Positions 1 to 37,969 of a DNA stretch of 37,969 nt are shown here, piece by piece. Source of the stretch: a virus; IMG/VR virus record IMGVR_UViG_3300028854_000032, positions 1 to 37,969 of that record, one strand, 5' to 3'. Every line of letters begins with the position of its first letter. The first letter of the stretch is position 1. A program made the translations under genes and the position numbers. Under the pieces are notes generated by a model that was given only the letters and a program-made list of their open reading frames with translations, was not told where the DNA came from and did no database searches.

Positions 1-17
1 ATATTTATTCTCTACTA

Positions 18-95
18 TTATTTATTACAATTTGTAAAATTTAATAAATAATAAAAAAATTCTTTACTTTTCATAAAAATACTATATTATTTATG
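18..95 (-). promoter_or_regulatory. Late-promoter-like elements at the left edge, pointing left
   Basis: Read on the minus strand, this AT-rich stretch holds CATAAATAATA near 85-95 and ATAAATAATAG near 15-25, the same element that precedes the minus-strand virion genes elsewhere in the window. The first lies ahead of a possible 18-codon reading frame (18-74); the second may serve a gene starting just beyond position 1. The region is very AT-rich, so chance occurrence is possible. Confidence 0.3.
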
Positions 96-127
96 AAATG
101 ACTAAAGACAACATTCTAGAATATTAA

Positions 128-155
128 TTGATAAATTCCTACCCTCCATTAATTA
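128..155 (+). promoter_or_regulatory. Weak sigma70-like promoter candidate
   Basis: TTGATA (128-133), a 16-base spacer and TAATTA (150-155) lie just ahead of the ATG at 160. The -10 match is poor. If real, transcription would begin at or inside the start codon. Confidence 0.25.
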
Positions 156-159
156 TTAT

Positions 160-630
160 ATGTTTAATAAACTCAAAAATTTTATAAATCGCCCTGAAAT
201 GTTCATATTATCGTTATCATTTGGGATTACTATACTGATTTCATTTTTAATCGCAATAGGCGTTTATATGTTTAAAGGCATTTTTTGGTCGCCATTTTTC
301 ATAGTAACAGGATTCCAATTCCTATTCTTTATTGTAACGAATACGATATTACAGAATAGAGATGCGAATAAAATTGCAGAATTAGAGATTCAAGCTCTAG
401 ATAAACTCTCCAAATTCACTATCGCTATCCAATGTGCATATTGTAAGGTTCCAAATACTGTCCCTATTAATCTTAACCAAGAGAATAGATTCACTTGTAC
501 CAGTTGCAATCAAGTGAACGGTATTAAAATGCAATTTTTCACAACACAAATCACATCCCCTATAGAGAAGAATCCCCTTGAAGGGATCATTGAAGCTGCA
601 TCTAAAACTTCAGACGTTCAAAATCTTTAA
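160..630 (+). CDS. Small membrane protein with a zinc-ribbon-like tail
   Basis: A 156-residue protein. Two hydrophobic segments (about residues 14-38 and 42-64) should form a membrane hairpin. They are followed by a polar stretch with two CxxC pairs, C92/C95 and C113/C116, spaced like a zinc ribbon. The topology suggests a small membrane-anchored protein with a soluble metal-binding domain. I do not recognise the family and assign no role. Its 3' end overlaps the 3' end of the convergent gene at 602-874 by 29 bases. No Shine-Dalgarno sequence is visible before the ATG. Confidence 0.7.
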   Translation: MFNKLKNFINRPEMFILSLSFGITILISFLIAIGVYMFKGIFWSPFFIVTGFQFLFFIVTNTILQNRDANKIAELEIQALDKLSKFTIAIQCAYCKVPNTVPINLNQENRFTCTSCNQVNGIKMQFFTTQITSPIEKNPLEGIIEAASKTSDVQNL

Positions 631-874
631 CACAAGCATCAGCAATATTGATCATGGCTTTAACTTTATAGCTCATGTTCTTTGCAATGTCTAGTTTATG
701 AGGTTTTTTAGTAATTACTGCGTTTTTATTAGCAAGCTTAATCTTTTCACGAATTCCCGCAAGTGTAAATGCTAGATTAGAAAGGTCTTCGCCTAGACTT
801 TCCAAAGGATAAGGTGGTTTCTTTTCACTTTTCTGCTCTAAATCATCCATTGTTTTAATAATATCTCGTTCCAT
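602..874 (-). CDS. Hypothetical 90-residue protein
   Basis: Short, charged, mostly helical-looking protein with an acidic N-terminal third and a lysine-rich remainder; no cysteine pairs and no membrane segment. Not recognised. The case for a real gene is the late-type element TTAAATA (881-887) six bases upstream of the ATG, the arrangement found before other genes here, and the presence of a gene-sized frame where the plus strand has only the tail of the preceding gene. It converges on and overlaps the membrane-protein gene. Confidence 0.55.
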   Translation of the reverse strand: MERDIIKTMDDLEQKSEKKPPYPLESLGEDLSNLAFTLAGIREKIKLANKNAVITKKPHKLDIAKNMSYKVKAMINIADACVKDFERLKF

Positions 875-880
875 ATCAAA

Positions 881-887
881 TATTTAA
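881..887 (-). promoter_or_regulatory. Late-type promoter element for the 90-residue gene
   Basis: TTAAATA on the minus strand, ending six bases before the ATG at 874. Confidence 0.4.
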
Positions 888-919
888 CCTTTTTACCGTA
901 GAATATCCATTTCAATCAT

Positions 920-926
920 CTAAATA
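920..926 (+). promoter_or_regulatory. Late-type promoter element for the zincin-like gene
   Basis: CTAAATA, nine bases before the ATG at 936; similar to the T4 late consensus TATAAATA. Confidence 0.4.
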
Positions 927-935
927 TTACACACC

Positions 936-1298
936 ATGCGTGATAAACTTACGAAACCTCTAAATTTATCGAATGACGAAGTATTAAAGTATTATAAACT
1001 GCTCGTATACGAATTAGAGAACAACGTTTCCTACATCATTTTCAGAAAATTAAAAGTGAATAGTGGATATTGTATATGGCTACCCAATGGAACATGTCAT
1101 ATTGAATTAGACCCTAGAGACGAAGTTCTGCCAGTATTAATACACGAATTACTCCATGCAGTATTCCCCGATTATGACGAAGATCAGGTATTAGCGTTAG
1201 AATTCACGCTGACCATGAGATTATCTATTCGCCAATATCGAAAATTATGGGAATTAGCAATACGAAAAATGCGAAATAAAAAATCTTTACTATCATGA
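936..1298 (+). CDS. Zincin-like putative metallopeptidase (HExxH)
   Basis: A 120-residue protein with HELLH at residues 70-74, the zinc-binding and catalytic signature of zincins, followed by an acidic stretch (DYDED, 79-83) that could supply the third ligand. It resembles small phage-encoded SprT/WLM-type or ImmA-like zincins in size, but I cannot place it in a named family. No signal peptide or membrane segment is visible, so it should act in the host cytoplasm. Its TGA overlaps the ATG of the next small gene (ATGA at 1295-1298), which indicates translational coupling. The substrate is unknown; early shut-off or virion maturation roles would be guesses. Confidence 0.65.
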   Translation: MRDKLTKPLNLSNDEVLKYYKLLVYELENNVSYIIFRKLKVNSGYCIWLPNGTCHIELDPRDEVLPVLIHELLHAVFPDYDEDQVLALEFTLTMRLSIRQYRKLWELAIRKMRNKKSLLS

Positions 1299-1471
1299 AA
1301 TTCGAAATACGCAATATTATAAAACACGATGATAATACATGTGAACTTAAGGTATTTTATGACAAAGAATTTGAAGATGTTGTTGCTAAACACTACAAAA
1401 AGAAACGAGTATCCCACAAGAATGTGCAGGATTTCATATTCAAAGCAGTATCGTCAATTACTTCAGTTTAG
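1295..1471 (+). CDS. Hypothetical 58-residue protein coupled to the zincin
   Basis: The start ATG overlaps the stop of the zincin-like gene (ATGA), and an open frame of 58 codons runs to TAG at 1469-1471. The product begins MKFEIRNIIKHDDN and is rich in Lys, Asp and Phe, with a basic patch (KKKR) in the middle; it looks like a small soluble alpha/beta protein. Function unknown. Its end overlaps the 3' end of the convergent 5' nuclease gene by 14 bases. The ATGA overlap and the absence of any other gene on this stretch are the main support. Confidence 0.6.
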   Translation: MKFEIRNIIKHDDNTCELKVFYDKEFEDVVAKHYKKKRVSHKNVQDFIFKAVSSITSV

Positions 1472-2369
1472 CTAGTAATGCTACAATTGATTGCTCAGTA
1501 ACAAATGAATTTCTCCATTCGTTAATCTTCCGTGAGAAGATATATATCCCACTATTCTCACACAATTCTTCAAATTCCTTAATCTTAGGCTTAATTTGCT
1601 CTCTCTGTTCTTCCAATTGTTTTGTATACACCTCGACTTCTCCTTCCTCCTTAGTAAAGGAATAACTCAAGTCCATCATTTGTAAAGCTGTATCAAACTT
1701 AACAAAACTTTCAGGACTAAGATGTTCTTTAATGGCATCCAACCCCAACATTGCCAATTTCTTGCTTTTAGCCTTACCATATCCTTCCACACCTTCGATA
1801 TTATCGGCAGTATCTCCAAGCAATGCTTTGTAGTATAGGAAATCCTTCACTGGAACCCCAACAACCGATTCAAAATTTGAAAGGTTTATGATCACCTTCT
1901 TAATAGGATTATAGCACGTAGTTTGTGAATCTACCAACTGTAAGAGGTCTTTATCAACCGTTACAATAATATTTTCACCGTCCTTATTTTCCTGTATAAG
2001 CCAACTCATTACATCATCAGCTTCAAGAACATTAGGATACATCTGATATACGCCTAACGCAGTGATCCATTTCACTAGTCTATCATGATATCCATGAACT
2101 TTCTCTGAAATTGCAGGATCACGGTGTTGTTTATACGTATTATCTGCAAGTTTTTTTCTAAAGTTTGTCGATGGATATGTCAACCTTTTGTCCCAAGCAA
2201 CCCACGTTTCATCAGGCTTAAACTTGTCCACAGCAGACTTCAAGGATTTTAAGAATCTATAAATAGTTCCTACATCATAGGTATCCAAAAAATCAGATTT
2301 CATATTCTGTGCCACCCAATATGACCTATAAAGCATGTTGGAACCGTCAATTATTAATCTCTTATACAT
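1458..2369 (-). CDS. rnh: 5'-3' exonuclease / RNase H of the FEN (T4 Rnh-like) family
   Basis: A 303-residue protein of the PIN/FEN superfamily, which removes RNA primers and 5' flaps during lagging-strand synthesis. Metal-binding acidic residues are in their usual places: D8 in IDGSN, D60, the EADD cluster (E116, D118, D119), D139 and D141 in TVDKDLLQL, and D186/D189 in GDTADNIEG. The helix-3-turn-helix DNA-binding motif follows with GYGKAKSKK (about 197-204). Length matches T4 RNase H (305 residues). No polymerase domain is attached. It is divergent from the gene at 2446 and converges with the small genes at 936-1471. A sigma70-like promoter candidate sits directly before the start. Confidence 0.9.
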   Translation of the reverse strand: MYKRLIIDGSNMLYRSYWVAQNMKSDFLDTYDVGTIYRFLKSLKSAVDKFKPDETWVAWDKRLTYPSTNFRKKLADNTYKQHRDPAISEKVHGYHDRLVKWITALGVYQMYPNVLEADDVMSWLIQENKDGENIIVTVDKDLLQLVDSQTTCYNPIKKVIINLSNFESVVGVPVKDFLYYKALLGDTADNIEGVEGYGKAKSKKLAMLGLDAIKEHLSPESFVKFDTALQMMDLSYSFTKEEGEVEVYTKQLEEQREQIKPKIKEFEELCENSGIYIFSRKINEWRNSFVTEQSIVALLAKLK

Positions 2370-2375
2370 GCTTCC

Positions 2376-2403
2376 ATAATACAGTAAAAGCTGGAAAAAT
2401 CAA
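2376..2403 (-). promoter_or_regulatory. Sigma70-like promoter for the 5' nuclease gene
   Basis: On the minus strand TTGATT (2398-2403), a 16-base spacer, and TATTAT (2376-2381). The start codon A is the seventh base after the -10 box, so the expected transcription start falls on the ATG. Confidence 0.45.
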
Positions 2404-2411
2404 ATTAATTA

Positions 2412-2440
2412 TTGATTTCCACCAGTAACTTAGATAAATT
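2412..2440 (+). promoter_or_regulatory. Promoter candidate for the 89-residue gene
   Basis: TTGATT (2412-2417), a 17-base spacer and TAAATT (2435-2440) precede the ATG at 2446 by five bases. The same -10 area also reads GATAAATT (2433-2440), close to the late-type element, so either class of promoter is possible. Confidence 0.4.
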
Positions 2441-2445
2441 AGAAC

Positions 2446-2715
2446 ATGGAACCACAAGTATTTACAGTTAAACCTGAACAAGTAGGTAACGAAGACGTAT
2501 CACAATTTTTGAATAAAGCTATCGCTAGAGAGTTTAGTGATGGGGAATATTTCATCGTCAATGAAACTACAATTGACACCATTCATCCTCAAACCATGAA
2601 AAAAAGAAAGGTTCGTGCTTTCTGTATTGAAGCAAGAGGACGAACACAAACTATTTACTTCGATATCACTGAAGTAAGTGCTGCTCGTGCCTCTACAAAT
2701 TCTTGGGGGCTTTAA
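2446..2715 (+). CDS. Hypothetical 89-residue protein
   Basis: Small soluble protein without cysteine pairs or membrane segments. The pattern of alternating charged and hydrophobic residues in its middle (EYFIVNETTI ... KVRAFCIEA ... TIYFDITEV) suggests a small beta-rich fold. Not recognised. It is divergent from the nuclease gene. Its stop codon shares the four bases TTAA (2712-2715) with the stop codon of the convergent neck-protein gene. Confidence 0.65.
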   Translation: MEPQVFTVKPEQVGNEDVSQFLNKAIAREFSDGEYFIVNETTIDTIHPQTMKKRKVRAFCIEARGRTQTIYFDITEVSAARASTNSWGL

Positions 2716-3398
2716 TAGTTACCGTAAGGATTCGATAGGTTATTCTTAGAGTAATCAAACTGTTTAGCTCCATCAGTATCCACAGTATTTGGTGCTTGTG
2801 CTCCCAATAATTCTGCTGGATTTGCACCACCAGAAAGTCTTCCAGTCTGTGTAGTATCGTTGATTTGAGTATTCTTTGGTTCTGCGTGTAGTCCTGGTTC
2901 CATACTGTATTCGAATCTCTTGCATTTGATAAGCCATACGTAATGCCCCATCAATTGGTTAATGTTTGGTAGATACTCATCATCTCTTTCAGTAATCTCG
3001 TATAGTGCTGCTCCTCTACCATTAGGTCTATCCCCCCATCCACCATATTCAATCATCTCGATGATATCTCCTGATTTAGGTTCTGTGCCTTGTCCGAAAG
3101 TGTTATAAAAGCTGGATAAATGAATCATTGCGGTCATATCACAATCAGCCATAACACCAAACTTGGCAAGAAGGATTGAATCGTTTGTGATACTTGTTAC
3201 CATGTTAATGCTTCCAGCACTTAAAAATGTAGAAGTTGGGTCTTCACCGTATAGATAGTCTGCTGTCGATAAGTTATACCCATGAGTGTAATAATTTACA
3301 GTAACCCCATAATGTTCAATCTGCTCCATCCACCAAAGACTGAAGTTTTCCCTCTCATTGGCGTTGATATCTTTGTTTAAATAGCGAACAGTATCCAT
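2712..3398 (-). CDS. 14: Neck protein, T4 gp14-like
   Basis: A 228-residue head-completion protein. In T4, gp13 and gp14 form the neck that joins the filled head to the tail. The alignment I can make by eye to T4 gp14 runs through most of the protein: an N-terminal VNYY stretch, YGEDP (T4 FGEDP), a region ending FGVMADCD (T4 FGMMNDDE), EPKSGDIIEM (T4 EPKEGDLIYF), a LYEIT strand, and a late KRFEYS (T4 GKFIYS) segment. Length is close to T4 gp14 (256). The C-terminus is Gly/Asn-rich and probably disordered. It is its own transcription unit, with a late-type element before it and a terminator hairpin separating it from the upstream Glu-rich gene. Confidence 0.75.
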   Translation of the reverse strand: MDTVRYLNKDINANERENFSLWWMEQIEHYGVTVNYYTHGYNLSTADYLYGEDPTSTFLSAGSINMVTSITNDSILLAKFGVMADCDMTAMIHLSSFYNTFGQGTEPKSGDIIEMIEYGGWGDRPNGRGAALYEITERDDEYLPNINQLMGHYVWLIKCKRFEYSMEPGLHAEPKNTQINDTTQTGRLSGGANPAELLGAQAPNTVDTDGAKQFDYSKNNLSNPYGNY

Positions 3399-3405
3399 GT
3401 ATTAT

Positions 3406-3412
3406 TATTTAT
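3406..3412 (-). promoter_or_regulatory. Late-type promoter element for the neck gene
   Basis: ATAAATA on the minus strand (context GCATAAATAATAATAC), ending seven bases before the ATG at 3398. Confidence 0.55.
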
Positions 3413-3416
3413 GCAA

Positions 3417-3452
3417 AAAGAAACCTCTTGCTTCGCAACAAGAGGTTTCTTT
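3417..3452 (-). terminator. Intrinsic terminator after the Glu-rich gene
   Basis: A perfect 14-bp inverted repeat (AAAGAAACCTCTTG at 3417-3430 against 3439-3452) with an 8-base loop, followed on the minus strand by a T-rich tract. Because the A-rich arm gives a T tract on either strand it could act in both directions. It lies 19 bases past the stop of the Glu-rich gene and is the only strong terminator I see in the window. Confidence 0.8.
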
Positions 3453-3471
3453 ATAAACTATGGGTTATTAA

Positions 3472-4338
3472 TTACTTAATAAGACTGTCACCTTTCTTAA
3501 TGTTAGAAACGGTGTTAGAACCTTTAGGATTCTGATAAGCCTTTAAGCTAGGGTTGAAAGGCTTTGGCTTTCCGTCTTGTTCAGGAATGCTACCTTCAGA
3601 TGCTTTGCCACCCTTAGCCTTTCCCAAAGTTCCCTTAACCTTCTGGCTGGTTTTCTTTGTAAGAAAATCACCCAACTTGTTGCTCAATTCTGTAAGCTGA
3701 CCCTTAAGGTCTAAGGATTCATCATAAGGATTCTCTTCTTTAGGCTCTTCTTCCTTTGGTTCCTCTTCTTTAGGCTCTTCGGAACCCTCTTCTCCTTCTT
3801 CAGAAGCTTCCTCGCCACCTTCTTCTTCAGAACCTTCCTCTTCTTCAGCACCAGACAACTTAGATACAATATCCTGTAACATTGTTACGATGTCTTGAAG
3901 CTTTACTGTTAAATCTTCTTCTTCACCTTCTCCTTCCTTACCCTCAACTCCTTCTTCTTCTCCTCCTCCTCCTTCTCCTCCTTCGTCACCGAATTCGTTA
4001 CCAAAGGTTTGATCTTCAATAGCTTTATCAGAGTCAGGGGTTTCGTTTTGGAAATCAAAATCTTCTTTCAATACACTTTGGAAGATTCTGTTAAATGCGC
4101 TTGGTATTTGTGATTCTTTCATTTTAGATGGTTTTCCTTTTACTTCAGAGAATTCTTTCTTCTCTTCGGGTTTCTTAAGTTCTTTTTTAGCCTTTTCATC
4201 AGCACCTTGAGAAGGCTTTGTTTTTGCAGCACCTTCAAGGTCGCCTGTCTTTGGTCCTTTTACTTTGTTATCCTTAGCCTTTTTAGCTTCAGTAACTAAC
4301 ACTTGGTTTGCGTAGATGTTGGACAATTCGTTTTTCAT
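3472..4338 (-). CDS. Glu-rich low-complexity protein, possible prohead core/scaffold
   Basis: A 288-residue protein. Residues about 1-75 are Lys-rich and polar. A short ordered-looking segment follows (KESQIPSAFNRIFQSVL then KEDFDF). A very acidic block of Glu/Gly with EEPKE-type repeats fills about residues 115-205, broken by a hydrophobic heptad-like stretch (LQDIVTMLQDIVSKL) that may be a coiled coil. The C-terminus is basic. Acidic, low-complexity proteins with a short helical core are typical of T4-family prohead core proteins (such as gp67), and the neighbour is a head-completion gene, so a scaffold or internal head protein is a reasonable guess, not a demonstrated one. It has its own late-type promoter element and terminator. 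Confidence 0.6.
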   Translation of the reverse strand: MKNELSNIYANQVLVTEAKKAKDNKVKGPKTGDLEGAAKTKPSQGADEKAKKELKKPEEKKEFSEVKGKPSKMKESQIPSAFNRIFQSVLKEDFDFQNETPDSDKAIEDQTFGNEFGDEGGEGGGGEEEGVEGKEGEGEEEDLTVKLQDIVTMLQDIVSKLSGAEEEEGSEEEGGEEASEEGEEGSEEPKEEEPKEEEPKEENPYDESLDLKGQLTELSNKLGDFLTKKTSQKVKGTLGKAKGGKASEGSIPEQDGKPKPFNPSLKAYQNPKGSNTVSNIKKGDSLIK

Positions 4339-4350
4339 AGTTTATAATAT

Positions 4351-4358
4351 TATTTATC
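4351..4358 (-). promoter_or_regulatory. Late-type promoter element for the Glu-rich gene
   Basis: GATAAATA on the minus strand, 12 bases before the ATG at 4338; the longest such spacing among the virion genes here. Confidence 0.5.
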
Positions 4359-4379
4359 TCATTTTGCTAAATTTTCATG

Positions 4380-4997
4380 TTAATAATACCCAATAATTCT
4401 TAAATTGGTTTTAGTTTTCCAATCTGGCGGTGTAACACAATTAGAACCCATAGCATTATATGTATATGTAATGCTATTTACAGACGTTTTAGGTATTGTA
4501 GTATATGGACTGGTCAATCCTGCTATTGGAGATTGTGACATATATACTTGAATGCCATTAACTGTAACTGTTCTAGGATATCCACTACTTCCCTGATATG
4601 ACGTATCATCAGCCCTTAAAAGAATAAAACTTGCAGTAGACGGTATTGAATAACTTACCAGATTAAAACTGTAATTATATGTAGTATTATAACCATATAA
4701 ACACTGCCAATCCCCATTGATATCTTCTGGACTTTTACTAAAAACGATCAATGGCGTAGCACTTGGTGTAATGGTAGTTGGAGATGATACGTTACTATTT
4801 ATCAAATTGATCAAAGCGAATATATTATTACTAAAAGAATTACTATACGTAGTCAAATTAGTTATAATGCTGGCTTCCACAGAACTTAAAGAACACGCAG
4901 CAGTATCTAAATTTGAAAAGTTAGCATTCAATATAGAAAGACTATCTCCCAAACATGCATTTTCATCTATTAAAGTAGTATAGTTGCAATTACTCAT
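4380..4997 (-). CDS. Short fibre-like protein, third of a tandem family
   Basis: A 205-residue protein that opens with a module also found in the two upstream genes and in the gene at 30365: an Ile-Asp pair, a short spacer, Gly-Asp-Ser-Leu, Ile-x-Asn-x-Asn-Phe-Ser, then Leu-Asp-Thr (residues about 9-32). The remainder is beta-rich with little charge, and shares a TVNGI segment and a terminal IGY with its neighbour, so the two are full-length paralogues. Likely a trimeric tail fibre or fibre-tip protein that docks on the virion through the common N-terminus. It starts one base after the upstream gene's stop and has no promoter element of its own. Confidence 0.6.
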   Translation of the reverse strand: MSNCNYTTLIDENACLGDSLSILNANFSNLDTAACSLSSVEASIITNLTTYSNSFSNNIFALINLINSNVSSPTTITPSATPLIVFSKSPEDINGDWQCLYGYNTTYNYSFNLVSYSIPSTASFILLRADDTSYQGSSGYPRTVTVNGIQVYMSQSPIAGLTSPYTTIPKTSVNSITYTYNAMGSNCVTPPDWKTKTNLRIIGYY

Positions 4998-4998
4998 T

Positions 4999-5520
4999 TT
5001 ATATGTATCCTATTAAAAATATTTTATAATATTGTGAGTTACAAACACCCCCATAAAACCAACTATAGGTGTAACTTCCTATATTATTTATGGCTAAAAG
5101 CTGATTTGTAATTGCTATTCCATTAACTGTAAACAAAATAGAGTTATCTTGTGATATTGAATCACATCCAACTGGATAACCCGATAAAAAAACCACGGAA
5201 GCACTATTAGCTATATATGTAGATGGTAATATTAAAGTTCCAGAGGTAAATCCAGTAGACCCTGCTAATATAGTAGACACTAAAACATTTAATGTAGTAA
5301 CCATACTAATATTTGTAGCATATACTAGACTAGTTATACTGTTAGCAATACCTCCCACTGTCATCCCAAACTGATTAACTACAGTGCTCAATGCAGATAA
5401 AGAAGCATTAATAACACATAGGTTAGTATCCAAAGATGACAAGTTTCCATTAATAGTAACTAACGAATCCCCAATATAAGAATTCGAATCTATTAAATTT
5501 GTAAATTGGCAGTCACTCAT
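4999..5520 (-). CDS. Short fibre-like protein, second of a tandem family
   Basis: A 173-residue protein when started at the ATG at 5518-5520. A longer reading would need a TTG at 5527-5529 and would overlap the upstream gene. The ATG start gives MSDCQF, which lines up with the family N-termini, and leaves the same one-base gap to the upstream stop as the next junction does. The N-terminal module (residues about 8-32) is followed by a Ser/Thr/Val-rich stretch and a beta-rich C-terminal part with TVNGI and terminal IGYI, shared with the 205-residue paralogue downstream. Likely a virion fibre component; receptor and attachment point are unknown. Confidence 0.6.
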   Translation of the reverse strand: MSDCQFTNLIDSNSYIGDSLVTINGNLSSLDTNLCVINASLSALSTVVNQFGMTVGGIANSITSLVYATNISMVTTLNVLVSTILAGSTGFTSGTLILPSTYIANSASVVFLSGYPVGCDSISQDNSILFTVNGIAITNQLLAINNIGSYTYSWFYGGVCNSQYYKIFLIGYI

Positions 5521-5521
5521 A

Positions 5522-6076
5522 TTAAACAACCCTAATGATATATGCTAATGCATAGTAGGGTGGTCTATTTTCATGAGGGACACCACTGCCTACTAAAGAG
5601 CTATTAAAAGTATTTGGGTCTTTTCCACCTATAGAAGTATGCACATAAGATAGATTGTTTTGACCAGCACTTGAACCAGTATCATTAACGGCAATCGTAT
5701 GTGAGTGTGGTGGCAAATTTGCAGCAACTAATCCAACAGCACTAAGACTTAAACTGTTTGCATCCCCAATATTATAGGATAGTCCTGCACCAACAATAAA
5801 CCTATCCCTTAAATCTGGTGAAAAAATAGTTCCATAAGTATTTCCATTACATATACCAAAAGGATATACATCAGTGTTTGATAATCCTCTACCCGATCCA
5901 TCAAAATTACCCAATGAACCAGAATACATCAATATTCCCCCCACAGGTATCAGTGAAGTGCTAGATTGAAGATTACACACTGCCGTTTCAAGTGAAGAAA
6001 AGTTTGAATTGATCTTAACTAATGAGTTTCCCACACATTCAGTAGAATCAATTGTTTGTATTAATGAACATGACAT
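5522..6076 (-). CDS. Short tail fibre with phage tail-collar domain
   Basis: A 184-residue protein. Residues about 9-32 carry the family module shared with three other genes in the window. From residue 43 it reads as a phage tail-collar domain, the fold of T4 gp12-type short fibres: PVGGILMYSG (44-53), LRDRFIVGAG (89-98), the PPHSHTI metal-binding HxH (H124, H126) and the closing RPPYYALAYIIRV (171-183). In T4 gp12 the equivalent histidines bind a metal ion inside the trimer. This is the first gene of a three-gene fibre operon and has a very T4-like late promoter element six bases before the ATG. Confidence 0.8.
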   Translation of the reverse strand: MSCSLIQTIDSTECVGNSLVKINSNFSSLETAVCNLQSSTSLIPVGGILMYSGSLGNFDGSGRGLSNTDVYPFGICNGNTYGTIFSPDLRDRFIVGAGLSYNIGDANSLSLSAVGLVAANLPPHSHTIAVNDTGSSAGQNNLSYVHTSIGGKDPNTFNSSLVGSGVPHENRPPYYALAYIIRVV

Positions 6077-6082
6077 ATAGAG

Positions 6083-6089
6083 TATTTAT
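6083..6089 (-). promoter_or_regulatory. Late-type promoter element for the fibre operon
   Basis: ATAAATA followed by CTCTAT and then the ATG at 6076; the best match in the window to the T4 late consensus TATAAATACTATT. Confidence 0.6.
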
Positions 6090-6093
6090 TCTT

Positions 6094-9000
6094 TTATTTA
6101 CAGTTTGGATCAAAATATGGCAACATCGTGTTAAAATTATCCCACAGGTAGCCAATAATTCTATTTATTACCGTGTTGGTTACAATTTCGTTTATTCCTA
6201 TAAATATCTTAGTTTTTGGATGAACATAAGTTGTATATCCTTTACACTTACTAGTATCAAAGAATAAAGTGCTTCTGAACAACTCAATATTATCCCACAC
6301 CTTTTGAAAACTCTTATTATAAACCCAATTCTGCACATATTCTTCTTTATGGATAAGCATATCGTTAAGGTTCCAATAAGATGCTGGTAAATTAGAGTTC
6401 AACTTATTCACCGTTAATAAATCAACAATTTTCACTATGGTCTGGTTATTGGATATTAAAATATTTCTATACTCATCTTGGAATATAGACGTTATTTCGT
6501 TAATACACTGGTTTGAACCGTCAAGAATATATCCAGCAAATGCTCCATTCTTAAAGAACTTCAAAACCTGATTACCTGCAACTACATAGATACATATCCT
6601 TCCATAACTCGAATTAATCTTTGATGGTAGATTAGACGTATATGCTGAAAAATCGTAAGTGAATAATAAAATTCCAGTGGATGTATAAACTCTAACATTT
6701 TCACCAGTTAAAATATGAACATTGCCATCCACATCACCCGCAACACTAATAGGGGCATTTATCATCAATTCACTATCAGTTATAGTATTAATCCAAACTC
6801 CATTATTTGTAAACAGTTTTACGCAATTATTTCCCGTGTCTGCTACCAATACATTGTCGTTCACATCAACATTTATATCGTTTGGTAAATAAAACTTATT
6901 TTTAGAATTAACTCCACCAATTCCACCCCATACTGAATATGTATTCCACACATCATACTCATATTTCATTCCAACGACTTTACCAGCAAGATTATCAAGA
7001 ATGAATATCTTACCCTGACTATCCATTGCCATACCTATAATATTATTAAACGAACTATTACCATCATAACTGGATATTTTAGATGCTCCAATTTCTGTAG
7101 CGAAATAATCTGAAGATAAAATTTCTATTTGTGTTGTTAAAGCTTTATAAACGAAGTTATTTCTACTTACAACATTAACAATTGAACATGATGTAACCGT
7201 ATATTGACAAGGAACTGTTTCATAGATAGTGTTATCAGTTGTTCCAAATTCTTGAATATTTAAATTCCATTCACCGTTAATCTTACAATCAACAACTACA
7301 ACACTCCCTCCACTATTATTTTGGCAGTTACCGTCACTTGTCCATTTTTTGGCAAACGTTCCACCGTTTTTTGTCTGTGACCACGTTACATTATTATCTC
7401 CAGTAGATAATAATGCATTCCATCTCCAAGGAATACAATATAAGCCCAAACAGTTTTGTGACGTAGAAGACACACTACATGTCATAACACTGTATGGAGC
7501 ACATGCAGACAAGCTTCCAGCTATAAAAGTTTCGTCAGAACAGTATAAATTCTCCCATATGATATTTCCATTGATTAGATCATTCCATGTTTTATATGGA
7601 CATAAATCAACATTAACAGCGTTTCCATACCATCCAAAAAATTCAGTATATTTACCATTTAGAATTTCCGCCCTAATATTTAAATAGTCTAAATTATCAT
7701 CCATTTTTTCTATTACTGAGTTTATAGTATCTTCTACAACCCATTCATTCGGTGCTATATATGGAGTATTTGGATATGGCACAATTAAAGGAGAATTCTC
7801 CGACCTTAATTCAGCAGGATCGATGTTGGTTACATCATATTCCGTAACTACATCTATCACATTATCGTAAATATGGTATTTCATTGTGCCATTTTCAACA
7901 GAAGATATTGAAAAGGTTTTCGTCCCTAATGTATTATATACAGTGTTAAAAACATTCGAACCTGTAAGCTGAACATTTCCATTTTCTCCATCATCTACAT
8001 ATATAAGAGTAGATGATGGATCAATACCAACTACTTCAAAAAATACATTACTTCCTGTTAATACATAACGATTAGGGGTATAAAGAACGATATGTATATA
8101 TGGGTCTACTATAAACGTTCCTTGCGATATTAACGGTATAGACCTTGGAATCCAATCATTACCAGATAATGCATTTATCTTACATGTGATAACTGACGAA
8201 GCCATAACTGTTATATTACTAGGAGAATATAAACTACACGTATTTAAATTGCTACCATCACCATCATACTTTAGAAAATATGGAAATATCTGTGTGTTAG
8301 CAGGGTTTAAAATAGTTAAAGGTGATGTTTCCCACAAAGAATCGTTATTTACTGTCCATGTCGTTGATATAACATTCTTAATAATAGGCGATAAGTTAGC
8401 ACTTGTGTTCGATGATTGATATGCCCAAGTTTTAGGATATGTAGAATTACAAGCTACATCTGCCCAACTAGAAGGCTTATCGGTAAACGTGTTTGATATG
8501 TTATTTACATCTACATTAATCCACCTCCAAACTGTATTATATAATCCATAACATACATCAACACTCTCACCACTAAGAGATATAGTTAAGTTGGCATCAA
8601 ATTGATTTGTAACATATGATCCATCACTTAATGCAGTATCGTCAAGAAATACTGTCGATCCTGCAACTCCATCGTCAAAATTAATAGGAACTGTTGCATC
8701 ATATGGTAATATTTGTATACTTCCAAATGTTGACGTATCAGAAACATTTTCATAACCATAAGGATTTACTGTAGATACGTAATGGGGGTAATATGTCAAT
8801 GTTCCTGTAACATCGTCTCTATAAATTATTGATCCAGAATACAAGAAATATGAATTAGTAGCACGTAAACTAATTGGAACACTTACTTGAACCCCTGAAC
8901 TATCAGAGGGAACTGCTACTGTAGAATACGATGATGTTACTTGGGTAACAGTCAAACCAGATACATTCCAAATAAATGATGCTCCTACTGGTAAAGATGA

Positions 9001-9456
9001 GAGAGCTACTAGATTAACTATTTCAGTATGTCCTTCACCATAAAAATAGTTTCCTACACTATTTGATCGATAGTTACTAAGATTTAAAGTGTTTTGATTG
9101 CCTACAGAATCAAAATATAGAGTAGGAAATGCCTCAAAAGCACCAGCAGATAAGAAATAAGGAACGAATGAAGCAGATATTTCTTTACTAACTGTGGTTG
9201 ATTGAGTTGATAACGTAACAGTAATGCTACAAATAACAGGAGTTATACACGAGAACGATAAAGCACTTACAAAACTGGTATGAGTTATTCCATCATGATT
9301 TAAAACATACCATATTTGATTTGGTGTGGTTAAATCAAAAGACGTAGAGTATGGCGTTAATGTAACAGTATATTGGTAACTAGAAGTTAATCGATAGAAT
9401 ATTGTAGTATCCTCCGATAACTCATTATTAACCTTAACATTTACATCAATCGCCAT
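6094..9456 (-). CDS. Giant virion protein with NHL-like propeller (1120 residues)
   Basis: Large, low-charge, Ser/Thr/Asn/Tyr-rich protein, beta-rich throughout. Two copies of a Cys/Trp module occur (CYGLY..VWRW near residue 298 and CLGLYCIPWRW near 665), also present once in the gene at 12902. About residues 770-1010 read as NHL-type propeller blades, with signatures such as GMAMDSQGKIFILD and NVDVNDNVLVADTGNN. The last ~90 residues look like a separate cap rich in Tyr, Trp and Asn. Such proteins are expected at the tail tip or baseplate periphery as adhesion or carbohydrate-binding parts; the binding partner cannot be named. It is a single-gene unit with a late-type element before it. Confidence 0.65.
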   Translation of the reverse strand: MAIDVNVKVNNELSEDTTIFYRLTSSYQYTVTLTPYSTSFDLTTPNQIWYVLNHDGITHTSFVSALSFSCITPVICSITVTLSTQSTTVSKEISASFVPYFLSAGAFEAFPTLYFDSVGNQNTLNLSNYRSNSVGNYFYGEGHTEIVNLVALSSLPVGASFIWNVSGLTVTQVTSSYSTVAVPSDSSGVQVSVPISLRATNSYFLYSGSIIYRDDVTGTLTYYPHYVSTVNPYGYENVSDTSTFGSIQILPYDATVPINFDDGVAGSTVFLDDTALSDGSYVTNQFDANLTISLSGESVDVCYGLYNTVWRWINVDVNNISNTFTDKPSSWADVACNSTYPKTWAYQSSNTSANLSPIIKNVISTTWTVNNDSLWETSPLTILNPANTQIFPYFLKYDGDGSNLNTCSLYSPSNITVMASSVITCKINALSGNDWIPRSIPLISQGTFIVDPYIHIVLYTPNRYVLTGSNVFFEVVGIDPSSTLIYVDDGENGNVQLTGSNVFNTVYNTLGTKTFSISSVENGTMKYHIYDNVIDVVTEYDVTNIDPAELRSENSPLIVPYPNTPYIAPNEWVVEDTINSVIEKMDDNLDYLNIRAEILNGKYTEFFGWYGNAVNVDLCPYKTWNDLINGNIIWENLYCSDETFIAGSLSACAPYSVMTCSVSSTSQNCLGLYCIPWRWNALLSTGDNNVTWSQTKNGGTFAKKWTSDGNCQNNSGGSVVVVDCKINGEWNLNIQEFGTTDNTIYETVPCQYTVTSCSIVNVVSRNNFVYKALTTQIEILSSDYFATEIGASKISSYDGNSSFNNIIGMAMDSQGKIFILDNLAGKVVGMKYEYDVWNTYSVWGGIGGVNSKNKFYLPNDINVDVNDNVLVADTGNNCVKLFTNNGVWINTITDSELMINAPISVAGDVDGNVHILTGENVRVYTSTGILLFTYDFSAYTSNLPSKINSSYGRICIYVVAGNQVLKFFKNGAFAGYILDGSNQCINEITSIFQDEYRNILISNNQTIVKIVDLLTVNKLNSNLPASYWNLNDMLIHKEEYVQNWVYNKSFQKVWDNIELFRSTLFFDTSKCKGYTTYVHPKTKIFIGINEIVTNTVINRIIGYLWDNFNTMLPYFDPNCK

Positions 9457-9462
9457 TTTTAT

Positions 9463-9470
9463 TATTTATC
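9463..9470 (-). promoter_or_regulatory. Late-type promoter element for the 1120-residue gene
   Basis: GATAAATA on the minus strand, six bases before the ATG at 9456. Confidence 0.55.
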
Positions 9471-9481
9471 GGTAAAATCCC

Positions 9482-11923
9482 TTAATCGACCCACTCAATA
9501 TCCAACAATTCAACATATGCTGGCTTGGTTAAAGCTACGGCTTCTTGTATATTTTGTTCAATTAATGCTCTAATATTGGGATCAGTGATGCCCAATCCAG
9601 ATAATTTAATCCTATAGAAAGGACTTTTCGATCCAGGCATCTTATGTTTAAAAAATCGATCTATTTTCTCTATATATTGTAGGTCTGCTGTAGGTATATC
9701 CCAAACTAAATCGTTTGCTACCAACACTTCTCTCGCAAATATAGATTGAAACCATTCTGGAAGTTCATAATCGTAAAATCTAACATTGTTCAATTTACCA
9801 TTAAATATTAAATTCCTCGTATTAACCTCATAATTGTAATTATCAGCCTTTCCGTTGGGCGTTCCTATCCATAAATCATTTTTCTTCAATGGATTTATGT
9901 CATAAATGTTAGAAATACACAATTCACTAAGTTTGAATGAATCGATATATACCTTCATAGTATTATTCTTAAAACTTCCTGCTACAGAATGCCAGTTAAC
10001 ATCGTCTTCAAACCCATCCACTGGAACAGACACTTTGAAAACATAACTCTGGCTGTTTATCGTTTGGCCTAATCCGTTTAAAGCGTTCATACCAATTCTA
10101 AAATGGACTTGTGGTTTATTCGCATACTTTACATTATTGAAAATTCTTTTCCATTCATACCCCGTAAAGTCTCCATCGAAAGAAAATGATAACAGTGCTT
10201 TATTATCTTTGGTCAATTGAGATGAAAACTCTAATGGATTGATGTTACCAATCAAAGAATTGCTATATATCAACTCCCCATCTAAAGATACCTGATAAAC
10301 TGTTCGGTCATTTACGCCAGAATGAACAATAATAGCATACCACGAATTTGAGTTATTAGTCCTATCGTAAACGTTGACAAAACTTATATTTTTAGTTGGA
10401 GGATTATCATTTAAAACTCCTATAGAGAAAGTTGATGTGATAGATTTATTAACGATGTTTATTTTGTTAATTGTATTAGAATCACTTAACACCCAAAGAT
10501 CATTATTAGGATCAATAGCTATCTTTTGAACGCTGGATACCCCCGCAAATAAAGTTCCATCATAATATAAGTTATTATCCATACCTACTGTCCAAACTTG
10601 ATTTAAAATATCACATTTAATATCGTTACACACTATTTGTAATAAGTTTCCAAAATAATCAAAGGTTAATTTAGTTCCTGATGTAAAGATCACACTATTA
10701 TCTTGATATTTTAAAACTAAGTTGCCATCTAAAATGTTTGTATACGTTTGATCTACGACAATTATATTATCTCCTGATAATATAAAAGTATTAATCGCTG
10801 AATCCGTTTGATAATACGATAAAACGTCACCTAAATGGTTATATTTGATAATCTTCTTATTGTTAAGAGTAAATGTATCTACAACATACAACTCCCCATC
10901 TCCATTAATGGCTACGTGTTGTGGATTGCTTACGATACCCACAGACGAATTAGTTCCTATGTCGTTATATGCATTAATATTCTGGTTGAAATATATAAGA
11001 TGCCCAAAATTAGTTTCAGGAACTACAAAGAATGGAAAATATTTAAGGTTATCATAAAATAGTCCATATCCACCATCACCAGTAAAACATCCTACCAACT
11101 GTGATGATGAAGCATTGTTCCAATCGTTATGGTTAACATCAACTGCTACAGTAAATTCTCTTTGTATATTTATTACATCATTATATACAACTTTAACATC
11201 TACAAAATCATAATTTTCTAAATTGAGCGATCCGTTAGTTAAAGTCTTATCAATAACATCATTTACATTGAAAGGATTTATCATTATCGTATTGTTGTAT
11301 ATTGATGTGTCTATTGGACTATTAACCCAATTATTAACTTCCAATTTTAAATGACTATTATCATCTCCCGCAAGAGTTTTTACAAGCATACTGGCAGTGT
11401 TTTCTCCTACATGTAAGTATGAATATAAAACACCCGCTTCAAAGGTTAATACTGTAGGAATATCTGTAAACGGAGCACCATACGTGATATAATCCGTGTA
11501 ATTAGCCGTTCCTTGTAATGCTTCTTCATAGGCAATTCGTCCTGGGTTATAATACCTATCCAACCATACTGGTTCAGTATTTATATCTGGTGCATACAAC
11601 CAACTACATAACCACGTTCCGTCTGTAAGACCCGATGGTGTTCCCCAAGGAGTATTTTCACCATACCCTCCAAGATTCTTAAATATTTTGTCAGCCATAG
11701 CAGGGATTGGCCCTGAAGTAGCACCACTAAACGCTAAAGTAGAGTCTTTTAAAGCTACAGTGTCTGAAAAAAAAGGATAATGAAAATATGTCAATACATC
11801 TTTCTTAAATGTCACTTCCGTTGTGCTTGCTTCATACCCCAAATGGATGTTGTCATATCCATCAAGCTGATTATGGCCTGTGAAAATCTTATAGTAGTCT
11901 CTCTGTTGTAAAGTGTTTGACAT
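9482..11923 (-). CDS. Giant virion protein with propeller and LamG-like domains (813 residues)
   Basis: Three parts can be seen. Residues 1 to ~310 are beta-rich without a recognised family. About 320-560 resemble NHL/Vgb propeller blades (HVAINGDGELYVVDTF, IAIDPNNDLWVLSD). About 590-740 resemble a concanavalin/LamG domain (MKVYIDSFKLSEL ... DLWIGTP ... LNNVRFYDYEL), a fold that commonly binds sugars. The C-terminal ~70 residues are more charged and end in VELLDIEWVD; this part may anchor the protein. Likely a tail-associated adhesin or fibre. Single-gene unit with a late-type element; the next gene (11933-12874) ends ten bases upstream of its start. Confidence 0.65.
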   Translation of the reverse strand: MSNTLQQRDYYKIFTGHNQLDGYDNIHLGYEASTTEVTFKKDVLTYFHYPFFSDTVALKDSTLAFSGATSGPIPAMADKIFKNLGGYGENTPWGTPSGLTDGTWLCSWLYAPDINTEPVWLDRYYNPGRIAYEEALQGTANYTDYITYGAPFTDIPTVLTFEAGVLYSYLHVGENTASMLVKTLAGDDNSHLKLEVNNWVNSPIDTSIYNNTIMINPFNVNDVIDKTLTNGSLNLENYDFVDVKVVYNDVINIQREFTVAVDVNHNDWNNASSSQLVGCFTGDGGYGLFYDNLKYFPFFVVPETNFGHLIYFNQNINAYNDIGTNSSVGIVSNPQHVAINGDGELYVVDTFTLNNKKIIKYNHLGDVLSYYQTDSAINTFILSGDNIIVVDQTYTNILDGNLVLKYQDNSVIFTSGTKLTFDYFGNLLQIVCNDIKCDILNQVWTVGMDNNLYYDGTLFAGVSSVQKIAIDPNNDLWVLSDSNTINKINIVNKSITSTFSIGVLNDNPPTKNISFVNVYDRTNNSNSWYAIIVHSGVNDRTVYQVSLDGELIYSNSLIGNINPLEFSSQLTKDNKALLSFSFDGDFTGYEWKRIFNNVKYANKPQVHFRIGMNALNGLGQTINSQSYVFKVSVPVDGFEDDVNWHSVAGSFKNNTMKVYIDSFKLSELCISNIYDINPLKKNDLWIGTPNGKADNYNYEVNTRNLIFNGKLNNVRFYDYELPEWFQSIFAREVLVANDLVWDIPTADLQYIEKIDRFFKHKMPGSKSPFYRIKLSGLGITDPNIRALIEQNIQEAVALTKPAYVELLDIEWVD

Positions 11924-11929
11924 ATTTAG

Positions 11930-11936
11930 TATTTAA
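11930..11936 (-). promoter_or_regulatory. Late-type promoter element for the 813-residue gene
   Basis: TTAAATA on the minus strand, six bases (CTAAAT) before the ATG at 11923. It overlaps the end of the upstream gene. Confidence 0.5.
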
Positions 11937-12874
11937 TTATTAACAAGATTGTCTATAATGGCTGGTGCTACTGTAGGAGTATACCCCGTTTTAAGGTTAG
12001 CCAAGTTAACATTCACTATATCATTTGAAAATAAGTCTTGGACTGCCAAAGATGCTAAAAAGTTGGTAGGTGGGTTGTTGATGACTTTATTAACTTCAGT
12101 GTTATTGTTATTTTGCTTATTTTCCAAATTCATGTAATACGTTACCCAATCATTTCTGAAATATTCACTGTCCGTTATAGAATTTGTAATATCTTCTACT
12201 GTATATCCAGCATTAAAAACGTATGAATATATATCAATACCGTCAACATTAACTTTGTCTGCACCGAAAGATAATCCAGTAGCCCTTAGAACGTTATCCG
12301 TTCCAAATTTCAGATATCGGATTCCTTGATCTGTTTGTGTAGTAAAGCTAATATATCCTCCAACGTAATTAACGCTAAATTGACGAGTATACGCATCTAC
12401 ATCATTAATACTGCCTATTCCTAAACTTATCGTATATGGATATGTTTTCTGCACCTGTAAAAAACTATCATTTACCATAATATTAACTTGATCCCCACCA
12501 ATAGAATCTAAATTAAACGATGCTGCGTTATCAATAGTAGCACCCAACAATATTTGATTGGTCTTGGTATCAACATACGCATATGTTCCTATACCCTTCG
12601 GAGACAACTTTAAAGTGGCAGAATAGAGAAGGTCATTCTTAATCCTATCCTCAATTGCAAAAAATGAACTTAATGGTAAAGTATCTGTAAGTATTAAAGC
12701 ATTACCTTTATTTACAACAAAATCTTTAAATCCTTCAAAAATAGGACTAGTATAGAATCTAAATCCTTCTTGGTAAATACTTAAATTCTCTACCACTGGT
12801 TCATTTCTATAATATTCATATTTCAACTTTATAGGACTTAAAGCTGATAAAGAATCATATTTAACTAGGCTCAT
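11933..12874 (-). CDS. Unrecognised virion protein (313 residues)
   Basis: No domain recognised. The N-terminal ~120 residues mix charged and aromatic residues, the middle is beta-rich, and the C-terminus has an Asn-rich linker (KQNNNNTEVNKV, about 253-264) before a short hydrophobic end. Its position inside the block of tail-associated giants, its late-type promoter element and its composition all suggest a structural protein. It might be a connector or chaperone for the neighbouring large proteins, but nothing in the sequence shows this. Confidence 0.55.
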   Translation of the reverse strand: MSLVKYDSLSALSPIKLKYEYYRNEPVVENLSIYQEGFRFYTSPIFEGFKDFVVNKGNALILTDTLPLSSFFAIEDRIKNDLLYSATLKLSPKGIGTYAYVDTKTNQILLGATIDNAASFNLDSIGGDQVNIMVNDSFLQVQKTYPYTISLGIGSINDVDAYTRQFSVNYVGGYISFTTQTDQGIRYLKFGTDNVLRATGLSFGADKVNVDGIDIYSYVFNAGYTVEDITNSITDSEYFRNDWVTYYMNLENKQNNNNTEVNKVINNPPTNFLASLAVQDLFSNDIVNVNLANLKTGYTPTVAPAIIDNLVNN

Positions 12875-12879
12875 AGTAT

Positions 12880-12886
12880 TACTTAT
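12880..12886 (-). promoter_or_regulatory. Degenerate late-type promoter element
   Basis: ATAAGTA on the minus strand (context GAAATAAGTAATACT), five bases before the ATG at 12874. One mismatch to the common core. Confidence 0.35.
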
Positions 12887-12901
12887 TTCAATCCTAACCT
12901 T

Positions 12902-13981
12902 TTATAACTGGAATGGTGTAACTTCCACTTTAACTAAACTGATATTATCACCTACTTGAAAACCATACGTTATAAAATTTTTACTATTTCTTACCCTTAG
13001 TAAGTTAACTGAAGTTGAGCTAATTGAAGGATATGATAGTGGGCCAACAACAACATTTGATACATCAAACGTATCAGTGTTCATACTATACGCTGTAATT
13101 GATGGATAAAATACATTATAAGAGCTAATTTGATATGTATAAGTTAAATCATAATTTCTCGGATCGTTTACATCACTTGGAAATTCCCCATTATATGTAA
13201 AAATAGATGTTGGTGCTGAATATCTACTTACTGTTTGAACTCCACTACCATCACCAATATTCCAATCAATTCTATCAAGGGGATAACTCCCACATAAAGT
13301 TTCATAAGGTGAAATAGTAACCGTTAAAGGGGTTTGTCCATAGCTATTACCAACAGTTTTAAGAATTGCCACTGGTAAAACTTCATCCAATGTAACTATA
13401 CCTGTTTTAATAGTGGATTGAGTTGTGGAGGATATGTAATATCCGCTTAAAACTGTATTATTACAATTAGAGTCTACAATTTTACTATTGCCCCACGTAG
13501 CAGTTTTACTACCTTGAGTGCTTGCATCTTTCCAAGTAAGAAAATTGATGCTAGATGATTGCAAATTACCCCAATACCAATATTGACAATACTTACCAAA
13601 ACAGTTATTAGTGTTTACTGATGTATTTGTTACAGTAGTGGTTGTTTGTATAGTGGAATTTTTATTCTGTGTCAAGGTTACATTATAGGTTCCTGGCATC
13701 ATATATATGTGTGACACTACATCATTTATTGAAGTGGTATATGCCGTGTTAGTAGATTGGTTATAGTAATCACCAAAATCCCAAGTGTATAAAACACTAT
13801 CCATAGAAGTAAGAGTTCCACTGTCTGAAATGTTAGCAAAAACGGCAGATAACGCAGGAGCATGACCGAAGATATACGTAGATGTGCTGTATGCACCAGC
13901 ACTTAATACTGGAAATATACCATTCCATCTAGCATTATTTTTTACGGTAGTTCCAGTTTTTACTATAAAGTCAGTAGTCAT
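12902..13981 (-). CDS. PKD-domain virion protein (359 residues)
   Basis: Two PKD-like domains are visible. The first spans about residues 48-120, with YTWDFGDYY and SHIYMMPGTYNVTLTQ, the WDFGD and HxYxxPGxYxVTL signatures of the family. The second spans about 205-290, with IDWNIGDGSG and later LTYTYQISSYN. Between them lies the Cys/Trp module CFGKYCQYWYWGNL, shared with the 1120-residue protein. PKD domains are Ig-like beta sandwiches used as spacers or adhesion modules on extracellular proteins and phage fibres. It follows the 309-residue gene by three bases with no promoter element of its own, so the two are co-transcribed. Confidence 0.65.
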   Translation of the reverse strand: MTTDFIVKTGTTVKNNARWNGIFPVLSAGAYSTSTYIFGHAPALSAVFANISDSGTLTSMDSVLYTWDFGDYYNQSTNTAYTTSINDVVSHIYMMPGTYNVTLTQNKNSTIQTTTTVTNTSVNTNNCFGKYCQYWYWGNLQSSSINFLTWKDASTQGSKTATWGNSKIVDSNCNNTVLSGYYISSTTQSTIKTGIVTLDEVLPVAILKTVGNSYGQTPLTVTISPYETLCGSYPLDRIDWNIGDGSGVQTVSRYSAPTSIFTYNGEFPSDVNDPRNYDLTYTYQISSYNVFYPSITAYSMNTDTFDVSNVVVGPLSYPSISSTSVNLLRVRNSKNFITYGFQVGDNISLVKVEVTPFQL

Positions 13982-13984
13982 GTT

Positions 13985-14914
13985 TTATGCCAATTTTTCT
14001 ACACATATACAATGTAATCGCAATCCATTGGTATTAAATGGGTTATATATAAAAACTGTATTTGGTAAAGGAACTGCTGATCCATTATTATATGCGATAT
14101 AACTTGGGCAGTAATTTATTGATGTATCTACAACGTTATGATACTGGGGGCCGGCAGAAATGTTATTTACAATACCATATTCTTGAACTCCTGCATCCAT
14201 ATACGCTCTAAGATTATCAACCGTGGCGTTGTCAGTAGCTTGAGTAACTACTCCATTAGATGTGCTAAGTCTAACCAGTTGCCTAATAGATTGACTTGAT
14301 AATCCATAATTTAACACTTGATATCTTATATAAAAAGGCATACAAAACGCTGACATTCCTACACTATCCGTAGGAGATGGGATTCTTAAAGTCCTTAAAT
14401 TATCAGTATATGCTGAATCATTAGGATCAGTAATATCACCTATAGTTGCAGACTCTACTACATTACCACCAGACATAAACAATGTCCCTAAAGCTGCCCA
14501 AACATTATTTGCCCCACCATTAGTTCCATTAAATTGTGCTATTGTATATGTAGGAGTTGAACCAACTCCTGCGTTATCGTGTGCATCATACATTATTTGT
14601 GTTGGAAATGCAGTATTAACAATATCACTCATATAACCCGCAAAAAAAGTACCAGAACTACCAGGGAAATCGGTGCTAATGTCTTTAATACCGAAGAAAA
14701 AGTTATTTTTCAATGATGATGTATAAGGAAGTGATTCAAAAACAAATGGACTATTTGTTCCCGATCCTGATAATGATGTAAAAGAAATATACATACCAAC
14801 CAACAGATCAGTCCAAGTTCCTACATTAAATTCTGCCTGATAGGATTCTTTTGGGCCTAAAATTAAACTTTGTTCTGTTCCTAAAAGTGTATTTTTTTGA
14901 TATATTTGAGCCAT
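13985..14914 (-). CDS. Unrecognised virion protein (309 residues)
   Basis: A beta-rich, low-charge protein rich in Ser, Thr, Gly and Asn, with no recognised domain. There is no signal peptide or membrane segment. It ends RLHCICVEKLA, and the run of short hydrophobic strands near the end (LPNTVFIYNPF) is typical of phage fibre or decoration proteins. First gene of a two-gene unit with the PKD protein downstream, and directly downstream of the 1837-residue gene. Likely a tail-associated structural protein; role not determined. Confidence 0.55.
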   Translation of the reverse strand: MAQIYQKNTLLGTEQSLILGPKESYQAEFNVGTWTDLLVGMYISFTSLSGSGTNSPFVFESLPYTSSLKNNFFFGIKDISTDFPGSSGTFFAGYMSDIVNTAFPTQIMYDAHDNAGVGSTPTYTIAQFNGTNGGANNVWAALGTLFMSGGNVVESATIGDITDPNDSAYTDNLRTLRIPSPTDSVGMSAFCMPFYIRYQVLNYGLSSQSIRQLVRLSTSNGVVTQATDNATVDNLRAYMDAGVQEYGIVNNISAGPQYHNVVDTSINYCPSYIAYNNGSAVPLPNTVFIYNPFNTNGLRLHCICVEKLA

Positions 14915-14919
14915 AGTAT

Positions 14920-14927
14920 TATTTATC
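14920..14927 (-). promoter_or_regulatory. Late-type promoter element for the 309/359-residue pair
   Basis: GATAAATA on the minus strand, five bases (ATACT) before the ATG at 14914. Confidence 0.55.
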
Positions 14928-14937
14928 GTTATTATAT

Positions 14938-17900
14938 TTAATAGTCCACTATATTTGCGGCACTAATAGACATTCCTACTCCTACACTAGTTTCATCTCC
15001 ACCAACAGTAAATATTCCAATTGTATATGCTTCAAAATCATCATATATATAGGTATTATAATTTACCACCGACGCAGGGCCATATGTTGTGCCTAAAGAG
15101 TTGTGATATCTATCCAGTATAACAATATTTCCCGTAATATACTGTTCAAAAGTATCAAAAGCATAGTGTCCTGTAAGAACAACTGTAATATTCAAAGTAT
15201 AATAACTATCACCAAATGCATTAGTAACCTTAAATGGTATACTATTATCACCCGCTTGATCCGCTGATGGACTTAAAGTAAATATAGCTGAAACACTATT
15301 AAAGGAAACCCAAGCACTTAAAGAATTATCCAGTAATGTATAAGATATTGGGTTATTGATAGCAACAACATTATAATATCCAACAGAATCAGCAGTTATT
15401 TGTATATTCAGCGAAGATATAACTTCTGGTAAATTAGCCATCGACACTACTTTAACTGTATAATATGTGCTACCGTAAGAATTTGTGAGGGTTAATGGTA
15501 TCGTATATATACCATTATTTTGAGGTATACCACTTAACAATAAAGTATTAGTATTGAGAGTTATCCAAGGAAGTGCATTACCCAATAAAATCGATGTAGG
15601 GGTGTTTAAAACGCTTAAAGTGGTGCTAAAGGTTTCCAACGTAGGAACAAAAAAGTTTAATTCGTTTAAAACAATCGGAGGTTCACCAATAGTTGCGTTA
15701 TTTGGAGTATACATTGTAGCCCCCTTTAATTCCAATATTTCATTGTCACTAATAATAATTTCAATTAAAGAGTTTTGGCCGGATAAGTTCGTAAATAAGG
15801 TAGAAAATACATACTCTTTAGCATCATAATCATAACTTAATACTGGTCTACCTATTATTGTGTTTACTCCACTTAAAGATGCTAAATCTAAAGAATCTTC
15901 ACTTAAAACAGGGAATGCTTTATAAAAATTGTTAGTGTTGATATCCAATCCATAAATTTCAGGATATACTACTCCACCACTTAAATATATTACACTTAAG
16001 AATACCTTTTTCTCTGATGGAAAAAACCACGTATCACCAGTTATTGCATATTCTGTAAAAGTGTCGCCGTTTAATTCTCTTGATAACGATGCTAGAACTG
16101 GCAACCCCAATGAAAGAACGTTATTAGAGTTAGCAGTTCCATAGATATATGATAAACTATAGTCATAATTTAACTTTTCAAAAATAATTGCACTAGAAGT
16201 TTCAATCATTAAGGTATCAAAAAATACATCCACGTTTCTAATATAACCACCAGTTAAATCGTTATATAGACTTAAATTTTTATATGGAGTTATGATGGAA
16301 GATAAAGCGTTTGTTGCAGTATCAACAAACTGGTTATTCTTACGAATCCAAAGATCACCAAAATATTCCTTTCTTAAAGCAGGAGAAACGTTATCAATGT
16401 TCTTATATAAGCCATATTGATTACCAAAGACATCACTACACCATACATCCATTCGTTTACCTCCCTGTAGAAGAATTTGAGTATCTGCCCATGCATCTAC
16501 ATTAACTTCCCCCGAAAAACTAACAGGGTGATTGTTAACGTCTATCCACTGTTCATCATTTAAACCTCCCCAAGGGCTATGCTTACTCTGTGGAGTAACA
16601 ATACCAACTTGCCCATTTGTATGAGTTTCATTGTTTGACTGATATGGAGTAAATTTCTGGTATTTTTTAGCCACATTCCTTTGAATGTTACCTGCTGCAT
16701 TACCTGCTAAATAATTCTCTTTGATCCATGTATCGTTATAATTAAGAACATTATAGGCTGAGTCTTGATCTTTTTTAGAAAATCCTCTTCCTCCAACTCT
16801 AAAATTAGCATTTTCCCCCAACGCTGAAACACTAATAGCAGATGTGTTATACCCTGTAGTAAAGTTTTTACCTATATATAACGAAGTTCCTAAATTATTT
16901 GGTGTAAAATATCCTCCTTTATCGTCTTCAGTATATATATCTTGTAGGGTAGGTATAACTGCTACAGTTGGATAATTTCTATTCGATAAATTATACCAAG
17001 GAAGCTGAGATATTAATCCAGCACTCAACGTAAAATCATTTTGGGTTATTAAATCACTGAAAGATTTATATGCTGATATAGTCCACGTAAATGAATTAAT
17101 AGCATTATAATAAATTTCAACTGGATTATTATCCACGAAATTATTCAACACTATTGTAGATGGTGTGTCCGAAGCCGTTGTATTTAAAACTATAGTATTA
17201 AAATTAGAAACTGACGATAATACAGAATAGCTACTATCATCAATGATGATTTCACTCCAATACGTAGTGTTTATATAGTTCAGAAGAGTTAAAGGCTGAC
17301 CCCAATAAACATCTAAATTATTATTATAATACTCAAAATATGATCCAGAATTTAAAACCAAATCCGATACGTCAGGTTGGTTTATAATATTTTGTCCATC
17401 AACTACTATTCTAATATTGCCCCAACTCTCAGCGGATTTATAGTTATTTACTTGTGACTTATCAGTGATTCCCTTAACCCAAACTGGTCTTGCACCTTGA
17501 CTCTTACCGTCATATATAGATGTCGCATAATTCCAACCATATAATGGAGTATTAATAACAAATCCAGCAACTGGTGTAGTGTAAGATGACACTGAAGGTG
17601 TATATGTAATGCTTGAAACTGCGGTAACTGCTGGTATATTAGTAAAAATATATGCACCACCAGTTAATAATCCCTTGTATGCACTCAAAGCATATGAATT
17701 TATATATGCACTAACTTGTATTAGATATAAACCAGTTAACGTAGGAACGAAACTTATACTGAAATTACTATTGAAAACTACATTATCGACTACGAAATCT
17801 GTTGGAAATACGTTAGAAGTTGAATGTAGGTCGCCAGTTATTGGATCAGTTGTATATATTGTTCCATCTGGTGTTGTCAATTGCCAAGAATATGCTGATA

Positions 17901-20451
17901 TATCTGTTACTCTAACACTAGGATATTGACTAGATACTGCTGATGCATTAACCACATAAGAATTCGGATAGCTAACGGATACTGTTGTTTGATCATCAAT
18001 AACCGCTAAATCGTAAGTTGACCATATACTACTCAAAAGACCGCTAGTTAAAGGTGCATCTTCAACAAGACTAGATAAACTGTATGTTGATACACTGGCT
18101 TTAGAGTAAAGTATAAACTCGTTTGCTCCAATCACCATATCAGATGCAGTGTTTGAAGAATACCATACTCCATTAACATCACGATATGCTTTAACCCATA
18201 CAACTCCCGAATTATCTTTATATGGGTATCTAACTACTAAAGATGGGAATGAAACTGAATCAGAAGTTTCAAAGGGTTCAATACAACGATAGTAAAAATA
18301 GTTCTGACCTTTTCTTAATGTCAATGTTGCATTCAGTGATCCATTAGTCCATTCACCATACCCCCAATTTGGAGTTGTTAAAGATGTTTTATACCATGCA
18401 AACCCGCTACTATTACTATACCCTAAACCATCTACTCCCCTCCAAGAATTTAGATCGAATTCTTGTGGAGACATTTCATCTTCAGCAATAAAATCTGCAA
18501 AACTACCATTATCAGTATATACTACTCCATTGTGACCAAAAGGAGTAAATTGAATCTGCCTACATGTGCAAAAACTGTGATCGTTATAATTCCAATCCTG
18601 TGTATATGGACAATTAACTTCGTGTATCAACGATTGAAATACATTATCAATAGGAGTGTCTTCACCAGTCCATAAAAATCTTGTCACAACTCCTGGTTCC
18701 AATTCAGCATTAAACCCATTTTGTTTAACACCTTGTAGATTGCCATTATTAATATATGAACCTGACAACCACGCAGCTTCCAATGCAGAAGTAGAATCTT
18801 CATCATACTTCTTTATTTTATAAACCACATCGGCAGAACTCAAATTATCTGAAGCGGTAGCAAGAGGTATCTGAATTGCGGATAGTTTAGCACTTTCACA
18901 TATCTTAACATTCGTTGGTAATAAATTAACTGCACTTAGAGTTGAATCTACAACCTTCAAATAAGGCCAATACAATACACTGTTACCATTAGCAGAAATT
19001 GATAAATCGGTCTTATCAATCCTATATAGCCATGCTTCTGTTATTTCACCAGAGTAATTTGAATCAGTATATGAAGGGGGAGGATTATCCCATATACGAA
19101 TCTTATCAGCATACTTATAAACACTACTTGCGTATGCTTTTGATTCAGCTAACGTTGTAGAATTTACAGTAATAGCTTGAACCGAACTCAACGTATATGT
19201 TGAACTCCAATACGCTTGATCCACTGCCGTTCTGTAATATAAATCTAAGAACGAATATGTAGGATTGTATTGTAGAGATGGCCCCGACCATTCAATTCCA
19301 TCCCCACTCAATCCATATCCAGCAAAAGGATACCTGAAAACCGTCTTACTTCCAGCAGCAAAATATGCACTTAATGCGGCAGAAGAGTTTACATCATATA
19401 TCTTTGCATTTAACCATGCTCCTTCTATTCCTCTACTCGTTTTAACAAAAATGGTATCTGCACTAGATATATTACTTGCTGCTGTAGCCAAAGATTCAAT
19501 GTTGGTAGAACTTAAAGCTATACCATCATATATAGGATTACTCAAAGCTATACTTTCATAAACTCCACTAGGAAAATAAAAGAAGTTATTTCCACTATTC
19601 AAAGAAATGTTAAAATAGTCTGCTGAAGCATTAGTAATCAAACTATATATAATGTCTCTATTCTCCCCCAAAAACTTTTCAGTATAATCCTGCATTGAAT
19701 CGGCAGATATGTTAATAGTTCCTGAAGAATATGCCCAATTAAGAGATGATAACGACAACCCTTTAGAATTAAAAAAAGATTCTGTAGTTGCATCAAATGG
19801 GTCAACGTAAGCAGACAATGGAACATCTATACTGCGATCAAAATATTGATGATCGTCGTAAAACTCTTCTATTTGAATATTAAGGGTATTATTAACCGAA
19901 CTCAAAGCGGGTAAAGATTGCCAAATAGTAGATGGAACTGTAATATACGAATTGTTCTTTTGTGTATATTGATTTAGTATTGTTTGCCTTAAATCTTGAA
20001 CCAATCCCCTATTTGATCCCACTAAGTTATACTTCAACTTAGTTGGTTTTAACTGTTTCCTCAAATTCAAGTAGTATAATGATATGTTCTTTAATTTTTT
20101 AGCAAAAAATGGTATTGCTAAAAGAAGTTCCTTTTCATCGTTTAGGTTAACCTTACTATACCAATTTTCCTTTTCAATATCTGTCAAGAAAATTTGTAAC
20201 CCCTGCAATAAGGTTAAATAGTTCAATCGTATTAAAGTTATTGTATCTACATTAGAAACCTTTTTATTTGAATACCAGTCTATCAAATATTGGTTATACT
20301 GCTTATACTCTTGACCGGGTATGACACTTTTATACCCTGCATACCAATCTATAAATGACAATGGTGCATCATTGTCAAAACTATCAGAGATAAGTTTCTC
20401 TGGTTTCGCATACGTAGATAGCTGCTGAGTGTATTTGTTGTTGGTTTGCAC
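14938..20451 (-). CDS. Giant virion protein, 1837 residues, GTG start
   Basis: The largest gene in the window. The start is a GTG at 20449-20451: an in-frame stop lies four codons upstream, no ATG is near, and a late-type element sits ten bases before it. The N-terminal ~165 residues are unlike the rest, being charged, helical and rich in Lys, Leu and Tyr, and probably fix the protein to the baseplate. The long middle is beta-rich with many Ser/Ala/Leu repeats. Two Ig-like repeats of the putative-Ig (He_PIG) type lie at about 1590-1760, with a shared end pattern (NSYGSTYYTVKV, NAFGDSYYTLNI). The extreme C-terminus has a short duplication (FDTFEQYITG, YDDFEAYTIG). It follows the baseplate wedge operon, so a baseplate-attached fibre or arm is likely. 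Confidence 0.65.
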   Translation of the reverse strand: MQTNNKYTQQLSTYAKPEKLISDSFDNDAPLSFIDWYAGYKSVIPGQEYKQYNQYLIDWYSNKKVSNVDTITLIRLNYLTLLQGLQIFLTDIEKENWYSKVNLNDEKELLLAIPFFAKKLKNISLYYLNLRKQLKPTKLKYNLVGSNRGLVQDLRQTILNQYTQKNNSYITVPSTIWQSLPALSSVNNTLNIQIEEFYDDHQYFDRSIDVPLSAYVDPFDATTESFFNSKGLSLSSLNWAYSSGTINISADSMQDYTEKFLGENRDIIYSLITNASADYFNISLNSGNNFFYFPSGVYESIALSNPIYDGIALSSTNIESLATAASNISSADTIFVKTSRGIEGAWLNAKIYDVNSSAALSAYFAAGSKTVFRYPFAGYGLSGDGIEWSGPSLQYNPTYSFLDLYYRTAVDQAYWSSTYTLSSVQAITVNSTTLAESKAYASSVYKYADKIRIWDNPPPSYTDSNYSGEITEAWLYRIDKTDLSISANGNSVLYWPYLKVVDSTLSAVNLLPTNVKICESAKLSAIQIPLATASDNLSSADVVYKIKKYDEDSTSALEAAWLSGSYINNGNLQGVKQNGFNAELEPGVVTRFLWTGEDTPIDNVFQSLIHEVNCPYTQDWNYNDHSFCTCRQIQFTPFGHNGVVYTDNGSFADFIAEDEMSPQEFDLNSWRGVDGLGYSNSSGFAWYKTSLTTPNWGYGEWTNGSLNATLTLRKGQNYFYYRCIEPFETSDSVSFPSLVVRYPYKDNSGVVWVKAYRDVNGVWYSSNTASDMVIGANEFILYSKASVSTYSLSSLVEDAPLTSGLLSSIWSTYDLAVIDDQTTVSVSYPNSYVVNASAVSSQYPSVRVTDISAYSWQLTTPDGTIYTTDPITGDLHSTSNVFPTDFVVDNVVFNSNFSISFVPTLTGLYLIQVSAYINSYALSAYKGLLTGGAYIFTNIPAVTAVSSITYTPSVSSYTTPVAGFVINTPLYGWNYATSIYDGKSQGARPVWVKGITDKSQVNNYKSAESWGNIRIVVDGQNIINQPDVSDLVLNSGSYFEYYNNNLDVYWGQPLTLLNYINTTYWSEIIIDDSSYSVLSSVSNFNTIVLNTTASDTPSTIVLNNFVDNNPVEIYYNAINSFTWTISAYKSFSDLITQNDFTLSAGLISQLPWYNLSNRNYPTVAVIPTLQDIYTEDDKGGYFTPNNLGTSLYIGKNFTTGYNTSAISVSALGENANFRVGGRGFSKKDQDSAYNVLNYNDTWIKENYLAGNAAGNIQRNVAKKYQKFTPYQSNNETHTNGQVGIVTPQSKHSPWGGLNDEQWIDVNNHPVSFSGEVNVDAWADTQILLQGGKRMDVWCSDVFGNQYGLYKNIDNVSPALRKEYFGDLWIRKNNQFVDTATNALSSIITPYKNLSLYNDLTGGYIRNVDVFFDTLMIETSSAIIFEKLNYDYSLSYIYGTANSNNVLSLGLPVLASLSRELNGDTFTEYAITGDTWFFPSEKKVFLSVIYLSGGVVYPEIYGLDINTNNFYKAFPVLSEDSLDLASLSGVNTIIGRPVLSYDYDAKEYVFSTLFTNLSGQNSLIEIIISDNEILELKGATMYTPNNATIGEPPIVLNELNFFVPTLETFSTTLSVLNTPTSILLGNALPWITLNTNTLLLSGIPQNNGIYTIPLTLTNSYGSTYYTVKVVSMANLPEVISSLNIQITADSVGYYNVVAINNPISYTLLDNSLSAWVSFNSVSAIFTLSPSADQAGDNSIPFKVTNAFGDSYYTLNITVVLTGHYAFDTFEQYITGNIVILDRYHNSLGTTYGPASVVNYNTYIYDDFEAYTIGIFTVGGDETSVGVGMSISAANIVDY

Positions 20452-20461
20452 TGTTATTAAT

Positions 20462-20469
20462 TATTTATC
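20462..20469 (-). promoter_or_regulatory. Late-type promoter element for the 1837-residue gene
   Basis: GATAAATA on the minus strand, ten bases before the GTG at 20451; supports that unusual start. Confidence 0.55.
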
Positions 20470-20492
20470 TAGTAAAACAATTCCTACAACTG

Positions 20493-23486
20493 CTAACCCA
20501 ATAGATTTTTAGTCAATATATAGTTGAAAATAGTTTCAATAATACCATCGTCAACATACCAATCGGATGATAGAGTTTTATCAAGGGTGGTATATACACT
20601 ATTCCAATCGATCATGTTATTAATCAGTGTATCCGTTCCACTTAATGGTTCTCCCCACAATCTCTGCCTTGAAATAGAAGCTAAATCCAGCATCCTTTGT
20701 ATTTCATTTGGGAAGTTCACACCATAATTCAAAGCTGGCTGTCCTAATTCTGCTGCAATGGATTTCAAGGCATCAATATCGCATGTATCTAAATCTGATA
20801 TATTTGAGGTAAAGTTAGCGATCTTCTCATATGATTCTCTACCAATATCGTCAAAGGTGTTTAATAATTCTGACCCATCTCCAACCACAGCAGGTAAAAA
20901 CACATCAAACAATTCAGCATTATCAGAAAGAATCTCAGGAAATGCTAGGGATTTCATATATCCCGCCATATTAAAACTATCATTAATCTTTCGAACACTG
21001 TATGCATCAGTATAATCGTATATGTTAAAAGGAACTGATATACCCGAAACATTAACTGCTGATAAAGCATCTTGTGCATATTTTTGATACCAAACATTAC
21101 CAGTCCAATCACCAGTAGCTGCTGCTGATTTAATGTAATTTGATGATGTAGATGTAATAAATGTATTTGTATTATCAATAAAATAATCTACGTTTGGTCT
21201 GCGTTTTACGTTTATAATCTTAGCGATAGTATAGTCAAATGCAGGATCAGCATTGAAAACGTGAGCATTGTTTGTAACACTATCAATAACCCAAACTCTG
21301 TTATAAACGTCAACAGCTATCCCTCCTAACTCTTCGTCCAGTTGTCCATTGTTATCTGCCTCAGTATATGTTGAGGATAAAGTTATAAACCTAGGGGATT
21401 GATCTGTTGTATCAGAAGGTAATCTAGAAAACGACCACGCTGATGTATTACCTGTAACTCTATCAATATATCCAAAACTTCTTATTCCGCAAGTAAACCA
21501 TACATTATTATTTCTATCCAATGCAATATATGCTGGCCTATCGAACCCCGAAACTGAACTTAAAAGTTTGCCAGTAGTTCCATCATATTTTTCAATTAAT
21601 CCATATGAATATGTAGTGTTAAATTCTTCAGTTACCCATACATTATTTTGTTTATCTATAACAATATTAACTGGAACTGCACTTATAGATATTGGCAGTG
21701 TGGATAGTAAAATTCCTGTTGAAGAATATTTAAATACATTACTAGATAGAGGATTACAGTAAGTAACCCACGCATCACCATTTCTATCAGTTTCTACTAC
21801 TGGTGGCTTTGATAAGTAATCCCCTTCATTTATAGAAATTTCCAATGGAGTTATCGCAAACAACAAGTTAAAGTTAGTATCAAATTTCAATACTGATAAA
21901 CTATTATATAAGGACACCCAAAAATTAAAGTTTTTATCCATACTAACATAAGATGGAGTAACGCCTGAAACCTCTGGATGAGAATTTCCAAGTAATGCAG
22001 AAAAATCCAAAGTGCTTAATATAACTCCATCTGTGGATATCTTAAATAATTTATCTTGTTCACCGTCAGTTGCCAAAACACTAAAATCTCTTGGATCAAC
22101 TGCTAAACCGTAGATGCCAGAAAACCCCGAAAGAGCATAATTCGTAGTATCAGTGTTTTGTGACACGGGAACATAATATCTATCAACACTTCCTTCAATT
22201 AAAATTCCATTGTCTCGATAATATTCGACAACTGCATTAGTGCTTCCAATCAACTGTGGTGTGTAAATAATCTTACTAATACATCCCACATCTGGAGCAG
22301 GAATATATACAAATTGGTTTGGAGCATACTGCAAAGGATATTGAAAGCTGTTATCATCAGCAGTTATTGAATTATATACTGTTGTAGTAGCGTATAAAGC
22401 AACCTCTGTCATAGCACTTGCTGTTGTTATAGACGTAAACTTGTAACCTCCGCTTCTAAATCCTTGATTATCTGTCGTAATAAAATATAAAGGATAGTCA
22501 TCTGCACTAATTGACATTATACCAGTTGCAGAGGATAAACTCAATGTTATTTGAGTAGTTAACCCTTGATCATTCGATTGTGGGTATTCGAAAACTATAC
22601 CACTTGAATAACTTGTATCACCAGTGAAAATATATTGTCTTCCATATCCATGTAATGTTATCATTGCAGGTATCTTTACATCTGTCCACTTACTAGGGTA
22701 AATATCGTCTATATAGTTCCCTGTAATCTTCATGAAATTAGGAAACATATCATTAACTTGCCAAGTGGTAGCTGCTCTTGCTACTTTACTGTTTGAAAAA
22801 CTCATATATGAATAATATGGTGCATCAAGTTTATCAACGAATCCTACTGTGCTTAATGTTGCAGCAAGTAATAAAGGAGCATTTTCTGTCAATATACCAC
22901 TTCCAATATCGTCAATGAAATAAAACGATCCAGCAGCAGATACACCAACTTGAACGTTGTTTAAGTATATTGGACTAGCACTTAACACTAAGGAATCTAT
23001 AATATTTGAACCATCTGAGTTTAAACAGAATCTCCAAGTTGGAGTTAAAAAACTCCATTTTGGATCAACTTGACTTTGAGGTATAGATTTAGAGTTAGCA
23101 GCATATAACTGAACGTTCAAGGTATCAACTATCTGAGAACTTTGAACCGTTATGTTAAACGGAACGTCTGGTGGTAATCCTGCTAAACTATATACTTTAG
23201 GTATCTGAGTAAAGTTCACATAATCCTGAACATATGACGTTGCGGTTACTGGTAAAGAATACGTATAAATATTATTGGAAGAATCATACACCTGCAACCC
23301 CACGGTATATATCCCAGGGTATTGATACGTATGAGATACCTCATTTACATTATAAACATATCCCCCATCTCCAAAATTCCAAACCTTCTTAACAATATTA
23401 TCCCCAACAGAATTATCTACAAAATCAAAAGATGTATAGTAGATGTATCCGTTATTGTTATTAACGTTGAAGTTGGCAGTTACCAT
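20493..23486 (-). CDS. Baseplate wedge protein with PKD, propeller and tail-protein-I-like parts (997 residues)
   Basis: Three recognisable regions. Residues ~1-85 form a PKD-like domain (WNFGDGG, then SHTYQYPGIYTVGLQVYD). Residues ~440-720 are NHL/Vgb-like propeller blades, each with a pattern such as IALDRNNNVWFT or IVIDKQNNVWVTEE. The last ~140 residues resemble the P2 gpI / T4 gp7-type wedge protein: FLPAVVGDG, a helix, CDIDALKSIAAELGQP, NEIQRMLDLASISRQRLWG. In contractile systems the order gp25 - gp6(J) - gpI is conserved, and this gene is third after gp25- and gp6-like genes with a 5-base gap, which supports the call. The adhesion-type domains fused ahead of a wedge domain are unusual. 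Confidence 0.65.
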   Translation of the reverse strand: MVTANFNVNNNNGYIYYTSFDFVDNSVGDNIVKKVWNFGDGGYVYNVNEVSHTYQYPGIYTVGLQVYDSSNNIYTYSLPVTATSYVQDYVNFTQIPKVYSLAGLPPDVPFNITVQSSQIVDTLNVQLYAANSKSIPQSQVDPKWSFLTPTWRFCLNSDGSNIIDSLVLSASPIYLNNVQVGVSAAGSFYFIDDIGSGILTENAPLLLAATLSTVGFVDKLDAPYYSYMSFSNSKVARAATTWQVNDMFPNFMKITGNYIDDIYPSKWTDVKIPAMITLHGYGRQYIFTGDTSYSSGIVFEYPQSNDQGLTTQITLSLSSATGIMSISADDYPLYFITTDNQGFRSGGYKFTSITTASAMTEVALYATTTVYNSITADDNSFQYPLQYAPNQFVYIPAPDVGCISKIIYTPQLIGSTNAVVEYYRDNGILIEGSVDRYYVPVSQNTDTTNYALSGFSGIYGLAVDPRDFSVLATDGEQDKLFKISTDGVILSTLDFSALLGNSHPEVSGVTPSYVSMDKNFNFWVSLYNSLSVLKFDTNFNLLFAITPLEISINEGDYLSKPPVVETDRNGDAWVTYCNPLSSNVFKYSSTGILLSTLPISISAVPVNIVIDKQNNVWVTEEFNTTYSYGLIEKYDGTTGKLLSSVSGFDRPAYIALDRNNNVWFTCGIRSFGYIDRVTGNTSAWSFSRLPSDTTDQSPRFITLSSTYTEADNNGQLDEELGGIAVDVYNRVWVIDSVTNNAHVFNADPAFDYTIAKIINVKRRPNVDYFIDNTNTFITSTSSNYIKSAAATGDWTGNVWYQKYAQDALSAVNVSGISVPFNIYDYTDAYSVRKINDSFNMAGYMKSLAFPEILSDNAELFDVFLPAVVGDGSELLNTFDDIGRESYEKIANFTSNISDLDTCDIDALKSIAAELGQPALNYGVNFPNEIQRMLDLASISRQRLWGEPLSGTDTLINNMIDWNSVYTTLDKTLSSDWYVDDGIIETIFNYILTKNLLG

Positions 23487-23491
23487 ATATT

Positions 23492-25321
23492 TTAATATCC
23501 AGAAAATCCTTGAACTGTTTGCGTAGTATATATGCTTATTTTATTGGATAACGATGCTAAATCAAACAGATAAGGATATTCAAAAACCTGTAAACTAACA
23601 TTGTTAGATATTTGGGTTTTATCAATAGTAGGATAATCAGGGTTCCAAACAAATAAGGACAACCCCTCAAATAAAATAGTATCATCCGTTCTTCCAGTAT
23701 AAAATGTATCTACCCCATCAACTTCTAAAATCTGTTGTGATAAGGTTTTAACATCTATAATCTGTCCTAAATAGGTATTAGATGTGCTGAAATAACTATT
23801 AAAAACTGAAATCACATCATTTATAATCGATTGATCGTCTCTCTGTGAGGTAGATTGTCTTTTAATGAAAATCGTGCTCAATTGTTCGTCTGTAACGGAG
23901 AAAATATTATTCGAGTTATATATACCTATAGCCACTGCTTTGTAAACAGGATCAACATATGCTATTTCCGTTGTTAAACACTTTAAATCCTGTATAGATG
24001 TGCTTATTAACTCCTTCTGTGCTGGTAATAAATATGCCAACGAACTATTATCAGTAGTTTTTGGAACTACTACAAGATATACGTTATTGAAATTGCATGA
24101 GTCTGAGAATTGTATCTGGTTAAAAAGTGCTCGCTCTTGCAATGTTGGATCAGTTAACCCTAAATCATAAAAATACTGCAAGTATTCTGTAGTATATACC
24201 CAATTATTAATAACCTTAACGTCAGCTATAAGATTAGTGAAGTTTGTTAGAATATACGTCTCATAATCTTGTTCATTGACTAATCTATACTGACTCCTGA
24301 AAACGGAAGGCGCAGAATTTCTTATCTGATCTGAAGTTTCTGCACTTGCTGTTGGAGTGGATGAAGTATAGTTGGAAATTTTTACATAAGAAAGTCCATT
24401 ATTATCAAGCGTGTTCAAATAACGATTGCTCAATACGTCGCCCATGATAGTAGAATAGTTCTGTAAATTGTTGGGAGCAGATACTATAACATTATTAAAT
24501 GCGTTTGCGCCGACAATTCCAGCATCTCCACTACTCTGTAGGAAATATACCGCGACTTGATCACCAGTTTGAAGCTTTTTACCGTTAATATCATCACCAA
24601 AAGTTATTTCATATTGAAAATTACCATTCAAACGAATTTCATAAGTCTGAGATAAGCTATTCTCTAAATATAAACTCACAGTTTTTGTATACTGTGTCCA
24701 AACGCCTGAAGCAACAGTATTCACATACACATCAATATTGAAATGATCAATTATCGTATTTATAGAGGGTGCAATCAACACAAATTCATTATCTTCACCA
24801 GTTGCAGTGTATATAGGATATTCTTGATATGTTCCTTGATACATCAATTTTTGAGTGCTAATATCGTCCAACCCCTCTAAGGTGGCTGATAACGTTTTAA
24901 CAAAGGTAATTTCTTCATTAAACGCAAAATTGATATTATTAATCGAGATAGTTGAATATCTTGGAATAGTATAAACTCCTGCATTTAAGGTGTCTACCGT
25001 AGCCGAAAAGGATAAAGTGGATGTTTGATATCCAAGAGGGTTATAATCCAAGGTCTTAACTATACGATTCATATTCTCGTATAATTGCGCTTCAGTAAAC
25101 ATAGATTCCGAAGCAGTTCTATTCAAATAGTAAATTAGGGTGTTGTATGAATACGCTACAATGTCTATAATCGATGCTAAATTACTTCCAACGTAATTTT
25201 GATCGGTAAACACATTCTGGTTATTCAATCGATCAAGAATAAGCTGCCTTAAGGACATTGCATCAAACGCTACATATCCTCCTTTTGGTATATCGAAATT
25301 ATTGAAACTGTTGGTTGCCAT
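23492..25321 (-). CDS. 6: Baseplate wedge protein, T4 gp6 / Baseplate_J-like
   Basis: A 609-residue protein of the gp6/gpJ family, which forms the inner ring of the baseplate by dimerising around the hub. Family features: SLRQLILDRLN (24-34) then FTDQNYVGSNLASIIDI and YYLNRTASESMFTEA in the N-terminal third; DDINGKKLQTGDQV and SSGDAGIVGANAFNN in the centre, typical of Baseplate_J domains; and a C-terminal part where T4 gp6 also has its dimerisation region. Length is near T4 gp6 (660). It starts one base after the gp25-like gene's stop, without a promoter element, and is followed by the wedge fusion gene. Confidence 0.85.
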   Translation of the reverse strand: MATNSFNNFDIPKGGYVAFDAMSLRQLILDRLNNQNVFTDQNYVGSNLASIIDIVAYSYNTLIYYLNRTASESMFTEAQLYENMNRIVKTLDYNPLGYQTSTLSFSATVDTLNAGVYTIPRYSTISINNINFAFNEEITFVKTLSATLEGLDDISTQKLMYQGTYQEYPIYTATGEDNEFVLIAPSINTIIDHFNIDVYVNTVASGVWTQYTKTVSLYLENSLSQTYEIRLNGNFQYEITFGDDINGKKLQTGDQVAVYFLQSSGDAGIVGANAFNNVIVSAPNNLQNYSTIMGDVLSNRYLNTLDNNGLSYVKISNYTSSTPTASAETSDQIRNSAPSVFRSQYRLVNEQDYETYILTNFTNLIADVKVINNWVYTTEYLQYFYDLGLTDPTLQERALFNQIQFSDSCNFNNVYLVVVPKTTDNSSLAYLLPAQKELISTSIQDLKCLTTEIAYVDPVYKAVAIGIYNSNNIFSVTDEQLSTIFIKRQSTSQRDDQSIINDVISVFNSYFSTSNTYLGQIIDVKTLSQQILEVDGVDTFYTGRTDDTILFEGLSLFVWNPDYPTIDKTQISNNVSLQVFEYPYLFDLASLSNKISIYTTQTVQGFSGY

Positions 25322-25322
25322 A

Positions 25323-25829
25323 TTATTGATTTGATTGTATTACTGTCATAGCTTCATTTTTCACGTTGAATGCGAAAGAAGAACTATAAGATTTAAGGTT
25401 TAAAACTGGAATATCCACTACTAATGTGATATTATATTGATTATTATCAGGATCAGCCACAACATTTACTTGTATTACTGTAACTCTAGGTTCCCATTTT
25501 TGAAAATTAGTCAAGATAGCATTACCAATAGACCCTGCGGTTTGTTCATCAATTGGTTGAAATAAGTATTGTAGAAGATTAAGACCGTAATCAGGAAATA
25601 GAACTCGTTGACATGGCAAAGTAGAGAAAAGATTCTGTAAAGAATTTGATATAGCTGCCAAATCCTTACTAATTTTAATGTCACTTCCATTAATTGGCAA
25701 TGGAAACGTCAAGGAATTACTAGAATGTATTTTTGATAATGCAATATCCAACGTCAAATCCCTATAAAATGAATCGTTTAGGGTTTTATCTGCTGCAATT
25801 TTCTCCAACGTTTTAATTCTAATAGCCAT
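25323..25829 (-). CDS. 25: Baseplate wedge protein, T4 gp25-like
   Basis: A 168-residue protein of the GPW/gp25 family, a lysozyme-related fold that acts structurally in the baseplate wedge and helps start sheath assembly. Signatures: AAISNSLQNLFSTLPCQRVLFPDYG (58-82), the LQYLFQPID stretch (86-94), and the family's WEPR motif at 112-115. Slightly longer than T4 gp25 (132), with an N-terminal extension of about 40 residues. First gene of the wedge operon, preceded by a late-type promoter element and divergent from the gene at 25879. Confidence 0.88.
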   Translation of the reverse strand: MAIRIKTLEKIAADKTLNDSFYRDLTLDIALSKIHSSNSLTFPLPINGSDIKISKDLAAISNSLQNLFSTLPCQRVLFPDYGLNLLQYLFQPIDEQTAGSIGNAILTNFQKWEPRVTVIQVNVVADPDNNQYNITLVVDIPVLNLKSYSSSFAFNVKNEAMTVIQSNQ

Positions 25830-25839
25830 TTATCTCTAT

Positions 25840-25846
25840 TATTTAT
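25840..25846 (-). promoter_or_regulatory. Late-type promoter element for the wedge operon
   Basis: ATAAATA on the minus strand (context GCATAAATAATAGAG), ten bases before the ATG at 25829. Confidence 0.5.
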
Positions 25847-25857
25847 GCACTAATCGG

Positions 25858-25864
25858 TTAAATA
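25858..25864 (+). promoter_or_regulatory. Possible late-type element for the 181-residue gene
   Basis: TTAAATA on the plus strand, 14 bases before the ATG at 25879. It is back-to-back with the wedge operon element in a 49-base divergent gap. Confidence 0.3.
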
Positions 25865-25878
25865 ATATCATAATTGAT

Positions 25879-26424
25879 ATGGAAACTAAATTTGATTTAA
25901 TGTATGAAAACGTTCTTGGGCGTTATCAACAAGCTGGTTTTATTGCTGGTGATAGAGTGAAATTTAAAAAAGACGCTTTAAAACATGATTTTTTCAAAGA
26001 AAAGGCGTCTGGTTTTATTGACTTAGTAAAAAGTTGTATGCAAGATGGGTTTGATAAAATCATTCGTATCAGTGCATTGAAGAGCATTTATCCTACAACT
26101 ACTCAAAACTATAGAGGTGGAACCGAAGCTCCTGATAAAATTTATGCTGATGTGGTTATCGAAGGCAATCCTGGGTTCTACACTAGCCCCATGACAGTTC
26201 CTGTGGATGTGCTTGAATTACAGGATGATAACGGTGGAAGAGGGCCAGTTCCTGATAGCTTAAAACGCAAACAGGAAGTTACTAAGCCTGAGAAAACTAA
26301 AGCAAAAAGAACTTCTGGCGAGTCTGATGAAAATATTAATTTACCACAAAAAGACACTAAGATAAAGGGTGGAAATAGTTGGGATGACTCTAAAGCTGGC
26401 GGTGGAAATTTCAAAAAGAAATAA
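25879..26424 (+). CDS. Hypothetical 181-residue protein with disordered tail
   Basis: Residues ~1-115 look folded: a helix with YENVLGRYQQAGF, then GDRVKFKKDALKH, and a later strand region with VDVLELQDD. Residues ~116-181 are polar, Lys/Gly/Ser-rich and likely disordered. The family is not recognised with confidence. It lies between the divergent wedge operon and the ribonucleotide reductase gene on the plus strand, 92 bases ahead of the latter. It could be a virion or a DNA-metabolism accessory protein; the sequence does not decide. Confidence 0.6.
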   Translation: METKFDLMYENVLGRYQQAGFIAGDRVKFKKDALKHDFFKEKASGFIDLVKSCMQDGFDKIIRISALKSIYPTTTQNYRGGTEAPDKIYADVVIEGNPGFYTSPMTVPVDVLELQDDNGGRGPVPDSLKRKQEVTKPEKTKAKRTSGESDENINLPQKDTKIKGGNSWDDSKAGGGNFKKK

Positions 26425-26437
26425 TAAGTAAAGTTAG

Positions 26438-26465
26438 TTGAGAATTTCCAAATTGGTTGTATAAT
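26438..26465 (+). promoter_or_regulatory. Sigma70-like promoter for the ribonucleotide reductase gene
   Basis: TTGAGA (26438-26443), a 16-base spacer and a perfect TATAAT (26460-26465). Transcription should begin near 26472, giving a leader of about 45 bases, unlike other promoters in the window. Confidence 0.65.
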
Positions 26466-26477
26466 TATTACAACGGA

Positions 26478-26494
26478 GACTACTAAAAGTAGTC
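26478..26494 (+). promoter_or_regulatory. Hairpin in the reductase mRNA leader
   Basis: A perfect 7-bp stem (GACTACT / AGTAGTC) with an AAA loop lies within the first ~25 bases of the predicted transcript. A 5' hairpin of this kind could protect the mRNA or affect initiation. GAGG follows it at 26495-26498 but is 18 bases from the ATG, too far for a usual ribosome binding site. Confidence 0.45.
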
Positions 26495-26516
26495 GAGGAA
26501 ATACAATTTTTTACTT

Positions 26517-29500
26517 ATGTCAATTGAAACTAATTTATTCGAGGATGCCTTTTCTCAGGAAGTATGGCAAACAACTTACAAAGACCACAACGACGAAACC
26601 TTATCAGATACATTTAAGAGAGTTGCTACCGCAATAGCATCCGTCGAAGCAACACAAGAACTTAAAGAGGAGTGGAATGAAAAGTTCTATGACATGCTTA
26701 ACGAATTCAAAATTACTGTAGGTGGACGTATATACTCCAATGCTGGCACAGAATTCACTGGCACAACTTTAGCAAATTGCTTTCTAGGTGTAAAGCCTAA
26801 ACACGATCAAGACTCGTTGGATGGCATTTTAGAGGTATTACGAGCACAAGCAAAGACCCTTAAGAGTGAAGGTGGTTGGGGTATGAATTTCTCATTCATT
26901 CGTCCTCGTGGGTCTTTCATTTACGGTATCGGGGTGGAAACTCCCGGAGCGGTGAAATACATGGAGTTGTTTGATAAATCCTCTGATATTATCACTGCTG
27001 GATCGGGATTAAAATCTAAAAATAAAAAAGCTAAAGGCAAAATTCGTAAGGGTGCTATGATGGGGGTTTTGTCAGTTTGGCATGGTGATATTGAAGAGTT
27101 TATTGAGGCTAAACTGTCAGAAGGTAGATTAACTAAATTCAACCTTTCAGTTAACTGCACCGATGAATTCATGGGTAAAGTAGTTGCTATTAAGGAATTA
27201 CAAAAACAAAATCTTGAAATACCTGAAGATTTAAACCGTTGGGATTTATTATTTCCTGATACTCAGCACCATGCATATAAAAAAGAATGGAATGGTAATA
27301 TACAACATTGGAAAGAAAAAGGTTATCCCACCACTATAATTCGAACCATTAAAGTTACAGATTTGTGGGACAAAATAATCAAGTCTACATATACTAGAAA
27401 CGATCCTGGTGTTTTATTTTGTGATATCGCTAACAGAACACATTGCTGGAATTATGGAGAAAACTCAGATATTCAAGCTACTAATCCCTGCTTTCATGAA
27501 GACTCGTTAATAGCAGTTGCAGATGGACGAAACGCTGTATCCATAAAACAATTAGCCGATGAAGGAAAAGATGTTCCAGTATATACAGAAAATCCTCAAA
27601 CTGGTAAAGTTGAAATTAAATGGGGCAGAAATCCACGAGTAACTGGATATAATCAAGAATTATTAGAAGTTTCATTTGGAGACGGAACTAGTATTAAGGT
27701 TACTCCTAATCATAAGTTTCTATTGATGGATGGAACTGAAAAAGAAGCAAAGAATTTAATAAAAGGGGATTCTATACCTAGTTTCATAAAAAGAACCGAG
27801 GTAATATCAAAGAAAAATAGAAAACCATATTATAGAATTGATTGTGACGTATATAACCATAAAAAAGATCAAATATTTGAACATAGGTTAATATCAAAAT
27901 TTCATCATCCTGAAAAATGGAATAATTTATACAACGAAAGTAAAAAAGATGGATGGATTAAAGGTGGGGTAGTAGTTCATCATAAAGATTATAATGGATT
28001 AAACAATTCTATAGACAATCTTGAAATCATGTCGTTTAAGGATCATAATATATTTCATGCCTCTCATGATTTCTCTGGAACGAAAAATCCAATGTATGGA
28101 AAGTCTCATTCATCTAAAACTAAAAAGAAAATAGGCAAAAAAACGTTAGATAGAAATAAGGATGAAGGTTATAAAGAAAAATGGAAAACTGCACTATTAA
28201 ATTCTCATACAAGAGAAACTAACGAAAAAATATCTAAAAGAAGGACTTCTTATGAATTAAATAGAAGATTAGAAATAGCAAAAGAAACTGGGTTAAACAC
28301 TTTCACAATAAATGGTGAGTTGATGGTAGAAAAAATTTGCGAATATACTAACACTAAATTTATAGTTCCTTGGGTAAAACGTGAAATATGTTTAAATCCA
28401 TCAATAAACCCTATGTATATTTTAGAATTAAAGGAAAAATGCATAGCTAACGCTAGAACAGTATTTGACGATAAATCTAAAATAAACTTACATAACCAAA
28501 TAATGATATTTAAAGATTTACAAGAATCTTTAAATAGAAATCCATTAAAAAAGGAGTGGGAAAACGAATGTAAGAAAAAAAACATACATATACGTTTTAA
28601 TACTGAAACTAAGAACCCGTATATATTATCTGGATATAAAGAACTTCAAGATAAATCTGTAAATTATAACCATCGCGTAACGGGAGTAAAAAAACTTGAT
28701 GGATTACATACAGTATACAATATAACCACAGAAGATAACCACACAGTAGGAATAATAAACGATATTTTATCTAACGGTTTTAATGGAATATTTACTCCGC
28801 AATGTGGGGAACAAATGCTTCCTTTCGGTGGTATTTGTAATCTTGCTTCCGTCAACCTAACTCAGTTCATTAACAAAGATAGGACAGATTTTGACTACAC
28901 TAAGTTACAGAAGTATATTACAGTCTTAACTAGATTTTCTGATAACGTCAACGATTATAGTAATGCACCTTTACCAGAATATGTCGAGTCTATGAGAAAT
29001 AGAAGACGTATCGGGATTGGAGTATCGGGATGGGGGTCTGCATTATATCTCCTCAAAATTAAATTCGCTAGTGATAAGGCAGAACAACTTAAAGCAAAAT
29101 TGATGAAGAAGTTTACTCACACTGTAGTAAAAACTTCTATTGAATTAGCAAAGGAAAAAGGAATGTTTAAGGAGTGCGATCCAATTAAACATAGTAAAGC
29201 ATTTTTCTTTAAACAAATTGGCTTACCTCAAGACCTCATCGATGATATTGCAAAATATGGAATTAGAAACTCTGCACTGTTCTCGATTCAGCCAACTGGA
29301 AACACATCAATCCTTGCAAACATTATTTCTGGTGGATTGGAACCACTATTTTTGCATGAGTATATTAGAACTGTCATCGTAAATACATGTCCAGATGATA
29401 TTAAAGAACTTGCTCCGAAATATTGGGAAGGAGAGTTTAAAGAAACTGAACACTTCAAATTACATAAGGAAGGAACCGACGATATTTTAAAGTATACACA

Positions 29501-30368
29501 TACTGATGGAACTGTTTATAAGATTGATCGTAACCGTGGACTTACAAAAGAAGTTCTATGTGAAGATTATGCAGTTCGACATCTTAAGAAAGCTAATGAA
29601 TGGGATGCAGCAGCAGATTATGCTGTGACAACAATGACATTATCTGTTAATGATCACATTAAAGACATGGCTGGTTGGGGTAAATGGATCGATTCTTCAA
29701 TGTCCAAGACAATTAATGTTCCAAACGATTATCCTTTTGAAGACTTTGAAGATTTATACCTCGACACCTACAAAACAGGATATTTAAAGGGTATTACAAC
29801 GTATAGAGCAGGAACAATGACAAATGTTCTTGCTAAAGCTGACTATAAGGCAGAACCAGTATGTAAAACATGCAAACGTTCAAAAGATTTATTGGGAGAT
29901 ATCTATCACACTAAAGCAAAAGGCGTTGATTATTTTGTAATCGTTGGATTGGATGCCAACAACGAACCATACGAAATCTTTGCAGGACAAAATGGATTCT
30001 TCTCTAAAATTTTAGAGAAGGGAATCATCCATAAAGTAAAACGAGGTCATTATCAACTCCTTGGAGAAGAAGAAGTAGTAGTCGATTCTATTACAAGTCA
30101 TTTAGAAGAGGATGAAGAGGCTTTAACTAGAATGATAAGCATGAGTTTAAGACATGGAGTAGATTTAAACTATATAGTGCATCAATTAGAAAAGGTTAAA
30201 GGTGCATTAAACAGCCTATCTAAATGTATGGCAAGATGTTTAAAAAAGTATATTAAAGATGGAGAAAAAATATCAGGAGAAGAATGCCCTAGCTGCGGTA
30301 AAGAAACTCTTATTAGGGCAGAAGGTTGCAAGAAATGTATCAACTGCTCAATGAGCGTTTGTGGTTAA
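26517..30368 (+). CDS. nrdJ: Class II (adenosylcobalamin-dependent) ribonucleotide reductase with intein
   Basis: A 1283-residue precursor; the extein parts total 845 residues. The enzyme reduces ribonucleotides to deoxyribonucleotides using a B12 radical. Class II features: NCF at 87-89 with redox C88; KGAMMGVLSVWHGDIEEFI (178-196); the active site N323-P324 | C763-G-E765, with the radical cysteine C763 exactly at the splice junction; the redox partner C774, 11 residues on, as in Lactobacillus NrdJ; the PTGNTS phosphate-binding segment; and a C-terminal Cys cluster (C1257, C1260, C1271, C1274, C1277, C1282). No B2-type subunit gene is in the window, which fits class II. The gene has its own sigma70-like promoter. 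Its stop shares TTAA with the convergent RCC1 gene's stop. Activity depends on intein removal. Confidence 0.88.
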   Translation: MSIETNLFEDAFSQEVWQTTYKDHNDETLSDTFKRVATAIASVEATQELKEEWNEKFYDMLNEFKITVGGRIYSNAGTEFTGTTLANCFLGVKPKHDQDSLDGILEVLRAQAKTLKSEGGWGMNFSFIRPRGSFIYGIGVETPGAVKYMELFDKSSDIITAGSGLKSKNKKAKGKIRKGAMMGVLSVWHGDIEEFIEAKLSEGRLTKFNLSVNCTDEFMGKVVAIKELQKQNLEIPEDLNRWDLLFPDTQHHAYKKEWNGNIQHWKEKGYPTTIIRTIKVTDLWDKIIKSTYTRNDPGVLFCDIANRTHCWNYGENSDIQATNPCFHEDSLIAVADGRNAVSIKQLADEGKDVPVYTENPQTGKVEIKWGRNPRVTGYNQELLEVSFGDGTSIKVTPNHKFLLMDGTEKEAKNLIKGDSIPSFIKRTEVISKKNRKPYYRIDCDVYNHKKDQIFEHRLISKFHHPEKWNNLYNESKKDGWIKGGVVVHHKDYNGLNNSIDNLEIMSFKDHNIFHASHDFSGTKNPMYGKSHSSKTKKKIGKKTLDRNKDEGYKEKWKTALLNSHTRETNEKISKRRTSYELNRRLEIAKETGLNTFTINGELMVEKICEYTNTKFIVPWVKREICLNPSINPMYILELKEKCIANARTVFDDKSKINLHNQIMIFKDLQESLNRNPLKKEWENECKKKNIHIRFNTETKNPYILSGYKELQDKSVNYNHRVTGVKKLDGLHTVYNITTEDNHTVGIINDILSNGFNGIFTPQCGEQMLPFGGICNLASVNLTQFINKDRTDFDYTKLQKYITVLTRFSDNVNDYSNAPLPEYVESMRNRRRIGIGVSGWGSALYLLKIKFASDKAEQLKAKLMKKFTHTVVKTSIELAKEKGMFKECDPIKHSKAFFFKQIGLPQDLIDDIAKYGIRNSALFSIQPTGNTSILANIISGGLEPLFLHEYIRTVIVNTCPDDIKELAPKYWEGEFKETEHFKLHKEGTDDILKYTHTDGTVYKIDRNRGLTKEVLCEDYAVRHLKKANEWDAAADYAVTTMTLSVNDHIKDMAGWGKWIDSSMSKTINVPNDYPFEDFEDLYLDTYKTGYLKGITTYRAGTMTNVLAKADYKAEPVCKTCKRSKDLLGDIYHTKAKGVDYFVIVGLDANNEPYEIFAGQNGFFSKILEKGIIHKVKRGHYQLLGEEEVVVDSITSHLEEDEEALTRMISMSLRHGVDLNYIVHQLEKVKGALNSLSKCMARCLKKYIKDGEKISGEECPSCGKETLIRAEGCKKCINCSMSVCG
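27978..28046 (+). other. HNH nuclease motif inside the intein
   Basis: Precursor residues 488-510 read HHKDYNGLNNSIDNLEI followed by a final His (H510), the HNH_3-type homing nuclease core. The preceding segment FEHRLISKFHHPE (454-466) also fits that family. No LAGLIDADG motif is seen. Confidence 0.8.
28077..28136 (+). other. NUMOD3-like DNA-binding motif inside the intein
   Basis: Precursor residues 521-540 include KNPMYGKSHSSKTKKKIG, matching the NUMOD3 pattern (NPMYGK ... S.et.kKi) that gives HNH and GIY-YIG homing nucleases sequence-specific DNA contacts. Confidence 0.75.
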
Positions 30369-31894
30369 TAGAAATTCTTAGCAACTGGAATATGTTGCCA
30401 GCCATCAATATAATCTGACGATACGATACCCCCTTCATTTAGGCCCCATACCCAAACTATACCATTTATATCCCTTACTATCACACCAATAGATTGTTCA
30501 GTATTAGTATAAAAACTTGCCTCTACTACATTATGAACAGGTGCTTTTTCAAATTGATAATAGATTGTAGTATGCGGAGAATCATTTGTAAATAAAGAAG
30601 GTGATGTAAACACATACGACCCCGCTAAAAACAGCTTATTATCAACAGAAATTAAACCAATTGCTCCAACATTTGGAGTGTCTGCCCCAATAATATCGTT
30701 AATATTTGGTAATGAAGCGGTTGTAGTTGGGGTTTGTCGGTATGTCGTTATATTAGTAGGAACCTTTAAATTAGCTACAACTCCACTACCCGTAGCACCA
30801 TATCCTGAATACCCCCAAGTATATACATTACCACTGGTATCCAATGCAGCTATAGTTGTCACACTACCAAATCCAGCAGTTACTATTTTTTTAATATTAG
30901 TTAAAGTTCCCACTCTAATAAAATAACTGGAATTTGTATATGACCCCGTGCCTAAATTTGATGACCCATTCCATCCCGCGCCCCATACTGTTCCGTCACT
31001 TTTTATAACGTAACGTGTCCATCCCATTGCATAACATCCAGTTTTCTGAAGTGATGCTACACCAGTAAGATATGTAACAGCATCTTGCTTGCATTGAGTA
31101 AAAACGTGCTTATCTACAGTATCTCCTACTCCTAATTGCCCTAATCCGTTATATCCTGCTGCATACACTGTTCCATCTGTCATCAATAACATTATATTTG
31201 CTCCATTAGATGCTGCCCCACCACCAACAGATACTTGAGAAATAGTCTTACCAGCTATTGATACTGCTACTGGATGATTGACGCTAACTGTTGATCCGCT
31301 ACCATTTTCACCCCACGCATTATATCCCCACGCATAACAACTATTATCAGTGCATAATACACAAATGTCTACCCATCCATTACCATCTCCCGAAACGTCA
31401 AAATCACTCACAGATTTATTAGAAAACATGATATTCAACTGAAGTAAAATATCTTCACTTCGAGGGCCACTAGCGATATATATATTCTGCCAATAATTTG
31501 CAGAACCCATCCCCCAAAAACTTCCATCACTCAACAAAATAAAAGTGTTGTCAACGGCTTCAAAAACTTTAGTAATGGTGACGGATGAATGTTCCAATAA
31601 ATAATTATCTAAAAATCTCGATCTAGAAATTTCGCTTTGGTATGCTCCACTATTAAAATGCCCCCATTTATAATGGGCGTTTTGTGTATAATACCCTGCA
31701 TTTGCATTTGATGGGCCTTGTATACCTAATCCAATAGCTGGCTCCGATACGTTTACAGTAGTATTACTATTACTGGCAACTATAGAACTTAAAGAGTAAA
31801 TTAAAGTATCAAAAAGACTGAAATCGTAATTAATGGTGGATAAGGATGTCCCTATACACTCATTTGAATTGATGGTTATTGTTGAATAGTGCAT
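30365..31894 (-). CDS. Fibre protein with RCC1-like beta propeller (509 residues)
   Basis: The N-terminal ~40 residues carry the module shared with the three fibre genes at 4380-6076 (here NECIGTSLSTINYDFS then LFDT). From ~110 to the end the protein is built of RCC1-type blades, recognisable by VYAAGYNGLGQLGVGD (243-258), YAWGYNAWGENGSG (187-200), VWGAGWNGSSNLGTG (303-317), VYTWGYSGYGATGSG (357-371) and VWVWGLNEGG (480-489). About seven blades fit, a complete propeller. RCC1 propellers mediate protein binding in other contexts; on a phage fibre this is plausibly a receptor-binding head. It converges on nrdJ, and its promoter element overlaps the end of the small terminase gene. Confidence 0.75.
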   Translation of the reverse strand: MHYSTITINSNECIGTSLSTINYDFSLFDTLIYSLSSIVASNSNTTVNVSEPAIGLGIQGPSNANAGYYTQNAHYKWGHFNSGAYQSEISRSRFLDNYLLEHSSVTITKVFEAVDNTFILLSDGSFWGMGSANYWQNIYIASGPRSEDILLQLNIMFSNKSVSDFDVSGDGNGWVDICVLCTDNSCYAWGYNAWGENGSGSTVSVNHPVAVSIAGKTISQVSVGGGAASNGANIMLLMTDGTVYAAGYNGLGQLGVGDTVDKHVFTQCKQDAVTYLTGVASLQKTGCYAMGWTRYVIKSDGTVWGAGWNGSSNLGTGSYTNSSYFIRVGTLTNIKKIVTAGFGSVTTIAALDTSGNVYTWGYSGYGATGSGVVANLKVPTNITTYRQTPTTTASLPNINDIIGADTPNVGAIGLISVDNKLFLAGSYVFTSPSLFTNDSPHTTIYYQFEKAPVHNVVEASFYTNTEQSIGVIVRDINGIVWVWGLNEGGIVSSDYIDGWQHIPVAKNFY

Positions 31895-31909
31895 TATTTA
31901 TTATTTATC
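31895..31909 (-). promoter_or_regulatory. Double late-type promoter element for the RCC1 fibre gene
   Basis: GATAAATA (31902-31909) and a second ATAAATA (31895-31901) overlap in tandem directly before the ATG at 31894. The stop codon of the upstream terminase gene lies within the element. Confidence 0.55.
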
Positions 31910-32470
31910 TTGGTTATAGATTTCTTCTACTAGATCATTGCTTATTAAAGTAGTTTCAACGCATTCCACATCTTCTACAGTTTCTATTTCAAGCATTTTC
32001 TTAATAATTTCCTCTCTGGAAGCCATAAGAACATTGGTATTATTAGTAATTTGGGTTGCGGGTAGACTTTTTGAAACTTCCTTCTTATTCGCCCAATCAA
32101 GAGACTTTATCTCCTTGTTCATATCATGCTTCTTTCGCATCAAATATAGCTTATTAAGGGTTTCAATAGCACCAGTGGTCGAAGTTATCAAAGATGCCAA
32201 TGCCGCTATTTCATCAGGATTTTGACCTTGAACAATAAAGTTCTTCAAGTCTTGAACTGCTTCCAAACTAGTTTCAATAAGGCTACCAGTTTTTTGTAAT
32301 ACGTAGTCTCCTACAGTTTCTTCAGTTATTTTAAAAGGTTCGGGTGGTGCTTCTCTAGGCAATGGAGCAAACCCACTTGACAAATCTACCAATAACGTTT
32401 CATCGGCAGGAGCATCCCCATAAGTGTCCGAAGAAAGTTTGGCTATTAGCGTATCCAACTCATTATTCAT
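31901..32470 (-). CDS. 16: Terminase small subunit, T4 gp16-like
   Basis: A 189-residue protein when started at the ATG at 32468-32470. A longer frame back to 32581 adds a hydrophobic N-terminus that would read through the promoter element and the divergent small gene, so I reject it. Small terminases recognise phage DNA and regulate the large-subunit ATPase during packaging. The match to T4 gp16 is by pattern: an acidic disordered N-terminus, a helical hairpin core (DYVLQKTGSLIETSLEAVQD ... LITSTTGAIETLNKL, compared with T4 LMGQMTTTNREILKL), and a C-terminal ITNNTNVLMASREEIIKKM resembling T4 MNIQNATVFMGSPTELMDE. The large subunit is not in this window. Confidence 0.68.
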   Translation of the reverse strand: MNNELDTLIAKLSSDTYGDAPADETLLVDLSSGFAPLPREAPPEPFKITEETVGDYVLQKTGSLIETSLEAVQDLKNFIVQGQNPDEIAALASLITSTTGAIETLNKLYLMRKKHDMNKEIKSLDWANKKEVSKSLPATQITNNTNVLMASREEIIKKMLEIETVEDVECVETTLISNDLVEEIYNQDK

Positions 32471-32475
32471 GTATG

Positions 32476-32482
32476 TATTTAA
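32476..32482 (-). promoter_or_regulatory. Late-type promoter element for the terminase gene
   Basis: TTAAATA on the minus strand, five bases (CATAC) before the ATG at 32470; it supports this start over the longer frame. Confidence 0.5.
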
Positions 32483-32512
32483 CAATGAACAGTTTAAAAT
32501 ATAGCGCACATC

Positions 32513-32520
32513 GATAAATA
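32513..32520 (+). promoter_or_regulatory. Late-type promoter element for the 54-residue gene
   Basis: GATAAATA on the plus strand, eight bases before the ATG at 32529; divergent from the terminase element 30 bases away. Confidence 0.5.
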
Positions 32521-32528
32521 TAGGTAAT

Positions 32529-32693
32529 ATGGAAATCATAATCACCACAATTAATGGAACCTTCATCGTTCCAAAAAGCAAGGAAGCAGAACTTTTAGCT
32601 TGGTTACAGTATAATGCGGTTCTTCGAGGGCAGCAAAAATTAGGAGAGATACAAGGCTCATCTTATTCTGGACAGCAACTTATTAACGAGTAG
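32529..32693 (+). CDS. Hypothetical 54-residue protein
   Basis: An open frame from ATG at 32529 to TAG at 32691-32693. The product begins MEIIITTINGTFIVPKSKEA, continues with a helical segment (ELLAWLQYNAVL) and ends with a Gln/Ser-rich tail. It is preceded by a late-type element in the same arrangement as the virion genes, and the space is otherwise empty, so I think it is real. Its expression with late genes next to the terminase might link it to head or packaging functions, but that is a guess from position. Confidence 0.55.
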   Translation: MEIIITTINGTFIVPKSKEAELLAWLQYNAVLRGQQKLGEIQGSSYSGQQLINE

Positions 32694-32696
32694 CTA

Positions 32697-32724
32697 TTGC
32701 TTTTTTCCTATCTCCTGCTAAAAT
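32697..32724 (+). promoter_or_regulatory. Sigma70-like promoter for the clamp-loader gene
   Basis: TTGCTT (32697-32702), a 16-base spacer and TAAAAT (32719-32724), which touches the first ATG. The expected transcription start is near 32731, at the second in-frame ATG, so translation may really begin at residue 3 from a leaderless mRNA. Confidence 0.45.
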
Positions 32725-33678
32725 ATGGAGATGATAAAAGCAGAAGATTTTAAGAACCTCTGGTGTGAAAAATACCGCCCACTTAAATTTGAAGATATAA
32801 TTCTTAGTCCTGAAGATAAGGAATATTTTGAATCATTAAAAGTTAAAAAAGAGATTCCTCACTTACTTTTTACTGGGGCAGCAGGAATTGGTAAAAGCAC
32901 AATAAGTAAAATTATAGTAAACGACATTCTCGACTGTCAATATCTTTACATAAATGCTTCAGACGAAAATGGAATTGACACCATACGAAACAAGATCAAC
33001 AACTTTGCACAAACAAAGTCTTTTGACGGTAAGTTAAAGGTTGTCATATTGGACGAGGGTGATGCTCTAACGGTTTCTGCAATGGACGCATTAAGAAACG
33101 TAATGGAAGAGTATTCGTCCAACACCCGATTCATTTTCACATGTAACTATCTCCACAAAATTTCAACTCCGATCCAATCAAGGTGTAAACCAATCATACA
33201 TCTAAATCCTCCTATTAGGGATATAGCTAAAAGGGTAATGTTTATATTAAAAGCTGAGAAGATTCAAATACCTGAATCCGAGATGCCTAAACTACTCACC
33301 CTAATTAAAGACAATTCTCCTGATATTCGTAGCATTATTGGAATGATTCAACAGTTCTCTCATACTGGAACACTTTACATTAAAGACACAACGAGAGCTA
33401 GAGGAATTGCTGAAGAAATCTGCAAAAAACTTGATAGTAAGACTGATATCATAGAAATTAGACAATATACTATCGAACACGAACAAGATTTCTCTGGAAG
33501 TTACTCTGAAGTATTAAAAGAGATGTTTGAAATATATTTCAGTAAAAAAATGGACAGCAGTTTAAAGTCTACTAAGTTACTTGAAATATCCGAAGCGTTA
33601 TATCGTGATTCTTTAGTAATAGACAAGGAAATAAACTGGTTTGCTTGCGTTTTAAAGCTAAGTAGTATTAATGGATAA
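32725..33678 (+). CDS. 44: Sliding-clamp loader ATPase subunit, T4 gp44-like
   Basis: A 317-residue AAA+ ATPase of the replication factor C small-subunit type; it loads the ring clamp onto primer-template junctions. It opens with WCEKYRP, the usual RFC start. The Walker A box is GAAGIGKST (51-59), Walker B is VVILDEGD (106-113; Gly replaces the Ala of DEAD), sensor 1 is FTCN (138-141), and the SRC arginine-finger motif is S152-R153-C154. Length equals T4 gp44 (319). The partner gp62 and the clamp gp45 are not recognised in the window. Two ATGs are possible (32725 and 32731). It overlaps the next gene by 8 bases. Confidence 0.9.
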   Translation: MEMIKAEDFKNLWCEKYRPLKFEDIILSPEDKEYFESLKVKKEIPHLLFTGAAGIGKSTISKIIVNDILDCQYLYINASDENGIDTIRNKINNFAQTKSFDGKLKVVILDEGDALTVSAMDALRNVMEEYSSNTRFIFTCNYLHKISTPIQSRCKPIIHLNPPIRDIAKRVMFILKAEKIQIPESEMPKLLTLIKDNSPDIRSIIGMIQQFSHTGTLYIKDTTRARGIAEEICKKLDSKTDIIEIRQYTIEHEQDFSGSYSEVLKEMFEIYFSKKMDSSLKSTKLLEISEALYRDSLVIDKEINWFACVLKLSSING

Positions 33679-33928
33679 CAAATATTTCACTCAAGTCTCC
33701 AAAGAAGATGACGATTTATATGTTGGAGTAGTATACGACCCATTAACCTCACAAGAGGTCTATAGAACAGCTAAAAATGCTGATACTACAGCAGTCATTG
33801 TAGATGTTAATAACTTCTTAACCTCAGTAGCAGTCAAGTATTCACCTAAAACTCAACAGGTGATTAGAAATACTGTAAATACTCCAATAGTTACTCAATC
33901 GAGTCCATGTAAAACCTGTGGAGGATAG
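33671..33928 (+). CDS. Hypothetical 85-residue protein with C-terminal CxxCGG
   Basis: Translationally coupled to the clamp loader: its ATG at 33671 lies inside the last codons of that gene. The body is beta-rich and polar; it ends SSPCKTCGG, one CxxC pair that may bind metal or act as a redox pair, perhaps with a partner. It is too short and too different to be called gp62, although it sits where T4 has that gene. Function unknown. It ends three bases before the stop of the convergent hub-like gene. Confidence 0.6.
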   Translation: MDNKYFTQVSKEDDDLYVGVVYDPLTSQEVYRTAKNADTTAVIVDVNNFLTSVAVKYSPKTQQVIRNTVNTPIVTQSSPCKTCGG

Positions 33929-33931
33929 ATA

Positions 33932-35707
33932 TTATATCGACCCGTTTAAAGAAGGTGGCTGTGGATAAAAACTATGAATCTTTACTGCCGTTATGTCATT
34001 ATAATAAGCAGTACCCTCAAAGATATGCTTTACATCTATAACAAAATATTGTCCTAGAAATTTATTATCATAATCAGAGGTTTTATTAGCCCCCTGCTCT
34101 TTATCAATTCCTATAAATTTCCCCGATGTTCTATATGTTAACCCAGGCACACGAAAATTTATCCCCTGATTAAGGAATATACCCATCTTTAATAACGTTT
34201 GAACCCCATATGATTGACGAACAGGATTTTCATCTAACGCTCCATATAAACAAAATACAGGATTGATGTTATATAACCCTTTAGTTTTATCGAGTTTGGT
34301 TAAGAAGTAGTCCTCGTTATTGCTAGACTGTGATCCATGACCTCGATATAGATTCTGAATATAATTTTGTGCTATAAATCTTCTAGCAGTTTCGATTCTA
34401 TTTTCCAACAATTCCATTTTATATTCGCCTGTTTGAGTATTGACGCTTATTATAGGAGTGGACTTAAATAACGTATTGTTTGTATCTGCTGACATATCTA
34501 ATAAGGTATATTTGTTTATTTCAGCATAACCTTTCAGTTTCAAATCTACGTTAGAATTTGGAGTAGAGGTTTTATTTAACGGTGCTCTAGTAGGCTCTAA
34601 ACCAACTTGTGGAACACTGCCATCTGAAGGAATTGCTACCACATCATCAGCTACAAAAAAATGTTCTATTTGAAGATCGCCTGGGGTGTTGGCGGTGCTA
34701 CCAGCCTTTTGAAAATATGTTGTCATCGGTATCAATGATAGTTTACCAACATACATGCTTTGAGCACCGGATGTTACATCTATATTTATAGCATTGTCAG
34801 TTCTTTCGTTATGTAAAATACAAAAGTCAAATACTTGTGCCTTACCACCCGCACCTGCATTTAAGGTGGACTTCAATTCCCCTGAGTTAAAATCTATTTC
34901 TGATGATGTCGATCCCGAATGGTGGGCATAAACATAATTCAAGGCGTTTAATGCCTTTTCTTCTGATGGAATAGTATAAAACATTTTACTGCTCCCTATA
35001 TCCCATTTTATATTAGGATCATTTCCACTTGCCGCTGCGGGTAATGGTGGTAATGCGTCTCCAAACCCTGTCAACCTAAAAATATCCCTAATTATATCAC
35101 CCGTTTCTTTTATACCGTATTCGGGAGGAGGATTGCCATCTTCGTATACAGAGTAACTAGAATATAACAAACTTTTAGTTTTTAAACAATGATATTTATA
35201 ATCTACTAATGAAAGTTTTTTACATTTAGTGTTTTGATTCGATTGATTTCCTTCTAATCCAACTGGACTCTCTATATCTACTATATCAGTGATAGCAAAG
35301 GTATATTCCAGTTTCCAATCGTTTATATTACCCCCTAATTTATACTCTGCTTGCGTAGGTATAATTCTCACGTATAATAAATCATTACCATTGTTATTAA
35401 ATAACTTAATATTTTGGTTTTGTGGAATAGTAGAATTTATTTGTGCAAAGACATCTTCTAACGAGCCTTGAATAGTTATCTCCGCTGAAGTTACCCAATC
35501 GGCCAAGGTTTCTTTAATTGTAAAATTTATTATCCCTACTGGACTTATTCCTAGTTTATACCTTACTTTTGGACTGTCCGAAGAATTAGGATCATATGCG
35601 TCAGTTGCTAGTTCCATAATATATATCTGAACATCGTATTTACCATTTGCATATACATGTTCAATTACTCTATCATATACTACATTTCCATCTGGAATAT
35701 TCGCCAT
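33932..35707 (-). CDS. Baseplate hub-like protein (591 residues)
   Basis: Large beta-rich protein, the last gene of the minus-strand tail operon. The N-terminal part has repeated long strands (residues ~1-150), the middle contains a Gly/Ser-rich region, and the C-terminal ~120 residues (INFRVPGLTYRTSGKFIGID, then DNKFLGQYFVIDVKHIF and a few more strands) resemble the end of gpD/gp27-type hub proteins, where a compact beta domain finishes with a strand leading to a (V/I)KH motif. No lysozyme domain is present. Adjacent gp53-like, tube-cap-like and tape-measure-like genes support a hub role. T4 gp27 is shorter (391), so this may be a hub fused to extra domains. It starts one base after the gp53-like stop. 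Confidence 0.55.
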   Translation of the reverse strand: MANIPDGNVVYDRVIEHVYANGKYDVQIYIMELATDAYDPNSSDSPKVRYKLGISPVGIINFTIKETLADWVTSAEITIQGSLEDVFAQINSTIPQNQNIKLFNNNGNDLLYVRIIPTQAEYKLGGNINDWKLEYTFAITDIVDIESPVGLEGNQSNQNTKCKKLSLVDYKYHCLKTKSLLYSSYSVYEDGNPPPEYGIKETGDIIRDIFRLTGFGDALPPLPAAASGNDPNIKWDIGSSKMFYTIPSEEKALNALNYVYAHHSGSTSSEIDFNSGELKSTLNAGAGGKAQVFDFCILHNERTDNAINIDVTSGAQSMYVGKLSLIPMTTYFQKAGSTANTPGDLQIEHFFVADDVVAIPSDGSVPQVGLEPTRAPLNKTSTPNSNVDLKLKGYAEINKYTLLDMSADTNNTLFKSTPIISVNTQTGEYKMELLENRIETARRFIAQNYIQNLYRGHGSQSSNNEDYFLTKLDKTKGLYNINPVFCLYGALDENPVRQSYGVQTLLKMGIFLNQGINFRVPGLTYRTSGKFIGIDKEQGANKTSDYDNKFLGQYFVIDVKHIFEGTAYYNDITAVKIHSFYPQPPSLNGSI

Positions 35708-35708
35708 A

Positions 35709-36053
35709 TTATGCTATTAATTGAGTTAAAATTTCTTGAACTACTTGAGATTTTGGTATTCTTATAATATCACCCGAATTTAAAGGAGCTAATGGGTTCT
35801 GCACTTTATTAACTAAACATATCATCCACCATAAATCAATTGTTCCATATTTCTTATACGAGATAAAAGACCATGCATCATTTGGAGCTATAGCATAGGG
35901 GTCAAAAAATGAATCTAATAAATTATCTGGAAATATGACACTTTGCAACAAGTTATAATAGTAAAAATTCGACTGATCAGTATAAACGTTAAAAATATTT
36001 TCATACTTCGTAGATGTTAACTTTGGTAAATCATATATTAAATTCTGGATCAT
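35709..36053 (-). CDS. 53: Baseplate wedge protein, T4 gp53-like
   Basis: A 114-residue protein. The recognisable core is SFISKKYGTIDLWW-like: here SYKKYGTIDLWWMICLVN (residues ~65-82), followed by the NPLAPLNSGDIIRIPKS segment (86-102), which resembles a short LysM-like end. T4 gp53 (196 residues) joins wedges around the hub; this is a shorter relative that keeps the aromatic IDLWW signature and the C-terminal PxxxxxGDxIxIP pattern. It lies between the tube-cap-like and hub-like genes with gaps of two and one bases. Confidence 0.75.
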   Translation of the reverse strand: MIQNLIYDLPKLTSTKYENIFNVYTDQSNFYYYNLLQSVIFPDNLLDSFFDPYAIAPNDAWSFISYKKYGTIDLWWMICLVNKVQNPLAPLNSGDIIRIPKSQVVQEILTQLIA

Positions 36054-36055
36054 GA

Positions 36056-37036
36056 TTAAGGAGATTTTGTTGCTAATGTGCTTGTTACAATTTGTTGGCT
36101 ATCTAGCCCTCCATAGATTAAATTTAAAAGATTTCTACTTGGCATAAGCATTTCTGTTAATGTCATATTTATTAAATACGCATCAGGAATATTATAAAAA
36201 TAAGAATTATTTCCATTTAGGTTCATGCGTCTAATATTTCCTACGTTTGATATTTTTAAATTTGAAACATATGATGCCTTAGAATGATATTGGTTTTCAA
36301 TATGCACACTATAAAAAACTGGAGGATATGCTGTGACAAAGCTTACTTTAGCGTATAAATTCTGATAAGTTAATTGATTACACAACTGCCAATTTTTAGC
36401 TATTTCGTCTCCGCTTATATCAATAGTATTAAACAAATAAAAACTTATTGTTATCGATTCTTTCGATATTTCTGACCATATATAGGGTTTATCAATAAAG
36501 CCTGATTTCGGATATATTACGCCAGCAGCAAATTCTGCAACACCAATACTTCCTTCAGCCATATTCATTATAGGATTAACTATATCACCTCCACCTAAAA
36601 ATTCACCAACTCCCCTAATAGCCGATCCAAGTTTTTCTATTCCATCAAAAGATGTCCATGAACTTTGAACGTTGAAATAATTTTCACTAAAATAAGGGAA
36701 TATGTATACAAAACCTGTAGCAGGGTTATATGCTGGATCGTATAATCCATTATAAGCTACATCATCTGTTTGGTTTGATCCCGAATAATGTGCAGCGGCT
36801 TGTCCATGCGCTTGAGTAATTACACTATTAGCATTAGTGGTAAAATAACTTGTAGCCTGAGTAAGGGAACTAGTAGTTTGTTGATATTCCCTCAACAGTA
36901 TTCGTGGTATCAGTGTATTAAGTTCGCCGGTCATTGGAGATAACGTCCAATTATAATTACCAACGACATCTATAACAGTTCCGTTAGTGCGAACCATAGA
37001 TTGGGCAACTGCATTTGATGGCGTTAAATCTATCAT
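36056..37036 (-). CDS. Baseplate/tail-tube-cap-like protein (326 residues)
   Basis: The N-terminal third is polar and beta-rich, followed by a Gly-rich helical region (residues ~125-180: GSAIRGVGEFLGGGD). The C-terminal half is more ordered, with KESITISFYLFN, a Trp-containing helix, ASYVSNLKISNVGNIRRM, and the closing IPDAYLINMTLTEML. That last pattern, Ile-Pro-(Asp/Glu)-Ala-Tyr-x-(Val/Ile)-x-(Met/Ile)-Thr, recalls the end of T4-family tube-cap and tail-tube-related proteins (gp48/gp54), but the identity is tentative. The operon position, between a tape-measure-like gene and gp53, agrees with a tube cap. Confidence 0.5.
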   Translation of the reverse strand: MIDLTPSNAVAQSMVRTNGTVIDVVGNYNWTLSPMTGELNTLIPRILLREYQQTTSSLTQATSYFTTNANSVITQAHGQAAAHYSGSNQTDDVAYNGLYDPAYNPATGFVYIFPYFSENYFNVQSSWTSFDGIEKLGSAIRGVGEFLGGGDIVNPIMNMAEGSIGVAEFAAGVIYPKSGFIDKPYIWSEISKESITISFYLFNTIDISGDEIAKNWQLCNQLTYQNLYAKVSFVTAYPPVFYSVHIENQYHSKASYVSNLKISNVGNIRRMNLNGNNSYFYNIPDAYLINMTLTEMLMPSRNLLNLIYGGLDSQQIVTSTLATKSP

Positions 37037-37041
37037 AATAA

Positions 37042-37969
37042 TTACATGTTATAAATTGACGTTAAAAATTCATTTCTTACTGCTCCAATAGTATTTATTG
37101 TTTTTTCCAGTGCTTGAGCCTTTTGTTTTGGTTGCTGCATGGTCGGATAAACGTTTACTCCTTGCTGATTATTCCCCATTGTAGTAGCAAGTTTGAAAAT
37201 TGCCTCGGCTAATTTTCTCAACATCTCATTTGTAGACTCTGTATTCGATGCAATATCACCCAAAAGTTTCGATCCGTCTAAATCAATCTTTGAAGTAGCA
37301 CCGTTTAACATCTTATCAATTGGCCCACCTGATTTAGCACCAATTAAGGTATCTTCACTAGATATTTTAACGGGTTTTGAATTTGGACGAGATATAAAAT
37401 CATTTAAACTATCAGATGTGTCACCAGCAGAAGCATTTTCTTCTTTAAGTTTCTTTAACTTTAATTTACGTAAATCGTATTCCTGTTGTTCGTGTTCTTT
37501 TTTATCATTAACACCAAAGAAATTTAAAACAGATTTCTTCGCACTTTCGAAACTTCCTGTAACTACCTTTTTAACTTTATCTACAGTTAAATCTCGAATA
37601 GACTTAATCAATCCATCCCATAAATCTTTAGCTCCATTTAAAACATTTCCACCAAAGTCAACTGCTTCCACTGCTTTATCCTCCAATAAAGAACCTAATA
37701 TCTCAAAATCTTTACTAACCCCCATAAGCTGGTATAATCCTTTAGAATAATCCCCCTTTGCAAACATTTTAAAAGCTTCAATAAGTGGCCCAATGACAGG
37801 AGCATTCTTAAATACGTTATACACCTTTTCTGAAACCCATGCTAGAAGGCGACTAATATAATTAAACGTTCCTTTAACGGCATTTCCTGTGAAGGATGAT
37901 GCAGCCCCTACCTCGTCATCGCCTAACATAGAACCAATTATTTCAAAAACTGGATTAATATAAACTAAC
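37042..37969 (-). CDS. Tail tape-measure-like or hub protein, 5' end missing
   Basis: The frame is open to the right edge of the window. An ATG at 37927-37929 exists, but the 13 codons before it (LVYINPVFEIIGS) are open and continue the pattern of the protein, so I treat the gene as truncated. Visible features: a hydrophobic/amphipathic N-terminal half with NAPVIGPLIEAFKMF; a Lys/Glu coiled-coil-like stretch (EQQEYDLRKLKLKKLKEEN); and a low-complexity linker before a helical end (QALEKTINTIGAVRNEFL). A tape measure is suggested by helix content and by the tube-cap and hub genes downstream; T4 has the order 29-48-54. Confidence 0.5.
   Translation of the reverse strand, partial: LVYINPVFEIIGSMLGDDEVGAASSFTGNAVKGTFNYISRLLAWVSEKVYNVFKNAPVIGPLIEAFKMFAKGDYSKGLYQLMGVSKDFEILGSLLEDKAVEAVDFGGNVLNGAKDLWDGLIKSIRDLTVDKVKKVVTGSFESAKKSVLNFFGVNDKKEHEQQEYDLRKLKLKKLKEENASAGDTSDSLNDFISRPNSKPVKISSEDTLIGAKSGGPIDKMLNGATSKIDLDGSKLLGDIASNTESTNEMLRKLAEAIFKLATTMGNNQQGVNVYPTMQQPKQKAQALEKTINTIGAVRNEFLTSIYNM

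Follow-up and report, generated by a model that had tools for sequence, protein, structure and literature searches.

A glutamine-terminated intein at the radical cysteine of a phage class II ribonucleotide reductase, from a family that appears to have switched repeatedly between Asn and Gln

The nrdJ gene in the window (the whole stretch of 37,969 nucleotides analysed here) carries an intein of 438 aa that ends in Pro-Gln and lies exactly at the radical cysteine. We believe that it is very probably an active (functional), mobile class 1 intein of phage ribonucleotide reductase (RNR) that uses Gln cyclisation; its chemistry, splicing and nuclease activity are what we infer from the sequence. 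What appears to be unusual is the family and not one ending, because the family, judged from its sequences and tree, is marked by repeated switching between Asn and Gln at a fixed site within a clade that lacks the penultimate His.

Position of the intein in the nrdJ gene

The open reading frame at 26517..30368 (+ strand, as are all features of the gene) encodes a 1283-aa precursor of NrdJ, the class II, B12-dependent RNR. It was matched by the NrdJ profile TIGR02504 with 422.5 bits (cut-off 399.95) and by the Pfam domains Ribonuc_red_lgN/lgC and TSCPD. The N-extein (residues 1-324, 26517..27488), which ends in ...ATNP with Pro at -1, and the C-extein (residues 763-1283, 28803..30365), which begins with CGEQ, were delimited by alignment to Thermotoga maritima NrdJ (1xje) and to L009, an uncultured IMG/VR phage that is the nearest relative without an intein. 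The C-extein contains C774, which matches the active-site cysteine after CGE, and ends in a cysteine-rich C-terminal tail. The intein between them (ORF residues 325-762, C1 to Gln438, 27489..28802) was assigned from profiles, the family alignment, L009 and the HINT fold given by AlphaFold and Foldseek.

The first-pass annotation had placed the insert between N323-P324 and C763, at the radical cysteine, and both the 1xje alignment and the empty allele of L009 bear this out. The phmmer alignment to T. maritima NrdJ places two query residues, C325 (the first of the intein) and C763 (+1, 28803..28805), on C322, the thiyl-radical cysteine of that enzyme, and the C-extein restarts as CGEQ. The uninterrupted L009 gene reads ATNPCGEQ, and the insert is exactly missing from the close NrdJ relatives L009, L011 and L012. 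The two junctions lie at N323-P324^C325 and P761-Q762^C763. Since both are fixed by the empty allele, without intein motifs, Pro437-Gln438 (ccg caa, 28797..28802) is the true C-terminal dipeptide, so that the reported Pro-Gln end without a penultimate His was correct. No canonical His-Asn-Cys to which the C-terminal splice site could be moved exists elsewhere in the insert, and the site stands.

A colinear intein, 67% identical to that of the window and ending in Phe-Gln, occupies the same place in the IMG/VR NrdJ relatives L006-L008. The extein DNA of L007 (filled) differs from that of L009 (empty) at only 23/987 and 63/1569 bases (2-4%), a similarity so high that the two count as a single phage lineage in which both a filled and an empty allele occur. 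The presence of both alleles in related phages is consistent with mobility of the intein, as read from the sequences.

Around the gene, a convergent gene for a 509-aa RCC1-repeat protein of the beta-propeller type (30365-31894, - strand; Pfam RCC1 61.6 bits) overlaps the nrdJ stop codon by 4 bases. Large PKD-domain proteins are encoded at 12902-13981 and 20493-23486 (-), adjoining a weak match to a T4 gp6-like baseplate protein. No RNA family reached the Rfam threshold in the window, so no known group I intron type was found there.

Splicing domains and predicted fold

Intein profiles matched the insert: TIGR01445 (intein_Nterm) begins at intein residue 1, and Pfam Intein_splicing covers residues 9-418 with an E value of 4e-12. 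The N-terminal splicing region (27489..27803), defined by TIGR01445 and family conservation, holds block A (CFHEDSLIAVADGRNAV...) and block B (T72-P-N-H75, 27702-27713). An HNH domain lies between the splicing blocks, composed of an HNH homing endonuclease motif (HNH_3, PF13392; 27951..28046) whose 25.0 bits are barely above the cut-off of 24.8, and a NUMOD3 DNA-binding motif (PF07460; 28071..28133) with 29.5 bits against a cut-off of 20.4. The C-terminal splicing region (28668..28802), taken from the family alignment, includes NH at residues 394-395, block F (VYNITTEDNH) and block G (GIFTPQ).

The class 1 nucleophiles are both Cys (C325 at position 1 and C763 at +1), and the C-terminal residue, Gln438, is a known variant of the cyclising Asn. 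The penultimate His, a common but non-defining intein feature, is replaced by Pro437. Blocks A, B and F had been described as intact, and for block F this holds for His418 (F:13, 28740-28742) but not for the usual Asp at F:4, which is Asn411 here (VYNI). The F:4 residue is known to vary among inteins, being Asp, Cys or Trp (PMC4031507), so the block-F Asp is not strictly defining. The Asn-His at residues 394-395 (28668-28673) stands just before block F, and its His is found in 80 of the 87 family members listed. This pair may stand in for the lost catalytic His, but some His-Asn members have it as well.

The AlphaFold model, built on a 40-row alignment, had a mean pLDDT of 88.3, rising to 93-98 across the N-terminal splicing region. 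When the model was searched with Foldseek, 42 PDB chains were matched at E<=0.001, almost all of them inteins, including Ssp DnaB, Mtu RecA, NrdJ-1 and the Gln-ended Pab PolII. The predicted fold of the insert is HINT. A retained NrdJ domain would, like this insert, be in frame and under selection; however, it would part N323 from the radical cysteine, and the predicted HINT fold, the homing endonuclease motifs and the exact lack of the insert in L009, L011 and L012 speak against it. The empty allele in L009 contradicts the notion that homologues retain the region as a domain, and we give this reading next to no probability.

The phage intein family

The family was defined by the N-terminal intein motif A[VT]ADGRNAV.I.QL. 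Counts of the junction pattern itself were too narrow (QCGEQ in 3 contigs, of the L007 type only, and NCGEQ in 8), and the family motif was used instead. A profile scan gave 189 relatives, of which 80 were retrieved for reading; all 80 are in phage RNR at NP^C, with L056 as the sole exception. A DNA-motif scan that required Pro at -1 added further members, and the set came to at least 94 distinct complete inteins at NP^C, or 87 once near copies were removed. Because members were chosen for resembling the window intein and, in the DNA-motif scan, for Pro at -1, the residue frequencies given below are not unbiased.

In the 87 non-redundant inteins listed, the terminal residue (G:7) is Asn in 64 and Gln in 23, with none other. 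In a minority with unusual C-termini the end was set as the first Asn or Gln before C-x-E, which could hide other endings; the inteins read without this restriction still have only Asn or Gln at the terminus. Of the 87, 77 have no penultimate His, and 13 different residues occupy their G:6 position. These 77 have a VYN block F, whereas the other 10 combine a His-Asn end with a VYD block F. Cys1, Thr72 and His75 are invariant across the 87, the block-F His (F:13) is kept in 81, and every NP^C member listed has Pro at -1. The family codons for Asn (AAT/AAC) and Gln (CAA/CAG) are two substitutions apart. All Gln-ended family members found come from uncultured phages, and none was seen in a cultured phage among the members found. 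A search of the genome collection for a cellular source returned two weak archaeal matches only, so none was found.

Some relatives differ in arrangement. The L056 intein (from 4001) is inserted one codon later, after the radical cysteine (NPC^C...LHQ^SEQ), ends in His-Gln and has Ser at +1. The NrdJ gene of L020 (5244-9935, +) carries two inteins, the family one at NP^C and a second one downstream (SKC^VVEGTLIST...VSHN^TINLPN, junctions set by eye). Natural mini-inteins of the same family, 152-174 aa long and without the endonuclease, occur in L004 (6001-6510), L173, L211, L133 and L142, and the host reductase of the L004 mini-intein has another intein upstream.

Switching of the terminal residue

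A tree of the splicing domains, built without the last two intein residues, gave 10 Asn/Gln changes (bootstrap 9-11), of which at least 7 are forced by starred branches. When the tree was rooted on the His-Asn outgroup from cultured phages, the root state was Asn and 11 changes were needed. Separate trees both need similar numbers (11 changes for the N-part and 10 for the C-part), which lends no support to the idea that recombination at the C-terminal end produced the switching. The window intein pairs with L001/L007 at a starred branch, and L063 (Phe-Gln) joins this pair next; L043 and L062 also end in Pro-Gln, yet they are separate from the window intein on the tree.

The His-Asn members all lie on one side of one branch. 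The covariation of the block-F Asp with the penultimate His (10 with both, 77 with Asn and non-His) was rejected as a statistical association, because the tree gives one change for each and the covariation counts as a single event. The terminal residue switched between Asn and Gln many times, and we therefore regard the Gln ending as an evolved variant and not as decay. No prior report of family-wide Asn/Gln switching was found in the searchable literature, key subscription papers being outside its scope.

Selection and the rate of splicing

Between the window and L007, the intein gave a pN of 0.21, a pS of 0.74 and a dN/dS of about 0.08-0.1, with a pN of 0.145 in the N-splice part and a dN/dS of 0.13 in the C-splice part; the dN/dS values are rough because dS is close to saturation. 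The exteins are comparable (pN 0.125-0.14, pS 0.73-0.79). These substitution patterns show clear constraint, by purifying selection, on the nuclease region as well as on the two splicing parts.

The change of two textbook catalytic positions could be read as decay, with Gln and Pro as the earliest defects of a splicing element that is dying out, in a reductase that no longer functions. We consider this very improbable: the 67%-identical relative ends in Gln too, as do at least 23 non-redundant members; the intein and the exteins are under purifying selection; the ORF, the HNH and the block B residues are intact; and no nonsense or frameshift copies were seen in L001-L008.

Previous work indicates that Gln-ended inteins follow the class 1 route with Gln cyclisation (PMC4031507). 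The earlier statement that Gln can cyclise in known cases is borne out by the RNR intein of Chilo iridescent virus and by archaeal Pol II inteins, which splice with Gln (PMC4031507). The native Gln serves splicing of the Chilo intein better than Asn does, while Gln makes the Pab and Mma Pol II inteins splice slowly; about 5% of functional inteins have no His at the penultimate position (G:6) (PMC4031507). As Gln acts in both directions, the rate of splicing is not inferable from the residue, and the Pro-Gln end neither prevents splicing nor predicts that it is slow.

The first-pass annotation had further suggested that Gln together with the lost His makes splicing slow or conditional. In such a scheme the His-less intein with Gln and Pro(-1) would let the precursor persist until a cellular signal switched the reductase on. 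The slowing of the Pab and Mma inteins by Gln and the fact that Asn cyclisation is usually rate-limiting (PMC4031507) could favour it, as could the finding that Pro at -1 is incompatible with efficient NrdJ-1 splicing and hinders the first step (PMC13123727), and the separation of catalytic residues by the insert. In the other direction, no regulatory element turned up, nor a sensor cysteine pair or a conserved switch residue; the Chilo intein is improved by Gln (PMC4031507); and close relatives have now Asn, now Gln at the same site, which speaks against a conserved role in setting the rate. We found the suggestion of impaired or conditional splicing unsupported, considering the many His-less members, the restriction of the terminus to Asn and Gln and the purifying selection, and we think conditional splicing unlikely.

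Proposed mechanism and its meaning

For the active class 1 intein that we prefer, Cys1 would attack the Pro(-1) carbonyl in an N-S shift, aided by Thr72/His75 of block B, and Cys763 would take the acyl group as the branch nucleophile. Gln438, assisted by His418 of block F, would then cyclise to a glutarimide instead of a succinimide, and an S-N shift would join NP to CGEQ. Because Asn323 and the radical Cys763 are on opposite sides of the insert, the reductase would be inactive before splicing. The HNH/NUMOD3 domain would copy the intein into empty NPCGE sites.

On the family scale, we propose that the role of the penultimate His was lost once in the lineage, along with the change of the block-F Asp to Asn, and that the terminal residue afterwards moved repeatedly between Asn and Gln, whose amide side chains are able to cyclise. 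Because Pro at -1 is bad for NrdJ-1 (PMC13123727), we infer that the NP^C inteins must have adapted to it. It is possible, though we hold it only tentatively and lean against it, that the family rebuilt the last steps of splicing, so that after the loss of His and Asp, Asn and Gln became interchangeable at the cyclising position, following an N-extein Pro to which tested inteins are poorly suited. If this were true, the family would be a natural Asn/Gln switch series that reads out the determinants of C-terminal cyclisation.

The few Gln-ended inteins known so far have been interpreted as stages that follow a first, damaging mutation. Here, at least 23 non-redundant members end in Gln; all of them lack the penultimate His, and they are interspersed with Asn-ended members at a single, identical site. 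This family lets one ask what permits the use of Gln and how the residue switches across a two-substitution codon gap. Its members are also candidates for inteins tolerant of Pro at -1, which is a limitation in protein-ligation tools.

Comparison with known inteins

Like the window intein, the Chilo iridescent virus RIR1 intein, which also resides in an RNR, and the Pab, Pho and Mma Pol II inteins have a C-terminal Gln for Asn, and their splicing has been demonstrated (PMC4031507, PMC549080, PMC8229266). The Pho Pol II intein keeps the penultimate His (His165-Gln166, PMC8229266), whereas the window intein lacks it. The window intein further differs from these Gln-ended inteins in its block-F Asn for Asp and in the recurrence of Gln among Asn-ended close relatives. 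As the ending changed several times in the family, the shared Gln is no evidence of kinship with the Chilo intein.

The nrdA inteins of Dickeya phage LIMEstone1, Salmonella phage pertopsoe, Synechococcus phage S-CBWM1 and Vibrio phage YC belong to the same ADGR.-type family and occupy the homologous radical-cysteine site, but as NL^C, with Leu at -1. They also differ in their class I NrdA hosts, canonical VYD block F and His-Asn end. The L010 and L013 inteins share the NP^C insertion point in phage NrdJ; however, their C-termini are His-Asn, and neither is closely related to the window intein. NrdJ-1, the ultrafast split intein from a marine metagenome (PDB 8ubs), shares the HINT fold and the NrdJ host and was a Foldseek match to the window intein, but unlike the latter it is split and has Ser at +1 (PMC13123727).
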